Assembly (NCBI RefSeq): GCF_001830555.1
Contig: NZ_MIAM01000041.1
Location: forward strand, 1-64,000
Reading direction: 5' to 3'
Length of the DNA stretch: 64,000 nt
Source: Sphingopyxis sp. RIFCSPHIGHO2_12_FULL_65_19
Lineage (GTDB): Bacteria; Pseudomonadota; Alphaproteobacteria; Sphingomonadales; Sphingomonadaceae
In this document: piece after piece, positions 1 through 64,000 of the stretch
How positions within the stretch are numbered: position 1 is the first letter of the stretch
Layout: each line of letters opens with the position of its first letter
Program-made: the position numbers and the translations under genes
The notes under the pieces: model-generated
Told to the model about the DNA's origin: nothing
Databases searched by the model: none
Seen by the model: the letters and a program-made list of their open reading frames with translations, nothing else

Positions 1-561
1 CAGTAAGGCTTTGTTGGTGAAGGCAGGATCGTCTGGATCATGGCTCCCGGCGATCAGCCACCCCTCAAAAACACCCGCGAAACGGGCATAACTATCGACC
101 AGCCCGCCTGCCGGGACCGGGGCGTAACGATGGCCCACGCCCTTGGGGCCGGTTATCGCCTCCATATTGACGCCGACCGAATAGTCACTCTCCGGCACCA
201 TCGCCAACCCGTCGGGCAACGGTTTTTTCTCGGTCGCGTCGCCCCATTGCACAACATAATTGTCCTGCACCCGGTTCACGCTCGTCCCGTCCCACCAATG
301 TGCGGCGGCGAGTTTGCGGATGTTGCCAACCCATCCTTGGCTGAAGGGCGCGGGCATCAGTTGAATGACCACGCGGCGCGCCTTGCCCGTGGCGCCGGGC
401 GCCAGGTCCATCACCAGAAGGTCGGATGGTGCGATCGCGATCCAGTCGCTCGCGGGCGCCGCCGCCGCAATCTCGCCGGGTGACGGAATCGGCGTTGGTT
501 CCTGCGCAGTGACCGGAAGGGCGAGCGAAGCGGCAGCGGCGGCCAGAAGCAGATGTTTCAT
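1..561 (-). CDS. Cyclophilin-type peptidylprolyl isomerase (3' end outside window)
   Basis: Reading the minus strand from an ATG at 561, the frame stays open to the window edge (187 codons visible). It begins MKHLLLAAAAASLALPVTAQ, a signal peptide with an AxA-like cleavage site, so the product is probably periplasmic. After a short linker comes the start of a cyclophilin fold: the strand around VVIQLMPAPFSQGWVGNIRKL, then HWWDGTSVNRVQDNYVVQWGD, which matches the family pattern 'YYDGTxFHRVxxxFMVQGGD'. Known family role: cis-trans isomerisation of prolyl bonds. The usual FHR is changed to VNR, so the active-site Arg is kept. The C-terminal half lies outside the window. It is divergent from the tRNA-Ser gene. 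Family is confident; exact subfamily is not. Confidence 0.8.
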   Translation of the reverse strand, partial: MKHLLLAAAAASLALPVTAQEPTPIPSPGEIAAAAPASDWIAIAPSDLLVMDLAPGATGKARRVVIQLMPAPFSQGWVGNIRKLAAAHWWDGTSVNRVQDNYVVQWGDATEKKPLPDGLAMVPESDYSVGVNMEAITGPKGVGHRYAPVPAGGLVDSYARFAGVFEGWLIAGSHDPDDPAFTNKALL

Positions 562-634
562 GGCCGATGTCTGCCACGCCCAATCGGCTTGCGAAAGCCC
601 CGCCAAGCGATTAGGGCGCGCGTTCCAAGCATGC

Positions 635-725
635 GGAGCGGTGGCCGAGTGGTCGAAGGCGCTCGCCTGGAAAGTGAGTATACGTCAAAAGCGTATCGAG
701 GGTTCGAATCCCTCCCGCTCCGCCA
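635..725 (+). tRNA. tRNA-Ser (anticodon GGA)
   Basis: The 7-bp acceptor stem GGAGCGG (635-641) pairs with CCGCTCC (715-721), followed by discriminator G and an encoded CCA (723-725). The anticodon arm CTCGC-CTGGAAA-GTGAG puts GGA at positions 34-36. A long variable arm (TATACGTCAAAAGCGTATC) and the T-loop GTTCGAATC are present, as expected for a type II serine tRNA. Length is 91 nt. Confidence 0.97.
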
Positions 726-755
726 ACTGCCCCTCCCCAGACGTTTGTCCGGCAT

Positions 756-1610
756 ATGCTTGTCAAAGGCCTGGCACCCCACTACCCCACGCGGACGCAC
801 CTCCGGGCGCCACGACCAGCGGACGCCGCCTCAAAAAGATTTCTTCAGCTGAGCCCTGATTCCCCCACTCCCTATGTCGAACCGCTCAGCATCGGGGCGG
901 GTCGCCGCGCGCTTGCGATCCTGCTTGCCGTTCTGATCCCGGCCGTCCTGCTGTTCATGCTGCTGGCTTTCAATCTGACCACCCGGCCGGACGTCAAAGA
1001 AGAAACCATCAGCGTCGTGAACCTGGAGGCAAGCGAGATTTCGCAAGAGGCGCCCGAACCAAGCAACGCGCAGCCGGAACGCACCGCCGAGCCACCGACG
1101 TCGCCGCAACCCGCACCCGACGAACCGCAACCAGCACCTCCGCCGCCACGGACCCCCGAACCGAAGACCGCGCCGACCCTGCCGACGCCCAGCGCCGCGC
1201 CCGCGCCCCCGCAAAGCGTCGTTCGTCCAAGCGGCGGCGCAGTTTATGGCCCGCCCGATACGCGACGTTCATCCTCGTCATCTGGCGATTCAGAGCGCGT
1301 GGGAACGGCGCCAAATGGCGAGCCGCTCTATGCCGCGCGCTGGTATCGCGAGCCGAGGGATGATGAACTGCGCGGATATTTGTCGACCGCCAGCGGCCCA
1401 GGCTGGGGGCTGATCGCGTGCCGCACGGCACCAGACTACCGCGTCGAAGATTGTGTCGGGCTGGACGAATATCCGAATGGATCGCAGATCACCCGCGCGG
1501 TGCTCGCCGCCGCCTGGGCGTTTCAGGTGCGCCCCCCGCGGCGCGGCGGGCAGCCGCTGGTCGGCGCCTGGGTCCGGATCAGGATCGATTACGGCGTCAA
1601 GCGGCGATAG
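756..1610 (+). CDS. Proline-rich, single-pass TonB-like protein
   Basis: The product has 284 residues. About 40 N-terminal residues precede one hydrophobic segment (RRALAILLAVLIPAVLLFML, about residues 49-68). A roughly 90-residue region rich in Pro, Ala and Glu follows, then a compact C-terminal domain (about residues 185-284) with two cysteines (ACRT and EDCVG) ending in a strand like WVRIRIDYG. This layout of inner-membrane anchor, periplasm-spanning Pro-rich stalk and small C-terminal domain is that of TonB-type energy transducers, but the C-terminal similarity is weak. The ATG at 756 is the only standard start in frame, 30 bp after the tRNA and without a clear ribosome site, so the true N-terminus is uncertain. 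It could also be an unrelated envelope protein. Confidence 0.6.
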   Translation: MLVKGLAPHYPTRTHLRAPRPADAASKRFLQLSPDSPTPYVEPLSIGAGRRALAILLAVLIPAVLLFMLLAFNLTTRPDVKEETISVVNLEASEISQEAPEPSNAQPERTAEPPTSPQPAPDEPQPAPPPPRTPEPKTAPTLPTPSAAPAPPQSVVRPSGGAVYGPPDTRRSSSSSGDSERVGTAPNGEPLYAARWYREPRDDELRGYLSTASGPGWGLIACRTAPDYRVEDCVGLDEYPNGSQITRAVLAAAWAFQVRPPRRGGQPLVGAWVRIRIDYGVKRR

Positions 1611-1820
1611 CACGGCGCCGATGCAGGCGCCTGTTGCGGACGTGCACGATAATCTGGGCGGGAACCTGTTCGGCCCACGATCGATATGATAGCAAGAGCG
1701 GACGAATCCGGAAATTTTCTCGCCGAAGCGGCAGGTATGAACAGCCGCGCGGTATCGACTGCCTGACTTTCCCGTGAGCCTTCGCGCGCACTGGCAAACA
1801 GAGAGAAACGGAAGATGGCT

Positions 1821-2459
1821 ATGCAGACCCCAGCAGAGTTTGAACTGTCGCGCCGCGGCATGCTTGTCGGCGGTGCTGCGTCGGTCGCGGCGGTAACGAT
1901 CCCGCCGGTGACCGCCGCCCCGACCCGGCCGGCGACGCCGCCGCCAGCGACGGCCAAGGTTGCCTTTGAAGTCAATGGCACGGCGCGCGAGCTGGAAGTC
2001 GATACGCGGACCTCGCTGCTCGATGCGCTGCGCGAGCAGTTGCACCTGACCGGCACCAAAAAGGGTTGCGACCACGGCCAGTGCGGCGCCTGCACCGTCA
2101 TCGTCGACGGCCGCCGTATCAATAGCTGTTTGACCCTGGCGGTCATGCACGAGGGCGACAAGATTGTGACGATCGAGGGATTGGGCACGCCCGACAAGAT
2201 GCACCCGATGCAGGATGCCTTCGTCGTGCACGACGGCTATCAATGCGGATATTGCACACCGGGCCAGATATGCTCCGCGGTCGCGGTGCTCGACGAGATC
2301 AAGGCCGGCATCCCCAGCCATGTCACCGCCGACCTCAACGCGGCACCGAAAGTGACCGCGACAGAGCTTCGCGAACGAATGAGCGGAAACATCTGCCGCT
2401 GCGGCGCCTATTCCAATATCATCGACGCGATCAGCGACGTCGCGGGAGTGAAAGCATGA
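1821..2459 (+). CDS. paoA: [2Fe-2S] subunit of PaoABC-type aldehyde oxidoreductase, Tat-exported
   Basis: This is the small iron-sulfur subunit of a three-subunit molybdenum hydroxylase (xanthine oxidase family, PaoABC/YagTSR type). The N-terminus has a twin-arginine motif ([10 protein letters not shown]) followed by a hydrophobic Ala/Val stretch, so the complex is probably exported folded to the periplasm. The plant-ferredoxin-type cluster is CDHGQCGAC plus a Cys about 12 residues later (about residues 83-103). The second cluster uses QCGYC and CRCG further on. About 212 residues, normal for the family. ATG 1821 was chosen because GGAAG lies 6 nt upstream; ATG 1815 is the alternative. Its stop overlaps the next start (ATGA), so the subunits are translationally coupled. 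The substrate is likely an aldehyde but is not deducible. Confidence 0.88.
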
Positions 2460-3406
2460 AAAGCTTCACCTATGAACGCGCCGATACGGTCGCAGCCGCA
2501 ACGGCAGCCTTTGCCCGCGCAAAAGACGCCCGGTTTATCGCAGGCGGCACGAACCTCCTCGACCTGATGAAGCTGGAGATCGAAACGCCTGCGCATCTGA
2601 TCGACGTCAGCCGCCTTGCGCTCGATCGGATCGATGCCACGCCTGAGGGTGGGCTGCGCATCGGCGCGATGGTTCGCAACACCGACCTTGCCAGCGATAC
2701 GCGCGTTCGGCGGGACTATGGCCTGTTATCGCGCGCGCTGGTGGCCGGAGCATCGGGCCAGCTTCGCAACAAGGCGACGACCGCGGGCAATCTGCTCCAG
2801 CGCACGCGCTGTCCCTATTTTTACGATACGAACCAGCCATGCAACAAGCGCAAGCCGGGCACCGGCTGCGCTGCGATCGGCGGTTTCCATCGCCTGCACG
2901 CCGTCATCGGTGCGAGCGACGCGTGCATCGCGACGCACCCCAGCGATATGGCGGTGGCGATGCGTGCGCTGGACGCCAGCGTCGAAACGGTCGATGCGGC
3001 CGGAAAGGCCCGCGTGATCCCGATTGCCGATTTTTATCGCGCGCCGGGCACCACACCGCACCTCGAAACCGTGCTCGCGCCGGGCGAGCTCATCACCGCG
3101 GTGACACTGCCAAAGCCGGTGGGCGGCACGCACATCTATCACAAGGTCCGCGACCGCGCTTCCTATGCCTTCGCTTTGATTTCGGTCGGCGTCGTGGTGC
3201 AGAAGGACGGGACCGGGCGCGTCGCGCTTGGCGGCGTCGGCTACAAGCCCTGGCGCGTCTCCGCGGCGGATGCCGAGTTGCCGCGGGGGGCGAAGGCGGT
3301 GACCGCCGCCCTGCTCGACGGCGCGAAGCCGGGCCACGAAAATGCCTATAAACTGCCCCTGGTCGAGCGGACACTCGCCGGGGTGCTGGCACAAGCGAAA
3401 GGCTGA
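2456..3406 (+). CDS. paoB: FAD-binding subunit of PaoABC-type aldehyde oxidoreductase
   Basis: The product is 316 residues from ATG 2456, which overlaps the stop of the Fe-S subunit. It has the FAD-binding motif [13 protein letters not shown] (about residues 25-37) and the second flavin contact region [25 protein letters not shown]. The Cys-rich stretch [18 protein letters not shown] resembles the extra [4Fe-4S] site known from PaoB and 4-hydroxybenzoyl-CoA reductase. The C-terminal CO-dehydrogenase flavoprotein domain follows ([16 protein letters not shown] and the GGVGYKPWR region). It is the middle subunit of the operon and passes electrons from the Fe-S clusters to FAD. The gene is intact and of normal length. 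Confidence 0.88.
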
Positions 3407-3409
3407 ACG

Positions 3410-5617
3410 ATGAAGTTCGATACGCCCGCAACGACGAACCCGATCGATCGGCTGAAGGTCGTCGGCAAACCCACCAATCGCATCGACGGCCCGCTCAAGA
3501 CGACCGGCACCGCACCCTACGCCTATGAACGGCACGACGTCGCAGCCAACCAGGCCTATGGCTATGTGGTGGGATCGGCGATCGCCAAGGGACGCATTGC
3601 GTCGATCAATCTCGACGACGCAAAGGCGGCCCCAGGTGTCGTCGCCATTGTCACCGCGGCGGATGCCGGCACGCTCGGCAAAGGCAATTTCAACACCGCC
3701 AAGCTGCTCGGCGGCCCCGAAATCGAGCATTATCATCAGGCGATTGCGCTGGTCGTCGCCGACAGTTTTGAACAGGCGCGGGCCGCGGCGTCACTTGTTC
3801 GGGTGGAATATGTGCGCGCCAAGGGTGCCTATGACCTTGCCGCCGCGATGGACACCGCGACCAAGCCAAAGGCGTCGTTCGGCGTCGAGGCCGATACCAG
3901 TGTCGGCGACTTCGCATCGGCCTTTGCGTCGGCGCCGGTGACGATCGATGCCCGCTATGCCACACCCGACCACACCCATGCGATGATGGAACCGCACGCG
4001 TCGATCGCTGCTTGGCAAGATGACAAGTTGACGCTGTGGACATCGAACCAGATGATCGCCTGGTCCGTCGGCGACATGGCGAAAACGCTGGGTATACCAA
4101 AGGAGAATATCCGCCTTGATTCGCCCTATATCGGTGGCGGTTTCGGCGGCAAATTGTTCATCCGCGCCGATGCGCTGCTCGCCGCGCTCGGCGCCAAAGC
4201 GGCGAAGCGCCCGGTCAAGGTCGCGCTGCCACGCCCGTTCGTGACCAACAACACGACCCATCGCCCGGCGACGATCCAGCGCGTGCGGATCGGTGCGACC
4301 GCGGACGGCAAGATTACTGCCATCGGGCACGAAAGCTGGTCGGGCGACCTGCCCGGCGGTGGTCCCGAAACCGCAGTCGCCCAGACGCGGCTGCTATACG
4401 CCGGTGCGAACCGGATGACCGCGATGCGCCTGGCAGTGCTCGACTTGCCCGAAGGCAATGCGATGCGCGCGCCCGGCGAAGCGCCGGGCCTGATGGCGCT
4501 GGAAATCGCGGTCGACGAAATGGCGGAGAAGCTGGGCATGGACCCGATCGCCTTTCGCGTCCTCAACGACACGCAGGTCGATCCCGAAAAGCCAAGCCGT
4601 CCCTTTTCGCAGCGCCGACTGAACGAATGTATGCAGACCGGCGCCGACAAGTTCGGCTGGGCTCGCCGCAACGCAAAGCCGGGCAGCGCGCGCGACGGAC
4701 GCTGGCTGGTCGGGATGGGGGTCGCGGCGGCGTTTCGCAACAATCTGAATGGTCCTTCCGCGGCGCGGGTGCGGCTCGATCGATCGGGGATCGTAACGGT
4801 CGAGACCGACATGACCGACATCGGCACCGGAACCTACACGATCATCGCGCAAACCGCGGCCGAGATGATGGGCCTGCCGCTCGACCGGATCGTCGTCAAA
4901 CTGGGAGATTCGGCTTTTCCCGTATCGGCAGGTTCGGGCGGTCAATGGGGCGCAAACAGCTCGACCGCCGGTGTCTATGCCGCCTGCGTCAAGCTGCGCG
5001 AAATGGTCACAGAAAAGCTGGGGTTCGATGCCGCCACGGCAATATTTGCCGATGGCAAAGTGTCGGTGGGTCGCCGGAGCGCCGCCCTGGAAAAGGCGGC
5101 CGACGACAGCGAACTCGTCGCCGAGGACAAGATGGAATATGGCGATCTGGCCGAAAAATATCAGCAATCGACCTTTGGTGCCCATTTTGCGGAAGTCGGC
5201 GTCGACGCCATGACCGGCGAGATCCGCGTCCGGCGGATGCTTGCCGTGTGTGCGGCGGGCCGCATCCTCAATCCGAAGGCCGCGCGCAGCCAGGTGATCG
5301 GTGCGATGACGATGGGCGCCGGATCGGCGCTGATGGAGGAATTGGCCGTCGACAAGCGTTTCGGCTTTTTCGTCAACCACGATCTTGCGGGTTATGAAGT
5401 GCCCGTCCACGCCGACATCCCGCACCAGGACGTCATTTTTCTCGACGAAACCGATCCCACCACATCGCCGATGAAGGCAAAGGGTGTCGGCGAACTTGGG
5501 ATTTGCGGGGTCGCTGCGGCCATTGCCAATGCCGTCTACAACGCCACCGGCGTGCGCGTCCGCAACTATCCGATCACGCTCGACAAACTGCTCGACAAGC
5601 TGCCGGATATCGCATGA
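3410..5617 (+). CDS. paoC: Molybdopterin-binding catalytic subunit of PaoABC-type aldehyde oxidoreductase
   Basis: The product is 735 residues, the usual size for PaoC/YagR, and starts 3 bp after paoB. The N-terminal domain (about residues 20-150) is the aldehyde oxidase a/b hammerhead, beginning RIDGPLKTTGTAPYAYE. The Mo-cofactor domain contains SPYIGGGFGGK (about residue 240), the MRAPGEAPG loop, GSGGQWGANSSTAG and the terminal KGVGELGICG, whose Glu is the conserved catalytic base. The organisation paoA-paoB-paoC with an XdhC chaperone nearby is typical. It has no export signal of its own and presumably travels with the Tat-exported Fe-S subunit, as in E. coli PaoABC. Natural substrate unknown; E. 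coli PaoABC takes a broad range of aldehydes. Confidence 0.88.
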   Translation: MKFDTPATTNPIDRLKVVGKPTNRIDGPLKTTGTAPYAYERHDVAANQAYGYVVGSAIAKGRIASINLDDAKAAPGVVAIVTAADAGTLGKGNFNTAKLLGGPEIEHYHQAIALVVADSFEQARAAASLVRVEYVRAKGAYDLAAAMDTATKPKASFGVEADTSVGDFASAFASAPVTIDARYATPDHTHAMMEPHASIAAWQDDKLTLWTSNQMIAWSVGDMAKTLGIPKENIRLDSPYIGGGFGGKLFIRADALLAALGAKAAKRPVKVALPRPFVTNNTTHRPATIQRVRIGATADGKITAIGHESWSGDLPGGGPETAVAQTRLLYAGANRMTAMRLAVLDLPEGNAMRAPGEAPGLMALEIAVDEMAEKLGMDPIAFRVLNDTQVDPEKPSRPFSQRRLNECMQTGADKFGWARRNAKPGSARDGRWLVGMGVAAAFRNNLNGPSAARVRLDRSGIVTVETDMTDIGTGTYTIIAQTAAEMMGLPLDRIVVKLGDSAFPVSAGSGGQWGANSSTAGVYAACVKLREMVTEKLGFDAATAIFADGKVSVGRRSAALEKAADDSELVAEDKMEYGDLAEKYQQSTFGAHFAEVGVDAMTGEIRVRRMLAVCAAGRILNPKAARSQVIGAMTMGAGSALMEELAVDKRFGFFVNHDLAGYEVPVHADIPHQDVIFLDETDPTTSPMKAKGVGELGICGVAAAIANAVYNATGVRVRNYPITLDKLLDKLPDIA

Positions 5618-5639
5618 CCCCGTCCCCGCGCGCCTGCCG

Positions 5640-6218
5640 TCAGGTTCCGCGCAGATCCTGGGGTCGGTCGATATCGGCGAGTTCGTCGGCGCTGGTGCGG
5701 ACAAGCGCCGCGCCTGCGAGCAGCCCCTTGCCGCCGCGGTCGCCTTCCCCGGCGCACAGCGCATCGAAAAGCGAACGGTCGAACAGCGCCGGCGGCATGG
5801 CCGCATCGCCGTCGGTCGATGCGACTACGGGCGCGCCGACTGGATCGAAACGCGCGAGCAGCCTTCGCAAATGGACCGCACCGACGAAGGGCATATCGGC
5901 GAGGCAGACGAGCGCCGCCCTTTCGGTGCCCCGCGCCGCCGACGCGATGCCGGATGCCAGTGACTGCGACAGGCCGCGCTCGCTATGCGGATTGACCGCA
6001 ATGTCGAAACCAAGCGCCCCCAATTGCCGCGCCAGCGGTCCATCCGCATCGCGGCACACGGCGATACGTCGCGCCGGCGCCAATTCGGCGATCCGCCGCG
6101 CCGCATGCAACGCGAGTGCTTCGCCCGCCAACGGCGCAAGCAACTTGTCATCGCGGCCGAAACGCTCGGACCTCCCGGCGGCAAGCAGGATGGCGACAAT
6201 CTCGTCTGCATCGATCAT
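5640..6218 (-). CDS. mocA: MocA/MobA-like nucleotidyltransferase for molybdenum cofactor
   Basis: The product has 192 residues. The N-terminal nucleotide-binding signature is VAILLAAGRSERFGRDDKLL, and the metal-binding region CLADMPFVG follows at about residue 100, both typical of the MobA-like NTP transferase fold. Family knowledge: MocA attaches CMP to the molybdenum cofactor for xanthine-oxidase-family enzymes (the MCD form), which suits the neighbouring PaoABC. It faces paoC tail to tail (22 bp) and is divergent from xdhC across 60 bp, so it could share a control region with xdhC. A general nucleotidyltransferase is the alternative; context supports cofactor synthesis. Confidence 0.8.
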   Translation of the reverse strand: MIDADEIVAILLAAGRSERFGRDDKLLAPLAGEALALHAARRIAELAPARRIAVCRDADGPLARQLGALGFDIAVNPHSERGLSQSLASGIASAARGTERAALVCLADMPFVGAVHLRRLLARFDPVGAPVVASTDGDAAMPPALFDRSLFDALCAGEGDRGGKGLLAGAALVRTSADELADIDRPQDLRGT

Positions 6219-6278
6219 GGCCGATCAGCGTCCTTCCCGTGCCGTGCGCGCAGCGTGCATCCTGACCGCAGAATTGGC

Positions 6279-7280
6279 ATGATAGCAACCTCGCCCGCCG
6301 ATATATTGCGCTTCATTGCCACCCGGAACGACGAGGGCATCGCGGCCACCCTTGTGACGCTCACCGGAATCGAAGGATCGTCGCCACGCGCGATCGGAGC
6401 CCAGATGGCCGTCGCGGAGGATGGGCGATATCTCGGTTCCTTTTCGGGAGGCTGCGTCGAGGCCGCCGTGGTCGCCGAAGCGATCGAGACGCTGGCCGAC
6501 GGAAACGCCCGGCGCGTGCGCTTCGGCGCGGGTTCACCCTATCTGGATATTCGCCTGCCCTGCGGCAGCGGTATCGACCTGCTGTTCACCCCGCGCCCTT
6601 CCCCCGACGCGATCAACCAAATCCTCTCCTGCCTCGAGCGGAGGGAACCCGCCGTCCTGCTCCTCTCGCAAGAGGGGGTCCGCTGTGCATCTCCGATCGA
6701 CAATGATGCGGCGACCGGCTGGCGGGACGACCAGTTTCTGCTCCGCTTCGCGCCCACGCTGCGTATCTTGGTGATGGGCCAAGGCGAGGAACTCACGGCG
6801 CTCGCGCGGCTTGCCCATGCGTTCGGCGCCGACATCTGCGCCATGTCGCCCGACCGGCCCGCGTTGGCCCAGCTTGCCATTGAGGGCATCGAGACCGCCG
6901 AACTTGCCACGCGCACCATGCTTCCGCCGGTCGTCAGCGATGACTGGACCGCCATCCTCTCGGTCTTTCACGACCGCGATTGGGAAGAGGCGCTGCTGCC
7001 CGATGCGCTGCGCCTCCCGGGCTTCTATGTCGGTGCAATCGGGAGCCCGCGCACGCAAAGGGACCGGCGCGATGCACTCGACGCGGCGGGTGTGCCTCGG
7101 TCGGTTGGCGACAGGCTCAGCTCGTCGGTCGGACTGATCCCGGCGACGCGCGACCCGTCGATGCTGGCCCTGTCGGCGCTGGCGCAGATCGCGCAGGAAT
7201 ATCACGCGATCGCCGCGCGACATGGTGCGCCGACAAACGCCGACGCTCCGGTATCGACCGACGCGCTTCATACCGCCTGA
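6279..7280 (+). CDS. xdhC: XdhC-family Moco insertion/sulfuration chaperone
   Basis: The product is 333 residues from ATG 6279 (MIATSPADILRF). An upstream extension of the same frame has no coding character and would overlap the divergent mocA. The N-terminal XdhC/CoxI domain has EGSSPRAIGAQM and GSFSGGCVEAAV. The C-terminal Rossmann domain has ILVMGQGEE, a DDWTAILSVFHD segment and YVGAIGSPRTQ...GLIPATRDP. XdhC proteins bind Moco, help sulfurate it and insert it into xanthine-oxidase-family enzymes, so this is most likely the chaperone for the adjacent PaoABC. It is the last chromosomal gene before the integrated element. Confidence 0.85.
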   Translation: MIATSPADILRFIATRNDEGIAATLVTLTGIEGSSPRAIGAQMAVAEDGRYLGSFSGGCVEAAVVAEAIETLADGNARRVRFGAGSPYLDIRLPCGSGIDLLFTPRPSPDAINQILSCLERREPAVLLLSQEGVRCASPIDNDAATGWRDDQFLLRFAPTLRILVMGQGEELTALARLAHAFGADICAMSPDRPALAQLAIEGIETAELATRTMLPPVVSDDWTAILSVFHDRDWEEALLPDALRLPGFYVGAIGSPRTQRDRRDALDAAGVPRSVGDRLSSSVGLIPATRDPSMLALSALAQIAQEYHAIAARHGAPTNADAPVSTDALHTA

Positions 7281-7328
7281 GTGATGGAAAATCCGACGGC
7301 TCGCGCTCGCGAAAACCGGCTGGAAGGG

Positions 7329-7377
7329 AAATGGCGCACCCGGAACGATTCGAACGTCCGACCCTCAGATTCGTAGT
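7329..7377 (+). repeat. attL: 49-bp copy of the tRNA-Arg 3' end
   Basis: It is identical over 49 bp to 13321-13369, and identity stops on both sides (G versus A before, TTT versus CTG after). It contains the CCA end, the T arm and the anticodon arm's 3' side of tRNA-Arg but lacks the 5' half, so it is not a tRNA gene. It marks the junction with the xdhC side of the chromosome. Confidence 0.93.
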
Positions 7378-7494
7378 TTTGTGGTCCGCCTTTCCTCTGG
7401 TTTCCGGTGCGCCTCCCCGATTTTCCAGACTCGACGCATTTCTAACGCTGTTCCTTTCCTGTTCTCGCCTTGCCTTTCCGTCGCTTGCCGCTAG

Positions 7495-7516
7495 GATGAT
7501 TGCCAGATGATTGCCA
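7495..7516 (+). repeat. Tandem GATGATTGCCA x2, probable integrase arm site (left)
   Basis: Two perfect 11-bp units lie head to tail, one helical turn apart, 18 bp before the integrase start codon. The core GATTGCCA recurs twice with the same 11-bp period at the right end of the element (13260-13278). The location suggests integrase binding for recombination and possibly autoregulation of int. Confidence 0.65.
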
Positions 7517-7534
7517 ACGGAGCGGGCAAGAGAA

Positions 7535-8773
7535 ATGGCGACGGGCAAAATCACAAAACGCGCGGTGGACGCGATGCGGGCCGGGCCTAGCAATGACTTC
7601 CTGTGGGACACTGAGGTTAAAGGCTTCGGGGTAAAGATCACCCCGGCGGGCAAGCGGGTCTATATCCTGCAATACCGCCTTGGCGGCGCTGGGACGGCGA
7701 CGAAGCGCTACACCATCGGCGCGCACGGCCCATGGACGCCTGACGCTGCCGAAAAAGAGGCAAAGCGGCTGCTCGCGCTGGTCGATCAGGGGAAAGACCC
7801 CGCCGACGATAAGCGCCAGCGGGTCCGCGAAGCCACCGACCTGACCTTTAGCGCGGTCGCCGATCGATTCGAGCAACTGGAATTGCCCAAGCGGTGGGCG
7901 AAGTCGGGCGGCTTCGTCAAAGACGCCTTGCGCCTTCACCTCCGCCCCAAGCTGGGCAAGCGGCCGCTCCCGTCGATCACGGGACAAGAGATTGTCGCGC
8001 TGCTTGATGACTTACAGGGCGGGCAGGCCATGCGCCGCAACGTCTATGCCGTCGCGCATCGCATCTTTCGTTGGGCACAGGGCCGCGGTGAGATCGACCG
8101 CAACCCGCTAGAGGGTGTCGAGGCGCCTAAGCCGGTGGCGAGCCGCGATCGCGTTCTGTCCGATGAGGAACTGCGCCTTGTGTGGATCGCGAGCGAGGAA
8201 TTGGGTGCGACGTTCGGCGCGCTGGTTCGCCTGTTGCTGCTGACCGGGCAACGCCGCGATGAAGTCGCCGGTCTGGAATGGCGGGAGCTTGACCGCGCCC
8301 GCGCCGAGTGGATTTTGCCCGGTGCCAGGGCAAAAAATGGCAGGGAGCATCTTGTGCCGCTGTCACTGCAAGCCGTAGCCGAATTTGACGCGCTCGCAGG
8401 CGGCGAGACGTGGCCGCGCAAAGGCTATGTCCTAACAACCGACGCGGGCAAATCGCGCGTCTCTGGCTTCTCAAAAGCCAAGCGTAAGCTAGACGGTGAG
8501 ATTGCGGACCTGATCGAGGACGACGCGCCGCCGGTGCAGCCGTGGCGCTTCCACGATCTGCGGCGCTCGGTCGCGACGGGCCTTCAACGCCTTCGCATCC
8601 CGTCTGACTGGATCGAGGCTGTCCAGAACCGTCGCAAGGCGGGAATTGCTGGCACCTATCAGCGGTATGCCTTTGCCGACGAAAAGCTGGAGGCGTTGCA
8701 GACGTGGGGCGGGCACGTCGCTTCGCTCATGGTTACCAAGGATAATGTGGTGCAGATCGCGGGACGCCGATGA
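7535..8773 (+). CDS. int: Tyrosine-type site-specific integrase (P4-like)
   Basis: The product is 412 residues from ATG 7535, which follows a purine-rich GGGCAAGAGA. The N-terminal DUF4102-type arm-binding domain (about residues 1-90) includes FLWDTEVKGFGVKITPAGKRVY. The core-binding region spans about 100-190. The catalytic domain shows R240 in TGQRRDEV, H340 and R343 in HDLRRS, and the nucleophile Y375 in GTYQRY. The second conserved His (usually LNH) is replaced: the stretch reads AVQNRRKAG, with Arg near residue 366. It catalyses insertion into and excision from tRNA-Arg. It sits next to attL, at the end away from the intact tRNA, reading inward, and overlaps the next gene by ATGA. Confidence 0.92.
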   Translation: MATGKITKRAVDAMRAGPSNDFLWDTEVKGFGVKITPAGKRVYILQYRLGGAGTATKRYTIGAHGPWTPDAAEKEAKRLLALVDQGKDPADDKRQRVREATDLTFSAVADRFEQLELPKRWAKSGGFVKDALRLHLRPKLGKRPLPSITGQEIVALLDDLQGGQAMRRNVYAVAHRIFRWAQGRGEIDRNPLEGVEAPKPVASRDRVLSDEELRLVWIASEELGATFGALVRLLLLTGQRRDEVAGLEWRELDRARAEWILPGARAKNGREHLVPLSLQAVAEFDALAGGETWPRKGYVLTTDAGKSRVSGFSKAKRKLDGEIADLIEDDAPPVQPWRFHDLRRSVATGLQRLRIPSDWIEAVQNRRKAGIAGTYQRYAFADEKLEALQTWGGHVASLMVTKDNVVQIAGRR

Positions 8774-9435
8774 AAAAAGGGCAATGGGATTTCTACGAGA
8801 TCGTTCTGTGGATTGGTTCTCGGTCGCCACAATTGATCGCGGATTTCCAATCTTTGCGGGATGGGCGCCAGTATAACAACTATCGCCCTCCTTCCGGTGG
8901 CGAAATGTTCTTAATTCACTCCCTTTTGGACGGTGCCGTCGTTGGCTACGGCAACGCGATCGATGAGCTGCGAGTGGCCCTACAGGATAACGCATTTTGC
9001 GCCAGCGCACTTGGCCCCGATGGGACAAGAGCGATGCGTGCTGCTTACGAATTTTCTGACTGGTCGATTTCTTATGAGACCAGCGGGACTTATGTCACAC
9101 GCGAGCTGTTCGACGTGCGGGCGTCGGCTAATGACGTGATCTTCCATTGGCCGCAGTCGTGCTCCGATCTCACGAGATACTCTGACAGTTCAGGTGGCCC
9201 CGGCCGTAAATCGGTAAAGCATATTGTGGCTGGCGAGATATGGGACAGCCGCAGAAGTCGAAAACTACCGCTCTCTCCTACTCTTAGGGAAGAGGCCGCG
9301 GCGTGTCTCGCCGATTTCGATGCATTGGACGGTGTGCAGGGTCTGGCCCGACCTGAGAAGCCCAAAACGGTAGAGGGTTGGCTGCGCGACCAATACAACG
9401 CGGCCAAAGCGGCAGCCCAAAATAGCGGGCGATAA
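8770..9435 (+). CDS. Hypothetical protein of integrative element
   Basis: The product has 221 residues and is translationally coupled to the integrase (ATGA overlap). I do not recognise a family. It is rich in aromatic residues, has no signal peptide or membrane segment, and ends in a charged, helical tail (WLRDQYNAAKAAAQ). Codon use and base composition are visibly more AT-rich than the surrounding chromosome. Candidate roles for a gene co-translated with int are directionality or an accessory defence or regulatory function; none can be shown from the sequence. Confidence 0.7.
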   Translation: MKKGQWDFYEIVLWIGSRSPQLIADFQSLRDGRQYNNYRPPSGGEMFLIHSLLDGAVVGYGNAIDELRVALQDNAFCASALGPDGTRAMRAAYEFSDWSISYETSGTYVTRELFDVRASANDVIFHWPQSCSDLTRYSDSSGGPGRKSVKHIVAGEIWDSRRSRKLPLSPTLREEAAACLADFDALDGVQGLARPEKPKTVEGWLRDQYNAAKAAAQNSGR

Positions 9436-9474
9436 ACTATAAAATCAGAGCAATTTATCGCCAGTATTTATCGC
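9428..9474. promoter_or_regulatory. Three TTTATCGC-type repeats upstream of the AlpA-like gene
   Basis: GGCGATAAA at 9428-9436 is the inverted copy of TTTATCGCC at 9454-9462, and a third copy (ATTTATCGC) lies at 9466-9474, 13 bp after the second. They are AT-rich in GC-rich surroundings and occupy the only real gap between element genes. This suits binding by the AlpA/excisionase-like product encoded just downstream; that binding is inferred. Confidence 0.45.
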
Positions 9475-9496
9475 TTCCAGCGTTTGCCAGTCCTTT

Positions 9497-9518
9497 CCTG
9501 CCCGAACCATTGGGCAGG
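9497..9518 (+). promoter_or_regulatory. Hairpin overlapping the ribosome site of the AlpA-like gene
   Basis: CCTGCCC (9497-9503) pairs with GGGCAGG (9512-9518) across an 8-nt loop. The right arm overlaps AGGAG (9516-9520), the ribosome site for the start at 9528. The structure could limit translation of the regulator, or act as a weak terminator after the unknown gene upstream. There is no T-run. Confidence 0.4.
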
Positions 9519-9527
9519 AGAACCGAC

Positions 9528-9737
9528 ATGCAAACTATCGATATTCTGGCGGTAAACGAGGATGAAGCCTCGAAGCTGATTGGCGTTTCAGTTTCATCCC
9601 TTCAAAAAATGCGGATGCGCGGCGATGGCCCGCCCTATGCCAAAGTTGGTCAGCGTGTCCGCTACCGTCCGTCCGATCTGGCGGCATTCGTCGCAAGCCG
9701 TATCGTTCGCTCGACCAGCGAGCAGGTTGCTGCGTGA
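9528..9737 (+). CDS. AlpA/excisionase-like helix-turn-helix protein
   Basis: The product is 69 residues from ATG 9528, with AGGAG 7 nt upstream. The sequence contains a MerR-like winged HTH seen in AlpA, Xis and 'helix-turn-helix domain 17' proteins: VNEDEASKLIGVSVSSLQKM, then GDGPPYAKVGQRVRYRPSDLAAFV. Family role: DNA-binding recombination directionality factor or activator of integrase expression. It follows the TTTATCGC repeats, its likely target. Small size and position after the integrase match P4-type islands. Confidence 0.8.
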   Translation: MQTIDILAVNEDEASKLIGVSVSSLQKMRMRGDGPPYAKVGQRVRYRPSDLAAFVASRIVRSTSEQVAA

Positions 9738-9740
9738 CCT

Positions 9741-9956
9741 ATGGGCGGGGTCATCAACGGTCGTTCGCACCGTAACGCGAAAGACCGCACCGACGTAAAG
9801 CCGCGTGCGGTCCCCGAATTGCCTAAGCTGGCGGGCTGGCTCGAATTAGATAGCGCAGAGGCGCGACGGCTTCAAGTGTGGGGCCAGCGGATCATCGACG
9901 ACATAAAGCAATGGCGGCACCGCGAGGCTCGCCGCCGCGAGGGGGTGCGGCCATGA
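9741..9956 (+). CDS. Small hypothetical protein of integrative element
   Basis: The product has 71 residues and starts 3 bp after the AlpA-like gene. It is basic, with an acidic/helical middle (LAGWLELDSAEARRLQVWGQ) and an Arg-rich end. No family is recognised. Tight spacing, with an ATGA overlap at its end, indicates a polycistronic message from the AlpA-like gene through the large protein. Confidence 0.6.
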   Translation: MGGVINGRSHRNAKDRTDVKPRAVPELPKLAGWLELDSAEARRLQVWGQRIIDDIKQWRHREARRREGVRP

Positions 9957-10177
9957 CCGACAACCCGACAACTGCCGTCGTGCGCATCAAGTTTCTGGCC
10001 GAACACCAACGGCAAGCCTGCAACGCAATCGAGACCGGCAAGGGCCTGTTGAGCCGTGCCGAATCCTCGTTTCTCCACCGCATCCGCGAACAGGTCGTCA
10101 TCACCGACAAACAGCGCCGGTATCTCAACGATCTCGATGTTCGCCTGAAATGGGAGCTGTCCCTTGAACATCTCTGA
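9953..10177 (+). CDS. Small hypothetical protein of integrative element
   Basis: The product is 74 residues from ATG 9953, overlapping the previous stop as ATGA. It is mostly helical and charged: KFLAEHQRQACNAIETGKG, then FLHRIREQVVITDKQRRYL. It has no recognised domain. Its end overlaps the start of the 880-residue gene by 14 bp, so the two are translationally linked and may be expressed in a fixed ratio. It could be a partner or chaperone of the large protein, but nothing in the sequence proves this. Confidence 0.62.
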   Translation: MTDNPTTAVVRIKFLAEHQRQACNAIETGKGLLSRAESSFLHRIREQVVITDKQRRYLNDLDVRLKWELSLEHL

Positions 10178-12806
10178 AACCGCGTGGGCGCTTTTCCACG
10201 CCCACACGCTCGACGACATGGCGCAGCGTGCATGGGAAGCGGGCTATTTTCCCGACCATGCCGAGCGCCCGACCGTTGACGAGTTTGTCACGGCGCTCGG
10301 CGATACCTACCGCGGCGTCAATCGGACGTTCCGCCCCGATGACTATGCCGAGCTTGATGCGTACGGCGCCGCTCGCGATCAGCGATTTGCTGTGGAGCGT
10401 GCCAAGCAGGAAGGCGCCCCGCTTGCCGACGACATGGGCCAGCCTGCCACCTATGACGACATCATCGCGAACAGCCCGCCCGCCCACGGCTATGACGACT
10501 GGACGAATGCGGTTGTGTCGAAGGTCGGGAATATCCGTGTCGACAAGTTGGAAAGCCCGCAGGATATCGGACAGGCGCTCAAGATCGCCGAGAACGTGGC
10601 CGGCGGATTCGATGCTGCCAAGCGCGGCAAGATCAGCTTCGCCGAGACGCAGCAACTGGCCCAAGACCTCGGGATGACGGCCGACGATCTGCTTGCCCGT
10701 CGCAAGGGGCAGGCGTTCAGTGCAGAGGAAGCCTATGCCGCGCGAGCGATCCTCGCGAAGTCTGGCAACGAGTTGGTCACGATGGCAAAGCGCCTTCGAG
10801 CGATCGGCGAAGATCCCGGCTCTGAGGCGCTGTCCACCTTCCGTAAGGCGATGGTCCGTCACGCTGCAATTCAGGAGCAGGTATCGGGCATGACGGCCGA
10901 AGCGGGCCGCGCGCTCTCCGCCTTCCGCATAGCGGCTGATAGCCGTGACGTTCCGGGGCGCATCCTCGAAGGGCTGGCGAACAGCGGTGGCAGCTCGCGC
11001 CGTCTGAAAGAAGCCGCAGATGCTATCATCGATCTTGAGGCTGACCCCACCAACCTGAACCGATTTATCGAGAAGGCCAGCAAGCCGAAGTTCTCCGATC
11101 GCGCGCAAGAGATTTGGTACAACTATCTTCTGTCCGGTCCGACTACGCACATGGTCAACACGCTCTCCAACACGATGACGGCGCTGGGGCAGATTCCCGA
11201 ACATGCCATCGCCGCAGGCGTTGGCGCCGCCCGCCGCGCAATCAGCCGGGACGCGACCGACCGGGTTCTGTTTTCCGAACTTGGCGCCCGCTCGCTCGGG
11301 CTTTTGCAGGGAACCAAGGAAGGCATTCGTCAATTCGCTCGCGCTTTTCGCACGGGCGAGTCGGCAGACTTCGTGACCAAGATGGAGCAGCAGACGCAAA
11401 AGGCGGTGTCGGGGATCAAGGGCGATATCCTCCGCATCCCTACCCGCTTGCTGACGGCAGAGGACGAACTGTTCAAGGCGATGGCCCGACGCATGGAGCT
11501 TTCGGGGCTCGCGGTGCGCCAAGCCGCAAAAGAGGGTCTCAGGGGGCAGGAAGCGAAAGACCGTGCCGCCGAACTGCTCGCCAACCCCACTGATGCAATG
11601 ATGGAGAAGGCCCTAGACTATGGACGTTATCTCACTTTTCAGCGTCCGCTCGGCGATGGCTTGGCTGGCGGCCTGTCTCGCATCACGCAAAACCAGCCGA
11701 TGTTCAAAGCGATCCTCCCCTTTGTCCGCACCCCGACTAACCTGATCAAATTCACGGCGGAACGCTCGCCCCTTGCTCCGATGGTCAAGGAATGGCGCCG
11801 CGACTTCGCAGCCGGTGGCGCTCGCCGCGACCTCGCGATTGCCAAGGTGATGGTCGGGTCAGGGATGGGTGCGACGATTGCCGAACTGGCAAATCAGGGA
11901 GTTATCACCGGCTCACCGCCGAGCGACGAGAACCAGCGCCGCCTGATGATGGCGAACGGCTGGCAGCCCTACAGCATCAAGATCGGCGATCAATATTATA
12001 GCTATCGCCGCCTCGATCCTTTCGCGATGACGTTCGGCACCGCTGCCGATCTCGCTACGATGGGCGACGGGATGACCGAGAAGCAACGCGACAAGGGCGC
12101 CGCGCTGTGGACTGCCTCGGTCGTCGCCAACCTCGCGAGCCGCACATGGCTCTCGGGCGTGACCGACGCACTGGAAGCCTTGCAAGACCCGGAACGCTAC
12201 TCGGGCAACTTCATCAAGCGGCTGGTCGGCGCTGCCACGGTTCCCACCGGATCGGCGCAGATTGCCCGCACAATGGACCCGACGATGCGGGAGACTCCAG
12301 ATATCCCCACCTACATGTCGTCGCGGATGCCGGGGCAGTCTGACAACCTCCTGCCCAAACGGGACGTATGGGGTCAGCCAATCGTCGCAGAGGGCGGCGT
12401 CGGGCCTGATATCCTCTCGCCGATCTGGACCACCACCGACCGCAAAGACCCCATCACACGGGAGGCGCTGCGCGTCGGTGCCAAGGTGTCGCCCCCGAGC
12501 AAGGGTGACCTGACGCCCGAACAATATGACAAGCTACAGCCTGTCGTTGGCGATCTCGCTCGCAAGTGGATCGGGCAGCTCATGGCCTCTCCCGACTACA
12601 AGGCGATGGATCGCGAAACTCAGGCTGATGAAATCGGTGATGTGATGGAGGCCGCGCGCAAAGAGGGCAAAGCCCATGTCCTTGGCGGGGAGCCGTTGAA
12701 CGATGTTCGCCCGGTCAAGAAGCCCCGCGGGTCGTCGAATGCGTCGGGCCTGCCTGACGGGTTCGCGCTCGACGAACTGCCGGAAGGTTTCGTCATGGAC
12801 AGATGA
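10164..12806 (+). CDS. Large phage-internal/ejection-protein-like product (880 aa)
   Basis: The largest gene of the element. No signal peptide is present. Residues 1-300 are charged and helical. WYNYLLSGPTTHMVNTLSN (about residue 317) starts a part with several Ala/Gly-rich helices, and ILPFVRTPTNLIKFTAERSP and GWQPYSIKIGDQYYSYRRLD follow. The protein ends with a repeated LPDGF/LPEGF motif. These short signatures resemble large internal virion or 'polyvalent' proteins of podophages, thought to enter the host with phage DNA; this is recognition from memory, not a search. No head, tail or packaging gene accompanies it. It could be a remnant, a satellite protein packaged in helper virions, or a host-takeover protein. 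Confident as a real gene, moderate for the family. Confidence 0.75.
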   Translation: MNISETAWALFHAHTLDDMAQRAWEAGYFPDHAERPTVDEFVTALGDTYRGVNRTFRPDDYAELDAYGAARDQRFAVERAKQEGAPLADDMGQPATYDDIIANSPPAHGYDDWTNAVVSKVGNIRVDKLESPQDIGQALKIAENVAGGFDAAKRGKISFAETQQLAQDLGMTADDLLARRKGQAFSAEEAYAARAILAKSGNELVTMAKRLRAIGEDPGSEALSTFRKAMVRHAAIQEQVSGMTAEAGRALSAFRIAADSRDVPGRILEGLANSGGSSRRLKEAADAIIDLEADPTNLNRFIEKASKPKFSDRAQEIWYNYLLSGPTTHMVNTLSNTMTALGQIPEHAIAAGVGAARRAISRDATDRVLFSELGARSLGLLQGTKEGIRQFARAFRTGESADFVTKMEQQTQKAVSGIKGDILRIPTRLLTAEDELFKAMARRMELSGLAVRQAAKEGLRGQEAKDRAAELLANPTDAMMEKALDYGRYLTFQRPLGDGLAGGLSRITQNQPMFKAILPFVRTPTNLIKFTAERSPLAPMVKEWRRDFAAGGARRDLAIAKVMVGSGMGATIAELANQGVITGSPPSDENQRRLMMANGWQPYSIKIGDQYYSYRRLDPFAMTFGTAADLATMGDGMTEKQRDKGAALWTASVVANLASRTWLSGVTDALEALQDPERYSGNFIKRLVGAATVPTGSAQIARTMDPTMRETPDIPTYMSSRMPGQSDNLLPKRDVWGQPIVAEGGVGPDILSPIWTTTDRKDPITREALRVGAKVSPPSKGDLTPEQYDKLQPVVGDLARKWIGQLMASPDYKAMDRETQADEIGDVMEAARKEGKAHVLGGEPLNDVRPVKKPRGSSNASGLPDGFALDELPEGFVMDR

Positions 12807-12852
12807 GGAAAGCTCTATATCGCTAGGCGTGCTACTAGGGGAGATCACGCCA

Positions 12853-13212
12853 ATGTCGATTTTAACGCGCGCTACCATGTTGGCCGCAGCACTTCTCGTT
12901 TTGCCATCCAGCGCCCATGCCGAGGCAACGGGCCGGGAGTTTCTGCAAAACATCGACAAAGGAGGCGAAAGCGCTGAAGTCTATAAACTGGCACTTTTCG
13001 CTTACAGCACCGGGATTGGATGGGCGCATTCAGCGATGACAAACGATGGCGCAGCGCCAGCATATTGCGTGCCCGACACTCTTTCCATCACCGCCGACCA
13101 AGTTCTGAGTATGGTGCGAGAAGCCGTCAAAGCACAGCCTGAGCTTAAGGAGTTGCCAGCGGGCCTCGTCGTTTGGGCCGCCTACCTTTACACCTTCCCC
13201 TGCCGCCCTTGA
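12853..13212 (+). CDS. Secreted Rap1a/Tai-like immunity-family protein
   Basis: The product is 119 residues from ATG 12853, with GGGGAGA about 10 nt upstream. A signal peptide (LTRATMLAAALLVLPSSAHA) precedes a mature domain of about 95 residues. The domain has YCVPDTLSITADQVLSMV, a Pro-containing helix, then LPAGLVVWAAYLYTFPC. Paired Cys residues and the 'P-A-x-L-V...A...FPC' end match the Rap1a/Tai family, known for periplasmic immunity proteins against T6SS amidase effectors. No effector gene is adjacent. As element cargo it may give protection to the host, or it may belong to the broader group of this domain without T6SS ties. Confidence 0.7.
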   Translation: MSILTRATMLAAALLVLPSSAHAEATGREFLQNIDKGGESAEVYKLALFAYSTGIGWAHSAMTNDGAAPAYCVPDTLSITADQVLSMVREAVKAQPELKELPAGLVVWAAYLYTFPCRP

Positions 13213-13259
13213 CGCCTTGATAGGGATCGCCAAGATTGAAGCGCGAAACCGCTCCGCGA

Positions 13260-13278
13260 GATTGCCATATGATTGCCA
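13260..13278 (+). repeat. GATTGCCA x2, probable integrase arm site (right)
   Basis: GATTGCCA occurs at 13260-13267 and 13271-13278, 11 bp apart and in the same orientation as the pair at 7498-7516. A near copy, GATCGCCA, lies at 13225-13232. The site is 42 bp inside attR. Matching core, spacing and orientation at both element ends argue for integrase arm binding. Confidence 0.6.
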
Positions 13279-13320
13279 GTCCGCAAATTGCGGAAGGTCC
13301 ATCCAGCTAAGTTATTGAAA

Positions 13321-13369
13321 AAATGGCGCACCCGGAACGATTCGAACGTCCGACCCTCAGATTCGTAGT
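13321..13369 (+). repeat. attR: 49-bp repeat inside tRNA-Arg
   Basis: It is identical to 7329-7377, and here the repeat completes an intact tRNA gene (13324-13400, minus). Integration therefore preserved the tRNA, with the element supplying or duplicating its 3' portion. Confidence 0.93.
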
Positions 13370-13400
13370 CTGATGCTCTATCCAGCTGAGCTACGGGTGC
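13324..13400 (-). tRNA. tRNA-Arg (anticodon ACG)
   Basis: Read on the minus strand, GCACCCG pairs with CGGGTGC, followed by G and CCA. The D arm is GCTC-AGCTGGATA-GAGC and the anticodon arm TCAGA-CTACGAA-TCTGA, giving ACG. The T arm GGACG-TTCGAAT-CGTTC is complete. Length is 77 nt. It is the integration target of the element. Confidence 0.96.
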
Positions 13401-13444
13401 GTGGAGAGGCGCCTTTAAGACTCGCGGCGCGGGGGCGCAACCCC

Positions 13445-13972
13445 CTATTTCAGCTTTGTGACCGTTCGGCACGACGATTGACCACGGATCGCCGTCAGCG
13501 CGCCGATTTCCGAGGGGTCTTTCAGCAGAAGACGCACCAGCGCGATTCCTCGATCATGTTGCGTGCGCACGACTTCGGCGCCTTTCGGCACCTCCTGCCC
13601 CGCCCGCGCGACGATGATTCGGAATGGCTTGCCCCCTGCCTCGACATCGTTGCGCACGAAAATCACATCGGTCGCGGCGTCGAAGATGCTGAGCGAGCTA
13701 TAGCGTCCCGGCACCGGGGTCATGTCGATTGCGATCGGTCCTTTCGACAGGTCGTAGGGGCAGGTCGAATATGCGAGATCGGGGCTCGGACGGACGACCG
13801 GCTGGCGTTCCGGCGTTGCCAGATTGCCGTGAGACATGTGGTTGATCCCGCCCTGCCCCAGCCGTTCCATCGCGACATTCATCAGGCCATAGGGGATCGC
13901 CAGGATCGCCGCACCCGCGGTCGCCGCTGCGACGATCAGACCAAAGGCGAGCGGACCGAGCCAAGCGCGCAT
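13445..13972 (-). CDS. DUF1254 domain protein
   Basis: The product has 175 residues. One N-terminal hydrophobic segment (LGPLAFGLIVAAATAGAAIL) is a signal or membrane anchor. The body contains RPSPDLAYSTCPYDLSKGPI and GRYSSLSIFDAATDVIFV, hallmarks of DUF1254. Two Cys residues (STCP and SSCR) could form a disulfide in the periplasm. It follows a DUF1214 gene with a 1-bp gap, and the two domains, fused in many bacteria, are split here into partner genes. Biochemical function is unknown. Confidence 0.8.
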   Translation of the reverse strand: MRAWLGPLAFGLIVAAATAGAAILAIPYGLMNVAMERLGQGGINHMSHGNLATPERQPVVRPSPDLAYSTCPYDLSKGPIAIDMTPVPGRYSSLSIFDAATDVIFVRNDVEAGGKPFRIIVARAGQEVPKGAEVVRTQHDRGIALVRLLLKDPSEIGALTAIRGQSSCRTVTKLK

Positions 13973-13973
13973 C

Positions 13974-14549
13974 TCAGCAGCCCTCCTTCACCAACCGCGG
14001 CAGCGCCGCACGCGCCGGCGCCGCGCGGAAGGCCTTCCCCGGATTATACATGCGCAGCGTCAGCTGGAAGGGCCCGCCTTTGCCTCCCGGCAACCAGGCG
14101 CCGGCCGCGGGCTTGGCGGGCGAAATGGTAACGCGCCATTCGCCATTTGCATCGAGCGCCACATTGGCGCCGTTGACCGACCAGTTGCGGGCCGCATTAT
14201 CGACCAGATAGCCCTGTTCGTCATAGACGGTCACGCTCCACCAGCGCGCGTCGAGCGCCGTTCCCGACAGGCTGTAACGGCAATCGCCGTCGAGCGGCGC
14301 CCCCGCCTCATCGGTCGTTGCCATCCAGTAGAGGGTTTCCTTGGCGGGCAGTGCGAGCAGCCCCGAACGCGCGACCATCGCGCGCGTCAGCGGATCGGTC
14401 GCCTTGGTGCCGTAACCGAGCGAGGTCGTCCACGCACCGTTGCGGATCGCGCCGTCGCCGAGGCCGCCGCCGGTCAGCGCCCACGCCGCGCCGAGCCCCA
14501 CCGCCAATCCGCCCACCAAAGTGATCGTATAGCGGTGCCAGCTCTTCAT
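13974..14549 (-). CDS. DUF1214 domain protein
   Basis: The product has 191 residues. An N-terminal membrane/signal segment (ITLVGGLAVGLGAAWAL) is followed by the DUF1214 fold: AKETLYWMATTDEAGAPLDG, CRYSLSGTALDARWWSVTVYD, then the C-terminal FQLTLRMYNPG. It is the upstream partner of the DUF1254 gene in a two-gene operon downstream of ppdK (16-bp gap from ppdK), so all three may share a transcript. The domain is widespread in sphingomonads; the function is not established. Confidence 0.82.
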   Translation of the reverse strand: MKSWHRYTITLVGGLAVGLGAAWALTGGGLGDGAIRNGAWTTSLGYGTKATDPLTRAMVARSGLLALPAKETLYWMATTDEAGAPLDGDCRYSLSGTALDARWWSVTVYDEQGYLVDNAARNWSVNGANVALDANGEWRVTISPAKPAAGAWLPGGKGGPFQLTLRMYNPGKAFRAAPARAALPRLVKEGC

Positions 14550-14565
14550 GACGCGCCCTCCCCGG

Positions 14566-17226
<2,661 letters not shown>

Positions 17227-17327
17227 ATGTAGCTCCTGCTGCCCCGGGGAGGAGGTTGCGGCTGGATAGGGTTGAGAAGGCTTATCGTCGATTCAGTTTT
17301 ACTTCGTTCATTCCAGACTCCCCTACT

Positions 17328-17407
17328 CCGTTCGCATCGAGCGAAGTCGAGATGCCCATCGTTCGTGCTCGCCTGCCCCGTGTCTCGACTTCGCTCGACA
17401 CGAACGG
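17328..17407. repeat. REP-like inverted repeat between glyS and ppdK
   Basis: The left arm at 17328-17352 (core CGAGCGAAGTCGAGA) is mirrored by the right arm at 17383-17407 (core TCTCGACTTCGCTCG), with about 30 bp between. Further complementary bases (CATTCC and GGAATG) lie outside the arms. It is a different family from the two palindromes inside glyS. Such paired palindromes (REPIN-like) are usually mobilised by RAYT transposases and can terminate or stabilise transcripts. Confidence 0.75.
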
Positions 17408-17422
17408 GAATGGAAGGTCGGT

Positions 17423-19780
17423 TTACCCCTCGATCTTCGAGAAATCGGCCACGCCATGCACCGCGCCGGTAAATCGCGACAGCAGGTTGAGGCGATAGGC
17501 GCGGACATCCTCGTCGGGATCGTTGACCATCACACCATCGAAAAAGGCGTCGATCGGCGCGCGGAGGCTCGCGAGCGCGGCCATGGCGTCGGTGAAGCGT
17601 TCCTCGGTGACCGCGGCGGAGGCCGCGGGCTCAGCGGTATCGAGAGCGGCGAGCAACGCGGCGTCATGCCCTGTCATGTTCCCCGGCGAAGGCCGGGGTC
17701 CAGTGCTGCCATCCACAGACGTCAGCGCTTCTCCGCTCTGGGCCCCAGCCTTCGCCGGGGAATTGCCTTGTCCCGCCTGCTTCAGGATATTCGCGGCGCG
17801 CTTATACCCCGCCAGCAAATTCGCCCCGTCATCGCTCGCCATAAACGCCTGCAACGCCTTCACGCGGGCGAGCAGGCGAACGAGATCATCTTCGCCGCCG
17901 AGCGCGAACACTGCGTCGATCAGGTCGTGGCGCACGCCAGCTTCGCGCTGCTGGACCTTGAGGCGGTCGGCGAGGAACACGATGATGCCAACAATCGTAG
18001 GTTGAATTATCTGATCGTAGATGGGCGAAGCACGATCCAAAGCATTCTTCATCACAACTTGACGGAGATTTTCTCTAGATTCGTCGGAAAATTGAACGCC
18101 GGCCGCTTCGAGTTGCTGCACGCCAATTTCAAGGGAGAACCGGTCTGCGGACGCAGTCGATTTCCCAACTAGTGTCGCCAGAGCGGCTGCTAAGGGCATC
18201 GAAACGGACAAACGCAATTCGTTGGCTTGAATGATTGAAATTACGCCAAGCGCTGCACGGCGGAGCGCGAAGGGGTCCCGCGAACCCGTTGGCTTTTCGT
18301 TTATCGCAAAGAACCCGGCCAGCGTATCCAGCTTGTCCGCCAGTCCCACAGCCACCGTCACCGGCGCCGTCGGCACATCATCGCCTTGCCCCACCGGCTT
18401 GTAATGGTCGCGGATCGCGTCGGCGACGGCATCGGGCAGACCTTCGGCGCGGGCGTAATAGCCGCCCATCAGGCCCTGCAATTCGGGGAATTCCCCGACC
18501 ATTTCGGTGACGAGGTCGGCCTTTGCCAGACGGGCCGCAAGTTCGGCCTGGTCCGCCAGCTCTTTCGTGTTCCCCGGCGAAGGCCGGGGTCCAGGGCTGG
18601 CTGACGCTGCCATTTGTTCTGTGCCGCTCTGGGCCCCGGCCTTCGCCGGGGAACCGGAGGTGACAATCCCTTCCTCGACCAGCCACCGCGCCAGCTTCGC
18701 CACCCGCTCGACCTTGTCGGCAACCGTGCCCAGCTTTTCGTGGAAGGTGATGCGGTCGAGCTTTTTGGCGTGATCTTCCAGCTTGGTCTTGCGATCCTGT
18801 TCCCAGAAGAAGCGCGCATCCGATAGCCGCGCGGCGAGCACCTTGCGGTTGCCTGCGACGATTTCCGCCCCTCCATCGACCGCGTCGATGTTCGCGGTGC
18901 AGACGAAACCGTTGGCGAGCTTGCCGCCCGCATCGTTCACGACGAAATATTTCTGGTTTACGCGCGCGGTGAGCTGGATGACCTCGGGCGGGACTTCGAG
19001 GAAGGCCTCGTCGAAGCGGCCGAGCAAGGGCACCGGCCATTCGGTGAGCCCGGCATTCTCGATCACCAGCCCCTCGTCCGCGACGAGGCTCAGCCCGGCG
19101 TCGGCCGCGGCCTTGGCGGCGCCGTCGCGGACGATGTTCTGGCGTTCTTCGTGGTCGACGATGACGTGGCATGCGCGGAGCTTCTCGGCATAGTCCGATG
19201 CCGAACCGATCGTGATCTCGCCCGGGCAGTGGAAGCGGTGGCCGCGCGTTGCGAAACCGGCCGAAATTCCGTTCACTTCACACGGGATCAGCTCTTCGCC
19301 AAAGATCGCGACGATGCCCGACAGCGGGCGCACCCAGCGCAGGCTTTCGCTGCTCGCGCTCGCCTTGCCCCAGCGCATCGACTTGGGCCAGGCGAAGGCG
19401 CGGATGATCGCGGGGATCGCCTCGGCCAGCACCTCGGCGGTCGCGCGGCCGGGCTTGTCGATCACGGCGAAATACACACCGTCGCGGTCTTCGAGCTGAT
19501 CCTGCGTCAGGCCGGTCTTGCGGAGGAAGCCTTCGAGCGCCTGCGGCGGCGCACTGCTGCGCGGGCCTTTGAGTTCTTCGCTGACCGCGGCGGTCGCTTG
19601 CGGAAGGCCCTTCGCGATCAGCGCGAGGCGGCGCGGGGTCGACCAGATGGTGAGATCGCCCGCCTCGATGCCCGCGGAGGACATCTGAGCGCGAAACAGC
19701 TTTTCCAGTTCGGCGCGCGCGCCGGCCTGCATCCGCGCCGGAATTTCCTCGCTGCGCAGTTCGAGAAGAAAGTCGGTCAC
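17423..19780 (-). CDS. glyS: Glycine--tRNA ligase beta subunit with two in-frame palindromic insertions
   Basis: The product is 785 residues from GTG 19780 ([18 protein letters not shown]), overlapping the glyQ stop as GTGA. The conserved N-terminal domain, the central HD-like region ([20 protein letters not shown]) and the C-terminal anticodon-binding domain ([20 protein letters not shown]) are all present. With GlyQ it forms the heterotetramer that charges tRNA-Gly. Two 28-codon stretches (about residues 376-404 and 673-701) both begin [10 protein letters not shown] and end GPRPSPGN. Each corresponds to an 84-bp palindromic repeat, which makes the protein longer than the usual 690-700 residues. 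Both lie between conserved blocks, so the enzyme is presumably still active; the gene looks essential and otherwise intact. Confidence 0.96.
17679..17762. repeat. 84-bp palindromic repeat inside glyS (copy A)
   Basis: The arms TTCCCCGGCGAAGGCCGGGG and the near-complement CCCCAGCCTTCGCCGGGGAA face each other across about 44 bp. Same length, orientation and reading frame as copy B at 18570-18653; the inner sequence is only partly similar. It encodes [10 protein letters not shown]...GPRPSPGN in GlyS. Confidence 0.85.
18570..18653. repeat. 84-bp palindromic repeat inside glyS (copy B)
   Basis: The perfect arms are TTCCCCGGCGAAGGCCGGGG and its complement at the far end. Exactly 84 bp (28 codons), so it leaves the frame intact. 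It shares the GCCGCTCTGGGCCCC inner flank, nearly the same in copy A, showing that the two come from one repeat family. Confidence 0.85.
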
Positions 19781-20700
19781 AGCGTCCACCCCGGATATTT
19801 CGCGGTCCACGCGGCCGACTGGCTGTCGATCCATGCCTTGCAGCTGCCCTTGGCGAGATCGCGGACGCGCGCCATGTAATTGGCGCGTTCCTGGACGCTG
19901 ATCACGCCGCGCGCCTGGAGCAGGTTGAAGAGGTGGCTCGCCTCGATCGCCTGGTCATAAGCAGCCAAGGGCACATTCGCTTCGATCGCGCGTTTGCACT
20001 CTTCTTCGGCCGCCTTGAAGCCCGCGAACAAGGTGTCGGTGTCGGCGACCTCGAAATTCCATTTCGAAAACTGCTTTTCGTTCTCGAGGAACACATCGCC
20101 ATAGCTGACCCCCGGCACGTCGCCGACGGGGTCGGAAAAGCGCAGGTCGTACACATTGTCGACATTCTGGATATACATGGCGAGGCGTTCGAGCCCGTAG
20201 GTCAGCTCACCCGCGACGGGCTTGCAGTCAAAGCCGCCCATTTGCTGGAAATAGGTGAACTGGGTGACTTCCATCCCGTCACACCAGACTTCCCAACCCA
20301 GTCCCCATGCGCCCAATGTGGGCGATTCCCAATCATCCTCGACGAAACGGATGTCGTGGAGCAGCGGGTCGATGCCGATCGCGGCCAGCGACCCTAGATA
20401 TTGTTCCTGCAGGTCGGCGGGCGACGGCTTCAATATCACCTGATATTGGTAATAATGCTGAAGCCGGTTCGGGTTCTCGCCATAGCGGCCGTCGGTGGGG
20501 CGGCGGCTGGGCTGGACATAGGCGACATTCCACGGTTCGGGGCCGAGGCTGCGCAGCGTCGTCGCAGGGTGAAAGGTCCCTGCCCCCACGCGCATGTCAT
20601 AGGGCTGCAAAATCGCGCAGCCGCGCGCGCTCCAATAATTATGCAGCGTCAGGATCATGTCCTGAAAGCTGAGTGGTGTCTTGTCCGCCCCGTCGGCCAC
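19777..20700 (-). CDS. glyQ: Glycine--tRNA ligase alpha subunit
   Basis: The product has 307 residues with the class II catalytic core: [20 protein letters not shown] at the start, [40 protein letters not shown] and [20 protein letters not shown]. This is the standard length and sequence of bacterial GlyQ. It makes glycyl-AMP and, with GlyS, glycyl-tRNA. First gene of a glyQ-glyS(-ppdK) run; the stop overlaps the GTG start of glyS, so the two subunits are translationally coupled. Confidence 0.97.
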
Positions 20701-20838
20701 TGCCGGTATTCCTTCGCAGGTGCAAAAATCGCCGCCGCATTGGCCCAGCGGCGGCGCAGGGTCAAGGCTCCGCGCCGTGCAGCCGCTTACGAAAACGCCG
20801 ACGGCAGTCAGGTATCCAGAACTTTTTGTAAGGCGTTG

Positions 20839-20867
20839 TTGACATAGTCAGCGAATCACGACATATA
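20839..20867 (+). promoter_or_regulatory. Candidate sigma-70-type promoter for the UrcA gene
   Basis: TTGACA (20839-20844), a 17-bp spacer and CATATA (20862-20867) lie about 70 bp before the start codon at 20936, in a locally AT-rich stretch. It is one of the best consensus-like promoters in the window, but unproven. Confidence 0.45.
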
Positions 20868-20935
20868 GTCATGCATACCTGACATACAGACAGGTCAACA
20901 TGACCACGACGCCGATCAACCAAGGAGATATAGAC

Positions 20936-21262
20936 ATGATGAACCGCACCCTGATCCTCGCCCTTTCGCTCAGCGTTGCCGCGGTTCCCGCCGCTGCGCA
21001 GACCGATGTGCCGACTGCTGCCGTGTCGACCAGCGACCTGGACCTGACGCGCGCCGCCGACCGCGAACGCCTCGACACCCGCCTGAAAAGCGCCGCGCGC
21101 CGCCTGTGCCGGTCAGGCCTTCGCAGCACCGCCGAAAACGCCCGCGAACCGGCGTGCATCGCGGCCGCGCTGGCGAACGCCGCACCGCAGGCCGAACGCG
21201 CCATCGCACAGGCGCAAAGCGGCACGCAGCTGGCGCTGCTGATGGTCGAGACCGCACGCTGA
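20936..21262 (+). CDS. UrcA-family secreted protein
   Basis: The product is 108 residues from ATG 20936, preceded at ideal spacing by AAGGAGATATA. The signal peptide (MMNRTLILALSLSVAAVPAA) is followed by the UrcA pattern: VSTSDLDLTRAADRERLDTR, KSAARRLC, then a second Cys (EPACIAAAL). UrcA proteins are short periplasmic proteins with a likely disulfide, common in sphingomonads and caulobacters, and of unknown function. It stands alone, with a strong promoter candidate upstream and hairpins downstream. Confidence 0.82.
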   Translation: MMNRTLILALSLSVAAVPAAAQTDVPTAAVSTSDLDLTRAADRERLDTRLKSAARRLCRSGLRSTAENAREPACIAAALANAAPQAERAIAQAQSGTQLALLMVETAR

Positions 21263-21322
21263 TCCGTGGGGTTGAGCCCTTGGGTTCCGGCCGCCTCCTC
21301 CCCGGTGACGGCCGGCGATCCA

Positions 21323-21398
21323 GGCTGGAGCGTTCCCTCCCCTTTGGCGGGAGCGCTCCAGCCGCTTGGCAGCGGGCACCCTTCGCACTTCCGAAGGG
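21323..21398. terminator. Two adjacent stem-loops after the UrcA gene
   Basis: GGCTGGAGCG (21323-21332) pairs with CGCTCCAGCC (21354-21363), and inside it CTCCC pairs with GGGAG. A second hairpin, CCCTTCG-CACTTC-CGAAGGG (21379-21398), follows. There is no strong T-run, though ATTTT appears about 10 nt later. They are probably transcript-end or REP-like structures isolating the UrcA gene from the regulator at 21483. Confidence 0.5.
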
Positions 21399-21482
21399 CG
21401 GACAAGATTTTCGCTTCCCCGCCATTTCGATGCTCTATGGGATGTGTATGACCACCCCGACCGACATGCTGGCGAGGCGCCG

Positions 21483-21683
21483 ATGAACAATAAATTGAAA
21501 GTGCTGCGCGCGATGCGGAACTGGAGCCAGGCCGAGCTTGCCGACCGGCTCGATGTGTCGCGGCAGGCGGTCAATGCGATCGAAACGGGAAAATATGACC
21601 CGTCGCTGCCGCTGGCGTTCAAGCTGGCGCGGCTGTTCGAGATGCCGATCGAGGAGATTTTCGATGACGGCCATGAAGGATAA
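21483..21683 (+). CDS. Small XRE-family HTH regulator
   Basis: The product is 66 residues from ATG 21483. Nearly all of it is one Cro/C1-type HTH: LKVLRAMRNWSQAELADRLD, VSRQAVNAIETGKYDPSLPL, then AFKLARLFEMPIEEIF. It resembles the short YgzD/YozG-type regulators usually paired with a small membrane protein. The next gene here is such a protein, with its start 1 bp after this stop. Likely an autoregulator of the two-gene unit; target and signal unknown. Confidence 0.85.
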   Translation: MNNKLKVLRAMRNWSQAELADRLDVSRQAVNAIETGKYDPSLPLAFKLARLFEMPIEEIFDDGHEG

Positions 21684-21684
21684 G

Positions 21685-22299
21685 ATGATGACCAAAGATC
21701 CGCAGCATCGCGGCAAACCCGGAATAGGCTGGCCGATTGCGATCTTTGTTGGCACCGCGCTGCTGGCGGGCATTTTTGCCGGCTATAGCGAAGCGCGCGC
21801 CGACCAGGGCCATTCGGCGCTGGCGCCATGGGCCAGTGCGATGATCGCCATTGCGCTGGGCGCCATTGCCTTTGCCTTCTACGTGCGCCGCCATGCGGCC
21901 TGGTTCCGGCAATGGTCGCCGCGCAAACGGCTATATTGGATCAGCCTGGTGCTGGCGGGCGCCCTGGGCCTCGTGTCCGCGATCCTGCTTCAGTCCCATG
22001 GCAACGCCGACCTGATGTCGGACAGCGCATTAACCCCCGCGCTGGCGATCGCACTGTCGGCTCTTTGGGTATTCGGCCTGCTGGTCGCTTTGATCATCTA
22101 CCAGCGCTCGGTCGACGATCATGAGCGGATGGCCCATCATATCGGCGGCCTTGCGGGTTTCTACGCCTTTGTATTTCCGTGCCCCGTATGGTGGGTCCTG
22201 TGGCGGGCCAACGTCGCGCCGCCGGTAGAGGTCATGCCGCTCTTCGCGCTATCGCTCACCGTCAATGCGCTCGTCTATCTCTGGTTCAAATTTCGCTGA
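21685..22299 (+). CDS. Polytopic membrane protein paired with HTH regulator
   Basis: About 204 residues from ATG 21685 (AAGGA just upstream; 21673 and 21688 are alternatives). About five to six hydrophobic segments include WPIAIFVGTALLAGIFAGY, ASAMIAIALGAIAFAFYV, ISLVLAGALGLVSAILL, ALAIALSALWVFGLLVALII and a C-terminal pair. There are no enzymatic motifs. The order of tiny XRE regulator then integral membrane protein is a recurring gene pair in bacteria; function is unassigned. Confidence 0.72.
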   Translation: MMTKDPQHRGKPGIGWPIAIFVGTALLAGIFAGYSEARADQGHSALAPWASAMIAIALGAIAFAFYVRRHAAWFRQWSPRKRLYWISLVLAGALGLVSAILLQSHGNADLMSDSALTPALAIALSALWVFGLLVALIIYQRSVDDHERMAHHIGGLAGFYAFVFPCPVWWVLWRANVAPPVEVMPLFALSLTVNALVYLWFKFR

Positions 22300-22370
22300 G
22301 CGTTCCGCCGATTCCCCCTCCCCTTTTTTTCTTCGACCGGCCACAAGGGCCTATGTTGAAAGGCTTTCCC

Positions 22371-23324
22371 ATGAAAAAATTCTTCAAGATGCTCACCGCC
22401 ACCTGCGCGGTCATCCCCTTTGCACAATGCGCGATGATCCCCGGCAGCAATGCGGCGCAGGCCGCCGAACCCGTCGCCGCGACGGCCGAGCCGGCAACGC
22501 CTGCCGCCACCACCGACGCCGACCCGGCATTGTGGGTGGTGAAGGACAAGGACACGACCATCTATCTTTTCGGCACCGTGCATGTGCTGAAACCCGGCCT
22601 CAGCTGGTTCGACGAAGCGGTGAAGACGGCGTTCGACAAATCCGACCAGCTGATGCTGGAGATGGTGCTGCCCGAGGATCAGGCCCAGGTCGCGAAGGAC
22701 ATGATGCCGCTCGCGATCGACCAGACCGGGAAGACGCTGTCGTCGCGCCTCGACCCCGAACAACTCGCCGCCTATCAGGCCGCGATGGCGAGCGTCGGCC
22801 TGCCCGCGGCGCAGTTCGACATGTTCGAGCCGTGGTTTCCCGCCATCACCCTGTCGATGCTGCCGCTGACCAAGCTGGGTTACGACCCCGAACAGGGCGC
22901 AGAAAAACAGCTCACGCGCCTTGCTAAAACGAAGAGCAAGCCGATCGCCGGTTTTGAAACCTTTACCGAACAGCTGGGCTTCTTCGACACGCTGCCCGAA
23001 ACGCAGCAGGTCGCCTTCCTGAACTCGGTGGTCAAGGATCTCGACAAGCTGGGGCCGCAGCTCGACAAGATGGTTCTGCTGTGGGCCAAGGGCGATCCCG
23101 ATGGCCTGGCGACGGCGATGAACGAAAGCCTGGCCGCGACGCCCGAACTGGCAAAAACATTGCTGTGGGATCGTAACGCTCGCTGGGCCGACCAGATCAA
23201 GACGCGAATGGACCAGCCCGGCACCGTCTTTGTTGCTGTCGGGGCAGGCCATCTGGCCGGCGAAAAAAGCGTTCAGGATTATCTGAAAGACCGCGGACTG
23301 ACGGCGAAACGGGTCAAATATTGA
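22371..23324 (+). CDS. TraB/GumN family protein (first of a tandem pair)
   Basis: About 317 residues from ATG 22371, with AAAGG 7 nt upstream; ATG 22353 is possible. The signal peptide (MKKFFKMLTATCAVIPFAQC) ends in a possible lipobox. The TraB/GumN pattern is LWVVKDKDTTIYLFGTVHVL, a family-typical GxxHxL, a central LLSMLP/GYDPEQGAEKQL region, and the C-terminal RNARWADQIKTRMDQPGT then FVAVGAGHLAG. Conserved His and Glu residues suggest a metal-dependent hydrolase of the Tiki/TraB fold. The next gene is a paralogue whose TTG start overlaps this stop. Confidence 0.85.
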   Translation: MKKFFKMLTATCAVIPFAQCAMIPGSNAAQAAEPVAATAEPATPAATTDADPALWVVKDKDTTIYLFGTVHVLKPGLSWFDEAVKTAFDKSDQLMLEMVLPEDQAQVAKDMMPLAIDQTGKTLSSRLDPEQLAAYQAAMASVGLPAAQFDMFEPWFPAITLSMLPLTKLGYDPEQGAEKQLTRLAKTKSKPIAGFETFTEQLGFFDTLPETQQVAFLNSVVKDLDKLGPQLDKMVLLWAKGDPDGLATAMNESLAATPELAKTLLWDRNARWADQIKTRMDQPGTVFVAVGAGHLAGEKSVQDYLKDRGLTAKRVKY

Positions 23325-24220
23325 TCGGCGACGCCGCCCGATCCCGACTAGGGGGTCGCCGCATCGCGGCGGCCCTTTTGCCGTTGCTGCTGGCGGCGTG
23401 CTCCGCTGCCGAAACCGACACCCAGGCGCGGCCCGCGATGTGGCTGGTCGCGGACGCCGACACGCGCATCTTTCTTTTGGGCACGATGCACGCGCTGCCT
23501 CGCGGCACCGATTGGACCGGGGGACAGGTCGCCGGCGCGATCGACGCGGCGGACGAGCTGGTCCTCGAACTGCCGCCCGCCGAATTGGCGCGGGCGGGCG
23601 AGGTCTTTCATGAGCTCGCCCCGCGCGAGCCTCCGCTCGCCATCGAATCGCGGCTTTCCGGCAAGGCGTTGACGGGTTATCGCGCGCTCGAAGCGAGCGG
23701 ACGCGGCTTCAGCGCCGATGGCTTCGACGATTGGGCGGTGATGGTGTTGATGGGGCAGCGCGTCGCGCAGAACGCCGACTTGTCGCCCGCCGAGGGCGTC
23801 GAAACGCGGCTGACCGACATTTTTGAAGACGCGAACAAGGCGATCGGCGGCCTTGAAACCGCGCGGGAGCAGCTGATGCTGTTTGAAACGCTGGACCCGG
23901 CGACACAGCGCGCGCTGCTCGTGCGCGCGGCAGAAGAGGCCGACGGCGCGGTGAAGGACGTCGGGGCGTTGACCGCGTCCTGGGGTCGCGGCGATGTTGC
24001 GGCGCTGGAGAAGGTGATCAACGAGGACATCGACGCCGTCCCCGCGGCGCGCAAGGCAATCCTGACCGATCGAAACCGACGCTGGAGCGCGTGGGTTCAA
24101 AAGCGCATGGCGCAGCCGGGGACGGTGTTGATGGCGGTTGGCGCGGGGCACCTGGTCGGCACGGACGGCGTGCCCGCGATGCTGGAGGCCGGAGGTATGA
24201 GGGTCATCCGGGTGCAATAG
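23321..24220 (+). CDS. TraB/GumN family lipoprotein (second of a tandem pair)
   Basis: 299 residues, starting with TTG 23321 that overlaps the upstream stop (TTGA). The N-terminus IAAALLPLLLAACSA is a lipoprotein signal with lipobox LAAC. The body repeats the family pattern: MWLVADADTRIFLLGTMHAL, GVETRLTDIFEDANK, and RNRRWSAWVQKRMAQPGTVL then GAGHLVG. It is a diverged tandem duplicate of the preceding gene, translationally coupled and perhaps a partner in the same envelope process. Function unknown. Confidence 0.83.
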   Translation: MIGDAARSRLGGRRIAAALLPLLLAACSAAETDTQARPAMWLVADADTRIFLLGTMHALPRGTDWTGGQVAGAIDAADELVLELPPAELARAGEVFHELAPREPPLAIESRLSGKALTGYRALEASGRGFSADGFDDWAVMVLMGQRVAQNADLSPAEGVETRLTDIFEDANKAIGGLETAREQLMLFETLDPATQRALLVRAAEEADGAVKDVGALTASWGRGDVAALEKVINEDIDAVPAARKAILTDRNRRWSAWVQKRMAQPGTVLMAVGAGHLVGTDGVPAMLEAGGMRVIRVQ

Positions 24221-24330
24221 GCGCCGAAGCGCTTGCATTTCCGTCGGTTCCCCGCTAAGCGCCGCCGCTTCCGTCATGGTCATCCCTGGAGGCGTGGCGG
24301 AACTGTGTAACTGTTTCTCGGAGAATGAAC

Positions 24331-24966
24331 ATGAGCGATCAGCTGACGCTGACGGCCGAGACGCGCGAACGCGGAGGCAAGGGAGCCTCGCGTGACCTGC
24401 GTCGTGAAGGTCGTGTCCCCGCCGTTGTCTATGGCGGCAAGGAAGAACCCCTGATGATCCACGTCGAAGAAAAGCTGCTGATGAAGCAGCTGATGACGGG
24501 TCACTTCATGAACTCGGTCGTGATGATCGAAGTGGGGGGCAAGACCATCCGCACCCTGCCGAAGGACGTCGCGTTCCACCCGGTCAAGGATCGTCCGATC
24601 CACGCCGACTTCCTGCGCATCGCCAAGGATGCCACGGTGCAGGTCGCCGTGCCGGTCTCGTTCCAGAACGAGGAAGCCTCGCCGGGCCTGAAGCGCGGCG
24701 GCGTGCTGAACATCGTTCGCCACGAACTGGAACTCGTCTGCGACGCGGACAAGATCCCCGACGAGATCGCGATCGACGTCACCGGCTTTGACGTCGGCGA
24801 TTCGATCCACATCAGCAACGTCACCCTGCCCAAGGGCGTCGAAAGCGCGATCACCGACCGCGACTTCACCATCGCGACCATCGTTGCCCCGTCGGCGCTC
24901 AAGTCGAGCGACGGCGACACGACGAAGGACGAAGGCGAAGCTGCCGAAGGCGGCGAAGAAGCCTAA
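24331..24966 (+). CDS. rplY: 50S ribosomal protein L25/Ctc
   Basis: About 211 residues from ATG 24331, with GGAGA 6 nt upstream; an ATG at 24325 is too close to it. The N-terminal 5S-rRNA-binding domain ([20 protein letters not shown]) is followed by the beta-rich Ctc/TL5 C-terminal domain and an acidic tail ([16 protein letters not shown]). The long two-domain form is normal in alphaproteobacteria. It is followed by a GC hairpin and then pth, a common gene order. Confidence 0.96.
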
Positions 24967-24977
24967 GCATTTTGGAT

Positions 24978-25003
24978 CGCCCCTCCCCAAAGCGGGAGGG
25001 GCG
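24978..25003 (+). terminator. GC-rich hairpin between rplY and pth
   Basis: CGCCCCTCCC (24978-24987) pairs with GGGAGGGGCG (24994-25003) across a 6-nt loop, followed by TTT. It is a probable rho-independent terminator or partial attenuator; pth begins 30 bp later. Confidence 0.65.
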
Positions 25004-25032
25004 TTTCCACCGGACCCGGGAAAGGCAGGTTC

Positions 25033-25602
25033 ATGCAGCTCTGGGTCGGCCTTGGAAATCCCGGGCCACAATATGCGATGCACCGTCACAATGTCGGCTT
25101 CATGGCGGCCGACGTCATCGCCGACCTCTATGGTTTCACCGCCCCTGCCAAGAAGTTCCAGGGCTGGGTCCAGGAAGGTCGCATCGGATCGCAGCGCATC
25201 CTGCTGCTCAAACCCGGCACTTATATGAACGAAAGCGGACGCAGCGTGCGCGCCGCGCTCGATTTCTACAAGCTGGCGCCGCAGGACGTCACCGCCTTTT
25301 ACGACGAGCTCGACCTGGCGCCGATGAAGGTCAAGGTGAAGCAAGGCGGCGGTGCGGCCGGCCATAATGGCATAAGGTCGATGATCCAGCATATAGGCGA
25401 AGATTTTCGCCGCGTCCGCATCGGCATCGGCCATCCGGGGCACAAGGACCGCGTCACCGGCCATGTGCTCGGCAATTATCACAAGAGCGAGATGGAGCCG
25501 CTGATCGACTTGCTCGGTGCAATCGCGGCCGAAGCCAAGTGGCTGGTCGACGGCGACGACGTCCGGTTCCAGAGCGACCTCGCGCTACGCCTGAACGGCT
25601 GA
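25033..25602 (+). CDS. pth: Peptidyl-tRNA hydrolase
   Basis: The product has 189 residues. It matches bacterial Pth: LWVGLGNPGPQYAMHRHNVG with the catalytic His and Asn, KPGTYMNESGRSV, FYDELDLAPMKVK, GGGAAGHNGIRSM and RVRIGIGHPG. It releases tRNA from stalled peptidyl-tRNA. AGGCAGG lies upstream of the ATG at 25033. It ends tail to tail with the MarR-family gene. Confidence 0.97.
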   Translation: MQLWVGLGNPGPQYAMHRHNVGFMAADVIADLYGFTAPAKKFQGWVQEGRIGSQRILLLKPGTYMNESGRSVRAALDFYKLAPQDVTAFYDELDLAPMKVKVKQGGGAAGHNGIRSMIQHIGEDFRRVRIGIGHPGHKDRVTGHVLGNYHKSEMEPLIDLLGAIAAEAKWLVDGDDVRFQSDLALRLNG

Positions 25603-25654
25603 CGTCCCCCGGAAGCGGTCAGACGCAAGCCGATTGCTGAAGGTCATCCCCGGC

Positions 25655-26134
25655 TCATTCGCGGTCGATCTCTCCGGCGTCGAGCAGAGGCGCGGCGTCC
25701 GCGTCGCCCGCGCCAAGAAGGTCAGCCAACCGCTCGGTGCCCGCCAATATCATCGCCTGTTCCCAGCCGGGCAGCACGGCAAACGCGGTCTCGAATTTCA
25801 CCTGAAGCATGTCCGGGGCCTCCAAGAGGCGGCGGCGGCCTGCGTCGGTCGCCTTCATCAGCATCCGTCGCTTATCCTGCTCGCTGCGCGTCCGGCTCAC
25901 GAGGTCGAGCGCAACTAGGCGGTCGACAATCGCCGTGATGGTGGCGTGGCTGAACTGCAATCGCTGGGCAACCAGCCCCGGCGTAACGTCGTCGCCCGCA
26001 TCGATCTCGCGCAGAACCAACAGCTGCGATGGCGTGAGGCCCGTCGCCGTTGCGAGCCTGCGGGTTCCGCCCTCGGTCGCCCGAAGCACACGCCGCAGGG
26101 CCCTTAGCGTCGCATTGGCAATCTCTGACTCCAT
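25655..26134 (-). CDS. ectR: MarR-family regulator, probably EctR of the ectoine operon
   Basis: 159 residues from ATG 26134 (MESEIANATLRALRRVLRA). The winged HTH is seen in LTPSQLLVLREIDAGDDVTP, VAQRLQFSHATITAIVDRL and the wing VSRTRSEQDKRRMLMKAT. It is divergent from ectA across 265 bp. In known halotolerant bacteria a MarR regulator (EctR) in exactly this place represses ect genes, so the role is inferred from position. A palindromic site lies in the shared intergenic region (26198-26216). Confidence 0.82.
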   Translation of the reverse strand: MESEIANATLRALRRVLRATEGGTRRLATATGLTPSQLLVLREIDAGDDVTPGLVAQRLQFSHATITAIVDRLVALDLVSRTRSEQDKRRMLMKATDAGRRRLLEAPDMLQVKFETAFAVLPGWEQAMILAGTERLADLLGAGDADAAPLLDAGEIDRE

Positions 26135-26197
26135 CGAGGACTGGTAGCCGCTGGAGACATGGACGCAATCAATTTCATCGGCTCCGCAGCCATGATT

Positions 26198-26216
26198 TAT
26201 TTCGATAACGGAAATA
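26198..26216. promoter_or_regulatory. Candidate operator of the MarR/EctR regulator
   Basis: TATTTC (26198-26203) is mirrored by GAAATA (26211-26216) across 7 bp, within the AT-rich middle of the ectR-ectA intergenic region. Size and dyad form suit a MarR dimer; binding is inferred only. Confidence 0.4.
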
Positions 26217-26399
26217 TAATTGGCGCCGCGGGGTTGCCTGAACATCAGATGCGCCTATATTTGCGACCTATCCATTCTGTGGCGATGCGATTCCGCTGCA
26301 TATTATTTCAGGAGACGAAAGATACTAGATCGGCAAAAAGACGAAGAGTCATTGCCTCCCCCGACAGAATTGGACCCGATATCCCGCACGAAGGACGAC

Positions 26400-26903
26400 A
26401 TGGAGTTTCGCGCGCCGGTCGCTGCGGACGGTCCGGCGGTCACGGCGCTGATCGCGGCTTGCCCTCCGCTCGATCGCAACTCGCGATATTGCAACCTGCT
26501 TCAGTGCGAGCATTTTGCGGATCATTGCATCATCGCCGAAAAATCGGGTCGGATCGTCGGCTGGGTATCGGGCTATCGCCCCCCATCCGACCCCGATGCC
26601 TTTTTCGTCTGGCAGGTCGCCGTGGCGGTCGAAGGGCGCGGGCGAGGACTGGCGCGCCGGATGATCACGGCGCTGATGGCTCGGTCCGCGCAGCAAAGCG
26701 CGACGCACATGATCACGACCGTGACCGGCGACAATGAAGCGTCATGGGCCTTGTTCCGCGGCCTGGCCCGCGACTGGGGCGTGGCGCTCGAACGCGATGC
26801 GCTGTTCGAGCGCGAGACGCACTTCGCCGGCGCACACGAAACCGAATATCTGGCCCGCATCGGGCCGATCGATCGAAAACATATCCACGCAGAACAGGGA
26901 TAA
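26400..26903 (+). CDS. ectA: L-2,4-diaminobutyrate acetyltransferase
   Basis: 167 residues from ATG 26400; TTG codons at 26352 and 26370 could extend it. It has the GNAT fold, with FRAPVAADGPAVTALI at the start, the EctA-typical CPPLDRNSRYCNLLQCEHF and the acetyl-CoA loop VAVEGRGRGLARRM. It acetylates L-2,4-diaminobutyrate to the gamma-N-acetyl form, step two of ectoine synthesis. First gene of the ect operon, one base before ectB. Confidence 0.94.
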   Translation: MEFRAPVAADGPAVTALIAACPPLDRNSRYCNLLQCEHFADHCIIAEKSGRIVGWVSGYRPPSDPDAFFVWQVAVAVEGRGRGLARRMITALMARSAQQSATHMITTVTGDNEASWALFRGLARDWGVALERDALFERETHFAGAHETEYLARIGPIDRKHIHAEQG

Positions 26904-26904
26904 G

Positions 26905-28212
26905 ATGATGATTACGACACCCCAGCCGTCCGGCGCGATTCCGGACAGGACTATCTATGAGCGCCGCGAATCGGCGGTGCGCAGCTATGCCCGCTCGATG
27001 CCGCGCCAGTTCGGCAAGGCCGAAGGCGTGTGGATGCACGACGACCAGGGCGGGCGCTATCTCGATTTCCTGTCGGGCTGCTCGACGCTCAACTATGGGC
27101 ACAACCACCCGATTCTGAAGCAGGCCTTGCTCGACTATATCGCCGCCGACGGCATCGCGCACGGGCTCGACCTGCACACCCATGCGAAGCGCGATTTCCT
27201 CGCCACCTTCGAGCAACTGATCCTGAAACCGCGCGGGCTCGACCATCGCGTGATGTTCACCGGCCCCACCGGCACCAACGCCGTCGAAGCCGCGATCAAG
27301 CTTGCGCGCAAGGTGACGGGCCGCGAAATGGTTATCGCCTTCACCAACGGCTTCCACGGGATGACCCTGGGGGCCCTCGCCTGCACCGGCAACGCCACCA
27401 AACGCGGCGGCGCGGGCGTGCCGCTCAGCCACGTCGCGCACGAACCCTATTTTGATTATTACGGCCCCGAGGTGGATACCGCCGACCTGCTCGAACAGCG
27501 CCTCGCCGACCCTTCGAGCGGCCTCGACGCGCCCGCGGCAATCCTGATCGAGACGGTGCAGGGCGAAGGCGGGCTGAACGCCGCGTCGCCCGAATGGCTG
27601 CGCCGGATTGCCGAGATCGCGAAGGCGCACGGCGCGCTGCTGATCGTCGACGACATCCAGGCGGGCTGCGGCCGCACCGGCGGTTTCTTCAGCTTCGAGG
27701 ATATGGGATTTACCCCCGATATCGTGACGCTGGCGAAATCGCTGTCAGGCATGGGGCTGCCCTTTGCGCTGACGCTGCTGCGCCCCGAACTCGATCAATG
27801 GTCGCCGGGCGAGCATAATGGCACCTTCCGCGGCAACAATCACGCCTTCGTCACCGCCACCGCCGCGCTCCGTCATTTCTGGGGCTCCGCCGATTTCCAG
27901 CGCGACGTCGAACGGCGCGGCGAGCTGCTTGCGATGCGGCTGGGCCGTATCGCTGCCGAGCATGGTTTCGAGGTGCGCGGCCGCGGCATGATGCGCGGGG
28001 TCAACGTCGCCTCGGGCGAATTTGCCTCTGCCGTGACCGCCGCCTGCTTCGACGCCGGCCTGATTATCGAGACCAGCGGCGCGCATGACGAGGTGATCAA
28101 GGTGCTGGCGCCGCTCGTCATCGACGACGCGGTGCTCGCCGCCGGGCTCGACATTCTCGAAACCAAGATCCGCGAGGCGATGGCTGCCGACTACGCCGTC
28201 GCCGCCGAATGA
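26905..28212 (+). CDS. ectB: Diaminobutyrate--2-oxoglutarate transaminase
   Basis: The product is 435 residues from ATG 26905 (ATG 26908 is also possible). It is a class III PLP aminotransferase: [54 protein letters not shown], the Asp of [13 protein letters not shown] and the PLP lysine in TLAKSLSG. It converts aspartate semialdehyde plus glutamate into 2,4-diaminobutyrate, the first committed step to ectoine. Confidence 0.96.
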
Positions 28213-28228
28213 CACAGGAGATAGATAT

Positions 28229-28630
28229 ATGATCGTTCGCAACCTAGGCGATATCCGCAAATCCGACCGCAACGTCCGTTCGGACGGCTGGGCAAGCGCC
28301 CGCATGCTGCTGAAAGACGATGGCATGGGCTTTTCCTTCCACGTCACCACCATGTTCGCGGGCACCGAGCTCAAGATGCACTATCAGAACCATCTGGAGT
28401 CCGTCTTCGTGCTCAAGGGCACCGGGACCATCGAAGACCTGGGAACGGGCGAGGTCCATCGGCTGGAACCCGGAGTGATGTATGCGCTCAACGAGCATGA
28501 CCGGCATATCGTGCGCCCGGAAACCGATATTCTGACCGCCTGCGCGTTCAACCCGCCGGTCACCGGCAAGGAAGTGCACGACGAAAGCGGGGCCTATCCG
28601 GCCGACGCCGACCTCGTCGCCGCCGACTGA
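28229..28630 (+). CDS. ectC: L-ectoine synthase
   Basis: The product has 133 residues and begins with the EctC signature [20 protein letters not shown]. The cupin core is [39 protein letters not shown], then [17 protein letters not shown]. It cyclises gamma-N-acetyldiaminobutyrate to ectoine. AGGAGAT lies upstream, and length is as expected (about 130). Confidence 0.97.
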
Positions 28631-28658
28631 CAGCCATAAACAGAAAGGGAGGCGTCCG

Positions 28659-29579
28659 ATGCAAGACCTCTACCCCTCACGCCACGCCGCCGAGGCCGAA
28701 ATGCGGCCGCGGCAGGACCCCGTCGTCCATAGTGAATGGAGCAATGACGCGCCGATCAGCGCGCGCCAGGCCGCGCAGTTCGACCGCGACGGCTATATCG
28801 TGCTCGAGGATATTTTCTCGGCCGACGAAGTCGCCTTCCTGCAAAAGGCAGCGGGCAAGCTGCTCGCCGATCCGGCGGCGCTCGACGACGACACGATCGT
28901 CACCGAGCCGCAAAGCAAGGAGATCCGCTCGATCTTCGAGATCCATGCGCAAAGCCCGGTGATGGGGCGGCTCGCCGCCGATGCGCGGCTTGCCGACGTC
29001 GCGCGATTCCTGCTTGGCGACGAGGTTTATATCCACCAGTCGCGCCTCAACTACAAACCCGGCTTCACGGGCAAGGAGTTTTATTGGCACAGCGATTTCG
29101 AGACCTGGCACGTCGAGGACGGCATGCCGCGGATGCGCGCTCTGTCGATGTCGGTGCTGCTGGCCGAGAACACCCCGCACAATGGGCCGCTGATGGTGAT
29201 CCCGGGGTCGCACCGCACCTACCTCACCTGCGTCGGCGAAACCCCCGACGACCATTATCTGAGCTCGCTCAAAAAACAGGAATATGGCGTGCCCGACGAG
29301 GAGAGCCTCGCCGAACTCGCGCACAAGCACGGCATCGTTGCGCCAACCGGCAAGCCCGGAACGGTGATCCTGTTCGACTGCAACCTGATGCACGGGTCGA
29401 ATGGCAACATCACGCCCTTCCCGCGCGCCAATGCCTTCCTTGTCTATAATGCGGTCAGCAACCGGCTCGAAAATCCGTTCGGCGCCCTCAAGCCGCGCCC
29501 CTGGTTCCTTGCGCGGCGCGGCGAACCCGAGCCGCTGGCGATCGCGCACGGCCCGATCGCCGATACGGTGCCGGCATGA
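28659..29579 (+). CDS. ectD: Ectoine 5-hydroxylase
   Basis: The product has 306 residues. It is a non-heme Fe(II)/2-oxoglutarate dioxygenase of the EctD family: FDRDGYIVLEDIFSADE, then FYWHSDFETWHVEDGMPRMR containing the HxD iron ligands. The distal His is in NLMHGSNGN, and PFPRANAFLVYN follows. It converts ectoine to 5-hydroxyectoine. AAAGGGAGG is a strong ribosome site. Its stop overlaps the aspartokinase start (ATGA). Confidence 0.97.
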   Translation: MQDLYPSRHAAEAEMRPRQDPVVHSEWSNDAPISARQAAQFDRDGYIVLEDIFSADEVAFLQKAAGKLLADPAALDDDTIVTEPQSKEIRSIFEIHAQSPVMGRLAADARLADVARFLLGDEVYIHQSRLNYKPGFTGKEFYWHSDFETWHVEDGMPRMRALSMSVLLAENTPHNGPLMVIPGSHRTYLTCVGETPDDHYLSSLKKQEYGVPDEESLAELAHKHGIVAPTGKPGTVILFDCNLMHGSNGNITPFPRANAFLVYNAVSNRLENPFGALKPRPWFLARRGEPEPLAIAHGPIADTVPA

Positions 29580-31015
29580 CCGGGCACAGCGTCGAGAAAA
29601 TCGGCGGCACGTCGATGGCCGCCACCGCAACCCTGTTCGACAATGTGCTGATCGCGGGGCGCGCGGGCGCCGACCTGTATAACCGCATCTTTGTCGTTTC
29701 GGCTTATGCCGGGATGACCGACCTGCTGCTCGAGAACAAGAAGAGCGGCGCGCCAGGCGTCTATGGCCGCTTCGTCGCCGACGAGGATGCGGGCGGCTGG
29801 CGCGAGGCGATGGAAGCCGTCCGCCGCGCGATGCAGGCACGCAACGCGGCGATGTTCGCGCGGCCCGAAAGCCGTGCCGAGGCCGATGCCTTCGTCGATA
29901 CGCGCATCGCGACGGTCGCGGCATGCCTCGACGACCTGGCTCGCCTGCGCGCGCACGGCCGCTTCTGCGTCAAGGAGCAACTGATGACGGTGCGCGAGCT
30001 GCTCGCCGGGATCGGCGAGGCACATAGCGCGCACAGCACCGCGCTACTGCTGCGCGACCGCGATGTGAACGCGCGCTTCGTCGACCTGACCTTGTGGGAC
30101 CAGGAAGACCTTAGCAGTCTCGACGAACGGATCGGCGACGCCTTCGCCGCCATCGACCTCGCAACGACGATGCCGATCGTCACCGGCTATGCCGGGTGCG
30201 AAGGCGGCATGGTGCGGCGTTATGCGCGCGGCTATACCGAAATGACCTTTTCGCGCCTCGCCGTACTGACCGGCGCGCGCGAGGCGATCATCCACAAGGA
30301 ATTCCACCTGTCGAGCGCCGACCCCAAGCTGGTCGGCGAGGACAAGGCGCGCAAGATCGGCCGCACCAATTACGATGTCGCCGACCAGCTTGCAAACCTG
30401 GGGATGGAGGCGATCCATCCCGGCGCCGGGCGCGGCCTGCGCCAGGCCGACATTCCGCTGCGCGTTCGCAACACCTTCGACCGCGAGGATGAAGGCACGC
30501 TGGTGACGGGTGGCTATGTCTCCGACGTCCCGCGGGTCGAGATCGTTACCGGCATCCGCCAGATGCAGGCGCTGACCTTTTTTGAACAGGATATGGTCGG
30601 AATGAAGGGCTATGACGCCGCGATCCTCGATGCGCTGACGCGCCATCGCGTTTGGATCGTCAGCAAGTCATCGAACGCCAACACGATCACCCATTATCTG
30701 TCGGCGAGCGCCGAGGTGGTGAAGAATGTCATCGCCGACCTGCAAAAGGCATATCCGGAAGCAGCCATTTCAGCCCAGCCGGTGGCGATGGTGTCGGCGA
30801 TCGGAAGCGACATCGCGCGCCCCGGCATGGTACCCGACGCGCTGCGCGCGCTCGACGATGCCGGTATCGGCATGATCGCGCTGCAACACCAGATCCGCAA
30901 CGTCGATGTCCAGTTCATCATCGAGAGCGGGGATTTCGATGCCGCGGTGCGCGTGCTGCACAAGGCGCTCGTCGAAGGCGATGTGAAAACTGGGGAGGAT
31001 CGGCGCGCCGCATGA
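29576..31015 (+). CDS. ask: Ectoine-pathway aspartate kinase
   Basis: The product has 479 residues. The kinase domain begins HSVEKIGGTSMAATATLFDN and contains VTGYAGCEGGMVRRYARGYT (usual aspartokinase region FxG...TLGRGGSD altered as in Ask_Ect). FHLSSADPKLVGEDKARKIG follows, and two ACT-like segments lie at the end. It is longer than typical LysC enzymes but agrees with the specialised Ask_Ect enzyme found in ect operons, which supplies aspartyl-phosphate with relaxed lysine/threonine feedback. Coupled to ectD by ATGA. Confidence 0.92.
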   Translation: MTGHSVEKIGGTSMAATATLFDNVLIAGRAGADLYNRIFVVSAYAGMTDLLLENKKSGAPGVYGRFVADEDAGGWREAMEAVRRAMQARNAAMFARPESRAEADAFVDTRIATVAACLDDLARLRAHGRFCVKEQLMTVRELLAGIGEAHSAHSTALLLRDRDVNARFVDLTLWDQEDLSSLDERIGDAFAAIDLATTMPIVTGYAGCEGGMVRRYARGYTEMTFSRLAVLTGAREAIIHKEFHLSSADPKLVGEDKARKIGRTNYDVADQLANLGMEAIHPGAGRGLRQADIPLRVRNTFDREDEGTLVTGGYVSDVPRVEIVTGIRQMQALTFFEQDMVGMKGYDAAILDALTRHRVWIVSKSSNANTITHYLSASAEVVKNVIADLQKAYPEAAISAQPVAMVSAIGSDIARPGMVPDALRALDDAGIGMIALQHQIRNVDVQFIIESGDFDAAVRVLHKALVEGDVKTGEDRRAA

Positions 31016-31036
31016 TGCGGCGACCGAAACCAGCCG

Positions 31037-32293
31037 ATGTTTGCAATGATTCTGCCTGTTCGGAGCCTGCTCGTCGCGATTTTCGTGATGATGGCGGGCA
31101 GCGGTTTTCTGTCGACGCTGATCGGGCTGCGGCTCGAGCGCGCGGGCAGCGGGACGATGGTCATAGGCCTGGTCGCAACCGCCTATTTCGCCGGACTGGT
31201 GATCGGCGCGATGCGCGCAGGCGAGGTTTTGCGGCGCGTCGGACATATTCGCGCCTTCGCCGCCTTCGTCGCGCTGCTCTCGGCCAGCACACTCACCTAT
31301 GCCTTGTTCCAGCACCCGCTGCTTTGGGGAATGCTGCGCCTGATCGACGGGCTATGCGTGGCGGGCGTCTTCATCTGTGTGGAAAGCTGGCTGAACGATC
31401 GCGCCGCCTCGCGCGCGCGCGGAACCATACTCGCCTGGTATATGGTCGCCCTCTATTCCGGGCAGGCGCTCGGTCAATTGCTGCTCCGTACAAGCAACAC
31501 CGCGCCCCATATCCCGTTTGAGCTGGCATCGATCCTGATCACCCTTGCGATCATCCCGGTCTGCCTGACGCGCAGCGCCGCGCCGACGCTGGAGGGTGCG
31601 GCTTCGCTGCCCCTCAGGCGCCTGTTCGCGGCATCGCCGCTGGGGGTTTCAGGCGCGGGTATGACGGGATTGATCCTCGGCGCCTTTTACGGCCTCGCCG
31701 CCATATACGCCCGGCGGATCGGCCTTGGTCTCGCCGATACAGCCACCTTCATGATGATCGTGATCCTCGGCGGTGTCGCGCTGCAATGGCCGCTTGGACG
31801 CCTGTCCGACCGCTATGACCGACGGCGCATCATCATCGCCTGTGTCGCGGCGACACTCGCGGTCAGCCTTGCGCTCGGCACGGCACCGTCGGGCAGCCTG
31901 CTCCTGGTTCTGGGCGCCGGGTTCGGTGGCCTCAGCTTCGCGCTCTATCCGCTGTGCGTCGCGTTCGTGAACGACCGCCTGCTTCCGTCAGAACGCGTTG
32001 CCGCTAGCGGCCAACTCGTCCTCCTCTATTCGGTCGGCGCGGCGCTCGGCCCGATCGGCGCCGCAGCCGTGATGTCGTTGACCGGCGCGGGCGGGCTGTT
32101 CCTGTTCATTGCGGCCGCGGCGGCGGCAATGCTCGGCTTTGGGCTTTGGCGCCTCGCGACCACCAACTCAGTGCCCGACGACGAGCAGCAGGACTTCCAG
32201 ATCCTTCCGCGAACGACGCCCGTCGCCGCGCTGCTCGATCCGGCAGGCCCTTCCCCTTCATCCATCCAATCGGCCGACCCGACAAGCAGGTAA
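31037..32293 (+). CDS. MFS transporter at end of ectoine operon
   Basis: The product is 418 residues with about 12 hydrophobic segments. The N-terminal segment MILPVRSLLVAIFVMMAGSG and the motif RLSDRYDRRRIIIACV in the central loop mark a YcaD-like major facilitator. It begins 21 bp after ask and ends 3 bp before another MFS gene, so it is in the same transcription unit. Substrate unknown; the position suggests export or import of ectoines or a precursor. Confidence 0.85.
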   Translation: MFAMILPVRSLLVAIFVMMAGSGFLSTLIGLRLERAGSGTMVIGLVATAYFAGLVIGAMRAGEVLRRVGHIRAFAAFVALLSASTLTYALFQHPLLWGMLRLIDGLCVAGVFICVESWLNDRAASRARGTILAWYMVALYSGQALGQLLLRTSNTAPHIPFELASILITLAIIPVCLTRSAAPTLEGAASLPLRRLFAASPLGVSGAGMTGLILGAFYGLAAIYARRIGLGLADTATFMMIVILGGVALQWPLGRLSDRYDRRRIIIACVAATLAVSLALGTAPSGSLLLVLGAGFGGLSFALYPLCVAFVNDRLLPSERVAASGQLVLLYSVGAALGPIGAAAVMSLTGAGGLFLFIAAAAAAMLGFGLWRLATTNSVPDDEQQDFQILPRTTPVAALLDPAGPSPSSIQSADPTSR

Positions 32294-32296
32294 CAT

Positions 32297-33664
32297 ATGG
32301 AAAAACCAGACATCGTTCACGCTCCGGGCCACCCGCCGCCCTTTCCAGCGCCCTCGGAGCTGCACCGGGCGGTCGGCGCCTCGGCGCTCGGCAATGCGGT
32401 CGAATGGTTCGACTATGGCATCTATGCCTATGGCGTGACCTATATCTCGGCCGCGCTGTTCCCCGGCGATACCGAGGACGCGGTGCTGTTCGCGCTGGCA
32501 ACCTTCGCAATCTCCTTCCTCGTCCGGCCGCTCGGCGGGCTGTTCTGGGGACCGCTCGGCGACCGGATCGGCCGCAAGTCGGTGCTCGCGATGACGATCC
32601 TGCTGATGGCGGGCGCGACCTTCGCTGTCGGCCTGATCCCCTCTTATGACCAGATCGGATTCTGGGCACCCACCGCGCTCATCCTCCTGCGCATGCTGCA
32701 AGGCTTTTCGACCGGCGGAGAATATGGCGGCGCGGCGACGTTCATGGCCGAATATGCCCCCGACGACCGCCGCGGCTTTTATGGCAGCTTCCTCGAATTC
32801 GGGACGCTGGCGGGCTTCTCCTTCGGCGCCGCGCTTATGCTGGGCTATTCTCTGCACCTTGGCGATCAGGCGATGCACGAATGGGGTTGGCGCATCCCCT
32901 TTCTGATTGCCGGGCCGATCGGGCTTATCGGCATGTATCTCCGCTCGAAAATGGAGGATACGCCCATCTTTCGCGAAGAGATGGCGGCGGCAGAACGCCG
33001 AAAACCCCCCGGTCTGGTCGCGATGTTGCGCGGTCACTGGCGCCCGTTGCTTGTCGTCGGCGGGCTGGTCGTCGCACTCAATGTCGTCAACTATTCGCTG
33101 CTCAGCTACATGCCCACTTACCTTCAGCGACGGATCGGCCTGTCGAACCAGGAGGCCTTGATCGTGCCCATCATCGGCATGGTCTTCATGATGGTCGTCG
33201 TGCCATTCGCTGGCGCCTTGTCCGATCATGTGGGACGCAGGCCGATGTGGCGCTGGTCGCTCACTGGCCTGCTGATCGGCGTTGTCCCGCTGTACATGCT
33301 GATCGGCACCGGCTTTGCGGGAGCCGTCGCCGGCTTCTTGCTGCTCGGCCTGCTCTATGTGCCGCAACTGGCGACGATCTCGGCGACCTTTCCGGCGATG
33401 TTCCCGACCGCGGTCCGCTTCGCGGGTTTCGCCATCGCCTATAATATCTCCACCTCGATCTTCGGCGGCACCGCGCCGATGATCGGCAGCGGCCTGATCA
33501 CACTGACCGGCGACCCGCTCATGCCCGCTTATTATATGATGCTTGCGTGCCTGATTGGCTTGGTCGCCCTGCGCTTCATGCCGGAAACTGCGGGGCGATC
33601 CCTTCGCGACGACCCCTTCGCGCCGAACCGGCAAGGCCGCGAAAACGAGAGAGGCGCCGCGTAG
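32297..33664 (+). CDS. MHS-family (ProP-like) MFS osmolyte transporter
   Basis: 455 residues and 12 TM segments. The metabolite:H+ symporter signatures are GNAVEWFDYGIYAYG, GDRIGRKSVLAM, and FSTGGEYGGAATFMAEYAPD. This is the family of ProP (proline/betaine), and the location at the end of an ectoine operon favours ectoine, betaine or proline as the substrate. Unlike E. coli ProP, it has no long C-terminal coiled coil, so osmosensing by that tail is unlikely. Confidence 0.87.
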   Translation: MEKPDIVHAPGHPPPFPAPSELHRAVGASALGNAVEWFDYGIYAYGVTYISAALFPGDTEDAVLFALATFAISFLVRPLGGLFWGPLGDRIGRKSVLAMTILLMAGATFAVGLIPSYDQIGFWAPTALILLRMLQGFSTGGEYGGAATFMAEYAPDDRRGFYGSFLEFGTLAGFSFGAALMLGYSLHLGDQAMHEWGWRIPFLIAGPIGLIGMYLRSKMEDTPIFREEMAAAERRKPPGLVAMLRGHWRPLLVVGGLVVALNVVNYSLLSYMPTYLQRRIGLSNQEALIVPIIGMVFMMVVVPFAGALSDHVGRRPMWRWSLTGLLIGVVPLYMLIGTGFAGAVAGFLLLGLLYVPQLATISATFPAMFPTAVRFAGFAIAYNISTSIFGGTAPMIGSGLITLTGDPLMPAYYMMLACLIGLVALRFMPETAGRSLRDDPFAPNRQGRENERGAA

Positions 33665-33785
33665 CCGGCGCCAGCGATATGCACATTCGGCCCGGTTGAT
33701 CGCCATCGACCGAGCGCGGCCAAGGAGATCCAATTGGGTTGGCGATGGGGCCCAAGCTCAAGACTCCAAAAGGGTCGTGCCGGGT

Positions 33786-34265
33786 TCAGCCGCCCGGAAG
33801 CGGAACGGCCGTCTGATATTTGACGACCCGGAGCGCGAAGTGCGACGAAGCCCCGGCGACCGCGTCGTTCCTGAGCAGGCTATGCATCAAAAACGCTTCA
33901 TAATCGCCGACGCCGGTGGCGATGACGCGCAATTGATAATCCCATTCGCCCGACATCGACAGGCATTCCATGATCCGGTCCTGGGCCAGGACGAAATTTT
34001 CAAACAATTCGGTATGTTCGGCCGAATGACTTTTCAGTCGGACGTTGCAAAGGACGTTGACGCCCTGTCCGACCCGCGCCGCATCAACAAGCCACACATT
34101 CTTTGCCAGAACGCCCGCCGCCTCCAGCGACTTGATGCGACGCCAACAGGAAGGCCCGGTACTGCCCACCCGGTCGGCCAAGTCGGCATTGCTCTGCCCA
34201 CCATCGCGTTGCAATTCGTCGATGATGCGACGATCGAGCGGATCGAGTTTGACTATTTCATTCAT
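33786..34265 (-). CDS. Lrp/AsnC-family regulator
   Basis: 159 residues from ATG 34265 (MNEIVKLDPLDRRIIDELQR). The N-terminal HTH (NADLADRVGSTGPSCWRRIK, SLEAAGVL) is followed by a RAM effector domain with MSGEWDYQLRVIATGVGDYE. It is divergent from the aminotransferase-fah pair across 94 AT-rich bp. Lrp-type regulators usually respond to an amino acid, so it probably controls this tyrosine/aspartate unit. Confidence 0.88.
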   Translation of the reverse strand: MNEIVKLDPLDRRIIDELQRDGGQSNADLADRVGSTGPSCWRRIKSLEAAGVLAKNVWLVDAARVGQGVNVLCNVRLKSHSAEHTELFENFVLAQDRIMECLSMSGEWDYQLRVIATGVGDYEAFLMHSLLRNDAVAGASSHFALRVVKYQTAVPLPGG

Positions 34266-34359
34266 ATTTTGACAATTATCCGAAATATCTTCTCCATCAA
34301 ACTCCAAAATCTACGTTGTTTGAAAAGATTTTTTGCCGTTATCTTGCGATATTTCGCGA

Positions 34360-35589
34360 ATGATATCCGACACGCTCCCCGCCCCCGCCACTTCGCCCGG
34401 ACTGCCTTTCGGCGCATTGGCAACGCAGCCCGCCGACGCCTTGCTCGGTCTCATCGCGCTTCACCGGGCGGATGAACGACCCCAAAAAATCGACCTCGGC
34501 GTCGGTGTGTTTCGCGACGACGCGGGAACCACGCCAGTCCTGCGCGCCGTGAAAGCGGCCGAAGCGGCTTTGCTGGAAACGCAAATGACGAAGGCCTATC
34601 TCGGTGCGGAGGGCGACGCGACCTATGCCGCGCTGCTCGGTGGCGTCCTGTTCGGGGACCGGCCCGCGGATGAACGTCTGCACGGCGTCCAGACGCCGGG
34701 CGGCACCGGCGCACTCCGCCTTGGCGCAGAACTTGTCGCGCGCGCCGATCGCGCCGCGCGGGTGTGGATCGGCGCCCCGACATGGCCCAATCACGCGCCG
34801 ATCTTTGCCGAAGCCGGGCTGGCGACACGCAGCCACCGATTTTACGATGCGGCGACGGGCGGCATCGACTTCGATGCGATGCTTGCCGATCTGACCGAGG
34901 CGCGCGCGGGCGATATCCTGTTACTGCATGGCTGCTGTCACAACCCGACCGGAGCAGAACTGACGCCCGCACAGTGGAGCGCGATCGCCGAACTGTGCGC
35001 AAGTCGCGGCCTGATTCCTTTCATCGATTTGGCCTATCAGGGTCTGGGCGATGGGCTGGCGCAGGACGCCGCGGCGACGCGGATGATGTTCGCCGCGCTG
35101 CCGACCGCGCTGGTGGCGTATAGCTGCGACAAGAATTTCGGCCTGTATCGCGAGCGCGTCGGCGCATTCTGGGCCTTGTCGGCGAACGGCGCCATCGCCG
35201 AACGCGTTCGCACCAACATATTGTCGCTGGCGCGCAGCCTTTGGTCGATGCCCCCCGACCATGGCGCCGCGATCGTCCGCACGATTCTGGAAAATGCGGC
35301 GTTGCGACGCGACTGGCAGCATGAGCTAGAGGCCATGCGCGTCCGCCTGAACGGTCTTCGCACAGCCCTTGCGGCCACCCATCCCCGGCTGTCGGCGATC
35401 GCGGACCAGCGCGGCATGTTCGCGATGCTGCCGCTGACACCCGCATCCGTCGCGACGCTGCGCGAAGAGCATGGCATCTATATGGCGGCGAACGGACGCA
35501 TCAACATCGCGGGCCTGCGTGCCGAAACAGTGCCGTTTTTCGCGCACGCGCTTCGGCCGCACCTCGACGCCGAATCGACCACCCCATGA
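34360..35589 (+). CDS. Aspartate/aromatic aminotransferase (class I)
   Basis: About 409 residues from ATG 34360. It is an AspC/TyrB-type PLP enzyme: KIDLGVGVFRDDAGTTPVLR, the YLGAEGDATYAALLG region, GCCHNPTGAELTPAQW, FIDLAYQGLGDGLAQDA, and the PLP lysine in YSCDKNFGLYRERVG. The C-terminal Arg is likely in INIAGLR. The adjacent fah argues for a tyrosine aminotransferase role, with aspartate activity possible. The product overlaps fah by ATGA, so the two are coupled. Confidence 0.86.
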   Translation: MISDTLPAPATSPGLPFGALATQPADALLGLIALHRADERPQKIDLGVGVFRDDAGTTPVLRAVKAAEAALLETQMTKAYLGAEGDATYAALLGGVLFGDRPADERLHGVQTPGGTGALRLGAELVARADRAARVWIGAPTWPNHAPIFAEAGLATRSHRFYDAATGGIDFDAMLADLTEARAGDILLLHGCCHNPTGAELTPAQWSAIAELCASRGLIPFIDLAYQGLGDGLAQDAAATRMMFAALPTALVAYSCDKNFGLYRERVGAFWALSANGAIAERVRTNILSLARSLWSMPPDHGAAIVRTILENAALRRDWQHELEAMRVRLNGLRTALAATHPRLSAIADQRGMFAMLPLTPASVATLREEHGIYMAANGRINIAGLRAETVPFFAHALRPHLDAESTTP

Positions 35590-36896
35590 CGCGCCCACCC
35601 ATCGACACCACGCACGACCCGGCGCGGACCAGCTGGGTGGAATCGGCAAACGGACATCGCGACTTCCCGGTCCAGAACCTGCCCTATGGGGTCTTTGCGC
35701 CCCCGGATGGCACCGCCCGCCCCGGCGTGGCGATCGGCGACGCGATACTCGATCTTCGCGCTGCGGCGGCAGCGGGACTGTTGCCCGAAAGGGCGGCGTC
35801 TGCGTGCAACGGCGATGCGCTCAACGCGCTGATGGCGCTCACCCCCGAACACCGCCGCGCGCTGCGGAACAGGTTGAGCGTGTTGCTGTCGGATGCCGCG
35901 TATGAAGCGGCGCTGACGCCGATGCTCTATGCTGCGGCCGACAGCGTGATGCAGCTTCCGACGCGGATCGGCGACTACACCGACTTTTACGTCGGCATCC
36001 ATCATGCCAGCAATGTCGGGCGGCAGTTCCGGCCCGACAATCCGCTGCTGCCCAATTATAAATATGTGCCTATCGGATATCATGGGCGCGCGTCGTCGGT
36101 GCGGCCGGCCGGAGAGCCGGTCGTCCGCCCGTACGGTCAGCGCAAGCCGCCCGAATCCGCCGCGCCGATTTTCGAGCCGACGCAGCGGCTGGACTATGAA
36201 CTCGAGCTCGGCGTCTGGATTGGCGAAGGCAATGCACTCGGCGCGCCGATCCCGATTGGCGATGCGGCGCGTCACATCGTTGGCCTGTCGCTGTTCAACG
36301 ACTGGTCGGCGCGCGATTTCCAGGCATGGGAATATCAACCGCTCGGGCCGTTCCTCGCCAAGAATTTCCATTCGACCATTGCCCCCTGGGTGATCACGGC
36401 CGAGGCGCTTTCCCCCTTTCGCATTGCGCAGCCGACGCGCCCCGACGGCGACCCCCCGCCGCTACCTTATCTCTGGGATGCCGACGATCAGGCTCTTGGC
36501 GCGTTCGACGTGACGCTCGAAGTGTTTCTGTCCACCGCCGCGATGCGCGCGAAGGGAATCGACGCTTTTCGCCTGAGCCGCGGTCCCGCGACGAATATGT
36601 ATTGGACGATCGCGCAGATCGTGACGCACCATGCATCGAACGGCTGCAACCTGAATCCCGGCGACCTGCTTGGCACGGGGACAATTTCAGCCCCCGATCG
36701 CGAAGGCTTCGGCAGCCTGCTCGAACTCACGGCGGGCGGGACCGAACCCCTTCTGTTGCCCGGTGGCGAACGCCGCGCTTTCCTAGCCGATGGGGACGAG
36801 ATTGTCATGCGCGCGGTCGCGAAGGCCGACGGTTTCGTGCCGATCGGTTTTGGCGAATGCCGCGCCGTCATCCTGCCTGCGCGCTGCCCCGCTTGA
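35586..36896 (+). CDS. fahA: Fumarylacetoacetase
   Basis: The product is 436 residues of the full two-domain form. The active-site blocks are YTDFYVGIHHASNVGRQFR (catalytic His and metal Asp), IGYHGRASSV, LDYELELGVWIGEGN (metal Glu pair), FNDWSARDFQAWEYQPLGPF and LAKNFHSTIAPWVI (Lys). It hydrolyses 4-fumarylacetoacetate to fumarate and acetoacetate, the last tyrosine-breakdown step. Homogentisate dioxygenase and hydroxyphenylpyruvate dioxygenase are absent nearby. Confidence 0.95.
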   Translation: MTRPPIDTTHDPARTSWVESANGHRDFPVQNLPYGVFAPPDGTARPGVAIGDAILDLRAAAAAGLLPERAASACNGDALNALMALTPEHRRALRNRLSVLLSDAAYEAALTPMLYAAADSVMQLPTRIGDYTDFYVGIHHASNVGRQFRPDNPLLPNYKYVPIGYHGRASSVRPAGEPVVRPYGQRKPPESAAPIFEPTQRLDYELELGVWIGEGNALGAPIPIGDAARHIVGLSLFNDWSARDFQAWEYQPLGPFLAKNFHSTIAPWVITAEALSPFRIAQPTRPDGDPPPLPYLWDADDQALGAFDVTLEVFLSTAAMRAKGIDAFRLSRGPATNMYWTIAQIVTHHASNGCNLNPGDLLGTGTISAPDREGFGSLLELTAGGTEPLLLPGGERRAFLADGDEIVMRAVAKADGFVPIGFGECRAVILPARCPA

Positions 36897-36901
36897 CGGG
36901 G
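36887..36901. terminator. Weak hairpin between convergent fahA and hydrolase
   Basis: CCCCG (36887-36891), a 5-base loop, then CGGGG (36897-36901). It overlaps the fahA stop and lies within the 6-bp gap before the hydrolase stop. No T-run, so it is a weak candidate. Confidence 0.25.
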
Positions 36902-36902
36902 G

Positions 36903-37799
36903 TCAGGTCAGAAACGCGTCGAGTTCGCTCAGCAAGAGGTCCGGCACCTCTTCCTGCGGGCTGTGCCCGCACGGCAGCGCATGGCCGCGCACGTCACAGG
37001 CTTTCGGCCGCCAGCTGTCCATGACGTCGAACAGTTCGCCGACCGTGCCATAATCCCCCCAGAGCAGCAGCAGCGGCGCTTCGATCCGGCGCGCTTCATC
37101 AGCAGCATCATGGTCGAGGTCGATGCTCGCCGCCGCGCGATAATCCTCGCAGATCGCGTGGCGCGTCGCGGGGTCGCGATAACAGCGGCGATATTCGGCG
37201 ACGACGCGCGGATCGAGCGAACCGCCGATCTTGATCTGTCCCGCAAGGTGGCGGTCGAGAAAATGGTCGGGATCGGCCGCGATCATCCGTTCGGGCAGGT
37301 CGAACGGCTGGATCAGGAAGAACCACCAGAAATATCGGGTGGCGAATTCGCGGTTCGTCTGGGCATACATCGTCGCGGTCGGCGCGATGTCGAGCAAGGC
37401 GAGCCGCGCGACGCACTGCGGATGGTCGAGCGCCATGCGGTGCGCAACGCGTGCGCCGCGGTCATGCGCGACGACGTCGAAACGATCGAAGCCGAGCGCC
37501 GCCATCGCTGCCACCTGGTCGGCGGCCATCGCACGCTTGGAATAATTCGCGTGCGCCGGATCGCCCGGAAGCTTTTCGCTGTCGCCGTAACCGCGCAGGT
37601 CGGTTGCCACGACGGTGAATCGTCTCGCGAGGTCGGGGGCGACCTTGTGCCACGTCAGGTGCGTCTGCGGATGGCCGTGAAGGAGGAGCAGCGGCGGCCC
37701 CGATCCGCCAACCGCGGCGCGAATGCGCACGCCATCGGCATCGACGTCCTGCCAGCGGAAGCCCGGCATGAGTTCGGGATATGCGGCATTAACGCTCAT
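36903..37799 (-). CDS. Alpha/beta hydrolase, haloacetate-dehalogenase-like
   Basis: About 298 residues from ATG 37799 (GTG starts lie further upstream), overlapping the leuD end by 11 bp. The fold is seen in LLLLHGHPQTHLTWHKVAP, the nucleophile Asp in VVAHDRGARVAHRMA and the His in LPCGHSPQEEV. Nucleophile and the two Arg residues match fluoroacetate dehalogenases. The halide-binding His-Trp pair of that family is Trp-Trp here (RYFWWFFLIQP), so dehalogenation is doubtful; an epoxide or ester hydrolase is possible. Same strand as leuCD, probably one operon. Confidence 0.82.
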   Translation of the reverse strand: MSVNAAYPELMPGFRWQDVDADGVRIRAAVGGSGPPLLLLHGHPQTHLTWHKVAPDLARRFTVVATDLRGYGDSEKLPGDPAHANYSKRAMAADQVAAMAALGFDRFDVVAHDRGARVAHRMALDHPQCVARLALLDIAPTATMYAQTNREFATRYFWWFFLIQPFDLPERMIAADPDHFLDRHLAGQIKIGGSLDPRVVAEYRRCYRDPATRHAICEDYRAAASIDLDHDAADEARRIEAPLLLLWGDYGTVGELFDVMDSWRPKACDVRGHALPCGHSPQEEVPDLLLSELDAFLT

Positions 37800-38409
37800 C
37801 ACCGCCACCCATAAGCCAGGGCTTGCGGTCGAGATAGGCCTTCTCGAACGACCGGATTTCTTCGGCGTGGGCCATCGTCTCGCCGATCCGGTCCAGCCCG
37901 AGCATCAGCGCCCGCCGGTTCGCCGGATCAATATCGAAACCGGCGTCGTAGCGCCCGGTCACGATCCGCTGTGCTTCAAGGTCGACGGTCATCTCACCAG
38001 CATCGTCGCTGAGCTCCGCCATGATCGCGGCGACCTCCGCTGTCGGCAAGGACAGCAGCAGCAGGCCGTTGTTCGCCGCATTGTCCGCGAAGATCGCGCC
38101 ATAGGAAGAACCGATGATTCCGCGAATACCATATTGGAGCATCCCCCACACCGCATGTTCGCGCGACGAGCCGCAGCCAAAATTGGGTCCGACGAGCAGG
38201 AATCGCGTTTCCGCCATGTCCGGGCGATTGAGGATGAAGCCGCCCCGCACCGCGCCACTTTCGTCGAAGCGGAGGTCGTGGAAAAGACCGGCCGCCAGCC
38301 CCGACCGATCGATTCCTTTCAGGAACGCCTTGGGCATGATGACGTCGGTGTCGATGTTGGCGGCGGGCATTGCTGCGACGCGGCCCGACACGCAAAGGAA
38401 GCCGTCCAT
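37789..38409 (-). CDS. leuD: LeuD-type small subunit of a 3-isopropylmalate dehydratase-family hydro-lyase
   Basis: 206 residues from ATG 38409, overlapping leuC by ATGA. The aconitase-swivel domain includes MPAANIDTDVIMPKAFLKGI and FGCGSSREHAVWGMLQYGIR. It pairs with the LeuC-type subunit to hydrate or dehydrate branched dicarboxylates. No leuA or leuB is close by, and a LysR regulator plus a hydrolase flank the pair. A catabolic citraconate/dimethylmaleate-type hydratase is as likely as leucine synthesis. Confidence 0.87.
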   Translation of the reverse strand: MDGFLCVSGRVAAMPAANIDTDVIMPKAFLKGIDRSGLAAGLFHDLRFDESGAVRGGFILNRPDMAETRFLLVGPNFGCGSSREHAVWGMLQYGIRGIIGSSYGAIFADNAANNGLLLLSLPTAEVAAIMAELSDDAGEMTVDLEAQRIVTGRYDAGFDIDPANRRALMLGLDRIGETMAHAEEIRSFEKAYLDRKPWLMGGGDER

Positions 38410-39845
38410 CAGATACGGTCCTCCGCGGCGAGCGTTCGCACGTCGGCGAGCTTTCCGGTCACGGCCGCCGCCGCGACCATTGCCGGGCTCATCAAATGGG
38501 TCCGCCCGCCGATCCCCTGTCGGCCCTCGAAATTTCGGTTGGTACTCGATGCACAGCGTTCGCCCGGCGCAAGGCTGTCGTCGTTCATCGCGAGGCAGAG
38601 CGAGCAGCCCGACCGGCGCCATTCAAACCCGGCTTCGATGAAGATGCGGTCGATGCCCTCGGCCTCGGCAGCGCGGCGAACCTCGCTGCTGCCCGGCGAA
38701 ATCATCGCACGAACGCCCGGCGCCACTTTCCGCCCCTTCAATATCCGCGCCGCATCGCGAAGATCGGTCAGGCGCGCGTTGGTGCAAGACCCGATAAAGG
38801 CGCGATCGATCGCGATGTCCTGAAGCCGCGTCTGGGGCGCCAAATCCATATAGGCCATCGCTCGCACCGCGTCGGCGCGCCGCTCGGCGGGGATGTCTTC
38901 GGGATTGGGAACGACCCCGGTGATCGCCAGCGACTGATCGGGGCTGGTGCCCCAACTGACCATCGGTGGGATATCGTGGGCGCCGAGCGCAATCTCCCTG
39001 TCGAAGCGCGCGCCCGGATCGCTGCGGAGTGCCCACCATTCGGCGCGCGCGGCTGCGAGCATGGCGGGCGACGGCGCGCGCGGGCAACCGGCAATATAGG
39101 CGATAACCTTGTCGTCGGGCGCCATCAGCGCAACGCGCGCTCCACATTCGACCGCCATGTTGCAGATCGTCATGCGCGCCTCGACGCCCAGCGCGTCGAT
39201 CGCAGAACCGGCAAATTCCACCGCATGTCCGGCCGCGCCGTCGGCGCCGATCCGCCGGATCACTTCCATGATCATGTCCTTCGCGGTCACGCCCGGCGCC
39301 AGCGCGCCGTCGATCGTGATCCGCATCGTCCGAAGGCGTCGATAGACAAGCGTCTGCGTCGCCAACAGATGTTCGATATCCGATGTGCCGATACCAAAAC
39401 CCACCACACCGAACGCGCCATAGGTCGTCGAATGGCTGTCCCCCGCGGCGATCACCATACCTGGCAGCACGAGGCCGAGTTCGGGCATCACGACATGCTC
39501 GATCCCTTGCCGCGGATCGAAGAGGTCGAAGATTTCGATCCCGAAATCGCGGCCATTTTCGCCGAGATATTCGATCTGCCGCCGTGCACCGGGGTCAAGC
39601 TCGCCGGCCGCCCGGTCGGGGTTCGTCGAATTGACATGATCGACCACGCCCAGCGACGCCGCGGGCCGCCAAGGCGTCCGACCGGCAGCGCGGAGGCCGC
39701 TGAATGCCTGGGGGCTTGTATATTCGTTCAGCACCGTTCTATCGATATAGAGCAATAATCGTTCGCCAGCCGCGCCGGATTCGTCGAATGATAATATGCG
39801 GTGTTCGTCGACGATCTTGTCATAGAGCGTTTTTGGCGCCGACAT
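38409..39845 (-). CDS. leuC: LeuC-type large subunit of a 3-isopropylmalate dehydratase-family hydro-lyase
   Basis: The product has 478 residues. [4Fe-4S] cysteines are seen in IGSCTNARLTDLRDAARILK and SGCSLCLAMNDDSLAPGER; the substrate region includes AAGDSHSTTYGAFGVVGFGI. Length and blocks match LeuC. It is divergent from a LysR gene across 100 bp, which holds ATCAATTGAT (39919-39928), a short palindrome that might be the LysR site. See leuD for the alternative catabolic role. Confidence 0.88.
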   Translation of the reverse strand: MSAPKTLYDKIVDEHRILSFDESGAAGERLLLYIDRTVLNEYTSPQAFSGLRAAGRTPWRPAASLGVVDHVNSTNPDRAAGELDPGARRQIEYLGENGRDFGIEIFDLFDPRQGIEHVVMPELGLVLPGMVIAAGDSHSTTYGAFGVVGFGIGTSDIEHLLATQTLVYRRLRTMRITIDGALAPGVTAKDMIMEVIRRIGADGAAGHAVEFAGSAIDALGVEARMTICNMAVECGARVALMAPDDKVIAYIAGCPRAPSPAMLAAARAEWWALRSDPGARFDREIALGAHDIPPMVSWGTSPDQSLAITGVVPNPEDIPAERRADAVRAMAYMDLAPQTRLQDIAIDRAFIGSCTNARLTDLRDAARILKGRKVAPGVRAMISPGSSEVRRAAEAEGIDRIFIEAGFEWRRSGCSLCLAMNDDSLAPGERCASSTNRNFEGRQGIGGRTHLMSPAMVAAAAVTGKLADVRTLAAEDRI

Positions 39846-39945
39846 TCCTATCCCTTTCTGCGGTTTCGCGGGCAGGGATTACCGTCAGCGGTTCAGACGA
39901 AGCCAATGCCGGGACAGTATCAATTGATGCGATGAGTGGATTCAG

Positions 39946-40863
39946 ATGGATATCATGTGGCTCGAAGACTTCATCAAGCTCGCTGATGAAGGCAATTTTT
40001 CCCGCGCAGCCGAAGCGCGCAACCTGACGCAACCGGCGTTCAGCCGCCGCATCCGCGCGCTGGAGGATTGGGTCGGCGCAACGCTGGTCGACCGCGACAC
40101 GCACCGCATCGCGCTGACCGAAGCGGGCCAGGCGTTCCGTGTCCTTGCCGAAGAGATCATGCGGCGCCTGACGCTGGGCCGCGACCATGTCCGCGAAATC
40201 GGCGGCACGCTCAGCAACGAAATCCGTTTCGCCTCGACCCATGCGCTATCGACGACCTTTTTCCCGCCGTGGCTCCGCGGCCTGCACGACGGCCATGAAG
40301 CGGGCACGATCACGCTGATCGCCGACCATATGGTGGCGTGCGAACGCTTCATGCTGGAGGGCAAGGCCGACTTTTTACTGTGCCACCACCACACGGCGGC
40401 GCAGCATCGGCTCGACCCCGCGGGCTTTACCTCCCTCGCGCTGGGCGAGGACCTGTTGATGCCGGTGACCGCCCCGCTGGGCGACGGGTCGCCGACGCAC
40501 CTGCTGCCCGGCGATGGGAACCGCCCGCTTCCCTATCTGGAGTTTGAGGAAAAGTCGGGAATGGGCCGCATCTTGCAGGCCGCGCAGGTCATATCGGCCG
40601 GCTCGGCCTCACTTCGCACCGTATTCCGTTCGCATATGGCGACCGCGCTGCTGTCGATGGCGCGCGATGGACGCGGCGTGTGCTGGGCGCCGCTGAGCGT
40701 CGCGGCGGCCGACCTTGAAAGCGGCCGCCTCGTCGCCGCCGGCGATGCACGCTGGCATGTCCCGATCGAGATTCGCATCTATAAGCCTATCGCGCGGCGG
40801 AGCCCGAGCGTCGAGGCCTTCTGGTCGATGCTGAAGAACCGGCTGAAGACCGAAACCGCCTGA
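39946..40863 (+). CDS. LysR-family regulator, divergent from leuCD
   Basis: 305 residues. The N-terminal HTH reads MWLEDFIKLADEGNFSRAAE, ARNLTQPAFSRRIRALEDWV, and the C-terminal effector domain follows. It is clearly the same subtype as the LysR gene at 55732 (shared WLEDF, NFSRAA, TQPAFSRRIRALE, LVDR-TH). Probable activator of leuCD and/or the TonB-receptor operon that begins 183 bp after it. The 5' gap to leuC holds ATCAATTGAT. Confidence 0.9.
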   Translation: MDIMWLEDFIKLADEGNFSRAAEARNLTQPAFSRRIRALEDWVGATLVDRDTHRIALTEAGQAFRVLAEEIMRRLTLGRDHVREIGGTLSNEIRFASTHALSTTFFPPWLRGLHDGHEAGTITLIADHMVACERFMLEGKADFLLCHHHTAAQHRLDPAGFTSLALGEDLLMPVTAPLGDGSPTHLLPGDGNRPLPYLEFEEKSGMGRILQAAQVISAGSASLRTVFRSHMATALLSMARDGRGVCWAPLSVAAADLESGRLVAAGDARWHVPIEIRIYKPIARRSPSVEAFWSMLKNRLKTETA

Positions 40864-40984
40864 GCGCCCGGTCGAGAGCCGGGGCAATCCCGCGAAATAA
40901 TGCTACGCAAACAACGCCCACGCCGCACGAATGATTCTATGTCGAACCGGCATTGGGAACGATGACCGCATGTCCATAGACAGG

Positions 40985-41032
40985 CTGAACCCTAGCACTA
41001 ACCGCCGAATAGGCGGCCTTGGCAGGGTTCAG
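40985..41032 (+). promoter_or_regulatory. Nested stem-loop in the leader of the TonB-receptor gene
   Basis: CTGAACCCT (40985-40993) pairs with AGGGTTCAG (41024-41032), and inside CCGCC (41002-41006) pairs with GGCGG (41012-41016) around a GAATA loop. It ends 14 bp before the start codon, so its right arm directly abuts the ribosome site (GCGGAGA). It could control translation, mRNA stability or bind a regulator. Confidence 0.5.
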
Positions 41033-41046
41033 GGCGGAGAAAAAAC

Positions 41047-44000
41047 ATGATCGAGGGACCGGCAACTGCGGCCGCGAGCGGCAAGCTCAACATTTCCACA
41101 TCGCTTATCGCGATCTCGCTTTACGCGGGTCTGATGAGCTTCGCGAGCACCGCGCAAGCCCAGGACACCACCGCACCGGCTGACGAGCAGGCGATAGAGG
41201 GAGGCGATGACATTGTCGTGACGGGGTCGCGCATCGGCCGTCCCGTTCTCGACCTGCCGACACCTGTCGGCGTCGTCACGTCCGAAGCGCTCGACAATAA
41301 TAATGCGCAATTCGACATCGGCCGCGCGCTCGCGCAGCAACCGTCGATCGGCTTTTCCGGGAGCATGCAGCAAAGCCAGCAGACGGGCGCCTCGGGCTCG
41401 CGCGGCGAAAACAGCGGCGGTCTGGCGCTCGTCGATTTGCGCAGCCTCGGATCGAACCGCACCCTTGTGCTCGTCAACGGCAAACGCCGCGTCGCGGGCG
41501 CCACCGACAGCACCGCGATCGACCTCAATTCGATCAACCCCAATCTGATCGAACGCATCGAGGTCATCACCGGCGGCGCATCGGCAATTTACGGCTCCGA
41601 CGCCGTATCGGGCGTGGTCAACATCATCCTCAAGGATAATTTCGACGGATTTCGCCTGTCGTTCAACGGCTCGCAGCCCACGCGCGGTGGCGAAGGCCTG
41701 ACCTATGGTGCCAGCCTGGTCGCTGGCCAGAATTTCAGCGAAGGCCGAGGCAACATCACGGTCGCCGCCGACTATACGAAGGTGCAGGAAATCACGCCGC
41801 GCCAGGCCGACATGAAAAATTATGTCGCCATGATCAATCCCGCGGACACCGGCCCCGACGACGGCATTCCCGACTATATCGTCACCCCCGGCGGCGAAGC
41901 TTTGCGTTTTTCGGGCTATGGCGTCGTCGGTTTCGGCGGCGACACCGGCGGCCTCGGCCGTTTCGTCTTCAACGACGACGGAACCGTGCGCCCCTTCCCC
42001 ACCCCCAGCCTGACCGACGGCAGCCTGTTTGGGATTTTCGACGATTGCGGCGTCGCCTGTTTCCGCTTCGACGATTCGATCTCGATCGTTCCCGATATCG
42101 AACGCTACAACCTCAACCTCAGCGCGCATTATGACTTCAGCGACAGCGTGCGCGGCTATTTCGGCGTCGATTATAACAATACGTCGAGCTATGGCCGCGG
42201 CCAGCCGGTGATCCGGTCGGGCGCCGTGATCAACATTGCGCAAAACGCCTTCCTGAACGAAGATTTCCGCCAGGACCTGCTCGCAGCGGGTGCGACGACC
42301 TTGCGCCTCGATCGGCTTTATACCGACGTCGGCCTCCGCTTCAGCCAGGTCGACCGCAACAGCCTGTCCTTCGTCGGCGGCTTCAAGGGCGAGTTCGAGA
42401 CCGGCTTTGCCGACCTTCGTTATGATGTCTACGGCACCTATGGCCGGACCAAGGCGAAGTTCATCGGCTATAACCGCCTCGTCGTCCCCAACCTGCTCGC
42501 CGCGCTTGATGCCGTGGTCGATCCGTCGAGCGGACAGATCCGCTGCCGGATGGACGTGCCCGCGCTTCAGCCGGTCGGCTATGTGCGCCCCAATATTCAG
42601 GGCAGCGCCCCTTGCTCGCCGTTCAACCCCTTCGGTTCGACCGCGAGCTCGGATGATGCGCGCAATTTCGTCAAGGCGACGACGGTCTCCGAAGCGTTTA
42701 TCCGCCAGACGACCGCGGGCTTCTCGCTCGCAGGCGATACCGAGAAATTCCTGACGATGCCCGGTGGCGGCACGGTCGGTTTCGCGCTGGGCGCCGAATA
42801 TCGCAAGGAACGCAACGGCCGCACGACCGACCCGCTGGTCAAGGCCGGGCTCACCAACCAGGCGGCGACGCAGGATTATGAGGGCGGCTATCACGTCACC
42901 GAATTTTTCGGGGAACTCAGCATCCCGATCCTGACCGACATGGCCTTCTTCAAACTGCTGTCGGTCGAGGGCGCCGTCCGCCACGCCGATTACAGCCACG
43001 CTGGACAGGCAACCTCTTGGAAGGCCGGCGCGATCTGGGAGCCTACCGACGGTCTGCGCCTGCGCGCGACGATCAGCCGCGCCATCCGTGCCCCGAATAT
43101 TTTCGAGGCATTCCGCCCGAGCGAAGGGCAGACGACCAACGTCAACGACCCCTGCGCCCAGACCAACCTCGGGCTCAACCCGAACCGCGCCGCCAACTGC
43201 GCCGCGCTCGGCCGTCCCGCGGGATTTACCCCGCTCAACGGCGGTGTCGGGGTGCCCTTCATCGTATCGGGCAACCAGAATCTCAGCCCCGAAGTGTCGG
43301 ACAGCTGGACGGCGGGCATCGTGCTCACCCCGAACTTCGCGCCGGGACTCCAGATTTCGGCCGACTGGTTCAACATCGAGATCGACGACGCGATCAGCTT
43401 CCTCAGCCCGCAGCAGATCGCCGAGAACTGCGTCGACCGCGCGGGCGGACCCGATCTCGACCTCTGTTCGCTGATCACGCGCGAAACAAACACCGCCAGC
43501 CCCAACTTCTTTGGCATCACGACGGGCAACAGCACTTATGTGAACACGTCGAAGCTGGAAACGTCGGGGCTCGACACGCAGGTCTTTTATGCCCGGCCGC
43601 TCGGTAGCGGCCGCATTTCGGCCAATCTGGCGTTCACTTACCTGCACCGCCTGCGGACCTACACCTTCCAGTCGCGGCCCGACCTCTTCACGGTGCTCGA
43701 AGGTTTCTACGGCTATCCCAAATATAAGGGTGTCGTCGGCCTGACCTATTCGAGCGGCCCGCTGACGCTTGGCTGGCAAGGGCGTTACCAGTCCAGCCAG
43801 GCGCTGACCGACATCTCGCCGGGGATCAGCCGCGAACTTCTGTCGCCGGACCGCACCGGGTCGCGCTTCTACAACGACATCTCGGCCTCCTACACGCTCT
43901 CGATGAACGGTCCGCAGGAAGCGAAATTTTCGTTCGGCGTCACCAACCTCTTCAACGAAAAGCTGCCGGTGATGGAATCGGTTCAGGTCATCGATCCGTC

Positions 44001-44061
44001 GGGGGGCGGTTTCGAGCAATTCGGTCCGGTCGTCCGCGTCGGGCTCGAAGTGAACTTCTGA
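41047..44061 (+). CDS. TonB-dependent outer-membrane receptor
   Basis: 1004 residues, the usual size for sphingomonad receptors. A signal region (ISLYAGLMSFASTAQAQ) is followed by the TonB-box-like DDIVVTGSRI. The plug domain contains DLRSLGSNRTLVLVNGKRRV and VITGGASAIYGSDAVSGVVN. A long beta-barrel ends in the terminal Phe (VRVGLEVNF). It imports a large or scarce compound across the outer membrane. First gene of a nine-gene same-strand block with transporters and hydrolases for amino-acid conjugates, suggesting a peptide-like or acylated substrate. Confidence 0.94.
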   Translation: MIEGPATAAASGKLNISTSLIAISLYAGLMSFASTAQAQDTTAPADEQAIEGGDDIVVTGSRIGRPVLDLPTPVGVVTSEALDNNNAQFDIGRALAQQPSIGFSGSMQQSQQTGASGSRGENSGGLALVDLRSLGSNRTLVLVNGKRRVAGATDSTAIDLNSINPNLIERIEVITGGASAIYGSDAVSGVVNIILKDNFDGFRLSFNGSQPTRGGEGLTYGASLVAGQNFSEGRGNITVAADYTKVQEITPRQADMKNYVAMINPADTGPDDGIPDYIVTPGGEALRFSGYGVVGFGGDTGGLGRFVFNDDGTVRPFPTPSLTDGSLFGIFDDCGVACFRFDDSISIVPDIERYNLNLSAHYDFSDSVRGYFGVDYNNTSSYGRGQPVIRSGAVINIAQNAFLNEDFRQDLLAAGATTLRLDRLYTDVGLRFSQVDRNSLSFVGGFKGEFETGFADLRYDVYGTYGRTKAKFIGYNRLVVPNLLAALDAVVDPSSGQIRCRMDVPALQPVGYVRPNIQGSAPCSPFNPFGSTASSDDARNFVKATTVSEAFIRQTTAGFSLAGDTEKFLTMPGGGTVGFALGAEYRKERNGRTTDPLVKAGLTNQAATQDYEGGYHVTEFFGELSIPILTDMAFFKLLSVEGAVRHADYSHAGQATSWKAGAIWEPTDGLRLRATISRAIRAPNIFEAFRPSEGQTTNVNDPCAQTNLGLNPNRAANCAALGRPAGFTPLNGGVGVPFIVSGNQNLSPEVSDSWTAGIVLTPNFAPGLQISADWFNIEIDDAISFLSPQQIAENCVDRAGGPDLDLCSLITRETNTASPNFFGITTGNSTYVNTSKLETSGLDTQVFYARPLGSGRISANLAFTYLHRLRTYTFQSRPDLFTVLEGFYGYPKYKGVVGLTYSSGPLTLGWQGRYQSSQALTDISPGISRELLSPDRTGSRFYNDISASYTLSMNGPQEAKFSFGVTNLFNEKLPVMESVQVIDPSGGGFEQFGPVVRVGLEVNF

Positions 44062-44075
44062 TCCCGACCCTGCCG

Positions 44076-44114
44076 CATGAGGCCCGCGTGACATTCGCGC
44101 ACGCGGGCCTCATG
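44076..44114 (+). terminator. Perfect 15-bp hairpin after the TonB receptor
   Basis: CATGAGGCCCGCGTG (44076-44090) is perfectly complementary to CACGCGGGCCTCATG (44100-44114) with a 9-nt loop. It is followed by a short T-containing stretch (TCGTTCTAG). It lies in the 76-bp gap before abgT, so it may be a partial terminator or processing site letting the receptor be made in excess. Confidence 0.75.
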
Positions 44115-44137
44115 TCGTTCTAGAAGGAGAATCCACC

Positions 44138-45769
44138 TTGCCCGGTCAGGAAGGCGCGATCTTGAATACCGAAGCCGTCCGCCCCGCGCGTCAGAGGGGC
44201 TTCCTGGGCTTTGTCGAGCGGGTCGGGAACCTGCTCCCCGACCCGACGATCATCTTCCTCTATCTGATCATCGTGCTGATGATCGTGTCGGCGATCGGCG
44301 CGGCGCTGGGGTGGAGCGCGTCTTTACCCTATTCGGGCAAGACCGCGCCCGCGGGCGCCGAACTCGCGGACGGCGTCCTGACCTATCGCGCGTCGAACCT
44401 GTTTTCAGCCGACAATATCGCGCGCCTTTTTACTGAAATGCCGCGCACCTACGCCAGTTTCACGCCGCTCGGGATCATCCTGACAATCATGATGGGCGCA
44501 GCGGTGGCCGAGCGATCTGGGCTGTTCTTCGCGCTGATCCGGGGATCGCTCCGCAACACGCCGCGCCGCTACATGACGCCGATCATCGCGGTGGTCGGCA
44601 TGGTGTCGCACCACGCCGCCGACGCCGCCTATGTCGTCCTCATCCCGATGGCGGCGGTGCTGTTCGCGTCGGTCGGGCGGCATCCGCTCGCCGGAATTGC
44701 CGCTGCGCTTGCCGCCGTTTCGGGGGGCTATGCCGGCAATATCATGCCCGGCCAGCTCGACGTCCTGCTGTTCAGCTTTACACAGGAAGCCGCGCGCATC
44801 GTCGAGCCCGGATGGACGATGAACCCGCTCGGCAACTGGTATTTCATCCTTGGCATCGTTGTCTTTTTCACACCGATCATCTGGTTCATCACCGACCGGG
44901 TGGTCGAACCGCGCCTTGGCGCATGGAATGAGGAGGTCGACGACGAACTGCGCGCCGACCTGGAAAAAGGCGATCTCAGCGACGATGAACGGCGGGGGCT
45001 TCGCCGCGCGGGGATTGCCGCCTTGCTGGTGGTTTCACTCTTCGCGGCGTTGTGCCTGTGGCCCGGATATACGCCGTTCATCGACCAGGATGCCACCGGC
45101 CCGATCCGCCTCCAACCGCTCTATGGCTCGATGATCGCGGCCCTGTTCCTGCTGTTCCTTTTTACGGGGGTCGTCTTCGGCCGCGCTGTCGGCACGGTCA
45201 AAAATTCGGCCGACGTCATCGCGATGATGCGCGAGGGGGTGAAAACCATTGCGCCCTATCTCGTCTTCGTATTCTTCGCGGCCCATTTCGTCGCGATGTT
45301 CAACTGGTCGGGCATCGGGCCGATCATCGCAATCAGCGGCGCCGAAAATCTGCGCGGCATGAACCTGCCCGCCCCCGTGCTCCTCGTCTGCGTGCTGCTG
45401 CTGTCGTCGATCATGGACCTGTTCATCGGGTCCGCGACGGCGAAATGGAGCGTTCTGTCATCGGTCGTGGTGCCCATGTTCATGCTGCTGGGCATCAGTC
45501 CCGAAATGACGACCGCCGCCTATCGGATGGGCGACAGCTATACCAACATCATGACGCCGCTGATGAGCTATTTCCCGCTCGTCCTCGTCTTTTGCCAGCG
45601 GTGGGACAAATCGATGGGGGTCGGATCGTTGCTCGCACTGATGCTGCCCTATGCGCTCTGCTTCATGGCAACCGGGATCATGATGGTCGTTGCCTGGGTC
45701 GCACTCGACCTGCCGCTCGGCCCGCATGCACAGGTCTTTTATCCGGTTGCATCGCACGGCGCACCTTGA
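44138..45769 (+). CDS. AbgT-family transporter
   Basis: 543 residues, starting with TTG 44138, with AAGGAGA upstream. About 12-13 hydrophobic segments. The family pattern is GFVERVGNLLPDPTIIFLYL at the N-terminus, VGMVSHHAADAAYVVLIPM and ATAKWSVLSSVVVPMFMLLG. AbgT of E. coli imports p-aminobenzoyl-glutamate. An M20 amidohydrolase follows, as in the E. coli abg unit, supporting uptake and cleavage of an N-acyl amino acid; sulfonamide efflux is another known role for the family. Confidence 0.9.
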   Translation: MPGQEGAILNTEAVRPARQRGFLGFVERVGNLLPDPTIIFLYLIIVLMIVSAIGAALGWSASLPYSGKTAPAGAELADGVLTYRASNLFSADNIARLFTEMPRTYASFTPLGIILTIMMGAAVAERSGLFFALIRGSLRNTPRRYMTPIIAVVGMVSHHAADAAYVVLIPMAAVLFASVGRHPLAGIAAALAAVSGGYAGNIMPGQLDVLLFSFTQEAARIVEPGWTMNPLGNWYFILGIVVFFTPIIWFITDRVVEPRLGAWNEEVDDELRADLEKGDLSDDERRGLRRAGIAALLVVSLFAALCLWPGYTPFIDQDATGPIRLQPLYGSMIAALFLLFLFTGVVFGRAVGTVKNSADVIAMMREGVKTIAPYLVFVFFAAHFVAMFNWSGIGPIIAISGAENLRGMNLPAPVLLVCVLLLSSIMDLFIGSATAKWSVLSSVVVPMFMLLGISPEMTTAAYRMGDSYTNIMTPLMSYFPLVLVFCQRWDKSMGVGSLLALMLPYALCFMATGIMMVVAWVALDLPLGPHAQVFYPVASHGAP

Positions 45770-45883
45770 GGGAGCCGACAATGAAATCCGCCGCCGAACA
45801 TGTAACGATGTTCAATAAGCATTGGGGTCGGATGCTTGCCGCCCCTAGCCTGATCTTGCCGCTGCGCCAGGAGGTGCGTCCCC

Positions 45884-47089
45884 ATGTCCGTTGACCTGAC
45901 ACCACTCGAAGCCGACATGACCGCCTGGCGCCGGCATATCCATCAGCATCCCGAACTCGGTTTTCACGAACAGGATACGGTCCGCTTCATCCTCGACCTG
46001 CTCGAAAGCTTCGGGGTCGACGAGGTCGCGACCGGCATCGGCGGCACGGGCATCGTCGCGACGATCCGCGCCGGAACGTCAAGCCGCGCGATCGGCATCC
46101 GCGCCGACATCGACGCGCTGCCGATGACCGAACTCGCCGAGTCCGATCATAAATCCTGCACCCCCGGCGTGATGCACGCGTGCGGCCACGACGGGCACAC
46201 GACGATGCTGCTTGGCGCCGCAAAGCATCTCGCCGCGACGCGCAACTTCGACGGCGCGGTCCACCTGATCTTTCAGCCCGCAGAGGAATCACTGGGCTAT
46301 CAGGGGCCGGGCGGCGATCCCGACGGCGGCGCCAGCGCGATGATCCGCGACGGGCTGTTCGATCGCTTCCCGATGGACGCGATTTTCGGCATCCATAACC
46401 GGCCGGGCATCGCCGCAGGCAAGCTCGCCGGACGCGCGGGCGCGCTTTACGCCGCCGCCGACAAGTTCGAAATTGTCGTGTCGGGCAAGGGCGGCCATGC
46501 CGCGCGCCCGCACCTGACGGTCGATCCCGTGCTCGTCGCGGCGCACATCATCGTCGCGGTACAGAGCATCGTCGCACGTAATACCGACCCGATGGACGCC
46601 GCAGTGGTCTCGATCTGTAAGGTCGAGGCGGGCACCGCGTTCAACATCATCGCCGACGAGGCCCGCCTGGGCGGTACGGTGCGCACCCTGTCACGCGCCA
46701 GCCAGGACGCAACCGAACGGCGCCTGCGCGAAATCGTCACCGGCATCGCGGCCTCGTTCGGCGCGACGGCGGACCTGCATTATGAGCGCGGCTATCCCGC
46801 CCTGCACAATCCGGCCGATCTTTACGCAAGCGTCCGCGACATTGCGATCGGCATCGTCGGTCCCGACCGCTTCGTCGACCTCGACGCGCCGGGCATGGGG
46901 GGCGAGGATTTCGCACGCTACCTCGACGTCGTTCCCGGCTGCTTCCTCCTCCTCGGCAATGGCGACGAGGGGCCGGGGTCGGTGATGCTGCACAATTCGC
47001 ACTATGCCTATGACGACAGCATTTCGCCGACGGGGGCGGCGCTGTGGGTCGCGCTGACCGAAACATTCCTGCCGAAACACATGCCTTAG
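45884..47089 (+). CDS. M20D-family amidohydrolase (AbgB/hippurate-hydrolase type)
   Basis: 401 residues from ATG 45884, with AGGAGG 9 nt upstream. The metal site is seen in MHACGHDGHTTMLLGAAKHL, IFQPAEESLGY and MGGEDFARYL; the dimerisation domain is present. No signal peptide, so it is cytoplasmic. M20D enzymes hydrolyse N-acyl or aromatic amino-acid conjugates. It lies directly after the AbgT gene and 12 bp before the acylase gene. Confidence 0.92.
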   Translation: MSVDLTPLEADMTAWRRHIHQHPELGFHEQDTVRFILDLLESFGVDEVATGIGGTGIVATIRAGTSSRAIGIRADIDALPMTELAESDHKSCTPGVMHACGHDGHTTMLLGAAKHLAATRNFDGAVHLIFQPAEESLGYQGPGGDPDGGASAMIRDGLFDRFPMDAIFGIHNRPGIAAGKLAGRAGALYAAADKFEIVVSGKGGHAARPHLTVDPVLVAAHIIVAVQSIVARNTDPMDAAVVSICKVEAGTAFNIIADEARLGGTVRTLSRASQDATERRLREIVTGIAASFGATADLHYERGYPALHNPADLYASVRDIAIGIVGPDRFVDLDAPGMGGEDFARYLDVVPGCFLLLGNGDEGPGSVMLHNSHYAYDDSISPTGAALWVALTETFLPKHMP

Positions 47090-47101
47090 GGAGACGCCTG
47101 G

Positions 47102-49528
47102 ATGCGCCGTTCGATTGCCGCCCTGCTTCATGGTTCCGCCGCATTGCTGCTGGCGGCGATTCCGCCCGTACAGGCGCAGGAAAAGGTCAGCATCTACCGC
47201 GACGATTTCGGCGTGCCGCATGTCCAGGCGGACACGTCGGGCGCGGTGATGTTCGGCGCGGGCTATGCGATCGCGCACGACCGCCTCGCCGCGATGGAAC
47301 TGGCGCGCCACAACACGCAGGGCCGCCGCGCCGAGCTGGTGGGTGCCTCGGCGCTCGAAAGCGACAAGATGATGCGCGGCCGCAAGCTGCCCGACGCCGT
47401 GCTGATGCAGCGTTACAGGGCTCTGGCGCCCGAGCATCGCGAAATGATCCAGGCGATGGTCGACGGCATCAACAAGCGCATCGACGAAGTGAATGCCGAT
47501 CCCGCCCGATTGACCCCGCTCGAATTCATCCGCTGGGGAATCAAGCCGACGCGCTGGAGCCTGACCGAATATCTTGCGCTGATCACCGCCGCGCCGCTCG
47601 GCCGCGATAGCTATGAGATCCAGAACCTCAAATTCCTGACCGAGATGACGGCGCGTTACGGCCCGGAAAAAGCCTGGGCGATCTTCAACGATGTCGTGCC
47701 CATTTCCGATCCCGATTCCCCCACGACCATCCCCGCTGGCGACGATCTTGCCCCTGCCCGGCCGGTGCCGACCCCCGTGCTCGCGCCGGTCCAGCTACCG
47801 CCGGGCGGCGTCGCGTCGGCGGCAGCGCAGGTGGCGCCACGCAAGCCGGTGAAAGGCGCGAGCCGCTGCATGGTGATTGGCCCCCAAAAATCGGCCAGCG
47901 GCAAGGTGCTGATGATGGAAGCGACCGCCGATGGCCCCGAAATCCACCTGCACGGCGGCGGTTTCGACAATGCGGGCTTTGGCTCGACCGGCTGGGGCGT
48001 GCCAACGATGGGGCGCGGCGCCCAGCACGGCTGGCTGCTTGTGTCGGGCAGCAGCGAAGCGGGAACCGTCTTTGCCGAAAAACTCAACCCGAAGAACCGT
48101 TACGAATATTGGTACAAGGGCGCATGGAAAAAAATGGAGCATCGGACCGAGACCTTCAAGGTCAAGGACGGCGCGGCTGTGACGCACGAAGTGGCGTGGA
48201 CGATCCACGGGCCCGTGATCGCATGGGATGCCGAAAACGGGACCGCCTATGCACAGCAGATGGGGGTCCACGGCCGCGAACTCGACACATGGATCGCCTT
48301 CGCCGAAATGGGCCGCGCCAAAAGCCTCGCCGAGTTTCGCGAAAAGGGCGTCGACCGGCTCGGCTGGAATCTGGGCGCCTGTTATGGCGGCGAGGATGGC
48401 ACGATCGCCTATTTCGAGGCGGGCGCGCTGCCAAAGAAAGCCGCCGGGGTCGATCCACGCCTGCCGACACCCGGCACCGGCGAATATGAATGGACCGGCT
48501 TTCTGACGCGCGATGAAAAGCCGCACATGATCAACCCGCGGCAGGGCTATCTCTTTTCATGGAACAGCAAGGCGACGGGCTGGTCGCAAGAGGGCGACAA
48601 TGCCCGCATCGGCGCGACGTTCCGAACATGGCTCGGCGATCGGCTGGCGAAGAATGGGGAGGCGCTAACCCTGCTCGACATGCGCGAGTTCAACGGCCGG
48701 ATTTTCAACGCGCTCGGCGCGGTCGACCGCAATCAGGCGGCGCCCGACTTTTTCGCGCCCTATCTGCGCAAGGCGATCGAGGCGAGCGACGATCCCGACG
48801 TGAAGCGCGCGGGCGAATATATGCTCGGCTTCAACGGGCTTTATCAGGATCGCGACGGCGACCATCGCTATGACGACCCCGGCCTGACCCTCTATCGCGC
48901 CTGGCTTCAGGTCGCGCCGCGCGTCGTTTTCGGCGACGATATGGGCAATTGGTGGAAGGCGATCGACGATGGGCGCTACCTCACCTATCAGTCGAGCCTG
49001 TTGCTGCGCGCGTTTCAGGGCGATGCCGCGGGGGCGCCGCTCGCCGTCGACTATTTCAACGGGCGCGACCGCACCGCGGTGATGATCGACACGATCAAGG
49101 CGACACTTGCCGAGGTCAAACCCCGTTTCGCCGGCAAGGATATGGCCGAGTGGAAGCAGCCGATCTTCTGGAAATATTTCGATGCGTCGCTCGAAACCCC
49201 CGCGCGTCCCCAGATGGCAGAGGACGCACCCGAAAAGCGCCTGTCTGCGGTGCTGCGCCTCGGCCCGACGATGGCGCCGCACAATGGCGGCGAAAGCTGG
49301 GTCGGGCTGATGGAGATCGGCGCTGACCGGCGTGCGCTCTATTCGGTCGTCGATGCGGGCGGGCAGAATCTCTTCATCGGCCCCGACGGCAAGGGCAACC
49401 CGCACCTCACCGACCAGACGATAATGCACGAAACGAACGAGCTGAAGAAGATCGAGCTGTCGCCAGACCGAATACGCAAGACGGCGCGTGCCGCGACGAC
49501 GATCGAATATCGGCCAAAAGCCCGTTAG
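47102..49528 (+). CDS. Penicillin-acylase-family periplasmic hydrolase
   Basis: 808 residues. The signal peptide (MRRSIAALLHGSAALLLAAI) is followed by VSIYRDDFGVPHVQADTSGA and the 'GYAIAHDRLAAMELARHNTQ' alpha-chain block. The expected N-terminal nucleophile after self-cleavage is Ser254 in VKGASRCMVIGPQKSASGK. Most relatives read SNxW there; this one has SRCM, and the following NDPH is changed (EATADGPE). The oxyanion Asn is likely in FSWNSKATGW. It would release acyl groups from amide-linked compounds in the periplasm. Confidence 0.88.
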   Translation: MRRSIAALLHGSAALLLAAIPPVQAQEKVSIYRDDFGVPHVQADTSGAVMFGAGYAIAHDRLAAMELARHNTQGRRAELVGASALESDKMMRGRKLPDAVLMQRYRALAPEHREMIQAMVDGINKRIDEVNADPARLTPLEFIRWGIKPTRWSLTEYLALITAAPLGRDSYEIQNLKFLTEMTARYGPEKAWAIFNDVVPISDPDSPTTIPAGDDLAPARPVPTPVLAPVQLPPGGVASAAAQVAPRKPVKGASRCMVIGPQKSASGKVLMMEATADGPEIHLHGGGFDNAGFGSTGWGVPTMGRGAQHGWLLVSGSSEAGTVFAEKLNPKNRYEYWYKGAWKKMEHRTETFKVKDGAAVTHEVAWTIHGPVIAWDAENGTAYAQQMGVHGRELDTWIAFAEMGRAKSLAEFREKGVDRLGWNLGACYGGEDGTIAYFEAGALPKKAAGVDPRLPTPGTGEYEWTGFLTRDEKPHMINPRQGYLFSWNSKATGWSQEGDNARIGATFRTWLGDRLAKNGEALTLLDMREFNGRIFNALGAVDRNQAAPDFFAPYLRKAIEASDDPDVKRAGEYMLGFNGLYQDRDGDHRYDDPGLTLYRAWLQVAPRVVFGDDMGNWWKAIDDGRYLTYQSSLLLRAFQGDAAGAPLAVDYFNGRDRTAVMIDTIKATLAEVKPRFAGKDMAEWKQPIFWKYFDASLETPARPQMAEDAPEKRLSAVLRLGPTMAPHNGGESWVGLMEIGADRRALYSVVDAGGQNLFIGPDGKGNPHLTDQTIMHETNELKKIELSPDRIRKTARAATTIEYRPKAR

Positions 49529-49544
49529 CGCGCGGCGGTCGGCG

Positions 49545-50294
49545 ATGATGGAACGGCGGACGATGCTGGCTATGCTCGGCCTGATGCCGATCACCGCCTG
49601 CGCGCGCCAATCGCGTGCGCCGGGCGAACTATGGGTCGGATCGTCACCGACGGGCGTTCCGTTCAGCTATGTCGACCCCGCAACCAACGAACTGACCGGC
49701 GCGATGATCGACATCGCGCGACGCGTGCTGCGCGAGATTGGGTTGACGGGGGACTATCGCGCCGCGCCCTTTGCCGCCCTGATCCCTTCGCTGACAACTG
49801 GGCGGATCGACATGATCGCGGCGGCGATGCAGCGGACTCCCGACCGCGAAAAAATCGTCGATTTCAGCGCGCCGGTCTTCTCCTATGGCGGCGGGCTGGT
49901 CGTGCGACGCGAAGATCGCGGCGCCTATCCCGCCCTGTCCGCCATAGGCGACAAGCGCGTCGGCGCACAGGTCGGCACGCGCTTTGTGGACCAGCTCCGC
50001 GGCGCCGGCGTCGGCCGCGTCAAAACCTATGACGGGTTGGGCGAAATCGTCCGCGACCTTGCCAACGGCCGGATCGACGCCGGTTATGGCGACGACCCCA
50101 TCCTCCGCTACCAGCTTCGCGTCGGCCCGCAGCGGCGAGTCCGTATGGCCGACGACTTCACGCCGCCGGTCAAAGAGGATCTTTGCCTGATCGTCGAGAA
50201 AGGCAATCCGCTCCTCGCCCGGCTGAACGACGCGATCGCGCGCCTGCGGAAAGACGAAATGCCTGCGATTCTGCGTCGCTGGGGGCTTGGCTGA
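49545..50294 (+). CDS. Polar amino acid ABC transporter, substrate-binding lipoprotein
   Basis: 249 residues from ATG 49545. The N-terminus MLAMLGLMPITACA is a lipoprotein signal (ITAC). The fold of periplasmic binding protein type 3 is seen in GVPFSYVDPATNELTGAMID, SLTTGRIDMIAAAMQRTPDR and the C-terminal lobe. First gene of a three-gene ABC transporter; its stop overlaps the permease start. Confidence 0.88.
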   Translation: MMERRTMLAMLGLMPITACARQSRAPGELWVGSSPTGVPFSYVDPATNELTGAMIDIARRVLREIGLTGDYRAAPFAALIPSLTTGRIDMIAAAMQRTPDREKIVDFSAPVFSYGGGLVVRREDRGAYPALSAIGDKRVGAQVGTRFVDQLRGAGVGRVKTYDGLGEIVRDLANGRIDAGYGDDPILRYQLRVGPQRRVRMADDFTPPVKEDLCLIVEKGNPLLARLNDAIARLRKDEMPAILRRWGLG

Positions 50295-50947
50295 TGCAGG
50301 AATTTCTTGCGGACGCCGCACTGTTCCTGCCGGTCCTGCTGCGCGGGCTCGGCATGACGCTATTGCTCACCGCCGCTGCGCTGGCCGTCAGCATCGCGCT
50401 CGGCCTGCTGTGGGTGCTCATGGGCTATGCGCGCTTTGCGCCGCTGCGCTGGATCAGCCGCGCGATCATCAACGTCATCCGCGGCATCCCGATCATCGTC
50501 CAGCTCTTCTGCATCTATTTCGTCCTGCCCGAATGGGGACTCGACTTGCCCCCTTTCGCGGCGGGGGTGCTCGGTCTCGGCCTTGCCTATTCGGTCTACC
50601 AGGCCGAAAATTTCCGCGGCGGCCTGTCGTCGGTCGACAAGGATCTGATCGAGGCGGGCACGATGCTCGGCATGACATGGCCGGTGCTGATGCGCCGCGT
50701 CGTGCTGCCGCTCGGCATCCCCGCGGCGCTGCCGTCGCTCGGCAATACGACGATCATGCTGCTGAAAGATTCATCGATCGCCTCAACGATCACGATCGCC
50801 GAACTGACGCGCGCGGGGCAATTGCTGGCAATCTCGACTTTCAAGAATGGCACGGTCTACCTCCTGATCGCCCTGCTCTACCTCGCCGCCAGCTTGCCGA
50901 TGGCGGCGGCCGTGCGCGCGCTCGAACGCCGGTTCGCACGCAAATGA
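50294..50947 (+). CDS. Polar amino acid ABC transporter, permease
   Basis: 217 residues from ATG 50294 (the ATG overlaps the upstream TGA). Five TM segments and the permease EAA motif (EAGTMLGMTWPVLMRRVVLP) of the HisMQ family. RGIPIIVQLFCIYFVLPEWG is typical. A single permease gene implies a homodimer. Its stop overlaps the ATPase start. Confidence 0.93.
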   Translation: MQEFLADAALFLPVLLRGLGMTLLLTAAALAVSIALGLLWVLMGYARFAPLRWISRAIINVIRGIPIIVQLFCIYFVLPEWGLDLPPFAAGVLGLGLAYSVYQAENFRGGLSSVDKDLIEAGTMLGMTWPVLMRRVVLPLGIPAALPSLGNTTIMLLKDSSIASTITIAELTRAGQLLAISTFKNGTVYLLIALLYLAASLPMAAAVRALERRFARK

Positions 50948-51669
50948 TCCGGCTACGCGGCGTCCGCAAATCCTTCGGCGAGCGCGACGTTTTGCGCGAC
51001 GTCAGCTTCGACGTCGCAGCGGGCGAGGTCGCCTGCCTGATCGGCCCTTCGGGGTCGGGCAAATCGACGATCCTGCGCTGCATCAACGGGCTGGAAAGCC
51101 ACGATGCAGGAACGATCGAGGTCGATGGCGTCGCGGTTACGCCGCAATCGCTGCCACAGGTCCGCGCGGCGGTGAGCATGGTGTTCCAGCGCTTCAATCT
51201 GTTCCCGCACCGCACCGCGCTCGACAATATTATCGAGGGTCCGGTGCATGTGCTCGGCCAGCCGGTCGCCAAAGCGACGGCGCGCGCGATGGCGCTGCTC
51301 GAAAGGGTCGGCATGGCGAGCCATGCGCAGGCCTTCCCCCGCCATTTGTCGGGCGGCCAGCAACAACGCATCGGCATCGCGCGAGCACTGGCGATGGAGC
51401 CGCGCGCCATCCTGCTCGACGAACCGACCTCCGCGCTCGACCCCGAACGCGTTGGCGAGGTTTTGAAGGTGATGCGCGACCTTGCCGACGGCGGCATGAC
51501 GATGATCGTCGTGACCCACGAAATCGCCTTCGCGCGCGAGGCTGCGGACCAGATCCTGTTCGTCGACGGCGGCACAATTGCCGAACAGGGTCCGGCAGCC
51601 GAATTTCTCTCCAACCCCAAAACCGATCGAACCCGGCTGTTCCTCAGCCGCGTCCGTCACCCTCTTTGA
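50944..51669 (+). CDS. Polar amino acid ABC transporter, ATPase
   Basis: 241 residues from ATG 50944. Walker A is GPSGSGKST, the Q-loop lies in VFQRFNLFPH, the ABC signature is LSGGQQQR, Walker B is ILLDEPTSALD and the switch His is in VVTHE. It matches GlnQ/HisP in length and motif order, and energises the adjacent permease. Confidence 0.96.
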   Translation: MIRLRGVRKSFGERDVLRDVSFDVAAGEVACLIGPSGSGKSTILRCINGLESHDAGTIEVDGVAVTPQSLPQVRAAVSMVFQRFNLFPHRTALDNIIEGPVHVLGQPVAKATARAMALLERVGMASHAQAFPRHLSGGQQQRIGIARALAMEPRAILLDEPTSALDPERVGEVLKVMRDLADGGMTMIVVTHEIAFAREAADQILFVDGGTIAEQGPAAEFLSNPKTDRTRLFLSRVRHPL

Positions 51670-51684
51670 CTTCGGGAGCCACCG

Positions 51685-52053
51685 ATGACCGCCGATGCGA
51701 TCAGCCTGTTTCGTCCGCACGAACTCCTCGCCGCAGGTGCGATCGCGCCCGTCCCCGTGCCGCTCGGCCAGCCGGTCTCGCAGGTGCGGTCGGCGGCGAT
51801 TCCCGGCGTGGGCGCAAGCCGCCACGGCGTCTGGCACTGCACCCCGGGAGCCTGGCGCCGGCAGGTGATGCAGGCCGAATTCTGTTATTTCCTGTCGGGC
51901 GAGGCGATCTTCCATCCCGACGGCGGCGAGCCGATCCATATCTGCGGCGGTCAGGCCGCCTATTTCCCGCCCGAAAGCATGGGGACTTGGGAAATCCTGC
52001 GCGAAAGCGAAAAAATCTTCATCGTCTTTGATGAAGGCCAGGGCGCACCATGA
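51685..52053 (+). CDS. Cupin-domain protein
   Basis: 122 residues with one cupin_3/DUF861-like barrel: GVWHCTPGAWRRQVMQAEFC, FLSGEAIFHPDGGEPIHIC, then AYFPPESMGTWEILRES. Such cupins are often next to FAD amine oxidases of putrescine and amino-acid catabolism, as here (ATGA overlap with the oxidase). Role likely accessory or sensory; enzymatic activity unknown. Confidence 0.86.
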   Translation: MTADAISLFRPHELLAAGAIAPVPVPLGQPVSQVRSAAIPGVGASRHGVWHCTPGAWRRQVMQAEFCYFLSGEAIFHPDGGEPIHICGGQAAYFPPESMGTWEILRESEKIFIVFDEGQGAP

Positions 52054-53444
52054 CCGCGCGCGTTCCCCCCGCCGACATCGGCAGCTATTGGCTGGCGAGT
52101 TGCGACGACGATCTGACGCCGCGCCCTGCCCTGACCGGCGACGCGACGGTCGATGTCGCGATCATGGGCGGCGGCTTTACCGGGCTATGGACCGCTTATT
52201 ATCTGCTGCGCGACAATCCGGACCTGTCGATCGCGATCGTCGAGCGGCAATTTTGCGGTTTCGGCGCGTCGGGACGCAATGGCGGCTGGTGCTCGCCGCG
52301 TTTCCCGATCAACCCCGCCGCGCTCACCCGGCGCTTCGGTGCCGCGACGGCGCGGTCGATGCTGCTTGCGCAGCAGGCCATGGTCGACGACGTCGGCCGG
52401 ATTTGCGACGAGGAAGGCATTGACGCCCATTTCCGGTCCGTGGGCGTGCTGACCCTCGCCCGCAGCGCCAGGCAATTGCCGTCGTTGCAGCAGTCGTTCG
52501 ACGCCTATGCCCGGCTGGGCATGGGGGATGGCTGCGAACTGCTCGGCGCATCGCAGGCGCAGGACGCGGTGCACGCAACCCAGGTTCACGGCGGAATGCG
52601 GCTACGCGCTGGCGGGACGATCCATCCCGGACGCCTCGTCCGCGGCCTTGCGCGGGCGCTGGAACGGCGCGGCGTGCGAATATATGAAGGGACCGAGGTG
52701 TTGCAAACCGCCGCGGGCATACAGCCTGCGCTCATCACATCGGGGGGCACCATCCGCGCGCGGCGCGCGGTGGTGCTGGCGGGCGAAGCGTATATGACCG
52801 CGCAGCCCGCCTATCGCCGCCGGCTCATCCCGATGGCTTCGACAATCATGCTCACTGCGCCGCTGACCGCTGCTCAGTGGGACCGCGTCGGGTGGAGCGG
52901 CGGCGAATGCCTGTCCTCCTATGTCCACACCACCAACTATCTCACCCGCACCGCCGACGGGCGCATCCTGTTCGGCAGCCGCGGCGCGCCCTATCGCTAC
53001 GGATCAGACATGGACGAGGTCGCGCTGCGCGAAAACGCCAATTTCGGATGGATCCGCGACCGGCTGACCGAATGGTGGCCCGCGCTGGACGGGATCGAAT
53101 TTACGCACCGCTGGGCAGGCTATCTCGGCATCCCGCGCGACTGGCTGCCGACCGTTCATTTCGACCCTGTCCAGCGCATCGGCTACAGCTATGGCTATAC
53201 GGGGCACGGCGTGATCAGCAGCGCGATCTGTGCACGCGCGCTCGCCGGACTGATCGTCGGCCGCGCGGCCGATCCGAACGCGCCCTATGTCCGCGCGCAG
53301 GCGCCCAACTGGGAGGTCGAACCGCTGCGCTGGGCGGGCATCCGCTATGTCCAGAATGCCTATTTGCGGATGGACGTGGCGGAGGCGGCCAAACGGCCGC
53401 CCCCGCTCGACGCGGGCCTCGCCAAATTTCTGGGCGAACCCTAA
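52050..53444 (+). CDS. FAD-dependent amine/amino-acid oxidase (DadA/PuuB type)
   Basis: 464 residues. The dinucleotide-binding motif DVAIMGGGFTGLWTAYYLL starts near residue 32, and the ERQFCGFGASGRNGGW stretch is typical of DAO-family gamma-glutamylputrescine-oxidase-like enzymes. The C-terminal FAD contact is GYTGHGVISSAI. It oxidises an amine or amino acid to an imine. The RidA gene 5 kb downstream would suit disposal of such imines. Confidence 0.88.
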   Translation: MTARVPPADIGSYWLASCDDDLTPRPALTGDATVDVAIMGGGFTGLWTAYYLLRDNPDLSIAIVERQFCGFGASGRNGGWCSPRFPINPAALTRRFGAATARSMLLAQQAMVDDVGRICDEEGIDAHFRSVGVLTLARSARQLPSLQQSFDAYARLGMGDGCELLGASQAQDAVHATQVHGGMRLRAGGTIHPGRLVRGLARALERRGVRIYEGTEVLQTAAGIQPALITSGGTIRARRAVVLAGEAYMTAQPAYRRRLIPMASTIMLTAPLTAAQWDRVGWSGGECLSSYVHTTNYLTRTADGRILFGSRGAPYRYGSDMDEVALRENANFGWIRDRLTEWWPALDGIEFTHRWAGYLGIPRDWLPTVHFDPVQRIGYSYGYTGHGVISSAICARALAGLIVGRAADPNAPYVRAQAPNWEVEPLRWAGIRYVQNAYLRMDVAEAAKRPPPLDAGLAKFLGEP

Positions 53445-53451
53445 AAGCCGC

Positions 53452-55524
53452 TCACTTTGCCAAGTCCCCGAGCGCAGCCTCCAGACCGGGGATGAACTGC
53501 GCACCCGCTTTCAGCTCAACGCGCGACCCGGCCAGGTCGTCGCCATAGGGTTCGGCCGGTCCGCCCAGGCATTTCGACAGGAAATGTTCGGCGATCGCGG
53601 CAAAGGAAATGTTCGTCGCGTCCTTTGCATAAACATGCCCCTCGTCGGGATAGAAGGCATAGGTCACCGGCTTTCCGCGCGCTTTTAGCGCATCGACAAT
53701 CTCTTCCGACTGGCTGGGAAATATCCGCGGGTCGTTGGCCCCGTTGGTGACGAGGAGTGGCTTCGCAATGGCGTCGACGCGCGCGATCGGCGAACGTCGC
53801 ATCAGGTCCGCCGCGCCTTCGGGGGTCGCCGGATCACCCACGCGGTTGACGAATTGCGGGCGCTGCCAGGTCCACCAGTCGGGCATCAGAGCGACCTGCT
53901 TTACCAGGTCGCTGGGCCCGGCCAGATCGACGCCGCACTGGAAGGTGTCGGGCGTAAAACTCAGCGAAACCAGCGTCGAATAGCCGCCATAGGACAGCCC
54001 CATCACCGCGACACGATCCTTCGCCGTCACGCCCTTGTCGATCGCCCATTGCACGCCGTCGATCAGGTCGTCGTGCATCGTTTCCGACCATTTCCGATCG
54101 CCCTTTGCCATGAAATCGCTGCCGAACCCGCCCGACGCGCGGAAATTGACCGATAGCACCGCATAGCCACGGTCGGCGAGCCACGCGTGCTGCGGGTCAA
54201 AGGCCAGATCGTCGCGCAGCCAAGGGCCGCCGTGGACGAGGAGCACCATCGGGACCGGCGTCACGGGCATGCCGTCATCGCCGAGCTTCGCATTCGTCGG
54301 AAGCGTCAGATAGCTTGGCAGCGTCAGCCCGTCCCGCGACGCGATCCTGACCGGCAGACGGCGGGCGAGTGTCTGCTGTGCCAGGTCCGGCCGCGTCGAC
54401 AGCAGCGGCACGAGCGCCCGGTCCTTGCGGTTCCACCAGCTATAGCGATCGGGGCGGTTCGGAACGGTTTCGAGAAGCAGCCAACGCGCGTTGTCCGGGG
54501 TCTGATCGACGATCTTGAACGGTCCGGCCACCGCCGCTTCCAGCGCGGCGAACTCCGCGCGCGCATCGTCCGACCGGACAGTCCATTCGCTGACCAGCGG
54601 GTCTTCGCGCGTCGCGAGCAACGCGCCGCTGGCTTCGTCGAACAGGGGATCGACAATATCGGCACGCATGGACGCGGCGAGCAAAGTCGTCTTGCCCGTG
54701 GCGATGTCGACCGCGACAAGGTTCGCCTTGTCGCTGGTGCGGCTGTCGAACATCAACAGCTTTCCCTGGCGGTCGAGCCCGAGGATCTTGGAATTGCGCA
54801 GCGAGGCCAGCGGAATCGTCATCAGCTCGCTCGGCCCGGCGGGGTCGAGGCGCATATAGGTCGACGACCCGTCGATATTGCCGCGAACGGCCAGCCGGAT
54901 ATTGAAATCGGGATCGGCAATGACGTCGATATAATTGGTTTCGTTGCGAAACACCTCGGTCCGCTTCCCGGTGGCGAGGTCGATGCGATAAATGTCGCGA
55001 TAGCGGCGATCGCGGATATTCATGCCGACCAGAACTTCCCCAGGGCGGTGCTTGGACAGCTTCACAATCTTCGTCTGCACGGCGGGATCGGCGGTCATGT
55101 TGACGACGGTGCGCTTTTCGAGGTTCGCGACCCACAGCTGGCTGTGCTCCTCGCCGCCGACATCTTTGAGCACCAGAATATAGCGTCCGTCGGGGCTCCA
55201 CTGGAATCCGTCGGGCGGGCGCGTATCGAACCGGGTGACGGGGACGGCCGCCCTGGGATCGTCGATCGGCGCGACCCAGACGTTGGGCACCCCGTCCAGC
55301 GGGTGCAGGAAGGCAAGCCGCTGCCCATCGGGGCTGATCTGCAATTCCGAATAGGTGGGCGACGCGAAAAGCGCGTCGCGCGGAACCAGCGCGGATGGCG
55401 ACGCAGTGCCCGGCGCCGCCGCGCCGACCGCGAGGCCCGGTGTAATGATCGCCGCTCCCAGCATCGCAGCCAATGCGATGGCGCGGCAGCTCTGCCGTTC
55501 GCGCCGCAGAATGTCGAAACCCAT
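53452..55524 (-). CDS. S9 prolyl-oligopeptidase-family peptidase, secreted
   Basis: 690 residues from ATG 55524 (AGGGGG upstream), with signal peptide CRAIALAAMLGAAIITPGLA. The N-terminal part is a beta-propeller (LQISPDGQRLAFLH, WSPDGRYILVLKDV). The C-terminal catalytic domain has Ser in VMGLSYGGYSTLV, Asp in NGANDPRIFPSQ and His in PDEGHVYAKD. It removes short peptides, so it fits the neighbouring uptake pathway. It converges on the FAD oxidase with 7 bp between. Confidence 0.93.
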   Translation of the reverse strand: MGFDILRRERQSCRAIALAAMLGAAIITPGLAVGAAAPGTASPSALVPRDALFASPTYSELQISPDGQRLAFLHPLDGVPNVWVAPIDDPRAAVPVTRFDTRPPDGFQWSPDGRYILVLKDVGGEEHSQLWVANLEKRTVVNMTADPAVQTKIVKLSKHRPGEVLVGMNIRDRRYRDIYRIDLATGKRTEVFRNETNYIDVIADPDFNIRLAVRGNIDGSSTYMRLDPAGPSELMTIPLASLRNSKILGLDRQGKLLMFDSRTSDKANLVAVDIATGKTTLLAASMRADIVDPLFDEASGALLATREDPLVSEWTVRSDDARAEFAALEAAVAGPFKIVDQTPDNARWLLLETVPNRPDRYSWWNRKDRALVPLLSTRPDLAQQTLARRLPVRIASRDGLTLPSYLTLPTNAKLGDDGMPVTPVPMVLLVHGGPWLRDDLAFDPQHAWLADRGYAVLSVNFRASGGFGSDFMAKGDRKWSETMHDDLIDGVQWAIDKGVTAKDRVAVMGLSYGGYSTLVSLSFTPDTFQCGVDLAGPSDLVKQVALMPDWWTWQRPQFVNRVGDPATPEGAADLMRRSPIARVDAIAKPLLVTNGANDPRIFPSQSEEIVDALKARGKPVTYAFYPDEGHVYAKDATNISFAAIAEHFLSKCLGGPAEPYGDDLAGSRVELKAGAQFIPGLEAALGDLAK

Positions 55525-55542
55525 GCCCACCCCCTTAAACAA

Positions 55543-55590
55543 GCCTGTTGGCACAGGCCCCACCCCTAAATCAGGCCTGTTGGCGCAGGC
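55543..55590. promoter_or_regulatory. Two 16-bp dyads, 32 bp apart, upstream of the S9 peptidase gene
   Basis: GCCTGTTGGCACAGGC (55543-55558) and GCCTGTTGGCGCAGGC (55575-55590) differ at one base. Each is itself a dyad (GCCTG-6-CAGGC). The 32-bp period is about three helical turns, putting both on one DNA face. They lie between the peptidase start (55524) and LysR gene (55732), so they are candidate LysR sites. Confidence 0.6.
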
Positions 55591-55731
55591 CAATGCCACG
55601 ATCGACCCAGCTTGCCCATCGAACGACCGCGGCTCCAATGCGCAATGTGGATCAATCCATGCCGATCAGGAGGGGTAGTCACACGTCCTTGGGCCATTAC
55701 AAGCGGCCAAGTGGCCGAAGGGGCATGAGTG

Positions 55732-56631
55732 ATGGAAATGGCATGGCTGGAGGATTTCGGCGCATTGATACTCGCCGGCAATTTCTCGCGAGCCGCGTCG
55801 GCGCGCTGCGTGACCCAGCCGGCGTTCAGTCGCCGCATTCGCGCTCTCGAAGAATGGCTCGGCGTCGAACTCGTCGACCGCAGCACGCATCAGATGGTGC
55901 TGACGCCCGCCGGCAAGCGATTTGCCGTGATCGCCGAAACGGTGCTGCGAGAGATTGAGCACGGGCGGCGCGAGGTGCAGGAAATTGCCGGAACGTCGGC
56001 ATCGATGGTCAAAATCCTGGTCACGCACGCCCTGGCGCTGAATTTTTTTCCGCAGTGGCTCGCGGCGCTTCAGGCGATGACAGACACCGAAATCCCGATT
56101 CAGCTGACCGCCGACAATATGGGCACGTCCGAACAGATGATGCTCGGCGGAAAGGCCCATTTCTGCTTGTGCTATTTCCATCCGGGTGCGCCGTCGGTGC
56201 TCGACGGCGCGGGGTTCCAGTCAATATCGCTGGGCCCCGATGCGCTGGTTCCGGTCAGCGCCCCGCTGGATAAGGAGGCAGGCCCGCTGCACCCGCTGAC
56301 CGATGACAGTGATCATCCGGTGCAGCTGTTGGCCTATGGCGCGGAATCGGGAATGGATCGCATAGTATCGGCCATGATCGATGCGACCGCAGCCCGCGTG
56401 CGTTTCTCCCCCGTGTTCACCTCGCACACACTGATCCTCGCGCGCATGGCAAAGGATGGCAAGGGATTGGCATGGCTGCCGTTAAGCATCGTCGCCGACG
56501 ATCTGAAGAACGGCACGCTGGTGCGCGCGGGCGACGCGCGCTGGGACATTCCGGTCGATGTCCGGCTGTATCGGCCGCGCGGTCGGCAATCGCCCTCCGC
56601 CGAAGCCTTGTGGCGACTGGCAACGGCGTAA
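55732..56631 (+). CDS. LysR-family regulator, divergent from S9 peptidase
   Basis: 299 residues from ATG 55732 (GTG 55729 and ATG 55738 are alternatives). It has the LysR HTH (WLEDFGALILAGNFSRAASA, RCVTQPAFSRRIRALEEWLG) and effector domain. It is closely similar to the regulator at 39946, including the first ten residues. Two dyads lie 142 bp upstream, near the peptidase. It probably controls the peptidase and/or the HAD-aldolase-RidA operon that follows. Confidence 0.9.
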   Translation: MEMAWLEDFGALILAGNFSRAASARCVTQPAFSRRIRALEEWLGVELVDRSTHQMVLTPAGKRFAVIAETVLREIEHGRREVQEIAGTSASMVKILVTHALALNFFPQWLAALQAMTDTEIPIQLTADNMGTSEQMMLGGKAHFCLCYFHPGAPSVLDGAGFQSISLGPDALVPVSAPLDKEAGPLHPLTDDSDHPVQLLAYGAESGMDRIVSAMIDATAARVRFSPVFTSHTLILARMAKDGKGLAWLPLSIVADDLKNGTLVRAGDARWDIPVDVRLYRPRGRQSPSAEALWRLATA

Positions 56632-56796
56632 ACCGCGATCGCCGCGGATACGGCGCGGCATCAAACCATTTGCAACGGGCATTTGCCGGTCCGATCACGT
56701 CATTGCTAATCGCAGCGGACCGGACAGCAGCACCGCTATCGTCCCGGCGGCGGCCGCGCCGCCTTCGCCCTGCCTATCGCGTTTGGATTTCGATCG

Positions 56797-57426
56797 ATGA
56801 AACAGCTTGCCCCTGTCGAAGCCGTGGTCTTCGACCTTCTGACCGCTCTTCTCGATTCATGGTCGCTGTGGAACCGTGCGGCCGGATCGGCCCTGGACGG
56901 GCTGCGCTGGCGACACGCCTATCTGGAGCTGACCTATGGCTGCGGTGCCTATCGCCCCTATGAGGATCTCGTCCGCGAAGCCGCCATCAAGGCGGGGGTG
57001 GCCGCATCGGCGGCCGACCGGCTGGTTGCGGATTGGAACAGGCTCCGGCCCTGGCCGGAGGCGCAGGAGATACTCGCCAGGATCGGCGCGCGCGGCGTTG
57101 CGCTTGGCGTCATAACAAATTGTTCAAAATCGCTGGGACGGCAGGCAGCAGAGCGCGTCGGCGTTCGCTTCTCGGCCGTCCTGACGTCCGAAGAAACCGG
57201 ATTTTACAAACCGCGGCCGGAATCCTATCGCGCCGTCCTCGACCAACTCGGCAGCGATCCCGAAAAAACGCTTTTCGTGGCGGGGTCGCCCGCGGATATT
57301 CCCGGGGCGGCGGGCGTCGGCATGCCGGTTTTCTGGCACAACCGCGCCGGATTGCCCTTTGTCGCGAATGCAGCGCGACCGTTTCTGATCGCCGACACCC
57401 TCGACCCGCTGCGGACGCTGCCATGA
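56797..57426 (+). CDS. HAD-superfamily hydrolase
   Basis: 209 residues. Motif I is VVFDLLTALLDSW, with one Asp rather than the DxD of phosphatases, as in 2-haloacid-dehalogenase-like proteins. Motif II is GVITNCSKSLG, the Lys is in GFYKPRPESY, and motif IV is AGSPADIPGA, lacking the Ser-Asn pair of true dehalogenases. It is coupled by ATGA to a D-threonine-aldolase-like gene. Substrate not predictable. Confidence 0.78.
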   Translation: MKQLAPVEAVVFDLLTALLDSWSLWNRAAGSALDGLRWRHAYLELTYGCGAYRPYEDLVREAAIKAGVAASAADRLVADWNRLRPWPEAQEILARIGARGVALGVITNCSKSLGRQAAERVGVRFSAVLTSEETGFYKPRPESYRAVLDQLGSDPEKTLFVAGSPADIPGAAGVGMPVFWHNRAGLPFVANAARPFLIADTLDPLRTLP

Positions 57427-58577
57427 CGGGCGCGGACACCATCTTCGCCGGATTGAACACCCCGCGCCTGATCCTCGACGCCGACCGTCTGGAACGCAAC
57501 GCCGCACAGATGCGCGCCCACTGCCAACGCCTCGGGGTCACCCTGCGACCGCATCTGAAAACCGCCAAGTCGGTCGATGTGGCGCGGGTTGCCGCAGATG
57601 GCGAGCAAGGGCCGATCACCGTGTCGACCCTGGCCGAAGCAGAGCATTTCGCTGCCGCGGGCTGGCGCGACATCCTCTACACCACGGCGATCGCTCCCGC
57701 GAAACTACCGCGCGTCCATCGCATCCAGAGCGACCATGGTGCACGCCTCTTGCTCACCCTGGACGACAGGGGCACCGCTATTGCCACCGGAGAGGCCGCG
57801 TCTGCACTCGGTGCGCGCTTCGGCATCCTCGTCGAAATCGATTGCGGCGAACATCGCAGCGGCACCGAACCGGCGTCGGACGAGCTGGTCGCCGTCGCCC
57901 GCGCGGTCGCGCACGGTTCCCCGCATGTCGAGCTGATGGGCGTAATGACCCACGCCGGGCATTCCTATGCCTTCGACGATCCCGCATCGATCCGCGCGCT
58001 GGCCGAAACCGAACGCCATGCGGCCGTGGCATCGGCGCAATTGCTGCGAAGCCACGGCTTTCCTTGCCCCATCGTCAGCATCGGTTCGACCCCGACGGTC
58101 GCATTCGCCGATCAACTGGAAGGCGTGACGGAGGTTCGCGCGGGCATATACCTGTTCGGCGACCTGTCCCAATGGTCGCGCGGCGTCTGCGCGCGCGAGC
58201 ATATCGCCGTGTCCGTCCTCGCGACGGTGATCGGCCATCAGCGCCGCGGCCCCAGCCCCAGCCTGATCCTCGACGCCGGCGCCCTCGCCCTTTCCAAAGA
58301 TGTGGGGGCAAACCGTTTCATGTCCAATGCGGGATATGGTCTCGTCTGCGATGCCGCCACGCTCGCACCGCTGGCTTCGCTGACCGTCGCAACCGTCCAT
58401 CAGGAACATGGCGCCGTGCCCATCCCCGACGCAAGCTGGTTTGGCCGCCTTCCGATCGGCAGCCTCGTCCGCATCCTGCCGGGCCACGCCTGCCTGACCT
58501 GCGCCCCTTATGCGTCATACGATGTTCTGCGCGCGGGAAAGCTGGTGGCGGAATGGCCGCGAACAAGCGGCTGGTAA
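57423..58577 (+). CDS. D-threonine-aldolase/D-serine-dehydratase-like PLP enzyme
   Basis: 384 residues from ATG 57423, overlapping the HAD stop. The N-terminal alanine-racemase-like barrel has LDADRLERNAAQM and the PLP lysine in LRPHLKTAKS. The C-terminal metal site PGHACLTC is a His-x-Cys motif of the DSD1/D-threonine aldolase group. It cleaves or dehydrates D-beta-hydroxy amino acids (D-threonine, D-serine, 3-hydroxy-aspartate). A BhcC-type role is possible; its companion genes are not present. Confidence 0.85.
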   Translation: MTGADTIFAGLNTPRLILDADRLERNAAQMRAHCQRLGVTLRPHLKTAKSVDVARVAADGEQGPITVSTLAEAEHFAAAGWRDILYTTAIAPAKLPRVHRIQSDHGARLLLTLDDRGTAIATGEAASALGARFGILVEIDCGEHRSGTEPASDELVAVARAVAHGSPHVELMGVMTHAGHSYAFDDPASIRALAETERHAAVASAQLLRSHGFPCPIVSIGSTPTVAFADQLEGVTEVRAGIYLFGDLSQWSRGVCAREHIAVSVLATVIGHQRRGPSPSLILDAGALALSKDVGANRFMSNAGYGLVCDAATLAPLASLTVATVHQEHGAVPIPDASWFGRLPIGSLVRILPGHACLTCAPYASYDVLRAGKLVAEWPRTSGW

Positions 58578-58594
58578 GCAAGGGAGCAATGGCG

Positions 58595-59008
58595 ATGACG
58601 ATCCAGAAAATGACCGAAATACGCTGCGCCGCCGCGCCGCCGCCCGGCGGTCATTATGCGCAGGCGGTGTTGCACCGCGACACGCTCTATGTGTCGGGGC
58701 AGCTCGGCGTGACTGCCGCGATGGCGGGGTCCGCCCCGCCATCGGTCGGCGATCAGGTCACGTTCGCGCTCCGCAACATCGAAGCGATCGCGCGCGTGAT
58801 CGGAGCGTCGCTCGACGACGTCCTCCGGTGCACCATCTATGTGACCGACGTAGCGCATTGGGACGAGGTCAACCGCGCTTACGCCGCCGTCTTTGGTGCC
58901 CATCGCCCGGCACGGTCGATCATTCCATGCGGCCCTCTGCATTTTGATGCGCTGGTCGAGATAGAGGCAATCATTGCCGTCGATGCGGGCGCCGACTGGA
59001 GCGCCTGA
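58595..59008 (+). CDS. RidA-family imine/enamine deaminase
   Basis: About 137 residues from ATG 58595 (AGGGAG upstream; ATG 58589 is an alternative). The family signature is GGHYAQAVLHRDTLYVSGQL, FALRNIEAIARVIGASLDDV, and the C-terminal catalytic Arg is in RPARSIIPCGPLHFDALVEI. It hydrolyses 2-aminoacrylate and other imines, products of PLP dehydratases and FAD amino-acid oxidases, both present here. It ends the HAD-aldolase operon. Confidence 0.92.
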   Translation: MTIQKMTEIRCAAAPPPGGHYAQAVLHRDTLYVSGQLGVTAAMAGSAPPSVGDQVTFALRNIEAIARVIGASLDDVLRCTIYVTDVAHWDEVNRAYAAVFGAHRPARSIIPCGPLHFDALVEIEAIIAVDAGADWSA

Positions 59009-59088
59009 CGAACGCCCACGCGGCCTGCGTCGATCGTCACCGTCGATGGCCGAACATCAATCGTGCCGCGACGCGCCGCGCCGGTCGG

Positions 59089-60303
59089 TCAGGCGGCGCG
59101 TTCAAAAATGGCGGCAATGCCCTGCCCGCCGCCGATGCACATCGTCTCCAGCCCATAGCGGGCATCGCGGCGCACCAGCTCGCGCGTCAGGTTGGCAAGG
59201 ATGCGTCCGCCGGTCGCGCCGATCGGGTGGCCGAGCGAGATGCCCGAGCCATTGACATTCAATATCTCGTTCCGACTGTCGTCGTCCGACCAGCCCCAAC
59301 CCTTGAGCACTGCCAGCACCTGCGGCGCAAACGCCTCGTTCAGTTCGACAAGGTCGATGTCGCCCCAACCAAGCCCGGTGCGTGCGAACAGCCGCTCGAC
59401 TGCCGGGACCGGGCCGATGCCCATCCGGCTTGGGTCGCATCCCGCCGCAGCCCAGCTGTGAAACCAGGCGATCGGCGCAAGCCCGAGTTCGTCGAGCTTG
59501 TCCTCGGCCACCACCAGACATGCCGCCGCGGCGTCATTTTGCTGACTGGCATTGCCCGCAGTGACCACCCCGCCTTCGAGTGCGCGCAGCTTGCCGAGCG
59601 TCTCCATTGTTGCATCGGCGCGGTAGCCTTCGTCATGCGCGAAAACGACCGGATCGCCCTTTTTCTGCGCCACCGACACGGGCACCAATTCTTCGTCGAA
59701 CAGCCCGTTCGCCCACGCCGCCGCGGCGCGCTGATGGCTCTGCACGGCATAGGCATCGCATGCTTCGCGGCTGATTCCATAATCCTTCGCCAGATTTTCG
59801 GCGGTCTCGATCATCCCGCTGATCACTCCGAAACGTTCAACCGGCTGCGACATCAGCCGCCCGCGCGTCAGCCGGTCGTGCAGCGTCAGATTGCCTGCGC
59901 GAACGCCTTTGCGAATGTCCGTGCTGTAATGTTCGACGTTCGACATCGATTCGACCCCGCCTGCGACGACGACTTCGGACATGCCCGTCTGCACCATCAT
60001 CGCGGCATTGGCGATCGCCTGGAGCCCGGAGCCGCAACGGCGGTCGAGCTGGTAACCCGGCACGTCGAGCGGCAGCCCAGCGGCGAGCCACGACCAATGC
60101 CCAATGCTGGGCGCCTCGCCATTGCCATAGCCTTGCGAAAACACGACGTCATCGACCCGCGACGGGTCGATCTTCGTCCGCTCGACGAGCGCCTTCAGGA
60201 TCACCGCGCCCAGCTCGCCGGCGGTCATCGACGACAGGGCGCCTCCGAACTTGCCGACCGCGGTGCGGATCGGGGCGACGATAGCGGCGCGGCGAAGGGT
60301 CAT
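59089..60303 (-). CDS. Acetyl-CoA C-acyltransferase (thiolase)
   Basis: 404 residues. The nucleophile Cys lies in YQLDRRCGSGLQAIANA, the base His in GSGISLGHPIGATGGRI, and the second Cys in METMCIGGGQGIA. It cleaves 3-ketoacyl-CoA or condenses acetyl-CoA. It is 27 bp downstream of the acyl-CoA dehydrogenase gene on the same strand, consistent with a small beta-oxidation unit under the nearby IclR regulator. Confidence 0.94.
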   Translation of the reverse strand: MTLRRAAIVAPIRTAVGKFGGALSSMTAGELGAVILKALVERTKIDPSRVDDVVFSQGYGNGEAPSIGHWSWLAAGLPLDVPGYQLDRRCGSGLQAIANAAMMVQTGMSEVVVAGGVESMSNVEHYSTDIRKGVRAGNLTLHDRLTRGRLMSQPVERFGVISGMIETAENLAKDYGISREACDAYAVQSHQRAAAAWANGLFDEELVPVSVAQKKGDPVVFAHDEGYRADATMETLGKLRALEGGVVTAGNASQQNDAAAACLVVAEDKLDELGLAPIAWFHSWAAAGCDPSRMGIGPVPAVERLFARTGLGWGDIDLVELNEAFAPQVLAVLKGWGWSDDDSRNEILNVNGSGISLGHPIGATGGRILANLTRELVRRDARYGLETMCIGGGQGIAAIFERAA

Positions 60304-60330
60304 GCGAAATCTCCGGTCGATGGATTGGGG

Positions 60331-61500
60331 TCAGCCTTGGGCGTGGAACTCGCGCAGCATATGCTTGGCGATCTGAAGTTGCAGGATCTGGGTGGTGCCT
60401 TCGTAGATGCGATAGATACGCGCATCGCGGAAGAAACGCTCGGCATCATATTCCGCCAGATAGCCCGCGCCACCATAAACCTGGACGCAGGCATCGACGA
60501 CGCGCCCGCACATCTCGCTGGCAAACACCTTGAAGGCCGCGGCCTTGCGCAGGACATTCTCGCCCGCATCCGCGCGCCGCGTCACATCCTCCATCATGCA
60601 TTCGGCGGCATAGATGTCGACCTCGCTCTGCGCGAGCATCTGCTGGATCAGCTGGAAATTGGCGATCGGCTCGCCGAATGCCTTGCGCTCGGTCGCATAG
60701 CGGACCGCGCTGTCGAGCGCGCGGCGGGCATAGGCGGTCGCCGCGGCGCCGACCGACATGCGGCCGTTGTCGAGGCTCATCATCGCATAAGCAAATCCCT
60801 TGCCCAGCTCGCCGCCGAGCAGCGCCTCGCCTCCAACGCGGACATCCTCCATGATGACGTCGGCGATATGGCTGCCCGACTGGCCCATCTTCTTGTCCGA
60901 CTTGCCGATCGTCACGCCGGGCGCGTCGAGCGGGACGAGAAAAGCCGACACATGCGCGTTCTTGGGCAAATTTTCCTTGCTCGTCCGCGCCATGATCAGG
61001 CCTAGCTTCGCAAAGGGCGAATTGGTGATGTAACGTTTGGTGCCGTTGAGCACCCAGCCGTTGTCGGTCTGAACCGCCGTCGCCTGGAGACCCGCCGAAT
61101 CCGAACCCGATCCGGGTTCGGTCAGCCCGAAACACGCAATTTCGCCCGCCGCGATACGCGGCAGCCATTCGGCCTTCTGCGCGTCGGTGCCGCCATTCTT
61201 GAGCGCCGAAGCGACCATGCCGATATTGATCGAGATGATCGAACGGAACGCCGGCATCGCATAGGACAGTGTGTGGATGGTGCGGACATATTGGCTGACG
61301 TTCATGCCCGCGCCGCCGAACTCTTCGGGAATCGTCAGGCCGAACAGGCCCATGTCGCGCATTTCGGCCAGGATGTCGGCGGGGATCTGATCGGTCTCGA
61401 TGATTTCCTGCTCGGCGGGGATCAGCCGGTCGCGGACATAACGTTCGAGCTGTTCGATGAACTGGTCGAAAATGTCGGCGTCCATACCGATGTTGCTCAT
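60331..61500 (-). CDS. Acyl-CoA dehydrogenase
   Basis: 389 residues from ATG 61500 (MSNIGMDADIFDQFIEQLER). Flavin/substrate motifs are CFGLTEPGSGSDSAGLQATA and WVLNGTKRYITNSPFAKLGL, and the C-terminal catalytic Glu lies in IYRIYEGTTQILQL. First gene of the unit with the thiolase. The chain length of the substrate cannot be read from the sequence. Divergent from the IclR gene across 104 bp. Confidence 0.94.
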   Translation of the reverse strand: MSNIGMDADIFDQFIEQLERYVRDRLIPAEQEIIETDQIPADILAEMRDMGLFGLTIPEEFGGAGMNVSQYVRTIHTLSYAMPAFRSIISINIGMVASALKNGGTDAQKAEWLPRIAAGEIACFGLTEPGSGSDSAGLQATAVQTDNGWVLNGTKRYITNSPFAKLGLIMARTSKENLPKNAHVSAFLVPLDAPGVTIGKSDKKMGQSGSHIADVIMEDVRVGGEALLGGELGKGFAYAMMSLDNGRMSVGAAATAYARRALDSAVRYATERKAFGEPIANFQLIQQMLAQSEVDIYAAECMMEDVTRRADAGENVLRKAAAFKVFASEMCGRVVDACVQVYGGAGYLAEYDAERFFRDARIYRIYEGTTQILQLQIAKHMLREFHAQG

Positions 61501-61572
61501 GGCGGCTCTCCCTGTCGAATCTTGTCCCAACCAATACCCCCTTTTGCGGGATAACTTCAATATTCAGAATTG

Positions 61573-61594
61573 TATTTTCATATATATGAAAATA
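61573..61594. promoter_or_regulatory. Perfect 22-bp palindrome before the IclR gene
   Basis: TATTTTCATATATATGAAAATA reads the same on both strands. It is almost pure A/T within GC-rich DNA, ends 10 bp before the ATG of the IclR gene, and lies in the divergent region to the acyl-CoA dehydrogenase. It is a strong candidate for the IclR operator (autoregulation and control of the beta-oxidation genes). Confidence 0.7.
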
Positions 61595-61604
61595 TCCTGC
61601 GCGA

Positions 61605-62339
61605 ATGACCAGTCCGGTGCCATCGGTTGCCAAGGCTTTTGCAATCCTCCGCATCCTTGCGGATTCCGACGCCCTGTCGCTGTCCGATATCGGCCGTCTC
61701 GTCGGCGTCAGCCCGTCGAGCTGCCTCAACCTGCTGAAAACGCTGGTCGGCGAAGGCGCGATCGAGCGCGATGCGCGAACAAAATTATACCGCCTGACGC
61801 CCGCGTGGCAGACGGCGGACGCCCTGCGACAGAATCGGACCCGACAACTCGTCGACCGGGCCCAACCCGCCATGGCACGCTTTGCCCAGACGCATGAAAC
61901 AGCGGTGGGATTGTGGCGCATCGCCTCGCGCGACCGGATGCAGCTTGTGGCGCATGCGCAAAGCGATGCCGGGATGCGCCTCGCGCTGGCTGACGATCAG
62001 CGGCAACCGCTGGGCGCGGGCGCGGCAGGCCGTGCGATCGCGGCAGCCCAGGCAATCGGCGAAATCGAATTGGCGCGACGCTTTGCGCCCGTCCGTTGGC
62101 AGTCCGCTTTGACGTTCGCGGCCTATGCCGAACAGGTCGCGGATGCTGCCGCGCGCGGGTTCGGCCTCGATCGCGGCCACGCGCATCGCGGTGTGCATAC
62201 CGCCGCCGCCGCGATCACCGGCGTCGCACCGGGCTTCTGCCTTACCGCCTCCTTCGTCGTCGGATCGCGCCCCGACGACGCGCTGGACGATATCGGCGGC
62301 GCGCTCGCCGAACTGGGCAAACAACTCGCCGCCGCTTAG
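61605..62339 (+). CDS. IclR-family regulator
   Basis: 244 residues. The N-terminal winged HTH is VPSVAKAFAILRILADSDAL, SLSDIGRLVGVSPSSCLNLL, KTLVGEGAIERD; the C-terminal GAF-like effector domain follows. ATG 61605 has no clear Shine-Dalgarno and follows the 22-bp palindrome. It probably regulates the divergent acyl-CoA dehydrogenase-thiolase pair. Confidence 0.9.
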   Translation: MTSPVPSVAKAFAILRILADSDALSLSDIGRLVGVSPSSCLNLLKTLVGEGAIERDARTKLYRLTPAWQTADALRQNRTRQLVDRAQPAMARFAQTHETAVGLWRIASRDRMQLVAHAQSDAGMRLALADDQRQPLGAGAAGRAIAAAQAIGEIELARRFAPVRWQSALTFAAYAEQVADAAARGFGLDRGHAHRGVHTAAAAITGVAPGFCLTASFVVGSRPDDALDDIGGALAELGKQLAAA

Positions 62340-62366
62340 CGGGGAGAACGGCGCGAACGCCGGCGT

Positions 62367-63305
62367 TCAGGGCACCGTGAAAGTGACCAGCAATGTGTCG
62401 CGGTAATAGCCCGCGGCACGGCCAGTCGCGCTATCGGGAATCTCGATCCGGATCGGCACATCATGCTCCGCGCCATCTTCGCGGAACGGCATGGGGATGG
62501 CATTCCCGGCCGAGGGATCGACCGCAATCCCGCGGACGTTCAACTGATAGGCGATGCCCGGCGCGCCGTGCGCATGGGCAAGGCGGCCCCCATTCTGCGA
62601 CCGAAAGCTGACATTGACGTCGGCGTTGGCGCGCACCGTAAAGTCGATCTCGCGCTCGGCGGCGCCGCTGATGTCGCCCAGGTCGATGCTGGTTTCGCGC
62701 AGCCCGGGGCCGAAATCGGGCGACCGTATTTCCAGACCCGAAGCGACGCGGGTCGCAATCGTCAGCGGAACTTCCGCCTGCAGGCGTTCGCTGCCCTCCT
62801 CGGCCGTGAACACGCGCAGCAAGGCCTGGCCCTGATAGGTTCCGCTGCGGACAAACTGGCCCGCGGGAATCGCGACGAGCAGCGGCACCAACTGAACGCT
62901 CGATCCCGCCGCGAACTGCCCCTCGATCCGCGAAGTCTGCGTGCCGAAATAATCCGGGCTCAACAGCGACGGGCCATTGGTCGTGGAAAGAATGTCGAAA
63001 CCGAGGCTGCTGGCCCCGCTGGTCAATTGCGGCGTGGCCGAACCCGATGCCGCGCTGCCGGTCAGCGCATAGCGACACGCCGCGCCGCTATGCCGCATTT
63101 CGACCGCGACGGTTTCATAGGATTCGCCCCCCGCGAACACTTCATACCCGCGGCCAAGCGGCCCCAACCAGTCGACCGAGGATGCCAGTTGCAGCTCGAT
63201 GCGGCACGGGCCGCCGTTGGGGTCGATATCCTCCTGCGCTGCAACAGGCGTAGATGCAGCGGCCAAAAGAAACGAAAAACCCAATGCCTGGATCTTGCTA
63301 TTCAT
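62367..63305 (-). CDS. Spore-coat-U-like secreted pilus subunit
   Basis: About 312 residues from ATG 63305 (AAGGAG 7 nt upstream; an ATG at 63311 is less likely). The signal peptide (FSFLLAAASTPVAAQ) is followed by two similar beta-rich halves with a Cys pair. The C-terminal half has the pattern of spore-coat-U (SCPU) domains. SCPU proteins in Gram-negative bacteria are subunits of chaperone-usher pili. It overlaps the stop of the usher gene, so they are one operon. Confidence 0.75.
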   Translation of the reverse strand: MNSKIQALGFSFLLAAASTPVAAQEDIDPNGGPCRIELQLASSVDWLGPLGRGYEVFAGGESYETVAVEMRHSGAACRYALTGSAASGSATPQLTSGASSLGFDILSTTNGPSLLSPDYFGTQTSRIEGQFAAGSSVQLVPLLVAIPAGQFVRSGTYQGQALLRVFTAEEGSERLQAEVPLTIATRVASGLEIRSPDFGPGLRETSIDLGDISGAAEREIDFTVRANADVNVSFRSQNGGRLAHAHGAPGIAYQLNVRGIAVDPSAGNAIPMPFREDGAEHDVPIRIEIPDSATGRAAGYYRDTLLVTFTVP

Positions 63306-64000
63306 CGCCATTCTCCTTGGCTGGCGCGGGGGCGTCGATTTCGAGTTTTACCGGAGCGCCGAGGCGGAAGAGGCCGTCGGCATCGTCGGGAACGTCGATC
63401 CGGGTGCTGACCCGCTGGCCGCCGACTTGCAGATCGACGGCATAGCCGCGCCCGGCTTCGACACCCTCGACGAAAAAGCGTCCCGTCTCGTTCGTAAACA
63501 GCTGGATCGGAGGACCGCCCGGCTTTCCGTCCGCGCCGATCACCGTCGCCTCGCCCGACGCGTAGGATATGGGATCGCCGTCGCGGTCGGCGAGATTGCC
63601 GACGATCGACACATTATTCTCGCTTCCGACCGGGATGTAATAACCAGCGCGATACCCGGGGGTTAGCATGAAAACCTGCCCACCCAATGAATTGCCGACG
63701 GGCGCATCGGGCGCATCGACCTGGATGCCGCGATTGAAATAGGGCGCAAGCGTGCTCACCACCGCTGGGCCAAGCGCGCCGCTGCGCGCCGTATATTGGA
63801 CATCGGTCGAACCGAAACCGACGCGCGGTTCGACCATCAGCTGGAGTCCGCCCGCCGCCTTGTCGGGATCGAAAATGGCGAAACCGTTGCTGACCGGGCG
63901 GCTGAGCGCAAAATGGCCGTCCGCCATGACCAGCGCAGTGCCGAAGGTAAATTCGCTGCGAAGGTCGCGGCTGTCCTTGTCGGTGAAATAGTTGCGGGCG
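63298..64000 (-). CDS. Outer-membrane fimbrial usher, C-terminal part (5' end outside window)
   Basis: The frame is open from the window edge to a TAG at 63298-63300 (234 codons visible). It contains LVMADGHFALSRPVSNGFAI, TPGYRAGYYIPVGSENNVSI, and GRFFVEGVEAGRGYAVDLQV, matching the end of the barrel and C-terminal domains of FimD/PapC-type ushers. It directs assembly and export of pilus subunits. It overlaps the subunit gene downstream. The chaperone gene presumably lies beyond the window. Confidence 0.75.
   Translation of the reverse strand, partial: ARNYFTDKDSRDLRSEFTFGTALVMADGHFALSRPVSNGFAIFDPDKAAGGLQLMVEPRVGFGSTDVQYTARSGALGPAVVSTLAPYFNRGIQVDAPDAPVGNSLGGQVFMLTPGYRAGYYIPVGSENNVSIVGNLADRDGDPISYASGEATVIGADGKPGGPPIQLFTNETGRFFVEGVEAGRGYAVDLQVGGQRVSTRIDVPDDADGLFRLGAPVKLEIDAPAPAKENGDE

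Follow-up and report, generated by a model that had tools for sequence, protein, structure and literature searches.

The window, a stretch of 64,000 nucleotides of Sphingopyxis sp. RIFCSPHIGHO2_12_FULL_65_19 (contig NZ_MIAM01000041.1), carries a 6.0-kb element integrated at a tRNA-Arg gene. The ORF of 880 residues that the earlier note had placed at 10164-12806 was confirmed within this element as a real ORF with a TTG start. The features, by position in the window, are as follows.

7329..13378, no strand: integrated 6.0-kb element, attL to attR (58-nt direct repeat, 93%, spacing 5,992)
7329..7386, no strand: attL, a copy of the tRNA-Arg end (58-nt repeat)
7511..8773, plus strand: tyrosine integrase, 420 aa (PF13356, PF22022, PF00589; 84% identical to the integrase of the G427 element)
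8770..9435, plus strand: 221-aa protein of unknown function, with no Pfam or PHROG match
9510..9737, plus strand: HTH_17 protein, likely excisionase or regulator (PF12728, E 1.2e-10; phrog_66, E 4.1e-8)
9741..9956, plus strand: 71-aa ORF (homologue on contig C31 of genome G224, 64% over 53 aa)
9953..10177, plus strand: 74-aa gene (homologue on G224 contig C31, 54% over 70 aa)
10164..12806, plus strand: 880-aa putative fusion ORF, ejection-protein core and C-terminus (from profile, relatives, alignment and fold)
10164..10205, plus strand: 14 codons similar to the beginning of the small ORF next after the 74-aa gene on G224 contig C31 (7 of 14 residues identical in a pairwise alignment, our own reading)
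10206..12803, plus strand: region of homology with the C-terminal half of ejection proteins of full length (83% identity, residues 712-1576 of the 1,576-aa L002/G224 protein)
12750..12791, plus strand: C-terminal PxGF repeat (residues 863-867 and 872-876)
12853..13212, plus strand: Rap1a-like protein, 119 aa, adjoining attR (PF18602, E 1.2e-6, 29.3 bits against a cut-off of 27.7)
13321..13378, no strand: attR (58-nt repeat), inside tRNA-Arg(acg) at 13324-13400 on the minus strand

The earlier note had spoken of a lone copy in a mini-element, and the mini-element stands: the 58-nt repeats delimit the element at the tRNA-Arg gene, and Pfam and PHROG scans of its seven ORFs found neither a replication gene nor any other virion gene. 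A second copy of the ejection protein was not found in the window's own genome. The 74-aa gene, present in 2 of 298 genomes with the window's own included, overlaps the start of the 880-aa ORF by 14 nt, and GGGAG at 10152-10156 is, by eye, a plausible ribosome site ahead of that ORF. Three more related integrases occur elsewhere in the window's own genome (G000), on contigs C6, C49 and C30 (69%, 50% and 44% identity).

The sole PHROG match of the ORF is PHROG 6651, 'internal virion protein' (E 3.7e-47), which spans residues 422-824 in two stretches, the conserved core. Used as a tblastn query, the ORF matched 59 of 50,697 phage records. The motif LLSGPTTHMVN, singled out earlier, is present and lies within a strongly conserved block, in which L322, L323, S324, P326, T328, H329, N332, S335 and N336 are invariant across 18 aligned sequences. 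The AlphaFold2 model is mostly helix, with a mean pLDDT of 65 and a pTM of 0.49; because this model is middling, the sequence evidence bears the family assignment. Searched against viral models, it gave 50 matches at E<=0.001, the named ones of which include internal virion and large polyvalent proteins. A metabolic or surface protein, the outcome that the earlier note had set against its own reading, is rejected: the ORF has no Pfam match, the model found no PDB fold at E<=0.001, and the best PDB profile match has an E of 0.14. By its profile, the ORF is a podophage internal virion (ejection) protein, with which the viral fold matches agree, and the podophage type first suggested by its motifs is thus borne out by profile, phage records and fold.

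It had also been taken for a self-standing lone gene; here the comparison with relatives gave a different result, for the ORF is only the C-terminal portion of a longer ejection protein whose N-terminal domains and partner genes are absent from the element. In one scan, the alignment of every one of the 15 relatives begins at window residue 15-17. The 11 of them that are uncut by a contig end or gap (L011, L013, L014 and L016 run into contig ends or contain unread bases) are ORFs of 1,485-1,874 aa, carrying about 500-950 residues ahead of the core that the window copy lacks. In the alignment with its closest relative, L002/G224, the window tracks the ejection protein from 10206 on, and the junction aligns as MTLADTAFALLEAH in the window against MNISETAWALFHAH on G224 contig C31 (our own reading). 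The ORF seems to consist of 14 codons of a small upstream ORF joined in frame to the C-terminal ~866 codons of an ejection protein, the fusion partner being likely rather than certain because the junction match covers only 14 codons. A lone, selected 880-residue gene was not taken as the default, since the uncut relatives are so much longer upstream and the junction falls in an upstream small ORF, and it is kept as a rival below. By eye, a 7-bp inverted repeat (GTGGGCG / CGCCCAC, with an 8-nt loop) lies at window 10184-10205 and stops precisely at the putative breakpoint 10205/10206; it could be left over from the deletion or be due to chance.

In G427, of the same genus, a 17.7-kb element (L080) occupies the same tRNA-Arg; its integrase is 84% identical, its ejection protein is full-length (an ORF of 1,655 aa, start uncertain), and it also has a gp7-like gene, a K2 gene and a Rap1a-family (PF18602) gene in the same place as in the window, beside attR. 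Because the tRNA, the integrase and a full-length ejection protein are found together there, an internal-deletion derivative is the best reading of the window copy. On the simplest account, we infer that the window form arose by one internal deletion, of some 11-12 kb for a parent like the G427 element, which would have removed the replication genes, the partner ejection genes and the N-terminal part and left an in-frame fusion. On G224 contig C31 the homologues of the 71- and 74-aa products follow an HTH gene and precede further small ORFs and a prim-pol-type gene. Since the homologue of the 74-aa gene sits there among replication-side genes, that gene most likely adjoins the ORF through the deletion; of the coupling between the two claimed earlier, the overlap is real, and the adjacency itself is most likely a product of the deletion. 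Between the window and G224 the core has a dN of 0.112 and a dS of 1.17 (ratio 0.096), and among 560 sites at which two outgroups agree there are 20 window-specific against 17 G224-specific changes. By these figures the core of the window ORF is without decay since its split from G224, selection before and after the deletion being indistinguishable in them.

An ejection-protein match was found in 24 of 397 genomes of the family, the window's own included. Open frames of 1,330-1,874 codons are present in 19 of the other 23, fragments in G157, G258 and G313, and a weak match (26%) in G320; among the same 397 genomes the 880-aa fusion was found in the window's genome only. G313 (L098, L099) shows a second short arrangement, in which an integrase, an HTH gene and a piece equivalent to window residues 14-362 lie beside tRNA-Gln, with no att pair found. 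In G455 (L081) a 4.7-kb element at tRNA-Arg encodes an integrase of 70% identity and a protein related to prim-pol, and the ejection gene was not found there.

The larger relatives were characterized from 21 fetched regions with an ejection protein, 11 of which have att pairs; the repeats are 24-63 bp in nine and weak in G367 (15 bp) and G058 (14 bp). These 11 elements, of 17.5-26.0 kb, hold integration, replication and ejection genes, are found at tRNA-Arg, Asn, Gln, Tyr, Lys, Glu and Thr and at one site without a tRNA, and follow a similar plan, with an integrase, an HTH gene, replication genes and the ejection gene at the far end. The ejection protein is present in 11 of 11, family K2 in 10 and the K1 integrase in nine, further integrase families appearing in the scan; HTH/AlpA, primase, Prim-Pol, DUF3987 and AAA helicase families occur in several. 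Genes were called by our own codon-usage script, in which small genes may be wrong. The family scan took in all 81 called genes save the ejection gene in four elements, seven genes of i427 and, across the eleven, 59 of 80 proteins of at least 180 aa, with K2 and ten known replication or gp7-family proteins left out; proteins below 180 aa in the other seven elements were scanned in part. The lists (the best 25 of 56, 25 of 31 and 25 of 44 families, many of them of no known function) contain integrases, regulators, primases, helicases, loaders, transposases, a toxin-antitoxin pair, DNA ejection and unknowns; families for head, portal, terminase or tail are absent from them. Run on viral contig L077 as a positive control, the scan did name one head and one tail protein. 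Relaxases and type IV secretion families are likewise missing from the lists, save for NikA-like matches of two small ribbon-helix-helix proteins. A BLAST of the genes of two podophages against the elements gave ejection-protein matches only; it was discarded as evidence of absence because it also missed the head protein of L077. From this gene content we read the larger relatives as phage satellites with ejection proteins of their own, presumably dependent on a helper. Behind the ejection gene in several elements stand K14 genes of DUF5681 type (for example L015:13409-13849), a candidate packaging gene; with a small terminase in mind, DUF5681 was compared with phage records and matched four, three under genes named hypothetical and one in a record without annotation, so that phage annotation does not bear out a packaging role.

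In the G427 and G332 elements the ejection gene is preceded by gp7-like and gp20-like genes, which is also the arrangement of the P22-type gp7/gp20/gp16 genes as found in VSN-002, a podophage of Sphingopyxis (PMC9302152). The gp7-like proteins of G427 and G332 are 61% and 55% identical to gp7 of VSN-002, and the K2 proteins of the two are 28-30% identical to its gp20, a likeness seen for G332 and i427 only. Unlike in the P22-type trio, the third gene is unrelated (VSN-002 gene 40 against the ORF protein gave an hhalign probability of 0.2 per cent), gp7-like genes are present in 3 of 11 complete elements (the gp7 profile found 5 sequences in all), and the window has neither partner. VSN-002 was considered as the helper and set aside, its gp7 being close and its gene 40 unrelated; it serves as a pointer. 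Coat families PF19821 and PF11651 occur in 11 and 8 of 394 genomes, respectively; of the 24 ejection-protein genomes (of 397), PF19821 was found in one (G282) and PF11651 in none, and a search for a resident helper found neither of them in the window's own genome.

The intact proteins have an SNase-like N-terminal domain, a part that the window copy has lost. The N-terminal part matches staphylococcal nuclease in the PDB with a best profile E of 3.4e-5; Foldseek gives it as SNase with probability 1.00, at a best E of only 1.6e-3 and on a poor model (pLDDT 53), and L015 has a Pfam SNase match below its cut-off. Of 33 sequences, 25 carry the SNase motif DGDT together with RLxGxDAPE; that of the window is not one of these. 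L015 also has a Peptidase M15 match near the C-terminus, again below the cut-off.

The LPDGF/LPEGF end that the earlier note had remarked on is real: the window ORF has two PxGF matches against 0.03-0.04 expected in shuffles. Across 33 sequences there are 70 PxGF matches, in 20 of the sequences, against 2.7 expected; W-type (W-x-x-F) motifs occur in 8 of the 33, their total of 40 being an overcount, since a single site can match the pattern twice, and most of the remaining sequences are marked by WPG repeats. All these tag numbers are inflated because the patterns were defined after the sequences had been read. The counts leave out L002 as apparently the same locus as G224, L011, G258 and G302 have no full ORF, G313 is in the counts and absent from the 32-row tree, and L005 was set by hand to W-type on one such site. 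The three tag classes are nearly exclusive in intact proteins. In 27 of 28 proteins with two or more tag copies a single class is kept, G088 being mixed, and this agreement between distant copies within one protein is a stronger point than the counts. On a tree of 32 cores the tag class needs 9 changes, where 2 would be the minimum and shuffling gives a mean of 11.9 (6 of 200 shuffles were as low); it is weakly clustered and often changed. Nine phage homologues, picked out of 63 (59 phage records, one plasmid and three viral contigs), have no DGDT, and 10 pieces of them no PxGF or W-type motif. Tags in other proteins of the elements (6 in 250 proteins against ~2.7 expected) are not convincing.

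It is probable, in our judgement, that the ORF represents the conserved core plus the C-terminal end of an ejection protein from a family of satellite-like integrated elements of the Sphingomonadales. A helper podophage would supply head, portal, terminase and tail, and the ejection protein or proteins of the element would be packed in the helper head, exit before the satellite DNA does and contribute to the envelope conduit. Weighing against this reading are the small number of elements with gp7-like genes (3 of 11), the unrelated third gene of VSN-002, the scarcity of PF19821 and PF11651 in host genomes and the shortness of the junction match. The accessible text of two sources has podophage ejection proteins packed in the procapsid and forming a conduit for DNA (PMC8954989, PMC8402733), and that of a third has those of P22 probably docking on the scaffold (PMC12005531). 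This literature makes such a mechanism plausible, not proven. A role in host entry with a helper, in line with the host entry and helper hijacking suggested earlier, holds for the window only by extension from the larger relatives; by itself the window copy is most likely unable to replicate or to form a conduit, and it may still excise and make the fusion protein. Of antirestriction, also suggested earlier, the profile, fold and gene-content comparisons made here gave no sign.

A bolder reading, which we put forward tentatively and regard as possible rather than likely, is that intact satellites swap the DNA-injection proteins of the helper for their own, docking-tagged for the procapsid of a given helper. 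The tags (PxGF, W-x-x-F, WPG), at the ends and in a linker, would then mark uptake into the procapsid, and the switching of tag class between close relatives is as expected if class follows the helper. Such proteins would deliver the SNase-like domain along with the DNA, and they could pass exclusion systems aimed at those of the helper; compare SieA, which, in the portion of PMC10883804 available to us, blocks P22 DNA entry via gp16 and gp20, foreign ejection genes giving partial escape. If true, a satellite with its own entry machinery moves the contest between parasite and helper to DNA delivery, ejection proteins whose tags vary in nature become available for the study of procapsid entry, and lone internal-virion genes in small genomic islands like the 6.0-kb element find an explanation.

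The larger elements might instead be podophage prophages that have shed their head and tail genes, with the window as a later stage of decay. Their ejection proteins are homologous to those of podophages, and the window, G313 and the fragments in G157 and G258 show that decay occurs. However, prophage remnants would have to account for 11 att-bounded elements of similar plan at different sites, with no head, portal, terminase or tail family among those listed, and for ejection ORFs that stay open in 19 of 23 other genomes over 1,330-1,874 codons; we consider this origin unlikely. The fusion itself could be the working protein of a mini-satellite, made of the phage-shared core and the C-terminal tags and mobilized by a full satellite together with a phage. 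What the ORF has in common with viral contig L077 falls within window residues 98-840, the fusion is in frame behind a plausible ribosome site, the integrase and HTH genes are intact, and the window branch has no excess of changes (20 against 17 at 560 sites). Yet a recent deletion would look alike, the fusion is present in one genome only and no replication gene was found in the 6.0-kb element; moreover, no part of the protein is consistently kept, as G313 keeps a different one, and we hold a functional fusion to be quite improbable.

Least of all do we favour a polyvalent protein of some other type of island, delivered by conjugation or acting in the cell and with no role in a virion, which we judge very improbable. 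The fold matches do include 'large polyvalent' proteins and the intact proteins have the SNase-like domain, but the gp7- and gp20-like neighbours in G427 and G332 speak for a virion, and the families listed include no relaxase or type IV secretion component beyond the two NikA-like ribbon-helix-helix matches.

Under the satellite reading preferred here, comparison with known systems gives partial likenesses. The known satellite strategies act on the capsid size of the helper or on its terminase, or bring a capsid. EcCIMP1, an integrated satellite of the PICI type, resembles the present elements in its integrase, AlpA and primase and in having no identified capsid or terminase genes, and it encodes proteins that resemble DNA transfer proteins and its helper Kapi1, a P22 relative; it differs in its enterobacterial host, in that those genes are discussed as packaging candidates and in that helper and transfer were shown there, the comparison being one of descriptions in the accessible text of PMC11773190. 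In our literature search, with preprints and most subscription papers outside it, EcCIMP1 is the one clear precedent for a satellite with DNA transfer-like proteins, and term searches of the accessible text of two satellite reviews (PMC6893505, PMC11389934) found no discussion of ejection proteins. The PICMI satellites, as the accessible text of PMC10803314 describes them, are likewise small, integrated and without capsid-remodelling genes, but their hosts are Vibrionaceae and that text mentions no ejection genes.

The podophage proteins of PHROG 6651 (from Pelagibacter, Roseobacter and Synechococcus phages, L077, L078 and the Bordetella phage-like plasmid pA) are 23-41% identical in the core and share the conserved motifs, the helical predicted fold and the position as last gene of the ejection block; unlike the element proteins, they come from genomes with head and tail genes and, in the nine examined, have no DGDT or repeated tags. 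Polyvalent ejected proteins are large and modular, with an enzyme-like domain and an ejection-type core. The present proteins differ from them in belonging to apparently capsid-less elements, and the window copy in having no enzyme-like domain. In L005 and L009, an extra insert of about 200-250 residues in the N-terminal half has, by eye, an ADP-ribosyltransferase-type look.
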